Source of the DNA: Methanomicrobiales archaeon
GTDB taxonomy: Archaea > Halobacteriota > Methanomicrobia > Methanomicrobiales > Methanospirillaceae
Assembly (NCBI GenBank): GCA_025350045.1
Contig: JANXYM010000079.1
Coordinates: 1 to 39,309 of the forward strand
DNA length: 39,309 nucleotides
Direction of reading: 5' to 3'
Part shown: positions 1-39,309 of the stretch, one piece after another
Layout of the letters: the number at the start of each line of letters is the position of its first letter
How positions within the stretch are numbered: position 1 is the first letter of the stretch
Made by a program: the position numbers and the translations under genes
The notes under the pieces: model-generated
The model's database searches: none
Seen by the model: the letters and a program-made list of their open reading frames with translations, nothing else
Told to the model about the DNA's origin: nothing

Positions 1-153
1 GTGCAGGAATCCCATCTGCGGTGCGAGCTGAACCTGTGAGTTCGGGTCACCTTGTGAACCGATGTTGGATTCAGTATCTTCCGCAGAACCGGCTACAGTG
101 GCAAGAGCTCCTGTCAATGCAGTAATTCCAATGCCAAATACAATATTTTCCAT
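1..153 (-). CDS. mtrE: MtrE, methyl-H4MPT:CoM methyltransferase subunit E (partial)
   Basis: The first 51 codons of mtrE are present and the rest lies beyond the left edge. MtrE is a membrane subunit of the sodium-pumping complex that moves a methyl group from tetrahydromethanopterin to coenzyme M. The translation begins MENIVFGIGI, continues as a glycine- and alanine-rich first membrane helix, then reads SAEDTESNIGSQGDPNSQVQ followed by LAPQMG, matching the strongly conserved MtrE amino terminus. The ATG at 153 follows GGAGG with ordinary spacing. In other methanogens mtrE heads the mtrEDCBAFGH operon, so the remaining mtr genes probably continue leftwards. Family assignment rests on motif recognition, not on a search. 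Confidence 0.9.
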   Translation of the reverse strand, partial: MENIVFGIGITALTGALATVAGSAEDTESNIGSQGDPNSQVQLAPQMGFLH

Positions 154-290
154 TTAGCCTCCACCCCTCGTGCGAATGAACGAGAGTATTCAAAATGCAA
201 TGCCACCAACATCGAGTTAAACTCTTTGTGGTTAGTGTAAATTTGGTGAGATCTAAATTAAAAGGTTTCGAAATCAAATCGCCGAAATCC

Positions 291-317
291 GACTATAAAT
301 CGCCCGATTTATAAAAC
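291..317 (-). promoter_or_regulatory. Candidate promoter of the mtr operon
   Basis: Read on the minus strand, two TATA-like sites occur about 140-160 bp before mtrE: GTTTTATAAATC and ATTTATAGTC. Either could drive the operon with a leader of roughly 120-130 nt. No transcription start is proven. Confidence 0.4.
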
Positions 318-443
318 TGGGGCCAATATCGGATTATTTACACATGTGGATTTGTGTTAAGGAAAATTTAGTTGTGTTGAGGTCAACCGGGGTTGCGTCA
401 GGGAGTAATGTCAGCAGGGGATCTCTCCCCTGCCGTTTTGTTC

Positions 444-572
444 TTATTTCTGTACTATGTCTTCCATGTGGTCGAGGACCCGGTCCCAGATCACGAGGAG
501 CCCCGGGATAATCACGTAGGCGAGCAGTCCCGCCCCGAGGAAGGCTCCCGTGAGGATGAGTTCGTTATCCAT
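444..572 (-). CDS. Small single-span membrane protein (42 aa)
   Basis: This 42-codon gene starts MDNELILTGAFLGAG and contains one hydrophobic helix (about residues 5-30), followed by a short charged tail ending DHMEDIVQK. It starts 10 nt after the stop of the 167-aa gene upstream and has a good ribosome site (GAGGTGAG) in front of its ATG, so translation is credible despite its size. I do not recognise the family. It is the last gene of a four-gene minus-strand cassette upstream of mtrE. A small hydrophobic protein could be a holin-like or virion membrane protein if the cassette is viral, but the sequence does not show that. Confidence 0.6.
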   Translation of the reverse strand: MDNELILTGAFLGAGLLAYVIIPGLLVIWDRVLDHMEDIVQK

Positions 573-582
573 CCCCCTCACC

Positions 583-1086
583 TCAGGCCAGTGCGGTTAC
601 CCCGTCAGCCCAGGTCTCGATCCGGGTGCGGATCGAGTCATCCTCGTACGAGGAGATCGCTACCTGCTGGCGGGAGACGGTCACGAAGTACAACTCGCCG
701 TTGGGATCGTGGCACTTCAGGGTCACCGAGAAGGTGTCCTTTTCTTCGTCGTGAACTGCACTGCCGCCGTGCGCCGTGTTGTTTGCGGTGTTGGCGAGCA
801 TTGCGGTGATCCCGGCGGTGAAACCGGCCATCGTGTTGTAGCTCTCCGAGCCGCTGCCGGTGCGGTTTGCATCGCTGTCCTGGTACACGAACTTTGCCGT
901 GTAGGCTTCCCGGCTCTTCTCTACAGGCTGGTGGTTGACGCCCGCGGTCATATACGATACACACCCGAACGGGTTGGTGGTGATGACCGACTGGACGATC
1001 GTGTTGAACGCTGCCACATCGGTGATCGGGTCCGCAAGTTTGCGAACTGCGCTTTTTATGTTGGTTTTCTGTGCGAAATCTGCCAT
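583..1086 (-). CDS. Unrecognised protein (167 aa) in the pre-mtr cassette
   Basis: The chosen ATG at 1086 gives MADFAQKTNIKSAVRK; the frame extends upstream through a lysine-rich stretch that looks untranslated. The protein is soluble-looking, without signal peptide or clear membrane segment. A helical start (residues 1-35) is followed by a Gly/Ser/Asn/Thr-rich middle (SYNTMAGFTAGITAMLANTA, near residues 75-95) and a beta-rich end with GELYFVTVSRQQ. I do not recognise it. Composition and the neighbouring small genes would suit a virion or surface structural protein, but that is speculation. It lies 10 nt upstream of the 42-aa membrane protein gene and 85 nt downstream of the nuclease-like gene. 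Confidence 0.6.
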   Translation of the reverse strand: MADFAQKTNIKSAVRKLADPITDVAAFNTIVQSVITTNPFGCVSYMTAGVNHQPVEKSREAYTAKFVYQDSDANRTGSGSESYNTMAGFTAGITAMLANTANNTAHGGSAVHDEEKDTFSVTLKCHDPNGELYFVTVSRQQVAISSYEDDSIRTRIETWADGVTALA

Positions 1087-1171
1087 GTTTTTTCCCTTCT
1101 TTTTTTTTCTGTTTTGTCGCGGGGCGCCCTTTGACATAACAACATGGATTTTTCGGGAGTATACTCCCATT

Positions 1172-1636
1172 TCAGGGGGTGCGAACCGGGCCGATTGCAG
1201 CCCCGGCCGGTGATTCCGGGCTTGCTGTCCTGCGGATCGGATGATCGGCGCTCCGTGGGATGAACGAGCCGTTCCAGGTGTAGCGGATCTGCGGGCTGAA
1301 GGGGGCCTCCATGCGGACGAGATTTCCCCGGACTATCTCGTACCAGACCCAGCCATGCGGCCGGGAGGTGATCCAGATCTCGCGGTTGCACGGTGTTCCG
1401 GTGCTGGTCTCCGTGAGTGCTGCGATTTGGGCAGGGTACGCTTCCATGACAGCATGCGCATTATTGATGGGCACCTTCGACCGGAACGCACAGATGATGG
1501 TCGGTCCTACCTGATCGTTGGCGATGATATCGACCGGGCTCCCTGCTCCGGTGATTTTGAATACGTATTTGTGGTGGGAGAGCGCGATGTGGACCGCTTC
1601 ATCCACGACCGGGTTTGCGTGGTGCAGGCCGGTCAT
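1172..1636 (-). CDS. Hjc/VRR-NUC-like degenerate nuclease-fold protein
   Basis: A 154-aa protein. The ATG at 1636 overlaps the stop of the preceding gene (ATGA) and follows a GGGGGA ribosome site; a GTG nine bases upstream is less likely. Residues about 20-70 read YVFKITGAGSPVDIIA, then TIICAFRSK, then NNAHAVMEAYPAQIAALTE. This resembles the archaeal Holliday-junction resolvase/VRR-NUC layout: a GSPVD metal-binding aspartate, a strand ending in a lysine, then a helix. The usual glutamate of the E-X-K pair is not present (the strand reads CAFRSK), so catalysis may be lost or shifted. Family similarity is inferred by eye and needs profile searching. The last 30 residues are proline- and arginine-rich. 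Confidence 0.5.
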   Translation of the reverse strand: MTGLHHANPVVDEAVHIALSHHKYVFKITGAGSPVDIIANDQVGPTIICAFRSKVPINNAHAVMEAYPAQIAALTETSTGTPCNREIWITSRPHGWVWYEIVRGNLVRMEAPFSPQIRYTWNGSFIPRSADHPIRRTASPESPAGAAIGPVRTP

Positions 1637-1863
1637 TCCCCCCACGCTCCGGTCATTTCAGCAGTTCCGGATACGCTTCCGTCGATAGCGATCTGTTCGG
1701 GGGTCCGGCCGGCACATCCTTTGTTACCGGGCACCACCTCGGGTTCGATCGTTGTAACGGGAGTACCGGTTCCCGCTGTGTTCTGCTTCTCATTGCAAAG
1801 GGTGTTCTCCTGTGATTCCTGGTTCCTTTCTGTCATTCCGTTCACTTCGGGAAATCCGTTCAT
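1633..1863 (-). CDS. Small hydrophilic protein (76 aa), unknown
   Basis: The frame codes for a polar, Thr/Glu/Gly-rich protein containing GTGTPVTTIEPEVVPG, with no membrane segment. Its stop overlaps the start of the nuclease-like gene by the ATGA arrangement, which supports translation and co-transcription. The first ATG is at 1863; an internal ATG at 1836 is an alternative, and neither has a strong ribosome site. A stop codon lies in frame shortly upstream of 1863, so the gene is not longer. I do not recognise a family. Confidence 0.45.
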   Translation of the reverse strand: MNGFPEVNGMTERNQESQENTLCNEKQNTAGTGTPVTTIEPEVVPGNKGCAGRTPEQIAIDGSVSGTAEMTGAWGE

Positions 1864-2055
1864 TTTTTCACGTCTGCTGGTTTTTGTTCAACATCGATTC
1901 CTTCGGGCGCTGGTGCTCGTCCATCCTGATCCTTAATAACGCCGGCCCGGTAGAGCCGGGGCTCGTGGTCCTGCAATTGGCTGCTATTCCTCAATCGGCA
2001 GGTAACCTGCAGGATTCATACACCTATGAATAACCCGGGACACCAAGACAGGCGT
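1864..2055. other. Spacer with hairpin, no clear gene
   Basis: The spacer holds a GC-rich hairpin (CCCGG-TAGAG-CCGGG, about 1947-1961) and, on the minus strand, an 18-codon frame beginning ATG GAC GAG CAC after a plausible AGGATCAGG ribosome site. The peptide is too short to support as a gene. It could serve as a leader peptide for the gene starting at 1863. Confidence 0.3.
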
Positions 2056-2301
2056 CTACTGACTATTTTTAAAGAAGGTGAAGAGCGAGAAGAGTGGGGC
2101 GTGGCCGCTCGTTAACCTGTAGCGTTTCCCCATGTCCAGTACATTGCCATCGGCTGCTGCTACAAGGATCTTCTTTGCACCGCGAACAACTGAAATGGAT
2201 TCGGGTACAAACCCGCAGAATACTGCTGTGACTTTTGCCTTAATTTTTCCAAAGGTCTTTTTTGCCAATGTTTTCAGTTGTCCGAAGTGTTTCAGGATCA
2301 T
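2056..2301 (-). CDS. Small basic protein (81 aa), unknown
   Basis: The protein begins MILKHFGQLKTLAKKTFGKI, giving a basic amphipathic start, then has a mildly hydrophobic stretch (VTAVFCGFVPESISVV), and ends SLFTFFKNSQ. No family is recognised. The main support for expression is a TATA-like AGTATATAAC centred about 34 bp upstream of the ATG, which would give a very short leader. There is no clear Shine-Dalgarno site, consistent with near-leaderless translation. It lies on the same strand as, and upstream of, the small-gene cassette at 444-1863 but is separated from it by 190 bp. Confidence 0.45.
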   Translation of the reverse strand: MILKHFGQLKTLAKKTFGKIKAKVTAVFCGFVPESISVVRGAKKILVAAADGNVLDMGKRYRLTSGHAPLFSLFTFFKNSQ

Positions 2302-2331
2302 TGTATTGATCGGAATATTGTAAAATTCAGG

Positions 2332-2338
2332 TTATATA
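2332..2338 (-). promoter_or_regulatory. TATA box of the 81-aa gene
   Basis: On the minus strand AGTATATAAC is centred about 34 bp before the ATG at 2301, implying a leader of about 10 nt. Confidence 0.45.
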
Positions 2339-2641
2339 CTATTGCATGGATGGGGGAAAGGTCATAGTTATTCTGGTGCGTATGCGGGAATCTGGGTGTG
2401 GATTAGGGTCGGATTGGCATAACCTGCGGGTTAGCTGATCGGGCGCGGCAGCGAGACCGCGAAATGAGGGTTTTGCGGGGTTGGATTCGGTTAGGTATGG
2501 GACAGGTGCGGCAAATTAAGATTTGATTGGGGATTCCGGATTTTCTCAATTTTCTCTGTAGTATGTACAATATTATAGTGCCGAATTGTCGCGATATTTT
2601 GCACTATACTAATAGGCTTATGTTTTCACGCCACCATATGG

Positions 2642-2750
2642 AAATTTATTAATATTGTAATACATATGGTATACACAGTGAGTAAGTCCTTCCCGAAAAG
2701 AATGATGCCACCTTGAGGTGGATGGGACGAAGTAGGGACGGGTTCACATT
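2642..2750 (+). ncRNA. Candidate structured small RNA
   Basis: A TATA-like TTTATTAATATT (2645-2656) is followed about 25 bp later by a GC-richer block in an AT-rich spacer. The block contains a perfect hairpin CCACC-TTGA-GGTGG (2708-2721). Outer segments can also pair: GTGA (2678-2681) with TCAC (2744-2747), and CCCG (2692-2695) with CGGG (2739-2742). AT-rich sequence resumes directly after it. It has no open frame of useful length. Similarity to a known RNA family was not recognised, so this is a structural candidate only. Confidence 0.3.
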
Positions 2751-2796
2751 ATAAACAATTCAAAATATCCTATTTCCCTTGGTAATTTACAAAAAC

Positions 2797-2866
2797 TTTA
2801 TAAGATTTTGAATGAATCTATATGTGTTATACACGCTATCGTCCTGACACTTCTTGGGACGATAGT
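2797..2866 (+). promoter_or_regulatory. Promoter and leader hairpin of the NYN gene
   Basis: TTTATAA at 2797-2803 is a good archaeal TATA box and predicts a start near 2826, hence a leader of about 70 nt before the ATG at 2897. The leader contains a perfect 9-bp stem, CTATCGTCC (2836-2844) pairing with GGACGATAG (2857-2865), around a 12-nt loop. The stem could be an RNA regulatory or protein-binding site, or an autoregulatory target of the NYN protein (speculative). Confidence 0.5.
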
Positions 2867-2896
2867 TACTTCTTCTTAAGTCGTTTATTTAAATTA

Positions 2897-3437
2897 ATGA
2901 CCGACCGTGTAGCTGTTTTCATCGATAACGGGTATTTATCAAAGGTCCTTAATGATGGTACGAAATGATGGTACGAAAATCGATTTTGTAAAATTCTGTG
3001 ACACTGTTTGTGGTGATAAAGAACGCCTCAGGACATATTTTTACGATTGCAAACCGTACAAAAGTGAACCCCCGACTGTTGAAGAAAAACTCAAATCAAG
3101 CCAGTATGACAAATTTGCCAATAAAATTGAAGCACTTCCCCGATTCCAGATGCGGTTTGGCAAATTGCGCAAAAACAAAGACGGTACTTATGAACAGAAA
3201 CGTGTGGATATCCTGCTTGCGGTAGAGTTAGTCCGGTTGAGCTGGTCGGACCAGATACAATATGCTGTCATTGTGACCGGGGACAGTGATTTCGTTCCAG
3301 CGATAGAAGCTGCGAAAGATGCTGGTGTTATCACAAAATTATATTATTCCCGCCGATCGGTTCATGATGAACTCCTTTCTGCCGTCGATGAACGGTGCGA
3401 AATGGATCAGGCGTTCTTCGATTCAGTCAAGCGCTGA
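2897..3437 (+). pseudogene. NYN-domain (LabA/DUF88) protein, frame broken by 13-bp duplication
   Basis: The ATG at 2897 opens MTDRVAVFIDNGYLSKVLND, the classical NYN-domain start in which the aspartate of FIDNGY binds metal. The frame stops at TGA 2966-2968. The 13 bases AATGATGGTACGA occur twice in direct tandem (2951-2963 and 2964-2976). Removing one copy joins the start exactly to the downstream frame, which contains VDILLAVELVRLSW and VTGDSDFVPAIEAAKDAGV with the other acidic residues, giving a normal 175-aa protein. NYN proteins are PIN-like, usually RNA-acting nucleases. As written, only a restart at 2952 could give a 161-aa product, without the first catalytic aspartate. It could be a fresh mutation, a reversible switch or an assembly error. 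Confidence 0.85.
2951..2976 (+). repeat. 13-bp perfect tandem duplication inside the NYN gene
   Basis: Two adjacent identical copies of AATGATGGTACGA. Thirteen is not a multiple of three, so the second copy shifts the frame. Loss of one copy by slippage would restore the gene. Confidence 0.95.
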
Positions 3438-3586
3438 ATTGTGGAATTATCGAATAAAAGAAGTTGAAATAATCTATTTTTAGGGACCTGAATACACCCA
3501 CTTTATCCTCCCGCCCGCTCCTTCAACCGACAGCACAACGCCGAACTGCGCGTAACAAAGGCGACGAAGAAAAAACTGAAAATCTG

Positions 3587-3829
3587 TCACTTTGTTAAAG
3601 GACAGCAGCATTTATAATCGGGGTTTTCTTTTATCCATTCCCAAGGTCTGAAATTAGAACACATTGTTGGTCTGGTCTCGTAAATTCTGCAATAATATTC
3701 TGCTTTGTGAGCCCGCTTTCTTAAAAAAGGACATTGTGTGTGGTATTCGTCGCCTGTTTTTGGATTGACCATGTCAAAACCCGTTCCGGGCAATACAATT
3801 ATTCCAAACCCCAAGCGGTGACCCCCCAC
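3587..3829 (-). pseudogene. YkgJ-family (CxxCxxCC) protein fragment, 5' truncated
   Basis: The reading frame contains HTQCPFLRKRAHK, then CRIYETRPTMCSNFRPWEW and a terminal CCC, matching the second half of the YkgJ family (PF03692, putative metal or Fe-S binding), where CPFL and C-IYE-RP-xx-C are diagnostic. The amino-terminal CxxCxxCC part is absent. Upstream in frame there is a stop at 3839-3841, and the sequence enters the G/C-run tandem repeat. The only start at the 5' edge is a GTG inside that repeat, so the fragment appears to have lost its beginning to the repeat. It is probably non-functional; an internal ATG at 3772 is possible. Confidence 0.7.
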
Positions 3830-4262
3830 CCCCCTGTCTTAACACAAGACAGGCCCCCACCCCCCTCCGGTTACACGCACCCAACCCCCGCTTCCTTTGG
3901 AGTCACGACGGCGATCCCATTCCAACACCCAAATCCCGGAGGGGGGGTGGTACCCTCTCCAAAACATGAGAGGGGGTACCCCACCCCCTCTCCAAAAAAC
4001 GTGGGGGGGTCCCCCTACCCCCCCTGTCGTACGAAAGACCGGCGCCCACCCCCCGCCCATTGCACGCACGCTGGCACGGCTTCGCATGGAGTCACGATGG
4101 AGCGGGTGTCTCATGGACGGTCGGCTGGCAGGGGGGGTGGGAGCCCCTCATGTGCCCGGAGGGGTACCCACCCCCTCCCCCGCTCAAAAAATGGAGTGGG
4201 GGACCCCCTACCCCCCACTCTTGGGAAAGACAGGGTACCACCCCACGGTCTTGGAAAGCGGT
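3830..4262. repeat. Diverged ~190-bp tandem repeat rich in G/C runs
   Basis: Two full units and one partial unit follow each other: CCCCTGTC occurs at 3831 and 4021, and a related CCCCCCACTC occurs near 4211. Corresponding segments share CACGCAC, then GCTTC and TGGAGTCACGA, and each full unit ends with a block of C/G runs followed by CCCCCTACCCCCC. Within units are hairpins such as TGTCTT-AACAC-AAGACA and the inverted pair around GGTACC near 3949-3980. Open frames crossing this region on both strands are proline- or glycine-rich artefacts. Runs of four or more G on either strand could form quadruplexes. No transposase is present. Confidence 0.75.
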
Positions 4263-4322
4263 CAGGTTATGACAGGAAGTTCAGGCAGATAAACGGGAAG
4301 CTGCCGGAATCAATTTCCCAAT

Positions 4323-4330
4323 CTATAAAA
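4323..4330 (+). promoter_or_regulatory. TATA box of acyP
   Basis: CTATAAAA is centred about 27 bp upstream of the acylphosphatase ATG, predicting an essentially leaderless transcript. Confidence 0.6.
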
Positions 4331-4353
4331 CACTCAGCGTCAGGAAATATACT

Positions 4354-4629
4354 ATGGAGCGGATCACCGCCGTGGCAAAGGGACGGGTCCAGGGAGTAGG
4401 GTACCGGCACTTCATCGAGGGCTGTGCGCAGGCGACCGGGGTGCATGGCTACGTCAGGAACCTGCCTGACGGTACCGTGGAGATGGTGGCCGAGAGCTCT
4501 CCCGCCTCCCTTGCTGATTTTGTCCGCCTGGCCCATGCCCGGGGTAACCCGGTGATCCAGGTCGAGGATATCAGCGTCACCAACAGTCCCGCCACGGAGG
4601 AATTCCACTACTTCCGGGCCGAATGGTGA
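4354..4629 (+). CDS. acyP: Acylphosphatase
   Basis: A 91-aa protein with the complete acylphosphatase signature: GRVQGVGYRHF at residues 10-20, including the arginine that binds phosphate, and GYVRNLPDGTVEMVAE at residues 32-47, with the catalytic asparagine. It hydrolyses acyl phosphates in the cytoplasm. The length is normal. The ATG at 4354 lies 27 bp from a TATA box. An AGGA stands 9-12 nt upstream, but translation is probably leaderless. It is followed at once by an oligo-T terminator, so it is a single-gene transcript between the repeat and the minus-strand membrane-protein genes. Confidence 0.93.
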   Translation: MERITAVAKGRVQGVGYRHFIEGCAQATGVHGYVRNLPDGTVEMVAESSPASLADFVRLAHARGNPVIQVEDISVTNSPATEEFHYFRAEW

Positions 4630-4631
4630 CC

Positions 4632-4671
4632 TTTTTTTTGTAAGGGTTATGTGCCTGCCGGAAAACCGGCA
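4632..4671. terminator. Oligo-T terminator and hairpin
   Basis: T8 at 4632-4639 lies just after the acyP stop. A perfect hairpin TGCCGG-AAAA-CCGGCA follows at 4656-4671, between the convergent acyP and YdjM-like genes. Confidence 0.65.
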
Positions 4672-4678
4672 TATCCCC

Positions 4679-5040
4679 TCATGCCGGCAGCCCGGCCGGG
4701 GTAAGGGAATCCGCGAGCAGATGAGCCGCGTAGCCAAGGAAGAAGCAGGAAGCACTGAACACGAGCGGGAAACGGGCACCACCGGGAGTGAAGAAGACCG
4801 GGATGGCTGTCAGCAGGAAGATCACGGTGACGGTTTTCAGGGCCCGCCCGCTGTGGAAAACGCCCCGGTGCTTTGCGCTGGTCGGGGGTTCGAGGATGTC
4901 CGGCAGAAGGGAGCCGGCTGCGGCTGCAATAATCCCGCAGACAAATAATTCACCTGCTGCGTGGTGAAGGATACCTGCCCCGTGTACCCGTATCCCAGGA
5001 ATAGTGCTATGCCGATAATCAGGTGTGTCCGCCGGTTCAT
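4679..5040 (-). pseudogene. YdjM/DUF457-like membrane hydrolase, frameshifted
   Basis: The start MNRRTHLIIGIALFLGYGYTG (first helix with the conserved early histidine) is in one frame. The continuation HHAAGELFVCGIIAAAAG, then SLLPDILEPP and KHRGVFHS, is in another, and together they have the order typical of YdjM-type membrane-bound metal-dependent hydrolases. Inserting one G in the GGGG run at 4978-4981 joins them into a 120-aa protein. The end (YAAHLLADSLTPAGLPA) matches the family ending but is short. As written, the first frame runs into unrelated sequence. A homopolymer error in the assembly or a true one-base loss fit equally well. A TATA box lies 31 bp before the ATG. Confidence 0.7.
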
Positions 5041-5065
5041 GGTCTGTGTGCACGTTACCCGGGCC

Positions 5066-5077
5066 GGTATTAATACC
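5066..5077 (-). promoter_or_regulatory. TATA box of the YdjM-like gene
   Basis: The palindromic GGTATTAATACC is centred about 31 bp upstream of the ATG at 5040. The same core, GTATTAATACCCGG on the plus strand, precedes the next gene. Confidence 0.55.
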
Positions 5078-5157
5078 CGGGATTGCGGCGGGTGAAAGTA
5101 TATTCCGGGAATTCCCGGTCAAAAAGAGAGGGGATATTCGTTCCTTGTATCTTTCCG

Positions 5158-5499
5158 CTATGCACCCAGAACGACACGGTTCATGACAAGAACTGCCCCG
5201 ATCCAGATCCCGTATGCCCCACCGATGCTGGGAAGAAGGCTGAACCGGTTCATAAGGAACCAGAAGGCCAGCAGGAACAGGAGGGAAGGGATCGCGAACC
5301 AGAAGGCCGAAAGGACCAGCTGCCGGGTCGCCTCCTTACCTACCTCGGAATAGGTGAACAGGAATGCAAGGGTGGTGATGATCGGCGCTGCTGCCAGTAT
5401 ACCGCCGTATCGTGGATCCACCTGTTCGGCAAGGTATGTCACCCCGACGATGACGCTCCCGCCGACTATGAACTTCAGGAAGGTGTAGAGATAATCCAT
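5158..5499 (-). CDS. Small four-helix membrane protein (DUF3147/GlpM-like)
   Basis: The 113-aa protein is almost entirely hydrophobic with about four membrane spans: residues 3-22, 33-50, 62-84 and 92-110. The motif GGILAAAPIITTLAFLFTY between spans one and two resembles DUF3147/GlpM-type inner-membrane proteins, whose function is unknown. The ATG at 5499 stands 27 bp from the centre of a TATTAATA box, so the transcript is probably leaderless. It lies downstream of the 196-aa membrane gene but has its own promoter. Family assignment is by resemblance only. Confidence 0.7.
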   Translation of the reverse strand: MDYLYTFLKFIVGGSVIVGVTYLAEQVDPRYGGILAAAPIITTLAFLFTYSEVGKEATRQLVLSAFWFAIPSLLFLLAFWFLMNRFSLLPSIGGAYGIWIGAVLVMNRVVLGA

Positions 5500-5522
5500 T
5501 ATGGGATCATTTCCGTATTGAG

Positions 5523-5530
5523 TATTAATA
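5523..5530 (-). promoter_or_regulatory. TATA box of the four-helix membrane protein gene
   Basis: TATTAATA within GGGTATTAATACT (minus strand) is centred 27 bp upstream of the ATG at 5499 and matches the promoter core of the neighbouring YdjM-like gene. Confidence 0.6.
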
Positions 5531-5688
5531 CCCGGTCATCCGGCATCCGGATTCGGGTGTCAGAAAATTATGATTGCCGGCAGAAAACGGCAGGTTTCTT
5601 AAAAAAAAGCACCAAAAGGGAACAGGCTCTTTTTCTCTCGCGGCAGGGATCTGTATCATCACAAGGAGTGCCTGGATGTATATCGGTT

Positions 5689-5703
5689 AAAAAAGAGACA
5701 AAA
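5689..5703 (-). terminator. Oligo-T terminator of the 196-aa membrane protein gene
   Basis: Two T6 runs on the minus strand (AGTTTTTTGTC and TCTTTTTTAAC) directly follow the stop of the gene ending at 5706. Confidence 0.6.
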
Positions 5704-5705
5704 AA

Positions 5706-6296
5706 CTAACCAGGAAATGTCGTGAACGGTGACAGGTCTCCCATGAGCACAAAGAGGAATCCTGCGAGGATCATCGGTGAACTTAAGAAAATGATGGTAA
5801 CGCCTGCTGTAACAAGGGCAAACGTCTTGGTTACATTATTTTTCAGGTGATAGGCGCCAAGGCCGATCAGTCCGAAGCCAATACCTCCGATTATGGCGGG
5901 AATGATGATCGCCGGATCGAAGAACAGGTTGAGATGACGGATGAGCGAGTTGAACAGGGGAAACATGAATGCGTACAGGACCAGCGGGACAAAAAACCCG
6001 GCCGTGATGGTAGTGTACTGGAATCCTTCGAGCACGATAAATACCGGCACAAGGATCGCAAAGAGAATAGCAATTCCCTGCATAAACCGGAAAAGCGGCG
6101 GGACCTCGTACACTTCGAGGAGCAGGAACATAAACCATGCGATCAGAAGCGACTGGAGGAAGACCACCGTGACCATGACCAGATCCAGTTTTCCAAATGA
6201 AATACCGGTAGACTGCGATGAGCGGGTCTTTACCGCGTTGATTTCAATCATACTAAAAACCTCGTGAGATGATGTATACTTCAGGAAATTCATCAA
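5706..6296 (-). CDS. Multi-span membrane protein, unknown
   Basis: The 196-aa protein has a polar start of about 35 residues and then roughly five hydrophobic spans: about 38-62, 70-92, 97-115, 126-150 and 160-186. The charged pair IRHLNLFFDP lies between spans three and four. No family was recognised. The ATG at 6296 is preceded by AAAGGA and a TATA box centred about 37 bp upstream; an internal ATG at 6251, behind GAGGTTT, is also possible and would give 181 aa. It is divergent from the Eha operon, so their control regions share 6297-6597. Confidence 0.65.
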   Translation of the reverse strand: MMNFLKYTSSHEVFSMIEINAVKTRSSQSTGISFGKLDLVMVTVVFLQSLLIAWFMFLLLEVYEVPPLFRFMQGIAILFAILVPVFIVLEGFQYTTITAGFFVPLVLYAFMFPLFNSLIRHLNLFFDPAIIIPAIIGGIGFGLIGLGAYHLKNNVTKTFALVTAGVTIIFLSSPMILAGFLFVLMGDLSPFTTFPG

Positions 6297-6597
6297 TTCC
6301 TTTATTACTTTTACACTGGGTATTACCGGTATATATTTTCAATCGCTGGTTTTCATATAAATTTCATGCATTGTGCAAATCCATGAATTTGTGCTGAGAG
6401 TTAACGGGATTCAGAGTGCGGACCGCACTATACGGTGCGAAAAACACTCCTTTCTCTTCAATCAGGCCAGCTTCTATACTCTGGTGCATGAAGCGTTTTC
6501 TCCCTCATCCCAAAAACGACAATACGTCAATATCACAACCTTTATCCCGTATCCTGCCGATGATTCGGTCAGACGGTAATTTTCGCCGGGTTGTACC
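6297..6597. promoter_or_regulatory. Divergent control region upstream of eha
   Basis: On the minus strand, GAAAATATATACC (6328-6340) is a TATA box for the membrane protein gene. On the plus strand, CATATAAATTTC (6354-6365) would give a leader of about 200 nt for eha; a nearer TTCTATACTC (6471-6480) would give about 90 nt. A near-perfect 15-bp palindrome, AGTGCGG-A-CCGCACT (6415-6429), lies between them and directly precedes a TATA-like CTATAC. The inverted pair TTCATG/CATGAA (6363-6386) is also present. No protein gene is supportable here, and no EhaA candidate was found. Confidence 0.5.
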
Positions 6598-7101
6598 ATG
6601 CTCGATGAGCCCGCCCGTATCCTTGTCGCCGCAGCGCTCTGCTGGATCAATTTTGTAGCTATTGATGTTTTCTTCCGGTTACCTGAAAGCGGAGGCGTCT
6701 GCGGGGCGACCGCAATTGCTGAAGAAGTTGAAAAGGGGGGCGGGAACCTGCATGGCGGATTCATGCTGGGCAACATCGTTTCTTCTCCCGATGCTTCGGC
6801 AGGTACCCTCCTTGCAGCCTGCGGGGTGTACTGTGCGGGACTTCCCGGGGGCCTTTTTGCCGCCCTGCTGGTTTATATCGGCAACCGGATCTGCTATGAT
6901 CCCGGGTACGCGGGCACGACCGGTGCGATCACGGCAACCTTCCTTGTCTTTGGCATGACCCAGCTCGGGTTTGCCGCTACCGATTTTATCGCCGGCATGG
7001 TGATTGCGATTTTTACCCTACAGGGCATCTCCCATGTGCATTCCAGCCGGCTGATTGCCCGGCTCTGGGAGATAAGGAACCGGCTGCTGGGGGAACCATG
7101 A
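6598..7101 (+). CDS. ehaB: Energy-converting hydrogenase Eha, subunit EhaB-like
   Basis: A 167-aa membrane protein, first gene of the Eha unit. It has about four hydrophobic spans; a glycine-rich polar loop with GGNLHGGFMLGNIVSS separates the first from the second. Size and position immediately before the EhaC-like protein fit EhaB of Methanobacteriales and Methanococcales. The ATG at 6598 has only a weak ribosome site. Eha couples ion flow across the membrane to H2-dependent ferredoxin reduction; the role of this subunit is not known. The assignment to B rests on length and gene order, so confidence in the letter is moderate. The stop overlaps the next start as ATGA. Confidence 0.7.
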   Translation: MLDEPARILVAAALCWINFVAIDVFFRLPESGGVCGATAIAEEVEKGGGNLHGGFMLGNIVSSPDASAGTLLAACGVYCAGLPGGLFAALLVYIGNRICYDPGYAGTTGAITATFLVFGMTQLGFAATDFIAGMVIAIFTLQGISHVHSSRLIARLWEIRNRLLGEP

Positions 7102-7340
7102 TCGCGATATACCTCTGTGCAGCAATTGCGGTCTACGCGGCCCTCCGGGTTGTTACCGAGCGGAACACGATGCGCAAACTGCCATTTTTCAATGTCATCT
7201 CGTTTGCCGTCACCGCCATCATTGTGCTGCTGCTCCCGGGTCCCATCACTATCCTTGCAGCAGCTGCCTATTTTGTCGGATCAACCCTGGAATCCAACGC
7301 GATTGCCAGCACCTGGGCAGGGGGGATGAAAAAGCCATGA
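7098..7340 (+). CDS. ehaC: Energy-converting hydrogenase Eha, EhaC-like (DUF2109)
   Basis: An 80-aa protein with two to three membrane spans (about residues 2-16, 31-47 and 49-66). The stretch MRKLPFFNVISFAVTAIIVL followed by AAYFVGSTLESNAIAS is typical of the small DUF2109 Eha subunit. The ATG overlaps the previous stop and the stop overlaps the next start, so it is translationally coupled on both sides. The letter follows gene order and might differ in other annotation schemes. No function beyond complex membership is known. Confidence 0.7.
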   Translation: MIAIYLCAAIAVYAALRVVTERNTMRKLPFFNVISFAVTAIIVLLLPGPITILAAAAYFVGSTLESNAIASTWAGGMKKP

Positions 7341-7567
7341 ATGATATCGTGATGGCAGCGTCGTTAATCCTCATCCTCATCGGCATGACTGCGGCAATCC
7401 TCAACCGCGATCCCTTCGATAAGCTCATCTCGCTCTCGATACTCATTGCCGGGGTGTTTCCGTTCATCATCGACCGGGGATTCCTGGATGTTGCTATCGC
7501 CACCGCCCTCATTGCACCGCTTTCGACGATCTTTACCCTGATGGTTTGTAGGAGGGTAAAGACGTGA
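7337..7567 (+). CDS. ehaD: Energy-converting hydrogenase Eha, EhaD-like (DUF2108)
   Basis: A 76-aa protein, nearly all membrane-embedded, with helices at about residues 4-21, 32-47 and 50-69 and the charged turn NRDPFDKLISLSILIAG between the first two. This layout is reminiscent of the small MnhF/MnhG/NuoK-like subunits found in Mrp and membrane-bound hydrogenases. Gene order gives EhaD. ATGA overlaps stand at both ends. Confidence 0.7.
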   Translation: MNDIVMAASLILILIGMTAAILNRDPFDKLISLSILIAGVFPFIIDRGFLDVAIATALIAPLSTIFTLMVCRRVKT

Positions 7568-7815
7568 CTGCGGAACTCTATACCCCGGAGTTTTTAATCG
7601 GGATGGTAGTCCTCATCGTGGGAACAATTGCGGTTGCCTTCCCCCGGGATAACGATTACCTGACCCGTCTGATCAACCTGGAGATCCCGGGGTGGGGGCT
7701 GCTGCTCGTCATGCTGCACTACAACGAGGCGCTTGCCCTCTTCACCTTTGCCGCAGTTTCCGTGCTCTCGACCTATATCTTCGTGCGGGTCATGCAGAAG
7801 AAGGAGGGCATATGA
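7564..7815 (+). CDS. ehaE: Energy-converting hydrogenase Eha, EhaE-like (DUF2107)
   Basis: An 83-aa membrane protein that starts with GTG overlapping the previous stop (GTGA). It has an early helix (residues 10-25), the polar turn PRDNDYLTRLINLEIPGWG, and helices at about 44-55 and 59-76. NDYLTRLINLEIPGWGLLLVML resembles the NuoK/MnhC-like turn seen in small subunits of ion-translocating complexes. It is named by order and size within Eha. The stop overlaps the next ATG. Confidence 0.7.
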   Translation: MTAELYTPEFLIGMVVLIVGTIAVAFPRDNDYLTRLINLEIPGWGLLLVMLHYNEALALFTFAAVSVLSTYIFVRVMQKKEGI

Positions 7816-8255
7816 TCCGGAAGATCTCGCACATCCTCTGCAATTATGAAAACATCGTGCCGCTCTTTGCCGGAGCCTGTGCCCTTCTCTTTCTTGTGGG
7901 CATCCTCATGCTGCCCCTCAGCTACGAACAGAACCAGCTGTACCCCAAAACCATTGACCGGAACAGTTCCTTAGATCCGTATGATCGCGGGGGACCGCCC
8001 TTTACCATGGTCGCGATCCATTCCCAGTACCCGGAAAATTCCCCGAGTGCCGGGCTGGTAACCTCGTACCTCACTCCCCTGTCCCTGTACCTTTCCCAGA
8101 CAACCATGCACCTTGGCACCACGATTGTTGCACACCCGGGTGGCATTATCGATGAGATCCTGTACAACACCCGGGGGCTGGACACCGTTGTTGAACCAAC
8201 GATACTGCTGATCGCGTTTGCCATTGCTTCCTACCTGTACCGGAAGGTGGAATGA
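7812..8255 (+). CDS. ehaF: Energy-converting hydrogenase Eha, EhaF-like (DUF2106)
   Basis: A 147-aa protein with an amino-terminal helix (about residues 17-37), a long exterior or interior loop rich in Ser/Thr/Pro (residues 40-100, containing SSLDPYDRGGPPFTM), and a carboxy-terminal helix (about 125-140). A TM-loop-TM arrangement of this size matches EhaF. ATGA overlaps occur on both sides. Its biochemical role is unknown. Confidence 0.7.
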   Translation: MIRKISHILCNYENIVPLFAGACALLFLVGILMLPLSYEQNQLYPKTIDRNSSLDPYDRGGPPFTMVAIHSQYPENSPSAGLVTSYLTPLSLYLSQTTMHLGTTIVAHPGGIIDEILYNTRGLDTVVEPTILLIAFAIASYLYRKVE

Positions 8256-8860
8256 TGTGGGACCAGTATAACCTCGGGCTGCTTTGTGTCCTGGTCGCCG
8301 GTGTGATTGGGTTTGTTGCACTTGCCCGGGAAACCGATGACCTGCACAGGCTGCTGCTGCTCGATCTCGTAGAGATCACGGCGCTCGGGGTCATCGCGCT
8401 GCTGGGCACGGACCTTGCCGAAGCCCTGGTCCTGCCCGGGCTCACCGTGGGAATTGCAGAACTCCTTGCCCTCTCCCAGATCTACATCACCAAAGAAGGA
8501 CTAAAGGAACGACCGGTACGGGGATTGAACATCGAAGTGATCCAGAAGGCAGACGCACCTGCGATAATTTCGGGATTCCTCGTTGTGTACGGGCTGGTGC
8601 TCTCCGGGTTTACCGGCGGCGGGGTTGCCGGGCTCGGGCTCGTCTTCTGGTTCATGTCACGGGGCTACAGGGAGGACCTGAACATGCTTGAGATGGCAAG
8701 CGGCATATCGTGGGCGATCTGGATCTTTGCCTTCTTTGTCTTCATGTTCTTCCCGCAGTACTGGTTCATCGCCCTCATGGGGGCGGCGGTGGGCATTGTG
8801 CTGAAGGTGACGGTGAAGATGTCCCTTGTCGGAACCATGTGGGGGGAGCAGCATGATTGA
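8252..8860 (+). CDS. ehaG: Energy-converting hydrogenase Eha, EhaG-like (DUF2105)
   Basis: A 202-aa polytopic membrane protein with about six spans: residues 8-26, 35-52, 57-77, 101-122, 123-137 and 150-192 (the last possibly two). Charged loops include ARETDDLHRLLLLDLVEITA and KEGLKERPVRGLNIEVIQKA. Two start ATGs are adjacent (8252 and 8255). Size and place agree with EhaG. The stop overlaps the start of the following ion-translocating-type subunit by several bases. Confidence 0.7.
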   Translation: MMWDQYNLGLLCVLVAGVIGFVALARETDDLHRLLLLDLVEITALGVIALLGTDLAEALVLPGLTVGIAELLALSQIYITKEGLKERPVRGLNIEVIQKADAPAIISGFLVVYGLVLSGFTGGGVAGLGLVFWFMSRGYREDLNMLEMASGISWAIWIFAFFVFMFFPQYWFIALMGAAVGIVLKVTVKMSLVGTMWGEQHD

Positions 8861-9512
8861 TCTGGTTGGAGGCGTCCCCCTCTACGTGCTGGAGTTTGGC
8901 GATGAACTCGTGTACTTTACGCCCTATACGATCACGCTCTTCCTCCTCGCGCTGACCTTTACCATACTGGTCCTTATCAGCCGCCCGGAAAAGCAGGTGG
9001 ATATCGCCTTTGGGGGCGATGCTTACCGGACCAAGGAGATCAGCGTTTCCGAGATGCGGTTCCGGCGCTTCATGGCGATTGCCTGCGGGCTTGCTACCAT
9101 GGGGGCGATGGTGACCGGGGATATCTTCAACTTCACCCTCTTTACTGCCATGGTCGGGATCACCAATGTCGGGATCGTTGCGGCGGTAAAGAGCCCGCAT
9201 GTGCAGGACGCGGCGTACCAGTACGGGCTGGTATCCCTCTCGGCTACCATTCCCCTCTTCGGGGGGGCAGCGGTGTACGCGGCAACCACCGGCTCGCTCT
9301 CGATGATTGAGCTGATGAAAGGCACGGTACCGGCAGTCCCGCTGATCGCAAAGGGGATGCTGATGCTCGGCGTTATCGGTGAAGGTATGGCCCCGTTCTA
9401 CGCGGCAAAAGCCGAGATGTTCCGGGCGCCGGGTGCCCCGTACGTGATCATGTGCTCGCTCTCCTCGCTGCTTATCTTCCTGCGGGTTGTCGAGATCGTT
9501 ATGCTGGGGTGA
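8853..9512 (+). CDS. ehaH: Energy-converting hydrogenase Eha, EhaH-like ion-translocating-type subunit
   Basis: A 219-aa membrane protein starting MIDLVGGVPLYVLEFGDE; the frame extends nine residues upstream but the ATG at 8853 fits the overlap pattern. The centre contains GDIFNFTLFTAMVGITNVGI and YGLVSLSATIPLFGGAAVYA, then KGMLMLGVIGEGMAPFYAAK. These recall the NuoL/M/N-MrpD family: an early acidic DxFNFF-like motif, and a lysine followed by EG-x-AP-x-YA near the end. The protein is much shorter than full NuoL-type subunits, as known for EhaH. It probably forms part of the ion path that powers ferredoxin reduction. Confidence 0.75.
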   Translation: MIDLVGGVPLYVLEFGDELVYFTPYTITLFLLALTFTILVLISRPEKQVDIAFGGDAYRTKEISVSEMRFRRFMAIACGLATMGAMVTGDIFNFTLFTAMVGITNVGIVAAVKSPHVQDAAYQYGLVSLSATIPLFGGAAVYAATTGSLSMIELMKGTVPAVPLIAKGMLMLGVIGEGMAPFYAAKAEMFRAPGAPYVIMCSLSSLLIFLRVVEIVMLG

Positions 9513-9721
9513 TGAAGATGAAGAGAACGACCGTTGTATGGATCTTCCGGGCGGGTGCGGGTGTCTGCGTGATTGCATCTGTGCTGTACTTCATGGGACT
9601 GATACCCCTCCCCGTCTGTGCAGCCCTGCTGATCGTGGCATTCCCCATTACGGTCCTGTCGCTCTTCTTCTGCTGGATGGCAGGAGTGTCCGGAGGTGAC
9701 ATCCCGTTCATCGGGTACTGA
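9512..9721 (+). CDS. ehaI: Energy-converting hydrogenase Eha, EhaI-like small membrane subunit
   Basis: A 69-aa protein, MKMKRTTVVWIFRAGAG onward, with two membrane spans (about residues 9-28 and 32-55) and the short polar end SGGDIPFIGY. The ATG at 9512 shares a base with the stop of the previous gene (TGATG). Position between the H-like and J-like subunits suggests EhaI. No motif defines function. Confidence 0.6.
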   Translation: MKMKRTTVVWIFRAGAGVCVIASVLYFMGLIPLPVCAALLIVAFPITVLSLFFCWMAGVSGGDIPFIGY

Positions 9722-9722
9722 T

Positions 9723-10570
9723 ATGATCGCAGAACTCGTCCTTGCCACCTTCTTCGGCCTGCTCCTGTTAGGCATCCACCGGAAGATCATCGCCCGTATC
9801 CAGCGGAGGCCCGGCCCTCCCGTATGGCAGGAGATCCTGCACATGCTCAAGTTCTCGTTCAAGACAACCTGGATCTGAAGACCGCAAGCCCGGTCCTCTT
9901 TGTCGGGGTTGTCCTGATCGCAATCGGCATCTGGACTGCAGCCTTCTACGTGCTCGTCAGCGGAGGGAGCCTGCTGGTTATCCTGGGGATCTACATGCTC
10001 CACAAGATCGTGGAGCACGGGTTCGGGCTCTCGTCAGGATCGCCCTACGGCAAGTATGGCGGTGTCCGGTCAGTCATCTCGGCGGCATCGGAGATCCCGC
10101 TCTTTGTCAGCATTGCAGTGATTGCTGTCTATACCCGTTCACTCGACCTCTCTGCCATCATGCAGTACCAGCAGGTGCACGGCCCGCTGCTCATCATCGC
10201 ATTTCCGGCAGCCTGTGCCATGTTCCTCGTGATCCTCTCCAAGATGCCCTTTGGCCCCTTCTCGATTGTCGAGGCAAAGGAGCTGGTGAGCGGGTACAAG
10301 ACCGAGCACTTCGGCATCTGGCGGGCCGGCCTTGAGATCTGCAACGGCCTGAAGACCTATGTCCTGCTCGCCGTCTTCCTTGGTGTATTCATCGGGCAGC
10401 TCTCCCTGCCCTGGCTCCTTCTCGGGATGATCCTCATGATAGTCCTCCTCGCCTTTGCCTGCGCACTCACCCCGATGATGTCGCCCTTTGATTCCGTGAC
10501 CCTCCAGATGCTCGTAACCGGGCTGATGATCATCTATGCAGCAGCGGTTCTGCTGGTGGTGCACCCATGA
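9723..10570 (+). pseudogene. ehaJ: EhaJ, NuoH/HyfC-like membrane subunit, split by a frameshift
   Basis: The first frame (9723-9878) begins MIAELVLATFFGLLLLGIHR and contains RIQRRPGPPVWQEILHMLKF, the diagnostic R-Q-R-GPP...K motif of the NuoH/HyfC family, then ends at TGA 9876-9878. The rest of the protein continues in another frame from about 9872: KTASPVLFVGVVLIA, then KMPFGPFSIVEAKELVSGYKTE, which matches the NuoH E-A-E-x-ELV-G-xx-TEY signature. Adding one base near 9870-9878 gives a continuous 282-aa protein, the usual EhaJ size. As written, two polypeptides could be made, the second possibly from ATG 9824. This subunit anchors the hydrogenase module and belongs to the ion path, so its loss should disable Eha; an assembly error is a serious alternative. 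Confidence 0.85.
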
Positions 10571-10809
10571 TCCGCGAAGTGATACTCTTCGGGGGAGTCC
10601 TCTACATCCTCGTCACTGTTGCCCAGGTTATCGACCGTCCGTCAATCTGGGCCGAAGGCGTTATTGTATCGGGGGTGCTTGCGATAGCAACGGCATACTA
10701 CCTCATGAAGGACGAGCACCGGCTCCATACCGCGGAGATTGCAGCACTCTGGGCAGCCGTGCTCCTGTTTGTTGTCTATGGGATACTCAAATACGGGGGA
10801 CTGCTATGA
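10567..10809 (+). CDS. ehaL: Energy-converting hydrogenase Eha, EhaL-like (DUF2104)
   Basis: An 80-aa protein with three predicted spans (about residues 4-20, 30-45 and 58-75) joined by the charged segment MKDEHRLHTAEIA. It starts with an ATGA overlap after ehaJ and ends with one before ehaM. Size and place between J and M indicate EhaL; no EhaK-like gene lies between, unlike the Methanobacteriales order. Its function in the complex is not known. Confidence 0.65.
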   Translation: MIREVILFGGVLYILVTVAQVIDRPSIWAEGVIVSGVLAIATAYYLMKDEHRLHTAEIAALWAAVLLFVVYGILKYGGLL

Positions 10810-11195
10810 CCACCTATCTCTATGAGCAGGATCTGGTCCCCCAAAAATACCGGATCCTCGTTGCCATGCGGCACGACCGTCTCGTGCAGCAGATCTCCCT
10901 TGAACTGGATATCCCTGTCCAGGAGTTGCGGAGATACCTGATCGGGCACCTCGACATGATCCAGCTGGAAAATCTTCCCGCAAGGGCTGAAATGGCAGAG
11001 GATCATGCCGACAAGGGCGATGCAGTTGCACGGGCACTGGGGCGGGAGAAATATACGGTGTATCTCCGGATCCTTCCCGGTGCAGCAATGGATGCCATTT
11101 TCAGCGAAGTAACTACACGGGTACATGCAGGCGCTTCAATGGAAGACGCGGTTGCGTACGGCAGGATACAGATACGGGAGGCATTGAAACCATGA
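10806..11195 (+). CDS. ehaM: Energy-converting hydrogenase Eha, EhaM-like (DUF1959)
   Basis: A 129-aa soluble, helical protein, the only non-membrane subunit before the hydrogenase module. Features are RILVAMRHDRLVQQISLELD, then IPVQELRRYLIGHLDMIQLE, then a basic and acidic central part (residues 63-80). It resembles the DUF1959 family found only beside Eha genes. It is translationally coupled to ehaL and ehaN by overlapping stop and start codons. Its role, perhaps assembly or regulation, is unknown. Confidence 0.75.
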   Translation: MTTYLYEQDLVPQKYRILVAMRHDRLVQQISLELDIPVQELRRYLIGHLDMIQLENLPARAEMAEDHADKGDAVARALGREKYTVYLRILPGAAMDAIFSEVTTRVHAGASMEDAVAYGRIQIREALKP

Positions 11196-11647
11196 ATATT
11201 CTCCAGCGGATAAAAAACGCAGTCCGTTCGCGTTCGATCCATGTGGCCTACGTGGATGTCGGCTCCTGCAATGGCTGCGACATCGAGGTGCTCGCGTGCC
11301 TTGCACCCCGCTATGATATTGAACAGTACGGTATCTATGTCCATAACAATCCGAGGGAAGCCGATGTCCTGCTCGTGATCGGTGCCTATACTCCGGGCTG
11401 GGAGGAGAAGCTTGCCATGGTCTGGGAGAAGATTCCCGCACCCAAGGCAGCGATAACCATAGGCAACTGCCCGATCTCCGGGTGTCTGTTCGATCGGAAA
11501 GGCTCCTTTGTTGATCCGCCGGTAAAAAAGCACATCCCGATTGCAGCCGAAGTCCCGGGCTGCCCTCCCCGTCCCACCGAGATCCTGCAGGCAATCCTGT
11601 CGGTACGGGATACGGTCTTTGCCAACTGGGAGGAGGAGCACCCATGA
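11192..11647 (+). CDS. ehaN: Energy-converting [NiFe]-hydrogenase small subunit EhaN
   Basis: A 151-aa NuoB-like small subunit that carries the electron-transfer [4Fe-4S] cluster next to the nickel-iron site. Cysteines are arranged as VGSCNGCD (C26, C29), GNCPISGC (C93, C98) and PGCPPRP (C124), the family pattern. There is no Tat signal, as expected for a cytoplasm-facing group 4 hydrogenase. The start overlaps the ehaM stop and the stop overlaps the ehaO start. Confidence 0.9.
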   Translation: MNILQRIKNAVRSRSIHVAYVDVGSCNGCDIEVLACLAPRYDIEQYGIYVHNNPREADVLLVIGAYTPGWEEKLAMVWEKIPAPKAAITIGNCPISGCLFDRKGSFVDPPVKKHIPIAAEVPGCPPRPTEILQAILSVRDTVFANWEEEHP

Positions 11648-12729
11648 AGCGAATCGTCGATGTGAACATCCCGCTGGGGCCCATTCACCCCTGCTTCAAG
11701 GAACCGATCCGGCTCAAGTGCGAGGCAAAGGGTGAACGTATCATCGGCGCCGAAGTTGAGCTCGGGTACATGAAGAAGGGGATCGAGCGGATCATGAAAG
11801 GTCGCCCGTGGCAGGAGGTGATGTTCCTTGCCGAGCGCGTCTGCGGGATCTGCTCGGTCATCCACAACATGGTCTTTATCGAGGCCATGGAACAGATCAG
11901 CGATATCGCTGTTCCGCCCCGCGCTGCATACCTCCGGGTGATCGCAAATGAACTCGACCGGATGCAGAGCCACCTGCTCGCCAACTTCTCGTACTGCTAT
12001 ACCATTGAGCACGAGACGCTGGCGATGTACCTGCTCGATCTGCGGGAGCAGGTGATGGATGAGCTCGAACTCCTGACCGGCGCCCGGGTCACCTGCGCCT
12101 ACATCATCCCCGGCGGGGTACGGTGCGACATCCCGGTGACGGAAGCAGAAGCATTACCGGCATCGCTGGACCGGATGGAGAGCGACCTGTGCCGGTATGC
12201 CGGGATGTTTGAGTGCGGCCCGATGATCGCCCTGCGAAGCCGGGGGGTCGGGATTCTCACGCTGGAGGCAGCAGAGCGGGCTCATGTGGTTGGTCCGACT
12301 GCACGGGCAAGCGGGATTGCGGTGGACTGCCGGCAACACCACCCGACATACCGGAAACTCGGTTTTGTCCCGATCACCCGGCCGGATTGCGATAACTTTG
12401 CCCGGGTGATGCTGCGGTTCGACGAGCTCTTCCAGAGCATCGGGATTATCCGGAAATGCCTGCAGGAACTTCCCAAAGGTGTCGTGCGGGGCGGAGGCGT
12501 CTGCAAGGCTGGAGAGATTCGGTACAGCGGAGAAGCCCCCCGGGGAGAACTGACGTACTTTATCAAAAGCGACGAGTTCGGGCGGATCGTGGAGATCCAG
12601 ATCCAGACCCCGTCCATCATGAACATCGAGGCATGCTGCCACGAGATGATCATCGGTTCGGATTCGATCGCCGATGTCACCGCAACCTTCGTATCGGCAG
12701 ATCCCTGCATTGCCTGCACGGAGCGGTAA
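11644..12729 (+). CDS. ehaO: Energy-converting [NiFe]-hydrogenase large subunit EhaO
   Basis: A 361-aa NuoD-like large subunit with both nickel-binding cysteine pairs: RVCGIC at residues 66-70 (C67, C70) and DPCIACTER at the very end (C355, C358). The HPTYRKLGF stretch and the helix ANELDRMQSHLL are also conserved in group 4 hydrogenases. There is no processed extension after the last motif (only three residues follow it), as in energy-converting hydrogenases that lack maturation cleavage. It activates H2 at the cytoplasmic side and passes electrons to EhaN and then ferredoxin. Confidence 0.93.
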   Translation: MKRIVDVNIPLGPIHPCFKEPIRLKCEAKGERIIGAEVELGYMKKGIERIMKGRPWQEVMFLAERVCGICSVIHNMVFIEAMEQISDIAVPPRAAYLRVIANELDRMQSHLLANFSYCYTIEHETLAMYLLDLREQVMDELELLTGARVTCAYIIPGGVRCDIPVTEAEALPASLDRMESDLCRYAGMFECGPMIALRSRGVGILTLEAAERAHVVGPTARASGIAVDCRQHHPTYRKLGFVPITRPDCDNFARVMLRFDELFQSIGIIRKCLQELPKGVVRGGGVCKAGEIRYSGEAPRGELTYFIKSDEFGRIVEIQIQTPSIMNIEACCHEMIIGSDSIADVTATFVSADPCIACTER

Positions 12730-12730
12730 C

Positions 12731-13348
12731 ATGGGCTTGTCCTTTGTCTGGTACTTACGGGAGTTCGTCCGCGCTGAGTGGATCAAAAAGTTCCTCTTTG
12801 CCAGGACCGCCCCCCTGGTATCACCCTCATATTTCCGGGGATTCCCGGAACCTACCGGCAAGACCTGCCAGCATGCCCTCTTCTGTATGATGGCCTGCCC
12901 GGCGCCGGGTGCGATCGAAGTGGTGCATGCGGGTGACGGCTGGATACCGAAGATCCATAAAGGTCACTGCATACGCTGCGGGCTCTGCGTGGAGGCGTGC
13001 CCGAACGAGGTCTTGACAAGCGGGAGGATCCTTGAGACCATGGAGCGCGAAGGCACGTCGCTGCTCTTCTCGTTCCGCATTGCGATTGACAAGGATCTCT
13101 GTACCGGCTGCGGCAACTGCTGTACTGCCTGCCCGGTCAACAAGCAGGCTGACGCCCAGATGGGAGCAGGCGGACATTCCTCGAACGATGAGGTGATCAT
13201 GCGGGTGCAGGAAGGAGACATTATGGTGATCCATGAGGACAAATGCACGGGCTGCAAGACCTGCGAAACGAGCTGCCCGAACGGAGCCATCCGCATTGCC
13301 CGGATCCTCGAAGGATACCAGCAGCCGGTGCAGGAGGGAATTCAGTGA
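12731..13348 (+). CDS. ehaP: Eha polyferredoxin (EhaP-like)
   Basis: A 205-aa iron-sulfur protein. Three full CxxCxxCxxxCP motifs are visible at C80-C90, C124-C134 and C172-C182, and a partial set C46, C52, C56 could hold a fourth cluster with a further ligand. The start MGLSFVWYLREFVRAEW is basic and may dock at the membrane, resembling NuoI. It would carry electrons from EhaN to soluble ferredoxin or directly to Fwd. It is the only polyferredoxin in this cluster, whereas Methanobacteriales Eha operons carry more. Its stop overlaps the GTG start of fwdD. Confidence 0.82.
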   Translation: MGLSFVWYLREFVRAEWIKKFLFARTAPLVSPSYFRGFPEPTGKTCQHALFCMMACPAPGAIEVVHAGDGWIPKIHKGHCIRCGLCVEACPNEVLTSGRILETMEREGTSLLFSFRIAIDKDLCTGCGNCCTACPVNKQADAQMGAGGHSSNDEVIMRVQEGDIMVIHEDKCTGCKTCETSCPNGAIRIARILEGYQQPVQEGIQ

Positions 13349-13728
13349 AGTTTGTCCTCAACACCGGGCGCACGGTTCCGCAGGGTACTTCGGTTGAGCA
13401 CAAGGGATCGGATACCTATCGCACCGTGGCATCGGCTGGCTTTCTCAATCCCATAGATATGATGCTGCTGGGAATCGAGGACGGTGACCGGATCCGGCTC
13501 ACCACCCCTGCCGGCCATATCGTCCTCACCTCCCGTCCCGCTGAGGGTGTGGTACGGGGCGAGGTCTTTGTGGCGATCGGCCCGTATGCCAACCACATCA
13601 TCTCCTCGGAAACCCACGGCACCGGCATGCCGGACTTCAAGAGCCAGTCTGTAGACGTGGAACCGACCGGAGAACCGGTAAAGAGTGTCGGGGAACTTAT
13701 GGAAGCGATCGGGGGGTTGCGCTTTTGA
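13345..13728 (+). CDS. fwdD: Formylmethanofuran dehydrogenase subunit D
   Basis: A 127-aa protein equivalent to the carboxy-terminal molybdopterin-dinucleotide-binding domain of formate dehydrogenases. It starts with GTG inside the preceding stop (GTGA) after an AGGAGGG ribosome site. Typical features are the amino-terminal LNTGRTV motif, GIEDGDRIRLTTPAGHIVL at about residues 46-64, and GPYANHIISSETHGTGMPDF near residues 80-98. With FwdB it forms the tungsten or molybdenum active site that reduces CO2 to formate before transfer to methanofuran. Whether it is the W (Fwd) or Mo (Fmd) form cannot be told here. Confidence 0.9.
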   Translation: MKFVLNTGRTVPQGTSVEHKGSDTYRTVASAGFLNPIDMMLLGIEDGDRIRLTTPAGHIVLTSRPAEGVVRGEVFVAIGPYANHIISSETHGTGMPDFKSQSVDVEPTGEPVKSVGELMEAIGGLRF

Positions 13729-15014
13729 TCGAACATGATGTGGTCTGCCCCTTCTGCGGCTGCCTCTGTGATGACCTCGAGATTGAGACCGAAGGGGGCA
13801 GAATTGTAAAAGTGCAGAACGGCTGCGCCCTTGCAGAGTCTACGTTCATGAACGATGTCCGGCTCCCGGCCCCGATACGGCGCACTGAGACCGGCTGGGA
13901 GGATATCTCCTACCAGGAAGCGATAAAAGAGACGGCAGAGATCTTACAGGGTGCAGATCGACCACTCCTGTACGGGTGGAGCAGCACGCACGGTGAGGCA
14001 CAGAGCGTTGGTGTGCATATTGCCGAACTCATAGGGGCAGTCATCGACAACACGAGTACCGTCTGTCACGGTCCGTCGATCCTTGCCATCCAGGAAGTAG
14101 GTCATCCCGGCTGCACGCTCGGCCAGGTGAAGAACCGGGCGGACGTGATCATCTACTGGGGGTGCAACCCGGTTGAGGCACATCCCCGCCACATGAGCCG
14201 GTATACTACCTATGCTACCGGGTTCTTTGTCCCGGATGCCCAGCGGGAGCGCACCGTGATCGTGGTGGATACCCGCAGGACCGACACCGCCGGTATTGCT
14301 GACGAATTCGTGCAGATCGAACACGGCGGGGATTACGCGGTGCTCTCCGCCCTTCGGGCAATTGTCCGTGGGAAGGCATCGGTGATCCCGGCCAAAGTTG
14401 CCGGTGTTTCAAAGGAGCAGCTGATCCGCATTGCGGAGATCTGCAAAACGGCAAAATTCGGGGCGATCTTCTTCGGGCTCGGGCTCACCATGAGCCGGGG
14501 CAAATACAAGAACATAAGGAATGCCATCGAACTCACCGATGAACTCAATAGGTATACGAAATTCGTGATATCCCCGCTTCGGGGGCACGGGAATGTCTAT
14601 GGCTCCAATGAAGTCTTCACGTGGATGACCGGGTATCCCTTTGCTGTCGATTTCGCCCGGGGTATTGCGTTTTACAATCCCGGCGAGACAACCGCTGTCG
14701 ACATCCTAAGGAGGGGTGAGTGCGATGCCGCCCTGATCGTGGCAAGCGACCCGGGGGCGAACTTCCCCCGGGCGGCTGCTGCACACCTGGCAAAGATCCC
14801 CACGATTGTCATCGATCCGCACGTAAACGCGACGACCGCACTCTCCCGCATCCATATCCCCTGCACTGCCGCGGGTATCGATGCGGCAGGGACCGCATAC
14901 CGGATGGACGGGGTGCCCATCCGGCTGAAGAAAGTGATTGACCGGGGATACCCGGATGATGCGGAGATCTTAAAAAAGATCTATGATCACCTGAACGGGG
15001 GGAAGGGGCCATGA
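13725..15014 (+). CDS. fwdB: Formylmethanofuran dehydrogenase subunit B (catalytic)
   Basis: A 429-aa formate-dehydrogenase-like catalytic subunit, starting with TTG overlapping the fwdD stop. CPFCGCLCDD (C8, C11, C15) with C34 holds the [4Fe-4S] cluster. The metal-ligand residue is C114 in STVCHGPS, encoded by TGT, so this is the cysteine and not the selenocysteine form. GCNPVEAHPRH and GHGNVYGSNEV are pterin-site stretches. It reduces CO2 to formate with electrons from ferredoxin or polyferredoxin. Length is normal. Confidence 0.95.
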   Translation: MIEHDVVCPFCGCLCDDLEIETEGGRIVKVQNGCALAESTFMNDVRLPAPIRRTETGWEDISYQEAIKETAEILQGADRPLLYGWSSTHGEAQSVGVHIAELIGAVIDNTSTVCHGPSILAIQEVGHPGCTLGQVKNRADVIIYWGCNPVEAHPRHMSRYTTYATGFFVPDAQRERTVIVVDTRRTDTAGIADEFVQIEHGGDYAVLSALRAIVRGKASVIPAKVAGVSKEQLIRIAEICKTAKFGAIFFGLGLTMSRGKYKNIRNAIELTDELNRYTKFVISPLRGHGNVYGSNEVFTWMTGYPFAVDFARGIAFYNPGETTAVDILRRGECDAALIVASDPGANFPRAAAAHLAKIPTIVIDPHVNATTALSRIHIPCTAAGIDAAGTAYRMDGVPIRLKKVIDRGYPDDAEILKKIYDHLNGGKGP

Positions 15015-16711
15015 CCGAGTTATGGGTAAAAAATGCCTGTGTCATTGACCCGATCCGGGGCATCAACGGTGAGATCATGGATATCGCTATCCGTGACGGC
15101 AGGATCGTGGAGTCGGTCTCGGACCGGGCAGACGTGATCGATGCACAGCGCTGTCTCACCCTGCCCGGGGGCATCGACTCGCATACCCATGTCAGCGGTA
15201 CCAAGGTGAACTTCGGGCGGTACATGAGCCCGGAGGATATGCGGGCGGGACGAACGAAGCGCAAGGGAAAGATGCATGTGACGAGCGGCTACTATGTCCC
15301 GACCACATTCGGGAACAGCTACCGGTACAGCGCCATGGGGTACACCACCCTGCTCGAAGGAGCGATGGCTCCGTTAGAGGCCCGCCACACCCACGAGGAG
15401 TTCACGGCAACTCCCCACCAGGACATGATGGCCAACACCCTCTTCGACGGCAACTGGGCAGTTATGGATGCGGTGCGGGAAAAAGATGTCCGGAAGACGG
15501 CAGCGGTTGTTGCATGGACGCTAAAAGCCGCCCGGGGATACGGGATAAAACTGACCAATCCCGGTGGTACTGAGGCATGGGGCTGGGGCGAAGACTTAAC
15601 CGGCATCCATGACATGGTGCCGCATTTCGCAGTCACACCTGCCGAGATCATCACCACCATGATCCGGGCAAACGAACTTCTCAAACTCCCCCACTCGGTG
15701 CACCTGCACTGCAACAATCTCGGAAAACCCGGAAATTACCAGACAACACTCGAGACATTCGAGCTTGTGCCCGACCTGAATGCCGCACGCCAGACCCTGT
15801 ATGCCACCCATGTGCAGTTCCATGCGTACGGCGGCGGGACGTGGAAGAACATCTGCTCAAAGGCAGAGGAGATCACCCGCTCGGTCAACAGCAAACCGCA
15901 GATCGTGATGGACATGGGCCAGATCATGTTCGGCAGGACCATGACCATGACGGCCGACGGGCCCATGGAGTTCAACCTCCACTGCCTCCATAACAACAAG
16001 TGGAGCAACCACGATGTGGAACTCGAGACCGGGTCCGGTATCATCCCGGTAACGTACTCGAAGAAGAGTGCCGTGAACTGTATCATGTGGGCGATCGGGC
16101 TTGAGCTGGCCCTCCTCACGAAAAACCCGTACCAGTGCCTGCTCGAGACCGACAACCCCAACGGTGCCCCGTTCGTCAAATATCCCGAGGTGATCGGCCT
16201 CCTGATGAGCAAGCGGTACCGGGACGAGGAATGCGCCACGCTGGCAGCAGGGGTCGAACAGAGAACCTCGCTCTGTGCGCTTGAACGGGAGATGGACTGG
16301 CACGATATCGCCGTCATGACCCGTGCCGGACAGGCAAAGGCACTGGGCATTGGCAGTCAGGGCAAAGGCCATCTCGGCGTTGGTGCAGAAGCCGACATTG
16401 CCATCTACCCGATCCGGACGGATTCCGTTGACCCGGCCCGGGAATACCGGAAAGTGGTGGAAGGGTTCCAGAAGACCCGGTACACGATCAAGCGGGGACG
16501 CGTGGTTTCGCGGGACGGGGAGATCATCGTGGATGGTGCGAATGCCACCTTCTGGGTGGATGCAAAGGTACCCGAGGATCTTAAGATGGAGAACGACCCG
16601 GAATTCATCAAACGATTCGAACAGTTCTATACGGTGAGAATGAGCAATTACCCGGTGCAGGACGTGTATCTCCCACGGGGTCGGCGCATAGAGACGGAGG
16701 TATTCACATGA
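15011..16711 (+). CDS. fwdA: Formylmethanofuran dehydrogenase subunit A (amidohydrolase)
   Basis: A 566-aa amidohydrolase-fold subunit that condenses formate with methanofuran at a binuclear zinc site. The metal motif is GIDSHTHVSG (H58, H60). The likely carboxylated lysine is K180 in YGIKLTNPGG, and the catalytic aspartate region is ETDNPNGAPF. All match FwdA of known structure. The ATG overlaps the fwdB stop, and the stop overlaps the fwdC start. Formate would reach this site from FwdB through the internal tunnel known in the family. Confidence 0.95.
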   Translation: MTELWVKNACVIDPIRGINGEIMDIAIRDGRIVESVSDRADVIDAQRCLTLPGGIDSHTHVSGTKVNFGRYMSPEDMRAGRTKRKGKMHVTSGYYVPTTFGNSYRYSAMGYTTLLEGAMAPLEARHTHEEFTATPHQDMMANTLFDGNWAVMDAVREKDVRKTAAVVAWTLKAARGYGIKLTNPGGTEAWGWGEDLTGIHDMVPHFAVTPAEIITTMIRANELLKLPHSVHLHCNNLGKPGNYQTTLETFELVPDLNAARQTLYATHVQFHAYGGGTWKNICSKAEEITRSVNSKPQIVMDMGQIMFGRTMTMTADGPMEFNLHCLHNNKWSNHDVELETGSGIIPVTYSKKSAVNCIMWAIGLELALLTKNPYQCLLETDNPNGAPFVKYPEVIGLLMSKRYRDEECATLAAGVEQRTSLCALEREMDWHDIAVMTRAGQAKALGIGSQGKGHLGVGAEADIAIYPIRTDSVDPAREYRKVVEGFQKTRYTIKRGRVVSRDGEIIVDGANATFWVDAKVPEDLKMENDPEFIKRFEQFYTVRMSNYPVQDVYLPRGRRIETEVFT

Positions 16712-17466
16712 GAGTAATACTTGAGAGCAAGGTGCGGGCAAAGCCCAACCTCCCCATCGAGGCGGAGGCGATCATCCCCCGCAATTTCCTAAAGGGCACT
16801 GACCTTGTCGTGTACGAAGGCAACAAGGAGCGGACACTCTCCGAACTGTTCTGGATCTTTGTCGAAGGGACCGCAGTTGCCCCCGAAAATATCGAGGTTA
16901 TCCTCAAGGGTGACACGTCCCGGATCAAGCGCGTCGGGGAGTATATGGACACCGGCAGTATCGTGATTGAGGGGGATATCGGCATGCACTGCGGGAACTT
17001 CATGAGCGGCGGGACAATCGAGATCCGGGGCAATGCCGACTCGTGGCTTGGACGGGAGATGCGGGGCGGCACGATCCTCTGCCGGGGCAATGCAGGCCAT
17101 TACTGTGCAACCGGTTACCGCGGCGAGAAGAAAGGGATGCAGGGCGGGAAAGTGGAAGTATCTGGCAATACCGGGGATTTCTGCGCTGAATACCTCGCAG
17201 GAGGCACGGTCCACATCCACGGCAGCGCCGGGGATTTCCCCGGCGTGGAGATGCGGGGCGGGGAGCTGATCATTGAAGGCGACGCCACCCGGCCCTGCGG
17301 GAACATGAAGAGCGGCACATGTGTGATCCTGGGCACGGTGCACGACATGCTCCCCACGTTTGAAAAGATTGAGCGGCGGGTGCTTCCCGCATGGAAGATC
17401 ACTGCGGATGTGTACCGGGGCGATGTGGCAAACCGGGGGAAAGGCACCCTCTGCGTGCGGTGCTGA
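16708..17466 (+). CDS. fwdC: Formylmethanofuran dehydrogenase subunit C
   Basis: A 252-aa protein with the repeated G-x-x-G-x-x-x-x-G pattern of the right-handed beta-helix found in the glutamate synthase carboxy-terminal domain, running from about residue 75 to 210 (for example GDIGMHCGNFMSGGTIEIRG). It is a structural subunit of the Fwd core. The gene ends the 11-kb plus-strand unit; its stop lies inside a hairpin followed by T6. FwdE, F, G and H are not nearby, although a FwdF-like polyferredoxin is encoded at 31248-32426. Confidence 0.93.
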   Translation: MRVILESKVRAKPNLPIEAEAIIPRNFLKGTDLVVYEGNKERTLSELFWIFVEGTAVAPENIEVILKGDTSRIKRVGEYMDTGSIVIEGDIGMHCGNFMSGGTIEIRGNADSWLGREMRGGTILCRGNAGHYCATGYRGEKKGMQGGKVEVSGNTGDFCAEYLAGGTVHIHGSAGDFPGVEMRGGELIIEGDATRPCGNMKSGTCVILGTVHDMLPTFEKIERRVLPAWKITADVYRGDVANRGKGTLCVRC

Positions 17467-17487
17467 AAGGTCAGCATGGCATTTTTT
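17461..17487 (+). terminator. Terminator of the eha-fwd operon
   Basis: A perfect hairpin, TGCTGA-AAGG-TCAGCA (17461-17476), overlaps the last codon and stop of fwdC and is followed by T6 at 17482-17487. Confidence 0.75.
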
Positions 17488-17707
17488 AGGATATATCCAT
17501 CCATATTGTTCTGCAGAAATTGGCATGAACCTGTGAGATTCATACCAGACCCTGAAAATCCATGATATTGCGAGGGTTCCCCGCCTCAGGCCCTCTCCGA
17601 GGCACGGCGGGGCAGGGAGGTTTATGACCCAGAAAAAGGGGATCACTCTCATAAAGGTACCAGAATTTGTGAATCCCGAGAAAAGGATTTTGGCAGAGCT
17701 GATTTCT
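17488..17707. other. Convergent spacer with GC hairpin
   Basis: This gene-free stretch lies between the convergent fwdC and cooC genes. It contains one strong inverted repeat, CCCCGCC (17579-17585) with GGCGGGG (17606-17612), containing an inner CCTC/GAGG pair. It may act as a terminator for either strand. Nothing else was recognised. Confidence 0.5.
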
Positions 17708-18571
17708 CTATAAATTATTTCGCACGATGAAGTCTGCGAGCACTCTCACCTCGTTCATGAACGGCGATTGCCCCTCAAGGAGCGGGGTGACAACGGGTTC
17801 AGAGCGTACCACTTCAGGATCGGCAGGGAGATAGAATACTTTGAAGAACAGTCCCTCGTCCCCGCATATCTCCTGAACTTTACGGATATCCTGCCGTGTA
17901 GCCGACCGGTTCACGACAAGGATCCTGCATTTTATCCCAATCTGCCGGGCGAGAATGGCAGATTCCCGGGCTACCGACAGCGCATTATAGGATGGATCGC
18001 TGACTACCAGCGCAGTGTCAAACCCGTCCGCCACCGCCCGCCCGAAATGCTCCATGCCTGCCGGGGTGTCGAGCAGGACAACCTGATCCTGCAGGAGCGG
18101 CATGTGGCGGAGGATCGCAGCAAGGAGGGTATATTCCGGGCAGAGGCATCCGGCCCCCGCCATGCGGACTCCGCCCATCACAAGGAGCCGGAGGTTATCT
18201 GCAACAGGAATGGAGAAGCGATCAATGACATCGCTCACATCCGGGTTCAGGGTGAGGAGACCCCCGGGAGAAATATCCGAGCCGGCACCGGTCTTTTCCC
18301 GGAGATATTCAGCGCTCTTTGAGACCGGTATGATCTGCCCCGCCTTATCCTTCGGGATGCTGAGCGTAACTGCAAGGTTCTGCTGGGGATCGCCATCCAC
18401 GGCAAGCACCTGCAGACCCCTGCGGGAGAAAAGATGGGCAAGAATGGCAGTTACCGTGGTCTTTCCCACCCCACCCTTGCCGGCCATAACTACCCGTATT
18501 CCCCCGGTCCTGCCAAGGGAAGGTTTGCCGGTTCCTGGTGTTGTTCCGGAACCGGGTATGCCGGTTGGCAA
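17708..18571 (-). CDS. cooC: CODH nickel-insertion ATPase CooC
   Basis: A 287-aa MinD-type ATPase with a deviant Walker A loop (AGKGGVGKTT, around residues 30-40), the DGDPQQNL switch, the zinc- or nickel-binding CxC in GAGCLCPE, and LLDTPAGMEHFGR. These features define CooC, which matures the nickel-containing C-cluster of CO dehydrogenase. The frame is open far upstream, but the likely start is a TTG at 18571, two bases after the cooS stop; this leaves a Gly/Thr/Pro-rich lead of about 28 residues before the ATPase domain. It is co-transcribed with cooS. Confidence 0.88.
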   Translation of the reverse strand: MPTGIPGSGTTPGTGKPSLGRTGGIRVVMAGKGGVGKTTVTAILAHLFSRRGLQVLAVDGDPQQNLAVTLSIPKDKAGQIIPVSKSAEYLREKTGAGSDISPGGLLTLNPDVSDVIDRFSIPVADNLRLLVMGGVRMAGAGCLCPEYTLLAAILRHMPLLQDQVVLLDTPAGMEHFGRAVADGFDTALVVSDPSYNALSVARESAILARQIGIKCRILVVNRSATRQDIRKVQEICGDEGLFFKVFYLPADPEVVRSEPVVTPLLEGQSPFMNEVRVLADFIVRNNL

Positions 18572-18573
18572 CT

Positions 18574-20532
18574 TCAGATCCCCAGCTCGGTCCGCTTGCG
18601 TTCGATGTGGTCCGATATGAGAACCGCTGCCTTTACCGGGTCGGGTTCGACAGCGAAACTCGCGTTCACAGCACCTTTTAAGCCCTCGGTCAGGAGCGAG
18701 ACGGTAGCAGGACTTCCTGCAATGTGCGGCATCACGCCGAGCACCGTGTAAACGCCGGATGCAACGAAGTAGGCCCCGATGGAGACCGCTTTCTGCGAGT
18801 ACCATTCAGGTGCCGCACCGGCTACGGGCAGTTTGTGGATCGGCACATTGAGGGCATTGCCAAGTTCCGCTGCGAGCACGAGGATACGGGAGTTATCCAC
18901 ACAGGAGCCCATGTGGAGCACCGGAGGGATCTTCAGTGACTCGCAGACTGCCCTGAGATCAGCACCTGCCAGAGATGCAGCCTCAGGCCGGAGGAGGCCG
19001 GCTTTTCCTGATGCGATCGCGGCACACCCTGTCTCGACACAGAGAATATTCCTCTTGATGAGTTCCTTTGCCAGGGTCACGTGCCCGGAGTCATGCTTAA
19101 CGCGGGGATTGTTACACCCGACAATCCCGACCGCCCCCCGGATCTTGCCGGCTGCGATCAGGTCGATGAGCGGTTTGAACGAACCGCCGAGCGCGTTCTT
19201 GATCGCCTCGTTGGAGAATCCTGCCATGACCGGCACCGGTTCTCCCGGGATGAGCACCCGCTGGTGGTTCCGGTTCTTGTAATTCTCGACTGCCATCCGC
19301 ACAATTGCTTTGGCCGTGAGATACGCGTTCTCGGCATGGAAGTCAAAGAAGTACGAGCCGGGGATCGTGGCTTTCGAACTCGTGGAGATGATCTGGGTAT
19401 GATAACAACTTGCCGTCCGGGGGAGCGAGGGGAAGATGCACTGGTAATCCACGACCATCGCTTCAAGGGCACCGGTCGCGATGATCAGTTCCTGGTTGAG
19501 ATGGTTCCCCGTCATCGGGATACCCTTTCGCATGAGCAGCTCATTTCCGGTACAGCACATCCCGACAAGGTTGATGCCCTTCGCACCGTACTTCAGGGCG
19601 AGTGCTTTTAACTCAGGATCAGCAACTGCTTTTACAATAACTTCCGAGAGCACCGGGTTGTGGCCGTGCACCGAGATGTTCACGTGATCTACTTTGAGAA
19701 CTGCGAGATTCATCTTTGACATGCCGATTGTCGGCGTGCCGAACAGGATGTCCGAAGCTTCGGTACCGATCATTGAACCGCCCCAGCCATCCGAAAGTGA
19801 GGTGCGCAGTCCCTGGAGCAGCATATTGACGTAATCGGCACCAACTCCCATCTGGACGCGGTGCATCGAGTCTACCACCTCGCGGTCAATACCCCGGGGG
19901 GTAATACCCAGCTTGCTCCAAATCTCCCGGGTGGCTTTCGGTGCACGGTTCAGGAACTGGAGTGTGTTCTTCCGCATGCCGTACTCGTCGAGCATGGCAC
20001 CTCCGAGTTCCGCAGCGAGCTGCTCGTTTTTCTTCCCGTCCGTTTTAATGCCATATTCCTTGCAGATCCTCAGAAGTTTTTCGGGATCGGCAATTGCATA
20101 ATCTTTGGCATTTCCGGTTCCCAGGAGATAGAGCGTCTCGGCAATATCGCGGCCGTGATCCGAGTGGGCTGCTGCTCCGGTTGCTATCATATCCAGCATG
20201 TTCCGCGAAACGATCAGGTCTGCATCGGCGCCACAGACGCCACGGATGCGGTGAGGCGGGATGATCCTGCAGGGTCCCATGGTGCACCGCGAACAGGATG
20301 TGCCGTTTTCACAGTGTTTGCAGGGAGGCTGCTGCATTTCGAACCGGTCCCAGACCGTCTCCATGCCCTCCTTCATCATCAGCTCGAGAATCGGTTTGGC
20401 GTTCTCGTCGATCGTCCGTTCATTCTTCTTCTGCTCGATCAATGCCGGGTTCAGGAGCGACATTCTCGCCCTGTCAAGCTCGCAGACATCGAGCTTCTCC
20501 CGGATCAGTTGGGGTTTTGGTTCCTCGGCCAT
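18574..20532 (-). CDS. cooS: Ni-containing CO dehydrogenase catalytic subunit CooS
   Basis: A 652-aa monofunctional Ni-CODH. Near the amino terminus, C71 and C74 (PCKHC) give a CX2C D-cluster motif, followed by B-cluster cysteines C80, C83, C88 and C100. All expected C-cluster ligands appear in order: the histidine in HGHNP, then cysteines in LVGMCCTG, VDYQC, VGCNNPR, VETGCAA and GSCVDNS. The enzyme interconverts CO and CO2 with ferredoxin as partner; CO oxidation could supply ferredoxin to the neighbouring Fwd. No CooF or acetyl-CoA synthase genes are in the window. A TATA box (AAATATATACACC, 20578-20590) lies upstream. Confidence 0.95.
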   Translation of the reverse strand: MAEEPKPQLIREKLDVCELDRARMSLLNPALIEQKKNERTIDENAKPILELMMKEGMETVWDRFEMQQPPCKHCENGTSCSRCTMGPCRIIPPHRIRGVCGADADLIVSRNMLDMIATGAAAHSDHGRDIAETLYLLGTGNAKDYAIADPEKLLRICKEYGIKTDGKKNEQLAAELGGAMLDEYGMRKNTLQFLNRAPKATREIWSKLGITPRGIDREVVDSMHRVQMGVGADYVNMLLQGLRTSLSDGWGGSMIGTEASDILFGTPTIGMSKMNLAVLKVDHVNISVHGHNPVLSEVIVKAVADPELKALALKYGAKGINLVGMCCTGNELLMRKGIPMTGNHLNQELIIATGALEAMVVDYQCIFPSLPRTASCYHTQIISTSSKATIPGSYFFDFHAENAYLTAKAIVRMAVENYKNRNHQRVLIPGEPVPVMAGFSNEAIKNALGGSFKPLIDLIAAGKIRGAVGIVGCNNPRVKHDSGHVTLAKELIKRNILCVETGCAAIASGKAGLLRPEAASLAGADLRAVCESLKIPPVLHMGSCVDNSRILVLAAELGNALNVPIHKLPVAGAAPEWYSQKAVSIGAYFVASGVYTVLGVMPHIAGSPATVSLLTEGLKGAVNASFAVEPDPVKAAVLISDHIERKRTELGI

Positions 20533-20692
20533 TCTACACTCACACCATTTAATTGAGTATCTGGTAATCCATCAGGGGTGTATATATTTCTTTGCCTCAG
20601 GGAAACAGAACTCCGGAGGGATATTTTTTTCAAACCTGCAATGACCTGCAGAGGCAATTTTTATCATCTCCCGGCAAGACAGTTGATCTATC
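20533..20692. promoter_or_regulatory. Divergent promoter region of cooS and the DUF2124 gene
   Basis: On the minus strand, AAATATATACACC is centred about 50 bp before cooS and GGTGTGAG serves as ribosome site. On the plus strand, CAATTTTTATCATC is centred about 34 bp before the ATG at 20693, implying a short leader. Confidence 0.5.
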
Positions 20693-21175
20693 ATGGTCAC
20701 AAAGGAAGTCTTCCACGGAGTTCCGGGCATCCTGCGCCCGTTTAAGGATTTTGTTGAGGCAAAGGGATTAAAAAAAGGCGACCAGATCGTCTATTACGGC
20801 GTCCCGGGCACCTGCACTCCGTTTGTCGAGCTGCTCGCATTTGCCCTCCGCTCCCTCGAACTGGAGCAGGTATTTGTGCCGTTCGTTGACGAGAGCCGGG
20901 CCAAGAAGATCAGCCATATCGAAGATGTTGGTATGCAGGCCCGCGTTGCTCCGATTGTCCTGAAACCCAGGGCAATCGTTGTCATGGGCGGGCTCTCCAT
21001 GCCCAATGTCCCGGTAAAAGCAGAGCAGGTGAAAGCGGTTATCGCAAAGCATCCCGGTGCAGCAGTGATCGGGGTCTGCTTCATGCATATGTTCGAGAAA
21101 GCCGGGTGGCTTTCAACCGTATCGTTTGACTGCCTGATCGATGCGAACATTGATCCGGTTGAGGTTACGAAATAA
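20693..21175 (+). CDS. DUF2124 family protein
   Basis: A 160-aa soluble alpha/beta protein. VYYGVPGTCTPFVELLAFAL at about residues 33-52, IVVMGGLSMPNVPVKAEQV near 94-112 and GAAVIGVCFMHMFEKAGW near 121-138 match the DUF2124 family, which is known to me only from methanogens. Function is unknown; the glycine-rich strand-turn motifs suggest binding of a nucleotide or cofactor. It is a single gene, divergent from cooS, and followed by a repeat-rich spacer. Confidence 0.75.
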   Translation: MVTKEVFHGVPGILRPFKDFVEAKGLKKGDQIVYYGVPGTCTPFVELLAFALRSLELEQVFVPFVDESRAKKISHIEDVGMQARVAPIVLKPRAIVVMGGLSMPNVPVKAEQVKAVIAKHPGAAVIGVCFMHMFEKAGWLSTVSFDCLIDANIDPVEVTK

Positions 21176-21607
21176 TCCCTGGTCCAAAAACCGGGTGATA
21201 GGCGGGATCCTCTATGGAGGTACCCCGTCCTCCGCAGGACCACCCCCCAAGCGAAATCCCACCTCTTTTGCAGATTCATTGCTAATGGTTCGTGTTAAAC
21301 TCCGACGATATCTATTGCACACATCCAGTCCGGAACGGAAGGGATCCCCCTGCCCCCACCCCCCTTGATAATGAGGGGTCCTCCCCCTGGTCAGCTGGAG
21401 CAATGGGCAGGAGGAGGTACATTTTCCGGATTACCCAGCCCGCCATGATATGGATGGGTGAGTGTTCCATTCGATTACGCTGACAGCAGACGATACCTCT
21501 TCAGGAGAGGATGCACCTGCGATAAGCATTAAAATCCCATTTGCGGGTCGGGTGGCAACGCGAAACGAACGAATGAGAAAAATCTAAAAAAAAATGATTG
21601 AACTGAT
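21176..21607. repeat. Hairpin- and C-run-rich spacer before mcrA
   Basis: The spacer has no supportable gene. It contains short hairpins: CCTC-TATG-GAGG (21210-21221), GTCCT-CCGC-AGGAC (21227-21240), a CCCC/GGGG pair around 21360-21378, and CCTCT-TCAGG-AGAGG (21497-21511). Runs of C such as CCACCCCCC resemble the tandem repeat at 3830-4262, and both contain GGTACCCC. This suggests a dispersed intergenic repeat type in the genome, which needs whole-genome comparison. Confidence 0.5.
21577..21594 (-). terminator. Oligo-T terminator of the mcr operon
   Basis: On the minus strand, T9 follows 13 nt after the mcrA stop and is followed by a T5 run. Confidence 0.65.
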
Positions 21608-23293
21608 CTACCTTGCTGGGATGATCAGTGAGCGCTCGCCGGCGGGCATAAACTCGCGGATTGCACCCTTTGCGAACTCGCGGCGTGGTTCGGAGAAATC
21701 GAACTTGAGCGACGGGTCGGCGAATGTGATCTTGATCAACGGGGACAGGGTCCAGGCATCCTGGCGTCCATAGTGGGAAGCTGCGGCAATTGCTGCATAT
21801 TCTCCCTGGTGTCCGACGTTCATTGCGTAGTTGGGGTAGTTTGGTCCACGGAGCTCGCCGATACAGCCTTCGTCGGGTCTGATCGACATTGAGTTGGTTG
21901 AACCGCACTGGTCCTGCAGGTCGTAGCCGAAGAAGCCGAGACGTGACCAGCCTTCCTTGTGGGCGAGCATGGACATGTACCAGCCGTTCAGGCCAGCGTT
22001 TGAGTTCGCAGTTGCAAGTGCACAGGAGATACCTGATGCTGCTGCAAGTACGGATGCACGCTGGGATCCGCCGAAGTGGCTCTCGAGGGTGGTGGGGTAC
22101 TGTTCGTACTGTTCCATACCGTAGAGGGTGACCTCGGTTGCGATGTCGTTGATGACTTCCTGGGTCTTCTTTGCCTTGCCGAGACCACCGTGTTTGGCCT
22201 TGATATAGTCAAGACCATAGTAGCAGTAGTCATCGAGGATGTTGTCGGTGTATGCTGCTGTTGCATACTGGGTGAAACCGACACCACCGGACATGTAGCT
22301 GCCGAGCCAGATCTGGTCGAAGAGCATTGCACCTGCACCGACGACTTCAAGGGTTGCCTTGACGGGGTCGTTGGGGTACTTGCGGTCTCCCTGGATCATG
22401 TCTGCGAAGTGACCGAACTTGATGCCACCTGGCTCGTTCGGGCCACGTGCACGGCGGGCGGGCAGAATGTCTGCCATCTGGATAACACCGGCGTGTTTTG
22501 CTGCGAATGCGAGGTCAGCGACTGCTGCTTCGCCTGCGCACATCTTGTATGCACCGATAAAGGACATACCTATCTGCATTGCAGACCAGCGGGAGGTGGT
22601 TCCACCATCGCAGGTCCTGCTGACGGTTGTGGGGATGTGCACTGCCTGGAACATCGACTTGCCGACGGCTGCCTTGAGTGCTGCTGCACTCTTTGCCGGG
22701 AAGAGCTTGTCGAGGTTCAAGAGGAACTGGGGCTCGATGTCATCTGCCATCTCGTCGTCGCCAGTGAAGATCTTCACGTAGCAGTCGTCGACAAGTGACG
22801 GGTGGGTCTCGACCATGTGTTCCTGAACGACTGCTGCGCCGGGCATGGCGTGGTTCAGCACGTGGAGGTACTCGTTGATGGTCTCAGGGGTGACTTCCTT
22901 GCCGAGACGCTTCTGGAGCGTGTTGTGGGCGAGGTCGAGGCCAACGATGATGGTCCTGCGGATATCATCCCACATCTGCTGCATGGCAGCGTTGTTGACA
23001 AAGTGGAGGTCGTCGCCTTCTACAAAGACGTTGGTGCCGCTGACTTCGTAGGTCATCAGCTGGCGCTGACCGAGCGGGATACCACCACAGTGGCAGCGCT
23101 TGGGGTCGTACATGGAGATACCGCGGTCCATCTCGGCCTTCTTACCGGCCTTCATGAACTCCATCTTTCGCGGGGACTGCTCCAGACCTTCGCGGGCAAA
23201 CACGGTTGAGGTTGCCTGGGGGTCTTCTGCAAACTTCTCCTTCATTGCCTTTAAGAAGAGCTTCTGCGTTCTCTCGATTTTTGCTTTTGCCAT
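21608..23293 (-). CDS. mcrA: Methyl-coenzyme M reductase subunit alpha
   Basis: A 561-aa McrA of normal length, carrying the F430 active site that forms methane and the CoM-CoB heterodisulfide. The signature [13 protein letters not shown] (near residue 451) includes the glycine that becomes thioglycine and the cysteine that is often methylated. [20 protein letters not shown] and [18 protein letters not shown] are further markers. The ATG follows AAGGAGG at ideal spacing. It is last in mcrBDCGA and is followed by an oligo-T terminator. Thioamidation and methylation enzymes are not in this window. Confidence 0.99.
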
Positions 23294-23295
23294 AA

Positions 23296-24063
23296 TTATG
23301 CCTCCTTAGGCATGAATCCGTATTTTACACGGAGCGAGTGGATGCGCTGGATGTATTCAACCAGTTCTGCGTCGTCACGGAAGGCAGTGCCCACGAGTGA
23401 GTGGTAGATGGTGCTGTGTGACTTGATCCATTTTGCGTCCATCGGCTTGCCAACCTTGACTTCGCCGTCAAGAGGAACGCCGACCTGGTCCTTGACAATC
23501 TTGACAATGCCTGACTTCTTGTCGAGAATACAGCGCTGGAGCATGTCGAACATCATTCCGTTCTCATCGAGACGGAGGGAGTGGCCGTGCACTGTACATC
23601 CACGGACACCGCAGAGTGCTGGGTCAAAGAGCTCGGTGTTGACGAGGTCTTTTGCGTATTTCTCGAGGTCGCGTTCGCGGCACTCGACGATCTGGCGGCC
23701 TGACAGGGTACCTGGGTCAATGCCACGGAAGCGGTATGCTTCGAGGTATGACCTGAGGTAGGGCTGGCAGGGTGCATTGTACATAGAGTCCGAGAACTGG
23801 ATGTAACGAACGCGGTCGCCGGCCTTTGCGCCGTCGGTCGGGGTGACCATCTTGCGCACTGGGCACGCGGGTTCCTGCTGCTCTGCGAGCGGCGGGTGTG
23901 CACTCTTGTAGGCTGAGCCGGGTACACGGTGTCCCATAATAAGAACAAGGTCCTTATCAGAGACATCACGGAGCTTTTCCAGCTTGTGGGCCGGGTCCAT
24001 CTGCTTGCGCCTGTTGTCGGCAACAATAGTCTGGCCAGCACAGTATTGGGGTTTGTATGCCAT
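23296..24063 (-). CDS. mcrG: Methyl-coenzyme M reductase subunit gamma
   Basis: A 255-aa gamma subunit beginning [20 protein letters not shown]. Conserved blocks include [39 protein letters not shown] and [17 protein letters not shown], which line the coenzyme pocket. Length is normal. It starts five bases after the mcrC stop behind a GGAGTGA ribosome site inside mcrC and ends just before the mcrA ribosome site, in keeping with equal subunit synthesis. Confidence 0.98.
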
Positions 24064-24070
24064 TTTTTTA

Positions 24071-24706
24071 TCACTCCAATGAATCCTTCTTTTTCATAAG
24101 TTTCATCACTGACGAAATGACTTCCGCCATCTTTTCGCGCGTGGGGGTCTGACCCCGGGTAACGCCGCTCACAATGGCCATCACCGTACCTTTGGTACGG
24201 ATCCTGTCTGCGGGGGGCATCACCATCGAAGTCTTCACTCCCTCCTTTGCGAAATCCTCATAATCCACCGGGGACTGGGAAACAACAACCGCCTTCACAT
24301 CACAGGCTGCAAGAATAAACCGCACCTTGTGCACCACGTGGGAACGAACGTTCCCGTGGTGGAGAATGGCTATTTTGTGTTTCTCAATCTGCATGACCTC
24401 TTTGTCGGATAACCCAAATGAAGCGCCGAGGACACCACCAGCAATTTTTGGTGCGTCCGGCGGTACGCCACTTCCGGCATTCAGCACCAGCGTACTGATG
24501 CTGTATTCAACGCCCTGTTGTCGCAGGCCTGAGGTGATATCGCACACCGGTTTGGTCACGTGGCGGCGTCCGGGAGACATCCCGACCACTATGACATCCG
24601 GGTACCGGCACTCGGAGATGGTGCCACGCTGGGCAATACCGCCTCCTTTACCCATGCCCATCGCCTCGCGGCAGTCAACAACCTGGGTTACTCGTCCAAT
24701 CGGCAT
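24071..24706 (-). CDS. mcrC: Methyl-coenzyme M reductase operon protein C
   Basis: A 211-aa McrC. DVIVVGMSPGRRHVTKPVCD (about residues 37-56) and VLNAGSGVPPDAP (near 74-86) are characteristic. McrC is not part of the mature enzyme; it is associated with the ATP-dependent activation of F430 nickel. It starts 2 nt after mcrD and ends 7 nt before mcrG. The presence of mcrC within the operon is typical of the mcr type. Confidence 0.93.
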   Translation of the reverse strand: MPIGRVTQVVDCREAMGMGKGGGIAQRGTISECRYPDVIVVGMSPGRRHVTKPVCDITSGLRQQGVEYSISTLVLNAGSGVPPDAPKIAGGVLGASFGLSDKEVMQIEKHKIAILHHGNVRSHVVHKVRFILAACDVKAVVVSQSPVDYEDFAKEGVKTSMVMPPADRIRTKGTVMAIVSGVTRGQTPTREKMAEVISSVMKLMKKKDSLE

Positions 24707-24708
24707 GA

Positions 24709-25179
24709 TTATTTTATTCCCTGCAGGATTACGGGCTTGGACTTGCTGCTTGGATCAGCCAGACCGAGCATCTCTTTGTCCGCGTCCGGGCCGTACTTAC
24801 AGTAGTCTACAAGCGACGGCTCGGTCTTCATGTATCTGCCTTCCTGAATACGGAAAGTAAAGTCGGTAAAGACCGATTCGCACGCGGCTTTCAGTGCGGG
24901 AATACTCTCACGGTTTTCAAGCTCGAGAAGAACGTTACCTACATGAACCTGTAATTCGACATCCTGGTCACCAACCTTGATCGTCTTCCTCATAGGATGA
25001 GGATTGGCAAGACCTTTGGCGGGGCCATAAGGGATGATCGCCGGCAGGCGCTGTCCGTTTAAGAGCATGCGCCGGATACCGGGGACTTCGATTAACTTGT
25101 TCAGCAGGCGTTCTGTGGTCTCGGGATTAAGCAACCGCTCGGCGGAAATCCTGCACTGGGGGAACGTGGCTTCTGTCAT
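24709..25179 (-). CDS. mcrD: Methyl-coenzyme M reductase operon protein D
   Basis: A 156-aa McrD, starting MTEATFPQCRISAERLLNPE, with the family stretch PGIRRMLLNGQRLPAIIPYG (about residues 34-53) and GDQDVELQVHVGNVLLEL near 72-89. McrD is thought to act in assembly or cofactor delivery and is absent from purified MCR. It lies 20 nt after mcrB with an AAAGGAT ribosome site. Confidence 0.93.
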   Translation of the reverse strand: MTEATFPQCRISAERLLNPETTERLLNKLIEVPGIRRMLLNGQRLPAIIPYGPAKGLANPHPMRKTIKVGDQDVELQVHVGNVLLELENRESIPALKAACESVFTDFTFRIQEGRYMKTEPSLVDYCKYGPDADKEMLGLADPSSKSKPVILQGIK

Positions 25180-25199
25180 TCGTATCCTTTTAATTGGGT

Positions 25200-26513
25200 T
25201 TAGATACCCTTTGCAATTGCCTGGATCGGCTTCTTGAATGAGTCAAGCTGGCCGAAGGTGTCCTGGTAGATCTTCGAGGTGTGTTCGGGGCCGAACATCT
25301 GGGTTCCGGCATCGAGTGCACAGGCTGCGACGATACAGGGCATACCGACACCGGCTGCATGCCGGGTCACGACATGGTTACCGTTGAAGACACCGGGACC
25401 GCCGCCACCATAGATTGAGTGGCTGAAGAACGAGAAACCAACTGCAACACCCATGGTACGACCGAAGTCTGCACCGGGGAGGCCGGTCTCGTGCTCAAGC
25501 AGGTCGTTGAAGTACAGCAGGGTTGCTGAGACTGCCTGGGCGAAACGTCCGGCACCGCAGTTAACCATGGTTGCTGCAAGGGTTCCTGCAGATGCGTAGG
25601 CATTCCAGAGCATCGGGTCCTTCGTCTCGTAGAAGATGAAGCCACTCTTGCCCTTCTTGCCTGCCTTGATAACCTTGTCCTCAATGGCTTTCTCAACAAG
25701 GCTCTGCACGACAGTACCGATGGTACCGGTCTTGCCGTTTGCCTTGACGAGGTCGTAAACGAGGTTGTTTGCATTGAGTCCCTGGTATGCGTAGAGCATG
25801 AGTTGTGCACGCTCGAATGGGCCGACTGCGTTACCCATCTCGAACATACCTGCCTGCTCGAAGGTTGCTGAGAGTGCTGCTCCCTGGAATGCATTCCGGT
25901 GGGTCATCATGACCGCGTGGTTGGCCGGAACGTTACGGAGTGCATAGCCGAGACCTTCGTTGAACTGGGGGATGGACAGAATCGAGACGACATTGCCGCC
26001 CTGCATGTCCATTGTCTGTGGGTAGGTTCCCCAGACTGCTGCCTTGATGTAGGAACCGTCGAACATGTCGACCTTGTACTGGTCAACCAGTGCATAGGTG
26101 GTGGCTGCTGCCACTACGGTTGATGCTACGTCGTAGGTTGCTGCTGCGTCCATACGTGAGGTTGGAACCTCAACGAGGATCATCTTTCCGCCGCCGACCT
26201 TGGTGATCTTGGTGTTGTCACCGTCGGTGACCTGGACCATCTCCTTGATCTTGGCTGAGAGTGCGTCTGCATCCTTGACACAGCTGCAGTTCATGCTGCG
26301 GCCGAGAATCTGGTTCGACTTGCCGCCGACCTTTCCGGTCTTTAATGCGTCTTCGATACCTGCGAAGTTAACTGCCACTGTCCTCTTGGTGAGGTCGATG
26401 ACATTCAGTGCGCCCTTGTTGACAACGGGGCTGATCTTGTCAAGAGTTACATTGCTCTTTAAAAGCTTGCCTTCATCGTCGTAGAGGTCAATAGTTTCTT
26501 TGTATTTAGCCAT
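25200..26513 (-). CDS. mcrB: Methyl-coenzyme M reductase subunit beta
   Basis: A 437-aa beta subunit and first gene of the operon. The start MAKYKETIDLYDDEGKLL and the late stretch HSIYGGGGPGVFNGNHVVTR are diagnostic; the latter helps form the coenzyme B channel. The ATG lies 7 nt after GGAGGA. A long AT-rich upstream region precedes it, consistent with a strong regulated promoter. Confidence 0.98.
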   Translation of the reverse strand: MAKYKETIDLYDDEGKLLKSNVTLDKISPVVNKGALNVIDLTKRTVAVNFAGIEDALKTGKVGGKSNQILGRSMNCSCVKDADALSAKIKEMVQVTDGDNTKITKVGGGKMILVEVPTSRMDAAATYDVASTVVAAATTYALVDQYKVDMFDGSYIKAAVWGTYPQTMDMQGGNVVSILSIPQFNEGLGYALRNVPANHAVMMTHRNAFQGAALSATFEQAGMFEMGNAVGPFERAQLMLYAYQGLNANNLVYDLVKANGKTGTIGTVVQSLVEKAIEDKVIKAGKKGKSGFIFYETKDPMLWNAYASAGTLAATMVNCGAGRFAQAVSATLLYFNDLLEHETGLPGADFGRTMGVAVGFSFFSHSIYGGGGPGVFNGNHVVTRHAAGVGMPCIVAACALDAGTQMFGPEHTSKIYQDTFGQLDSFKKPIQAIAKGI

Positions 26514-27103
26514 TTGAATTCCTCCAAATTACATTTAACCGCGGTACAATACTGTCAGTGAACGAAAGTATACTCTATCGGGTATACTGGTAATGAGTGA
26601 AAGTCGCTATTGCACGTCCCCTAAGATGGGACATTCAATAATTCCCAATTTTGCCATATAAGTATTCCGATTTCTTCCCGGCACGTCGAATTATACTATG
26701 CTAAAAATAATACTCCAAAACGGAGCAATGTTCAAATATTACATATACTCCGCATTTCATTGTTTTACGCAGTATTACCATTAAAATAAAAAGTACAACT
26801 AAGCACTAATCATAATAATTAATAATCAGACTTTCCTGTGCGCTCTGTATAAAAAGGGTGAGGTTGAGGTAACCACTCTGATCGGTTTTCTTCCAATTGT
26901 TACACTGAACCATGGCAGGATTTTTTTAGGGAATGGAACCCCCGGGATCAGATGATTGGATCCTGTTTACTCGTTTTTCATCGGAAAAAACGGAAAAAAA
27001 ATGGGAAACCTGCAACCATTTCCCCGACTCCATTTTTATGAGATCAGAACTGGTGCGTCTGATGTAAAAATGGATGAGTGGATATTGGTTCCACGGCTGA
27101 TGT
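26514..27103. promoter_or_regulatory. mcr promoter region and spacer
   Basis: About 590 AT-rich bases without a gene. On the minus strand a TATA-like ACTTATATGG (26654-26663) would give a leader near 120 nt. Between it and mcrB lie an inverted repeat AGTATAC/GTATACT (26567-26573 and 26582-26588) and a hairpin GTCCC-CTAAGAT-GGGAC (26616-26632). Upstream are CTCC-AAAAC-GGAG (about 26712-26724) and further TATA-like sites. The right part contains the oligo-T terminator of mvhD. The true transcription start cannot be fixed by reading. Confidence 0.5.
26985..27001 (-). terminator. Oligo-T terminator of the hdr-mvhD operon
   Basis: T8 (26994-27001) and T6 (26985-26990) on the minus strand lie about 100 nt after the mvhD stop. 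Confidence 0.55.
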
Positions 27104-27565
27104 TTATTTATTTTTAAATTCGGTGATGGGGCTTGGCCCCAGTTCCGTAACGGTGTTGACCACATCTGTGATAACCGATGCCCATTTTGCACCTTCGGAT
27201 GCAGAGACAAAGGTCATCCTGAAGCGGCGGTCGTCAAGGCCGATACTCTTCATCAGGCGCTTGACCATGAACATCCGCTTTGCTGCCTTGTAGTTGCCTT
27301 CAAGGTAGTGGCAGTCACCAAAGTGGCAGCCTGATACGAGCACACCGTCAGCGCCGTCGGCAAAAGCCTTCAGGACAAACAGTGCATCCAAGCGTCCGGT
27401 ACACATGACACGGACTACCCGGACATCGGGTGGGTACTGGATACGGCCGCCACCGGCAAGGTCTGCACCGGCATAGGAACACCAGTTGCAGAGAAGACCG
27501 ATGATCTTGGGTTGCCAGATACCGGGTCCGCGTTCGGGGATCTTGAAATTTCCAGGAGCTGACAT
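27104..27565 (-). CDS. mvhD: MvhD-type electron-transfer subunit for Hdr
   Basis: A 153-aa protein with the five-cysteine pattern of MvhD: LLCNWCSYAGADLAG (C26, C29), MCTGR (C54), then GCHFGDCHY (C79 and C84). It binds a [2Fe-2S] cluster and links an electron donor to HdrA in flavin-based electron bifurcation. It starts directly after the hdrA stop behind GGAGGTGAG. MvhA and MvhG are not nearby, so the donor is probably formate dehydrogenase or another hydrogenase, as known for other Methanomicrobiales. Confidence 0.93.
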   Translation of the reverse strand: MSAPGNFKIPERGPGIWQPKIIGLLCNWCSYAGADLAGGGRIQYPPDVRVVRVMCTGRLDALFVLKAFADGADGVLVSGCHFGDCHYLEGNYKAAKRMFMVKRLMKSIGLDDRRFRMTFVSASEGAKWASVITDVVNTVTELGPSPITEFKNK

Positions 27566-29719
27566 TTACTGCTCACCTCCAAGGAGGAATGCATCGATCT
27601 GCGCCACGATCTGGGGGGTGGTGAAGTGGTTCATCCAGATTGCACCACCGGGGCAGAAGCCGCCGCAGGTTCCGCAGCCTTTACACTTGGCTTCGGTTAC
27701 TTCCATGACTGTGCGACCGTCTTTCTCGACAAGCGCAAGAGCGCTGTAGGGGCAGAGGTTCACGCACATGCCGCAGCCTGCGCATTTCTCATCAATGCAG
27801 CTGGCAAAGTACGGCTCGAGTTCGACTTCTCCCTTGTGGATCGGGATACTGGCTGCAGATGCTGCACCTTCGGCAGATGCTACAGTGTCAGGGATATCCT
27901 TTGGTCCCTGGCAGACACCGGCAAGGAAGACACCGGCAGTGGTTGTACCGCATGGGTTTAGTTTCGGGTGTGCTTCTAACAGCCAGCCGTCACTTGAACA
28001 CGATACGCCAAAGAGCCTGCGGGTCCTGTTGGTGTCATCCGATGGCTGAACTGCAGATGCGAGCACGACCATGTCGACTTCCATATCGACCGGGCGGTCG
28101 AGCAGCGTGTCGTCAGTCATCACATGGAGGCTCTTGGTCTTGGGGTCCTCGATGATGTTGGCTACACGGCCGCGGATGAACTTCGCTCCTTCATCCTGGA
28201 TACGGTAATAGAACTCCTCGTACGCCTTTCCGAATGACCGGATATCCATGTAGAAGAGGTAAGGGGTGCACCCCGGAATCTTCTCGATGATCTGGTGGGC
28301 GTGTTTTAACGAGTACATGCAGCAGAACCGTGAACAGTATGGCTTGCCATTACCGGTGTTGTCACGGGAACCTGCACAGAGTACGAATGCGACCTTCTTG
28401 GGGGTCTGGCCATCGCTCGGGCGGACAAGGTGCCCACCGGTCGGACCTGATGCACAGATAAGTCGCTCGAATTCAAGGCCGGTGATGACGTTCTCGAACC
28501 GCTTGTATCCCCACTCTTCTTTCTTCTCAATCGGGAACAGTTCATACCCGGTTGCAAGAATGGCAGTACCTACTTTGACCTTGATAAACTCGTCCTTGGA
28601 TTCAAGGTCGATTGCAAGCTTCTCGGGACCGCATGCAGTCACGCAAAGCCCGCACTTGACACAGGAATCGAAGTCAATGGTATAGATCAGGGGGACAACC
28701 TGCGGGTGGTTGATGTAGATGGCCTTTCTCGGTTTCATGCCCATCTCGAATGCATTGGGCTTGATAACCGGGCAGACTGCATCACAGTCACCGCAGCCGT
28801 TGCAGCCGCCACCAATAAGGCCGCGTGCTGTTGCTTCTGTCGGGGTGAGGACACCGCGTGCCTTCTTGCGGATGGTCACATCGAAGTTACCGATGTACCC
28901 TTCGACTTCATGGACTTCCGAGTAGGTGTATAACTCGATTAGGGGCTCCCTGCCAACATCCACCATCTTGGGGGTTAAGATACACTGTGAACAGTCGAGA
29001 GTCGGGAACGTCTTGTCCAGCTGGGACATGCGTCCACCGATACTGGTGTCGGCCTCGATGAGGTAGGTCTTGATGCCTGCAGCAGAGAGATCGAGTGCAG
29101 CCTGCATACCTGCCACACCGGCACCGACAACCATGGCTGCTTTCTCTACGGGCACTTTCTTCGGGAACAGGTCCAGAAGGAGTGCTGCTTTTGCAACGGC
29201 AATACGGATTGCATCCTTTGCCTTGTCAGTTGCACCCTCCTGGTCGTGCATGTGCACCCATGAGTTCTGCTCACGGATGTTTGCCATCTCGAACCGGAAC
29301 GGGTTTAAGCCACCTTCCTTGGTTGCAGTCCTGAACGTTGGTTCGTGGAGACGGGGTGAACATGCAGCGACAACGATACCGGTGAGTTTATGCTCAGCGA
29401 TTGCCTTTTCAATCTTGCCTTGGCCGGGTGTCGAGCACATGTACTGGTAATTGTCCACAAACGCGACCCCGGGAATGGTCTTTGCGTATGCCTCTACCGT
29501 GGGGATATCCATCGATCCGGCGATGTTCGTACCGCAGTGACAGATGAATACACCCACCCGGGGCTTCTGCTGGGTGGTGCTCCCGGTTGCTACCGGCTTT
29601 GCCGCCGGCTTTGCTGCCGGGGCCTGTTTCTTAATTTCCTGTTTCACGGGGGCCGCCTTCTTTGTGATTGGCTTCTTGGTCTCGGTCTTTTTGGTGGTTG
29701 TTTTCTTCTTTTCTGCCAT
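27566..29719 (-). CDS. hdrA: Heterodisulfide reductase subunit A with Lys/Ala-rich tail
   Basis: A 717-aa HdrA, the bifurcating FAD protein. After an unusual first 50 residues made mostly of K, T, A, P and Q, the normal start VGVFICHCGTNIAG appears. Then come the FAD-binding VVGAGVAGMQAALDL, the cluster motif CSQCILTPKM, GGGCNGCGDCDAVCP, CVKCGLCVTAC, and two carboxy-terminal ferredoxin motifs, CAGCGMCVNLCP and CKGCGTCGGFCP. The start at 29719 lies behind GAGGTG, 12 nt after hdrB. HdrA proteins usually start close to VGVF, so the tail is an addition. It splits electrons between heterodisulfide and ferredoxin. Confidence 0.96.
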   Translation of the reverse strand: MAEKKKTTTKKTETKKPITKKAAPVKQEIKKQAPAAKPAAKPVATGSTTQQKPRVGVFICHCGTNIAGSMDIPTVEAYAKTIPGVAFVDNYQYMCSTPGQGKIEKAIAEHKLTGIVVAACSPRLHEPTFRTATKEGGLNPFRFEMANIREQNSWVHMHDQEGATDKAKDAIRIAVAKAALLLDLFPKKVPVEKAAMVVGAGVAGMQAALDLSAAGIKTYLIEADTSIGGRMSQLDKTFPTLDCSQCILTPKMVDVGREPLIELYTYSEVHEVEGYIGNFDVTIRKKARGVLTPTEATARGLIGGGCNGCGDCDAVCPVIKPNAFEMGMKPRKAIYINHPQVVPLIYTIDFDSCVKCGLCVTACGPEKLAIDLESKDEFIKVKVGTAILATGYELFPIEKKEEWGYKRFENVITGLEFERLICASGPTGGHLVRPSDGQTPKKVAFVLCAGSRDNTGNGKPYCSRFCCMYSLKHAHQIIEKIPGCTPYLFYMDIRSFGKAYEEFYYRIQDEGAKFIRGRVANIIEDPKTKSLHVMTDDTLLDRPVDMEVDMVVLASAVQPSDDTNRTRRLFGVSCSSDGWLLEAHPKLNPCGTTTAGVFLAGVCQGPKDIPDTVASAEGAASAASIPIHKGEVELEPYFASCIDEKCAGCGMCVNLCPYSALALVEKDGRTVMEVTEAKCKGCGTCGGFCPGGAIWMNHFTTPQIVAQIDAFLLGGEQ

Positions 29720-29730
29720 TTCTAACCACC

Positions 29731-30654
29731 TCACAGCACCTTCTGAAGGAACGATTCGCAGCTGATCCCATGGAGATCGAGCCCGAGATCCTGGGGACTC
29801 ATGCCCTGTGCAAGACCGAGGAGTTCAGCGAAGTGAAGAACGGGCAGGTTGTAGCTGACACCGAACTTTTCCTGAATCTCAATCTGACCGCGGTCGAACT
29901 GGAGCTGACAGAACGGACAGATATCAGTGAGTGCATCAACCTTCTCTTCCTGAAGGTTGATCAGCTTCTCATTGGTGATGTCGAGTGCATGAACAATATC
30001 GTACCCGCGGACACCGCCACCTGCACCACAGCACTGCATCTTGTTGCGGTATTCAACCGGTGTTGCACCGAGTGCAGCAACAAGTTCTTCCATCCAGGTC
30101 GGGTGCTCGGTATTTAACATAACTTCCTTTTCAAACTCCCGGTCCTTGTGGGGTTTGACAAGGTGGCAACCGTAGTGGACTGCAATGCGGGCACCGGTCA
30201 GGGGATTTGTAACGCTGTCGCGGACCTTGTCAACACCGATGAACTTGTCGTTGTACAGCAGCTCTGCGGTGTGGTAGACATTGATAGTACCCTTGTACTC
30301 CATGTCGACTTCCTTGAGCACTTCGTTGACATTGTCCCGGAGGTCCTTGTTGTGCTTGAGCTTGTGGTTGACTTCCCAGATTGACTTGTAACAACCGTTG
30401 CAGACAAGGGCGATATCCATCTTCATCTGCTCGGCAAGGACAAGGTTACGGGCTGCCATTGCATAGAATACATTGAGATCGATCGATCCGAATGCACCTG
30501 GTGCGGGGCAGCAGCTTGCTCCCTTTAAGGGGACCAGCTCAACGCCGAGTTTCTTCATTGCCTTGATGGAGGCTGATTCGACACCGGGGTAACGGTTGGG
30601 GGCAATGCATCCAAGGTAGAATGCGAACTTGTGTTTTGCGCCTGATTCTGACAT
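29731..30654 (-). CDS. hdrB: Heterodisulfide reductase subunit B
   Basis: A 307-aa HdrB with two CCG domains: GASCCPAPGA and LVCNGCYKS in the first half, HYGCHL, MQCCGAGGGVRG and DICPFCQ in the second. These bind the two noncubane [4Fe-4S] clusters that cleave the CoM-CoB disulfide. It starts behind GGAGGGA, seven bases after hdrC, and ends 12 nt before hdrA. Confidence 0.96.
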   Translation of the reverse strand: MSESGAKHKFAFYLGCIAPNRYPGVESASIKAMKKLGVELVPLKGASCCPAPGAFGSIDLNVFYAMAARNLVLAEQMKMDIALVCNGCYKSIWEVNHKLKHNKDLRDNVNEVLKEVDMEYKGTINVYHTAELLYNDKFIGVDKVRDSVTNPLTGARIAVHYGCHLVKPHKDREFEKEVMLNTEHPTWMEELVAALGATPVEYRNKMQCCGAGGGVRGYDIVHALDITNEKLINLQEEKVDALTDICPFCQLQFDRGQIEIQEKFGVSYNLPVLHFAELLGLAQGMSPQDLGLDLHGISCESFLQKVL

Positions 30655-30660
30655 GGTATC

Positions 30661-31251
30661 TTATCCCTCCCTTTCCTTGATGATGCGGTCGGCATTGGCC
30701 TTGAGCTTGTAGTGGTCAAGGATCTTCCTGATGCCGGGCATATATTCCGCATAGGTATGGGTGGTCGGCGGGTCGCGGGAGAGACCAATCTTCTCGCGGG
30801 CTGCACGGTTGACATCGTTGTTGGGCACACCGTGGCCTGAGGCATAGATTGCTGTAACGGTCTTTAAGAAGTTGACCGGGACGATATCCCTCTTGAATGC
30901 GAGGTTCCTCATGGCCATGATGACATCAGTGGGGATGATATCCCTTGGGCAGCGGTCCGAGCAGCTGTAACAGGTAGTACAGAGCCAGAGATCCGGATCG
31001 ATTAATGTTTCATTTTCGAGTCCGAGAACCGCTCTCCTCATAAACTTGCGGATGCGGTACGTGCTGCGGGGAGCAGACGGGCAGGAGCCGGTACAGGTTC
31101 CGCACTGGTAGCACATGTGGGCATTCGTGCGGGAGATGGCTTTCACGCTTTTGGTGAATTCAGGGTTTGAGTCTTCAAGGTAAAGTCTCGTGTCCTGAAG
31201 TTTTTTATCCAGTGCTGCTGGGTAACCTTTTGTTCGTTCCATGGAACTCAC
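30661..31251 (-). CDS. hdrC: Heterodisulfide reductase subunit C
   Basis: A 196-aa HdrC with two [4Fe-4S] motifs: CYQCGTCTGSCP (about residues 47-58) and CTTCYSCSDRCP (about 91-102). It relays electrons from HdrA to HdrB. A GTG at 31251 overlaps the stop of the preceding polyferredoxin gene (GTGA); an ATG three codons later is the alternative start. It has no membrane segment, so this is the cytoplasmic HdrABC type and not HdrDE. Confidence 0.95.
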   Translation of the reverse strand: MSSMERTKGYPAALDKKLQDTRLYLEDSNPEFTKSVKAISRTNAHMCYQCGTCTGSCPSAPRSTYRIRKFMRRAVLGLENETLIDPDLWLCTTCYSCSDRCPRDIIPTDVIMAMRNLAFKRDIVPVNFLKTVTAIYASGHGVPNNDVNRAAREKIGLSRDPPTTHTYAEYMPGIRKILDHYKLKANADRIIKEREG

Positions 31252-32426
31252 GCCTTCTCCATCTGTTTGAGGTTAACCTGTCCTGTGATCTCCTCTTTGA
31301 CCTTCGAGGTCCTCTTGGTGAAGAGTTTCTCTTTGATCCTCTTGAACAGGTCAGTCTCCGTGCCTTTCACGCGGATACCGGTCCTTTGCATCACAATGAT
31401 ATCCTCACCGGGGCAGGAGTTAACACATGCTCCGCACAGGATACAATAATCCTTGTTGACTGCAATGGTCTTTTCAATGCTGTCGAGTTTCATCTCTGCA
31501 GCGGGAATTGTCGAGGGGAGATAGATCGCATTTGCCGGGCAGATATCTGCACATGTTGAACAGCCACCGGGGCATTTCTCTGCGTGGAATTCGATATCGC
31601 CTTCAAAAATCTTCTCAACGGTGATTGCCTCGGTCGGGCAGTTCTTCGAGCACCACGTGCAGGTGCAGCAATTGTCCTTGATAATATCGACTTTGCCAAG
31701 TACCTTGTCCGAAATGATCTCACGCTCAACGGTGATGCACTCTTCAGGGCAGGCCTCAACACACACCTTGCAGGCGTCACACTTGGTCTCGTCCCAGATC
31801 ACATCGCCTTCGACTTTGCCTGTCTCTGCGGTGAACACCTTGTGTTTCACCACGATTGCCGGGCACAGTGCCCCGCACAGGCCACAGAGCGAGCATTTCT
31901 CTTTATCAACGGTAAATGTCGTCTTGGTCTTGATTGCGCACTGGCGGTCCTTTGCGCCAGCAACCGGTCCTTTGTAGGTTCCTTCAAAAGCGGGGACGTT
32001 ACGGTCAATGGCGTCACGCGGGCAGACCTCTTCGCAGATCGTGCACTTAACGCATTTCTCGTCATCAATCTCCGCTTTCATATCAAATTGCGGGAACCCT
32101 TCCTTCTCAAGGATCGGGAGTCTCTCCTGTCCGTCCACTTTTAGGGTCAATGCATTGAATGGGCACATTATTACGCAGACGCCGCAGTATGAACACTTGA
32201 CTTCATCGACATCGATAGGGGCAGCGTAATTGATTGCGCCGCGCTTCGATGCACCGACGAGCCCGAGGACGATAGCTTCCTCAGGACAAGCCTCCACACA
32301 TATACCGCATCCCGTGCAGGTCTCTGCATTGAGAATAAGGTTGTTCACGTTCTGAAGGAGTTTTTGCTCCATTACAACGTTGACCCCATCCCTCTTCTTG
32401 GAAAATTTGGGAAACAGATTGTTCAT
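31248..32426 (-). CDS. Eight-cluster polyferredoxin (FwdF/MvhB-like)
   Basis: A 392-aa protein with eight [4Fe-4S] motifs in order: CTGCGICVEACP, CSYCGVCVIMCP, CVKCTICEEVCP, CSLCGLCGALCP, CDACKVCVEACP, CCTCTWCSKNCP, a variant CPGGCSTCADICP, and CILCGACVNSCP. Eight clusters suits FwdF, the electron wire of formylmethanofuran dehydrogenase; MvhB-type polyferredoxins usually have more. Placement as first gene of the hdrCBA-mvhD operon suggests it carries bifurcated electrons from HdrA towards Fwd. The ATG at 32426 follows GAGGG; an internal ATG at 32372 is possible. The carboxy-terminal 45 residues are lysine-rich. Confidence 0.88.
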   Translation of the reverse strand: MNNLFPKFSKKRDGVNVVMEQKLLQNVNNLILNAETCTGCGICVEACPEEAIVLGLVGASKRGAINYAAPIDVDEVKCSYCGVCVIMCPFNALTLKVDGQERLPILEKEGFPQFDMKAEIDDEKCVKCTICEEVCPRDAIDRNVPAFEGTYKGPVAGAKDRQCAIKTKTTFTVDKEKCSLCGLCGALCPAIVVKHKVFTAETGKVEGDVIWDETKCDACKVCVEACPEECITVEREIISDKVLGKVDIIKDNCCTCTWCSKNCPTEAITVEKIFEGDIEFHAEKCPGGCSTCADICPANAIYLPSTIPAAEMKLDSIEKTIAVNKDYCILCGACVNSCPGEDIIVMQRTGIRVKGTETDLFKRIKEKLFTKRTSKVKEEITGQVNLKQMEKA

Positions 32427-32840
32427 GAATTAACCCTCATGCAATACCATTATAGTACGTTTGCCTGTGCTTTGGATTCCCAAGGCCTTGTCATCCTGAT
32501 GTGCGTATGCTTTGACGCATCTGCACAATTGTTACAACCAGTATGATTTTCCCTGTTAATGTGCACTGCAAATGCCATTTTTTTTACGCACCAGCTATGA
32601 TCGATTCTAAAATCGACTATCCAAAAGTGGTTGAAGAATGTAGATAAATGTTCTGAAATTTACCCGAAAAAAAGAGTGTTTTATTCAAGATTTTCTATTC
32701 TAATCTCTATACTCTTAATTAAGATTAACAGATTATTGTGTACTTAAATACTCAATATATGTGCGCTCTGATTGCCGGAATTAATTAGAAAATTTATTCA
32801 ACATCCATCATAGTACCATTGTAGTAGCGGAGGTTATCGT
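32427..32840. promoter_or_regulatory. Divergent promoter region of hdr operon and ftr
   Basis: The minus strand carries ACTATAATGG (32447-32456) centred only about 26 bp from the polyferredoxin ATG. The plus strand carries AATTTATT (32791-32798) about 46 bp before ftr, whose ribosome site is GGAGGT. Between them lie a perfect hairpin TCGATT-CTAA-AATCGA (32601-32616), a T9 run near 32577-32585 and AT-rich sequence. No gene is seen. Confidence 0.5.
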
Positions 32841-33725
32841 ATGGAAATCAACGGAGTTACTATTGACAACGAATTTGCAGAAGCATTCCCGACATGGGTC
32901 TGCCGGGTGATCATCACAGCAGTCACCACGGAATGGGCGAAGAAAGCAGCAACCGAAGCAACCGGCTTTGCGACATCTGCGATCGGTTGCCCGTGCGAAG
33001 CGGGGATCGAACAGGAACTTGACGCTTCACAGACCCCCGATGGTCGCCCGGGAGTCTCAATCCTGATCTGTGCAGGTAAGAAGAAGATTAAGGATCAGGT
33101 TGTTGAGCGCCTTGCTGAATGTGTACTCACAGCACCAACGACTGCAGTCTTCAATGGTATTACCAACTCAGAAGAGAAGATCCAGGTAAAACTTCACTTC
33201 TTCGGAGATGGATACGAATACCAGAAAGAGGTTGGCGGCAGGAAGTGCTGGGTCATCCCGATCATGGAAGGGGAATACATTGGCGAAGAAGAGTTTGGCA
33301 TTGTCAAGGGTGTTGCCGGTGGTAACTTCTTTGTGATGGCAGAGAACCAGATGGCAGCCCTCATGGGTGCACAGGCAGCAGTGGATGCAATTTACAAGGT
33401 CCCGGGCACCATCACGAGTTTCCCCGGTGGCATTGTTGCGAGCGGTTCAAAGGTTGGCAGCCTGAAATACAAGTTCATGCCTGCTTCAACCAATGAGAAG
33501 TACTGCCCGACACTCAGGGAAAAAGTCGCGGACTCGAAGATTCCTGCGGGTATTAAGGGAGTCTATGAGATTGTTATTGACGGTATTGATGAGAAGTCCG
33601 TAGCAGCGGCCATGGCTGCAGGTGTCAAAGCTGCGGCAATGGTGCCGGGCGTGAAGTTTATCACTGCCGGCAACTTTGGCGGCACTCTCGGACCCTATAA
33701 GATCGAGCTTCACAAAATTCTCTAA
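32841..33725 (+). CDS. ftr: Formylmethanofuran:H4MPT formyltransferase
   Basis: A 294-aa Ftr, which moves the formyl group from methanofuran to tetrahydromethanopterin, the second step of CO2 reduction. The start MEINGVTIDNEFAEAFPTWV, the block GFATSAIGCPCEAGIE, PGGIVASGSKVGSLKYKFM and the end TAGNFGGTLGPYKIELHKIL are characteristic. The acidic composition fits the family. GGAGGT stands before the ATG, and T6 follows the stop. It is a single-gene unit, divergent from the hdr operon. Confidence 0.98.
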   Translation: MEINGVTIDNEFAEAFPTWVCRVIITAVTTEWAKKAATEATGFATSAIGCPCEAGIEQELDASQTPDGRPGVSILICAGKKKIKDQVVERLAECVLTAPTTAVFNGITNSEEKIQVKLHFFGDGYEYQKEVGGRKCWVIPIMEGEYIGEEEFGIVKGVAGGNFFVMAENQMAALMGAQAAVDAIYKVPGTITSFPGGIVASGSKVGSLKYKFMPASTNEKYCPTLREKVADSKIPAGIKGVYEIVIDGIDEKSVAAAMAAGVKAAAMVPGVKFITAGNFGGTLGPYKIELHKIL

Positions 33726-33738
33726 TTTTTTCTCTTTT
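33726..33738 (+). terminator. Oligo-T terminator of ftr
   Basis: T6 directly after the ftr stop, followed by CTC and a second T4. Confidence 0.6.
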
Positions 33739-33778
33739 CAGGACTTAACGGGAATTTTTTGGTCACTCAATCGATCGC

Positions 33779-33786
33779 TATAAATA
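33779..33786 (+). promoter_or_regulatory. Candidate promoter of the mmp11-aks cluster
   Basis: TATAAATA lies in the spacer after ftr and predicts a start near 33809, about 170 nt before the preferred ATG at 33981. Confidence 0.45.
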
Positions 33787-33980
33787 CTGTTATTGCCGAT
33801 TCTCTTGTTAACGAAAATTTCGGCTACAACCTTGAACTCTGGATCATAAACGGCATATGAGTGTGTTTCATCTGCCCTTAATTCAGAAATTCAGTGAAGC
33901 CGGGCCAACCTGAAGAAAAAGGCAATCTTCTGTATGGTGTGAAGTTTCCATGCATAGGATGTATTGAGGAAGTACCAGGC

Positions 33981-34877
33981 ATGAAGAACATTGCTGAACC
34001 CTATGTAATCCACTACCCGCAGATCGTAGCGGTAGCCGATGAGACTGGCAACCGGGTAGAACTGATCGAGTTTTTTGACTGTGTGGGTGGAGCGATGTGG
34101 TCGAAACACCACTATGCCCAGAGCCCGGTAGTGGAGGATGTGCGATGTGTGGGTGCAACCATGCGGTACCGTTTAAAACCGCAATCGGTGGATCTCGCAC
34201 TCGAAGGCTCCCGGTTCCCGGCGGGCATCTCTGCATGTACTGTTGATATGTCCGAGATTGCTGTTACTTATATCGGTATGGGTGGAGGCGGTGTGGGTGC
34301 TGCTGCCTGCCGCTCGGATGCACGCGGTGTTCTGCGGAGCCGGAGTGATCCCGCCGGAGGGGGAAAAGTTGCAGGGGCAACGATCTGGATGCCCCGGATG
34401 CAGCGGGTGCTCATTGGTGTTGACGACACAGACACCCCGGAAGAGGGGGCAACATGGACCCTGGTCCATAATATTGCTAAAGCAGTGGAAGACGAACACT
34501 CCGTCTATCTCTCACACACGATCGTCCAGCTCTTCCCGGTGCCATACCGGACAAAGAACTGCGTTGGTCTTGTCGCAGAGTTTGCCACAATGGATCCAGC
34601 CGGGCTTACCGATCGGTTCCATGCACTCCTGAAAAAATATACGCTCTCCCAGAAGACGGGTATGGCTGTTTACACCGGTTTTTCCCCCTCTGAGGAATTG
34701 CTTGCATACGGCAGGAGCGTTAAACGCGGTGAGGTTGAACCGGGGTTGCATGAGCGACTCAAAGATAAGGACCTGAAGATCATCATGAACGGCCGGGGAA
34801 TTACCGGGGCAGTTGCGGCGATCCCGTTCTTTACCCGGTACGAGGAGGCGCTGGATCTATGCAGTGGCCCGATTTAA
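33981..34877 (+). CDS. Methanogenesis marker protein 11
   Basis: The core sequence reads VELIEFFDCVGGAMWSKHHY, then GMGGGGVGAAACRSDARGV, then MQRVLIGVDDTDTPEEGATW, matching methanogenesis marker 11, a protein of unknown function found throughout methanogens. The central DDTDTPEEGATW is an acidic nucleotide- or metal-binding-like motif, and related DDTDT motifs occur in tRNA-modifying TiaS proteins. The frame is open from a GTG at 33894, but related proteins begin shortly before the YVIHY block, so ATG 33981 (298 aa) is preferred. It overlaps the next gene by 19 nt. Confidence 0.85.
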   Translation: MKNIAEPYVIHYPQIVAVADETGNRVELIEFFDCVGGAMWSKHHYAQSPVVEDVRCVGATMRYRLKPQSVDLALEGSRFPAGISACTVDMSEIAVTYIGMGGGGVGAAACRSDARGVLRSRSDPAGGGKVAGATIWMPRMQRVLIGVDDTDTPEEGATWTLVHNIAKAVEDEHSVYLSHTIVQLFPVPYRTKNCVGLVAEFATMDPAGLTDRFHALLKKYTLSQKTGMAVYTGFSPSEELLAYGRSVKRGEVEPGLHERLKDKDLKIIMNGRGITGAVAAIPFFTRYEEALDLCSGPI

Positions 34878-35824
34878 AAGCCCGTCTTCTCTCGGCCGGT
34901 TCAGCCAGGATCACGGGTGAACCTGCAGAGCCGTACATTGCCCGTTCCACCGCAGGCCCGGGTGCCGGAGGGAACGGTGCAGTCTTCTTTGCCATGGGCA
35001 GCCACCGGGTCAAGCTTGCCCTGAACCCTCTCAGTGAAGTGGAGATAGCCCACCGGGGTAATGGGGTTGTTGACCTCTATTTTGAAGGGGCACTTATCCC
35101 CGGGAGACTCCTTGAGCCGGGATGCCACTGTCCCGACCAGGCGTTCATCACGGTGACGGGCAGCTGCATCTTCCACTGCCGTTACTGCCCGGTGCCCATG
35201 CTGGGAGGCAAACGGAAGACGATTGAGGAGATCAGGGAGATGGTTGAGTCCGTCCGGCACCGGATTACTGCTATTTCCATTACGAGTGGCGTACTTGATA
35301 CGATCGATGAAGAGGAGTCCTATGTGCTTGAGATAATAAAATACCTCCATGTTTATGATCTCCCGATCGGCGTCTCTATTTATCCCACAGACCAGACCCC
35401 CGACCGGCTCCGGGCACTCGGTGTAGCAGAAGTGAAGTTCAATATTGAGGCGGCAACGCCGACCATTTTTGCAAAGCAGTGCCCGGGGCTTGACTATGAA
35501 CAGCTCTGGCGGGTGCTCGATCGCTCTGTGGAACTCTTTGGAAGGGACAGGGTCTTTTCCAATGTAATTCTTGGTCTTGGTGAGACCGACGGGGAGATGG
35601 AGACCTGCATCAAACGGCTGACTTCACACGGGATAATTCCCGTACTGCGGCCGCTCAACCCGGTTGCGGAACTTACCGGTACCCCCCGCCCGTCCGCGGA
35701 ACGGTTAAAAAAGATCTTTGGTATTCATGAACGCGAACTTGAAAAAGCAGGACTCGATGCCCGAAAGGCGCTCACCATGTGCACGAACTGTGCAGGATGC
35801 GATCTGGTGCCGGGGAGGGACTAG
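34859..35824 (+). CDS. Radical SAM protein with carboxy-terminal CX2CX2C
   Basis: A 321-aa radical SAM enzyme. The SAM-binding cluster motif is TGSCIFHCRYCPVP (C103, C107, C110), preceded by a CHC pair (C89, C91). ISITSGVLDT, the middle GVSIYPTDQTPDRLRALG, KFNIEAATPTIF and FSNVILGLGET follow the order of the radical SAM barrel and recall BioB/HydE-type enzymes. The end has C308, C311 and C314 (CTNCAGC), a possible auxiliary iron-sulfur cluster. I cannot name the substrate. It sits between marker 11 and the TPP enzyme with overlapping or touching ends, so it is co-expressed with aks genes. Confidence 0.75.
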   Translation: MQWPDLKARLLSAGSARITGEPAEPYIARSTAGPGAGGNGAVFFAMGSHRVKLALNPLSEVEIAHRGNGVVDLYFEGALIPGRLLEPGCHCPDQAFITVTGSCIFHCRYCPVPMLGGKRKTIEEIREMVESVRHRITAISITSGVLDTIDEEESYVLEIIKYLHVYDLPIGVSIYPTDQTPDRLRALGVAEVKFNIEAATPTIFAKQCPGLDYEQLWRVLDRSVELFGRDRVFSNVILGLGETDGEMETCIKRLTSHGIIPVLRPLNPVAELTGTPRPSAERLKKIFGIHERELEKAGLDARKALTMCTNCAGCDLVPGRD

Positions 35825-37096
35825 ATGAAAGGCATCGATGTAATTACCGAAGCGTTGCTCGCATGCACCGACCGGCAGTACACCGTACCGGGATTTCCCG
35901 TCACTGATCTCGGTGCACGGACCCTTGCAGAGATGGTGATCAATGAAAAAACGGCGCTTGAATATGCTCTTGGAGATTCGCTTGAGGGTCGAAGGGCTGC
36001 AGTCATCATCAAGAATGTCGGTGTGAATGCCTGCGCAGATCCGCTGCTTCAGGCAGCTGCTCAGGGCCTCATAGGGGGAGTGCTTCTCGTAACCGGGGAT
36101 GACCCGGAAGCACTGGGATCCCAGACTGCCCAGGACTCCCGGTATTACGGCGAGCTGGCTGAACTTCCCGTGATAGAACCCGATGCCTTTACCTGCTATG
36201 CCGGAGTCGAAGCAGCGCTGGAAGCCTCAGAACAGTTCTCCCGGGTCGCGATGCTCCGGCTGACGCCCGGAATTCTCGAAGCGGATGTGGAACATATTCC
36301 TGTACCACGATATCCCGGCAAAGGGCGCCTTTCTGACCGGTCGTGGACAATGAACGGGCGGATAACGGCCGCAACGGAACTGTACCGGACCCTGTTTGAC
36401 TGGTCGAACGATTCTGCATTAAACCAGTGGAAGGGAGAGCCTGCCGGTGTTGGCGCTGCGCCGGGGAAGACCCGGATTGTTACCGTGCACCCCCTTCCGT
36501 CACAGGCTGCACCGGTTAAGGAAGTGCATGAGATCGGCCGGACCTTCGTCCGCGATCACCGGGGATTGCAGCCACCGGTTCCCCGGCAAAACCCGCAGGT
36601 AATGAAGGACCGGGGGTTCTACCGGACCTTCTGCAAAGACTGCCCCTTCAAACCGATGATGAATCACCTCAAAGAGAGGGGGATGAGCATGATCTGCGAT
36701 GCCGGCTGTTCAATACTGGGAATGACCCCCCCGTACGAGCTGGGCATTGCAAGTTACGGCATGGGTTCGAGTATCGCGGTTGCTGCACGGAGCACACGAG
36801 TTGCCCTGATCGGGGACTATGCGATGCTCCATTCCGGCCTGAACGCCCTGATCGATGTATACGAGAAGCGCCTTCCTCTGCTCTGTATTGTGATGAACAA
36901 CAACTGCACAGCGATGACCGGTAAGCAGTCCTCCTACGATCCGGTTCCCTACCTGCGGTGGGCCAATCCAGTCGTCTGTCGTGCCGATGATGAAGAGGCG
37001 CTGAAGAACGAGCTCGTGGTGATGGACACGCCCCGCACGCTTGTAGTAAAAGGTACCTGTCCGGAGGGAAGCAGCCATGAAACCGTTAAATATTGA
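35825..37096 (+). CDS. IorA-like thiamine pyrophosphate enzyme, candidate 2-oxoacid decarboxylase
   Basis: A 423-aa protein related to the alpha subunit of indolepyruvate ferredoxin oxidoreductase. The first 170 residues resemble the pyrimidine-binding domain (IIKNVGVNACADPLLQAAA, GGVLLVTGDDPEA). CKDCPF corresponds to the CPGCPHR motif of IorA. The last part is the TPP-binding domain with GDYAMLHSGLNALIDVYEK and VMNNNCTAMTGKQ. Unlike IorA it lacks the carboxy-terminal ferredoxin domain, and there is no IorB gene, so non-oxidative decarboxylation is plausible. It starts right after the radical SAM stop and overlaps aksA by 20 nt, suggesting a step in coenzyme B synthesis (inference). Confidence 0.75.
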   Translation: MKGIDVITEALLACTDRQYTVPGFPVTDLGARTLAEMVINEKTALEYALGDSLEGRRAAVIIKNVGVNACADPLLQAAAQGLIGGVLLVTGDDPEALGSQTAQDSRYYGELAELPVIEPDAFTCYAGVEAALEASEQFSRVAMLRLTPGILEADVEHIPVPRYPGKGRLSDRSWTMNGRITAATELYRTLFDWSNDSALNQWKGEPAGVGAAPGKTRIVTVHPLPSQAAPVKEVHEIGRTFVRDHRGLQPPVPRQNPQVMKDRGFYRTFCKDCPFKPMMNHLKERGMSMICDAGCSILGMTPPYELGIASYGMGSSIAVAARSTRVALIGDYAMLHSGLNALIDVYEKRLPLLCIVMNNNCTAMTGKQSSYDPVPYLRWANPVVCRADDEEALKNELVVMDTPRTLVVKGTCPEGSSHETVKY

Positions 37097-38204
37097 GATC
37101 TGTGATGTGACGTTGCGGGACGGAGAGCAGACGCCCGGGGTATCGTTCTCCTGCGAGGAAAAGGTAAAGATTGCGACTGTGCTCGACGAGATCGGCATCG
37201 AGGTCATCGAAGCCGGGTTCCCTGCCGTCTCCCAGAACGAGAAACAGTGCGTCAAAACGATCGCAAACCTGGGGCTCGATGCCCGGATCTGCGGTTTTTC
37301 GCGGGCAAGGGAAGGGGATATCCAGACTGCCATTGACTGCGATGTCGAGATGGTGAGTATCTTCATCCCAACCTCTGAACTCCATGTCCGGCTCAAGTTC
37401 AAAAAACCCCGGGAGCAGGTGCTTGAGGACTCCTTAAAGATGATCGATTATGCCCGGGACCACGGAGTTCAGGTGCGGTTTGCTGCCGAGGATGCGTCCC
37501 GGACCGATCTTCCCTTCCTCAAGGAAGTCTATCGCAGTGCGGCTGAGCACGGTGCAGTGCTGCTCAGTTTTGCCGATACGGTCGGCTGTCTTATTCCTTC
37601 CGAGATGAACCGGATTATGACCGATCTTGTCGCCTCGGTTGACCGGCCATTCTGCGCCCATTGTCACAATGACATGGGCTGCGCGGTCGCAAACACCATC
37701 ACTGCTGCCGAAGCAGGCGCTTTCCAGCTCCATACCACGGTGAACGGTATCGGGGAACGGGCGGGCAACGCCTCGCTCGAGGAACTGCTCGTTGCCCTGC
37801 GGATGAAGAAAGGTATTGACCGGTATGACCTGTCCCGTCTGACTGAACTCTCGCATATGGTTGAAAAATTCTCCGGTATCACCCTCCCGCGGAACAAACC
37901 GGTGACCGGCGAACTGGCATTCTCCCACGAGAGTGGGATCCATATTGCGGCGATTCTTGAAGACCCTGCCTCCTATGAATATTTCACGCCCGAGATGGTG
38001 GGAAGCGAGCGAAAATTTATCCTCGGCAAACATACGGGCAAGAAAGCACTTGAGCACGTCATGGCATCGCTTGGCTGTGAATGCACGGATAGGCAGGTCT
38101 GCCGCGTCCTCGACCTGGTCAAGGACCACTCGGAACACAAATGCAATATCACGCCGGATATTTTGCGGAGACTGATCAAAAAAGCACAACTGGAGAATGG
38201 ATAA
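37077..38204 (+). CDS. aksA: Homocitrate synthase family enzyme (AksA)
   Basis: A 375-aa member of the isopropylmalate/homocitrate synthase family. The signature CDVTLRDGEQTPGVSF is at residues 9-24, the metal-binding HCHNDMGCAVANT near 199-211 and NGIGERAGNASLEE near 223-236. In methanogens this family includes AksA, which extends 2-oxoglutarate by repeated condensation with acetyl-CoA towards 2-oxosuberate for coenzyme B. The next gene is a homoaconitase large subunit, supporting AksA. Citramalate synthase, LeuA or NifV remain possible by sequence alone. It shares one base with the next start (TAATG). Confidence 0.85.
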   Translation: MKPLNIEICDVTLRDGEQTPGVSFSCEEKVKIATVLDEIGIEVIEAGFPAVSQNEKQCVKTIANLGLDARICGFSRAREGDIQTAIDCDVEMVSIFIPTSELHVRLKFKKPREQVLEDSLKMIDYARDHGVQVRFAAEDASRTDLPFLKEVYRSAAEHGAVLLSFADTVGCLIPSEMNRIMTDLVASVDRPFCAHCHNDMGCAVANTITAAEAGAFQLHTTVNGIGERAGNASLEELLVALRMKKGIDRYDLSRLTELSHMVEKFSGITLPRNKPVTGELAFSHESGIHIAAILEDPASYEYFTPEMVGSERKFILGKHTGKKALEHVMASLGCECTDRQVCRVLDLVKDHSEHKCNITPDILRRLIKKAQLENG

Positions 38205-39309
38205 TGGCTACGTTATCAGAGAGGATTCTGGGGGGAAATGCCGGCGAATACGTGGACCGGAAGGTGGACCGTGCCTATGTCCATGATGGCACAGGGGTCC
38301 TCACGCTTGAGGCATGGAAGCGAATTGGGAGTGACCGTCTCACGGATGCAACCCGCCTCTCCATGCTCTTTGACCACATCGTACCGGCCAACAACAGCAC
38401 AACGGCAACGCTCCAGCACGAACTGCGTGAATTCGCCCGCGGTTCATTCATGCACTTCTCCGATGTAGGATGCGGGATCTGCCACCAGATAATGAGCGAG
38501 GGTGTTGTACTTCCAGGAGAGGTAATTGTTGGTGCGGACTCGCACAGCTGTACGCTCGGTGCATTTGGTGCTTTTTCCACGGGAGTTGGCGCAACGGACA
38601 TGGCAGCCATCTGGCTGACCGGTGAGACCTGGTTCCGCGTGCCGGAGTCCATCGGGATACACTTATCCGGTTCATTCTCCGGTGCTGCGGAAGCAAAAGA
38701 TCTTGCCCTGACCTGCGTGAGCCGGCTGGGCATGGATGGCGCTACCTACAAGGCCCTGGAATTTATCGACGAAGGGGTTGCCGGTCTCTCCATGGATGAC
38801 CGCCTCGTGCTGAGTAATTTGTCAGTTGAGACCGGGGCCAAGACCGGGTTGTTCTATGCTGATGATGTGACGGTGCAGTATCTAGCCCGGGCAGGACAGA
38901 TGGTCAAACCTCAGGTGCCGGAGCCATGCCGCTATGTGCAGGAACTCTCCATTGACCTGTCGGAGATTGTTCCCCTGGTAGCTGTTCCCCACCGGGTGGA
39001 TACGGTCAAGCCCGCGCGGGAGATTGCCGGTCTCCCCCTTGATCAGGTCTTTGTCGGCACCTGCACGAACGGGCGGTATTCCGATCTTGCCCGGTTCGCC
39101 CGGATCGTGAAAGGTAAGAGCGTGGCCGTACGGACCATTGTGGTCCCGGCTTCAAAAGCGGTGCTGGCAGAAGCAATCCGGACCGGTGTGCTCACCGATC
39201 TCGTGGATGCCGGCTGCACGATCGGAACCCCGGGTTGCGGCCCCTGCCTTGGCTCGCATATGGGGGTGCTGGGTGAAGGGGAGGTCTGCCTGTCCACGGC
39301 AAACCGGAA
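38204..39309 (+). CDS. aksD: Homoaconitase large subunit (AksD), partial
   Basis: An aconitase-family large subunit of the LeuC/AksD type, open to the right edge (368 codons; about 420 are usual, so the end is missing). It starts MATLSERILGGNAGEYV on ATG 38204. Conserved parts are MLFDHIVPANNSTTATLQHE, GADSHSCTLGAFGAFSTGVG with the active-site histidine, and the cluster ligands TCTNGR (near residue 286) and TPGCGPCLG (near 343-350). It isomerises homocitrate and its longer homologues; AksE is the expected partner and probably lies further right. Confidence 0.88.
   Translation, partial: MATLSERILGGNAGEYVDRKVDRAYVHDGTGVLTLEAWKRIGSDRLTDATRLSMLFDHIVPANNSTTATLQHELREFARGSFMHFSDVGCGICHQIMSEGVVLPGEVIVGADSHSCTLGAFGAFSTGVGATDMAAIWLTGETWFRVPESIGIHLSGSFSGAAEAKDLALTCVSRLGMDGATYKALEFIDEGVAGLSMDDRLVLSNLSVETGAKTGLFYADDVTVQYLARAGQMVKPQVPEPCRYVQELSIDLSEIVPLVAVPHRVDTVKPAREIAGLPLDQVFVGTCTNGRYSDLARFARIVKGKSVAVRTIVVPASKAVLAEAIRTGVLTDLVDAGCTIGTPGCGPCLGSHMGVLGEGEVCLSTANR

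Follow-up and report, generated by a model that had tools for sequence, protein, structure and literature searches.

We analysed a 39.3-kb stretch of DNA from a methane-producing archaeon (the window) and conclude that the accessory archaeal NYN RNase gene it carries was inactivated recently, with an intact leader stem-loop still in front of it; in intact members of the family this stem-loop is probably bound or cut by the NYN product. We estimate the probability of this reading as a whole at about 0.72. The broken gene is an ordinary recent loss, and its surroundings matter more than the break.

A 13-bp tandem duplication interrupts the NYN gene

Reading of the sequence places the interruption of the NYN frame at 2951-2976, where the unit AATGATGGTACGA occurs twice in tandem. 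The features of the gene are as follows.

2897 to 2968, + strand: truncated 5' part of the NYN gene, 23 codons from ATG 2897 to TGA 2966-2968, including FIDNGY with the catalytic Asp10 at 2924-2926
2951 to 2963, + strand: copy 1 of the 13-bp unit, containing an in-frame restart ATG at 2952
2964 to 2976, + strand: copy 2 of the 13-bp unit, identical to copy 1
2952 to 3437, + strand: rest of the NYN frame, encoding 161 aa when read from the restart ATG, without beta-strand 1 and Asp10, matching PF01936 with 45.2 bits

The first-pass annotation had described an exact 13-bp tandem duplication that disrupts the gene and a restart ATG lying within the repeat. Both descriptions proved accurate; the copies are identical, their coordinates are right, the frame is stopped after 23 codons and the ATG is at 2952. 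The same annotation had the frame shifting right after FIDNGY. The shift is real, but the duplication starts five codons past that motif. An AA after copy 2 extends the match run to 15 bases at period 13, and the TRF score of the duplication is 100%. The window contains no other perfect tandem duplication with a period of 10-60, so that by this count the 13-bp pair is unique within it, and first-order Markov simulations with the same dinucleotide make-up gave an expectation of 0.05 such duplications per window. The 13-mer does not occur again in the 2.53-Mb, 121-contig draft genome. The duplication may have arisen through slippage, or through template switching with the 2-bp AA as microhomology. 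It shifts the frame into a stop at codon 24 and leaves the promoter and the 5'-leader stem-loop intact.

The score of the remaining frame against PF01936, for which the gathering score is 24.2, supports the earlier identification of an NYN gene. The archaeal subfamily scores below the TIGR00288 cut-off, and its match to defence-associated families is weak. In 15 intact relatives, D10, D100, D125 and D127 are invariant. The frameshift in the window copy splits D10 from the other acidic residues, so the active-site set is not encoded together and the copy is a broken member of the family. A model of the protein from the closest locus, L003, had a pLDDT of 90.5 and resembled the solved folds of VPA0982 (2QIP; E 3e-9) and the MARF1 NYN domain (E 1e-5); no solved structure was related by sequence, and these relatives were detected by fold only. 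The NYN protein is presumably dead in the window genome, in which we found no backup NYN paralogue.

A shortened, still functional protein could be imagined if translation reinitiated at ATG 2952, which lies 14 bases before the first-frame stop with AGGT a few bases 5' of it, and which opens a frame of 161 codons. We regard this as highly improbable. The product would be devoid of beta-strand 1 and of Asp10, a residue invariant in the family. The counterpart of Asp10 in the Bacteroides fragilis NYN protein, first-strand D13, is essential for cleavage, and the D13A variant is dead (PMC11346440). The restart protein is therefore expected to be inactive, although a non-catalytic role for a 161-aa protein could be envisaged.

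The loss is recent

At the three closest loci (L003, L004 and L005, in genomes G022, G009 and G007, which are Methanoregula or Methanomicrobiales MAGs), the unit AATGATGGTACGA is present as a single copy and the frame is open, encoding proteins of 175-180 aa with identities of 97, 95 and 89%, respectively. This comparison revealed no shared broken frame in these relatives, and the full length of the single-copy relatives agrees with the earlier statement that one copy gives a full NYN protein. It also eliminates programmed frameshifting, as the relatives do without a shift at the duplication site.

The window NYN sequence is 97% identical to that of L003 over residues 19-175. Past the duplication, 43 synonymous and 4 non-synonymous changes separate the two (dN/dS 0.017), and on the window-specific branch we counted 25 synonymous against 3 non-synonymous changes. 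The frame is open from 2952 to 3437. The strong constraint, together with the absence of any further stop behind the duplication, indicates that the loss is recent or else an artefact, and upholds the very recent inactivation that had been proposed.

As for an artefact, in which the genome would have one true copy and an intact gene, the assembly is a draft of 121 contigs, and the downstream frame is constrained and otherwise without defect. On the other hand, the whole repeat spans 28 bp, shorter than the usual assembly k-mers and than single reads, a length at which a false duplication would be unexpected, and the methanogenesis genes of the contig (the eha, fwd, mcr and hdr regions) match their families at full length with no visible breaks. 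Since any read can span a 28-bp repeat and these core genes look whole by their family matches, we favour a real duplication event and consider an assembly or sequencing error unlikely. In the assembly the duplication is genuine, and it adds a further recent case to the losses of this accessory gene.

The NYN gene has been lost repeatedly

The distribution of the gene is patchy, with an NYN relative encoded by 10 of the 39 genomes in the genus and 25 of the 232 in the order. About eight other lesions, each different, were found in related genomes.

G037: one-base frameshift, in a single-contig genome
G216: frameshift, stop and a change of FID to FIG, in a single-contig genome
G029 and G030 (loci L108 and L109): leader and first ~16 NYN codons fused to another gene
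G236: internal deletion with frameshift, in a single-contig genome
G172: 15-codon NYN stub
G154: decayed NYN relic
G161, one site: decayed NYN relic, a weaker case
G171: probable insertion between leader and NYN gene

In G171, the start-codon sequence GATTTATG is found both after the leader and before the open reading frame, adjoining inverted copies of GGGTTTCAACA. The downstream gene at L108 and L109 is unrelated and HTH-like, as if it had captured the promoter and leader. Some of the lesions in other MAGs may be assembly errors, but those of G037, G216 and G236 lie in single-contig genomes. The NYN gene is accessory and has been lost many times through unrelated lesions, often with retention of the leader.

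These losses bear on the earlier suggestion that the repeat switches the gene on and off, the second copy being gained and lost by slippage so that NYN toggles within the population. An exact tandem duplication is able to revert in this manner, and the frame past it is still open. However, there are only two units, the site is invariant in copy number across the relatives, the window has no further repeat of this type, and the restart product is without the catalytic Asp. Moreover, the lesions through which other lineages have lost NYN are quite different and for the most part lie elsewhere; this pattern suggests that the gene is dispensable, and speaks against a switch dedicated to the 13-bp repeat. 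We consequently regard such switching as very unlikely.

A conserved stem-loop precedes NYN genes

The region upstream of the broken gene contains the following features.

2676 to 2749, + strand: DUF3800-X RNA (RF02984 in Rfam), a solo element and the only copy in the genome, scoring 75.4 bits where the gathering score is 38.2
2791 to 2804, + strand: putative BRE/TATA box for NYN transcription, AAAAACTTTATAAG, identified from the sequence and similarly spaced from the hairpin in relatives
2835 to 2866, + strand: conserved leader stem-loop, with 10 conserved pairs (2835-2844/2857-2866) and 13 pairs in the window copy
2867 to 2878, + strand: pyrimidine-rich tract past the stem-loop, a putative archaeal terminator or attenuator, with a conserved TTTCTTCTT-like tract

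The conserved hairpin had not been noted in the first-pass annotation. It is situated ~30 nt 3' of the TATA box and precedes the start codon in nearly all archaeal homologues. The pyrimidine tract is present across Methanomicrobiales and missing in Methanothrix. A covariance model, R1, scored the window stem-loop at 49.7 bits (E 1e-10), the window copy being among the sequences from which the model was built. We aligned 29 distinct sequences that range from Methanoregula to Methanothrix, Thermoplasmata and Bathyarchaeota. Their ten stem pairs hold in 99% of cells, and pairing fell to 22-59% when the arms were slid as a control. Because the arms were chosen by eye before counting, the 99% pairing by itself does not count as independent evidence. 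The 23 double-changed cells in the stem do, and none of 500 shuffles reached this number. The window stem-loop folds with a z of -3.5, and hairpins above a fixed score occur in 86% of the 120-base stretches before NYN genes versus 22% of random stretches from the same loci.

Across homologues the loop can be as short as 4 or as long as 25 bases, and pair 9 is U-G in 18 of the 29 sequences. With U-G pairs common and the loop variable in length, an RNA fits better than a protein-binding DNA palindrome, and the reading as a DNA operator is the less likely one.

At gathering scores, no Rfam family matched the stem-loop in 18 loci, nor was there a match at the window stem-loop up to E 10. A literature search, whose coverage left out most subscription journals and all preprints, returned no description of an NYN leader stem-loop. 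The element looks like an undescribed control element. Deeply conserved, tied to one archaeal RNase family and absent from Rfam, it offers a handle on the control and targets of NYN.

Separately, a set of distant NYN homologues (L092-L095, L077, L076 and L032) has hairpins that are akin to this stem-loop but distinct from it. The first of them is CCTGCC...GGCAGG or CCACCTTG...CAATGTGG; the second, GAGGTTAC...GTAACCTC or GGAGGTTAT...ATAACCTCC, could mask a ribosome-binding site.

Distribution of the stem-loop

Each NYN locus has one stem-loop. Searching 231 genomes of the order with the exact CTATCG-type pattern yielded 16 sites, every one of which precedes an NYN gene or the stub of one, and model R1 identified 39 sites in 35 genomes of the order. 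Sixteen of the 39 precede an intact NYN gene, and nine precede NYN genes that are damaged, truncated, reduced to relics or separated (G000, G037, G216, G029, G030, G172, G154, one site of G161 and one of G171). A further 13, mostly in Methanoculleus and otherwise in one other genus, are without an NYN trace, and a single weak site (G182) falls outside these classes. The NYN-less sites retain the TATA box, stem and pyrimidine tract, and one of their pairs changes from C-G to U-A through an apparent U-G step. This exchange is only suggestive of independent selection on the NYN-less hairpins, whose flanks show about the same degree of conservation. While hairpins without NYN are common, NYN without the hairpin is rare, one exception being the intact related NYN gene of G498.

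Among viral contigs in IMG/VR, NYN relatives were present on two only, one of which (L177) has the stem-loop; the other 16 pattern matches look like chance, and a mobile origin on viruses was discarded. The two-copy 26-mer was absent from the viral contigs. At L056 and L059 (both Methanoculleus) and at L066, a tRNA gene lies shortly 5' of the NYN leader. Adjacency to tRNA genes is common at integration sites.

Proposed roles of the stem-loop

Linkage to NYN and covariation form the basis of a model in which the stem-loop acts within the 5' leader to control expression of NYN, probably through recognition by the RNase itself. In intact members, the hairpin would be transcribed as part of the leader and would be bound or cut by the gene's own product. 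We propose this tentatively, at a little short of even odds. At the roughly 13 NYN-less sites the hairpin may act in trans or alone. The stem-loop and NYN pair is intact in Methanoculleus chikugoensis L21-II-0 (L009), which makes the question testable.

An RNA-controlled toxin module resembling type III toxin-antitoxin systems, with a promoter, a short RNA, a leaky terminator and an RNase, competes only with the leader-autoregulation part of our explanation. Loss of the toxin would be tolerated and the RNA would persist. The order of promoter, stem-loop RNA, pyrimidine tract and RNase gene accords with this proposal, as do the patchy distribution, the weak match to defence-associated families and the hairpins kept beside damaged NYN genes and at the NYN-less sites, including the one with the C-G to U-A exchange. 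However, the RNA is a single hairpin and not a set of tandem repeats, a pseudoknot is not evident, Methanothrix is without the pyrimidine tract, the toxin would be an NYN protein and not a ToxN protein, the NYN gene of G498 stands without a hairpin, and at orphan sites the hairpin and its flanks are conserved to about the same degree. We consider such a module possible but doubtful. The excess of hairpins without NYN over NYN without hairpins fits both proposals, an RNA antitoxin slightly better. More speculatively, and with a similarly low expectation, there may be a two-part archaeal module in which a short, sequence-conserved stem-loop RNA expressed from the NYN promoter restrains NYN, either as an RNA antitoxin or through obligate leader control. 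The RNase would have been lost repeatedly, and in Methanoculleus the RNA would live on by itself as a small RNA.

Neighbouring sequences

The DUF3800-X RNA at 2676-2749 is an adjacent feature that is not clearly part of the NYN unit. Elsewhere in the genus its ends resemble terminal inverted repeats, GTGAgtaagtCCTTCCC...GGGACGGGTTCAC. These ends, and its location there beside DUF3800 genes, suggest that it may be a small mobile element. On the other side of the NYN gene, 3839-4240 of the window is non-coding-looking and contains runs of the CCCCCACCC type and, at 3953-4022, approximate repeats of 33 bp; L004 has a similar low-complexity sequence, proline-rich in appearance, 3' of its NYN gene.

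Comparison with known systems

The archaeal NYN protein has its fold and acidic active site in common with VPA0982, the MARF1 NYN domain and the CRISPR-associated NYN protein of B. fragilis. In contrast to these, the archaeal subfamily is stand-alone, with no fused domain, and has a conserved stem-loop in front of its gene. The DUF3800-X RNA lies directly 5' of the NYN promoter in both the window and L003, yet is a separate element, which adjoins DUF3800 genes elsewhere in the genus.

RNases that autoregulate through structured elements of their own mRNA are represented by Regnase-1, with its stem-loops, and by RNase E, with its leader. The archaeal case would be alike in that the transcript of an RNase gene would itself bear a conserved stem-loop. 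It differs in that the element is located in a short archaeal 5' leader, and recognition by the enzyme is here a proposal. In type III toxin-antitoxin systems, a single promoter drives a structured RNA upstream of an RNase gene, with possible attenuation between the two (PMC5086642). In nearly all archaeal members a TATA-like box and a stem-loop lie 5' of NYN, an order that would resemble ToxIN, CptIN and TenpIN if the two parts share a transcript, and the pyrimidine tract of Methanomicrobiales may serve for attenuation. Unlike those systems, the archaeal loci have one hairpin instead of repeats with pseudoknots, and an NYN instead of a ToxN fold.
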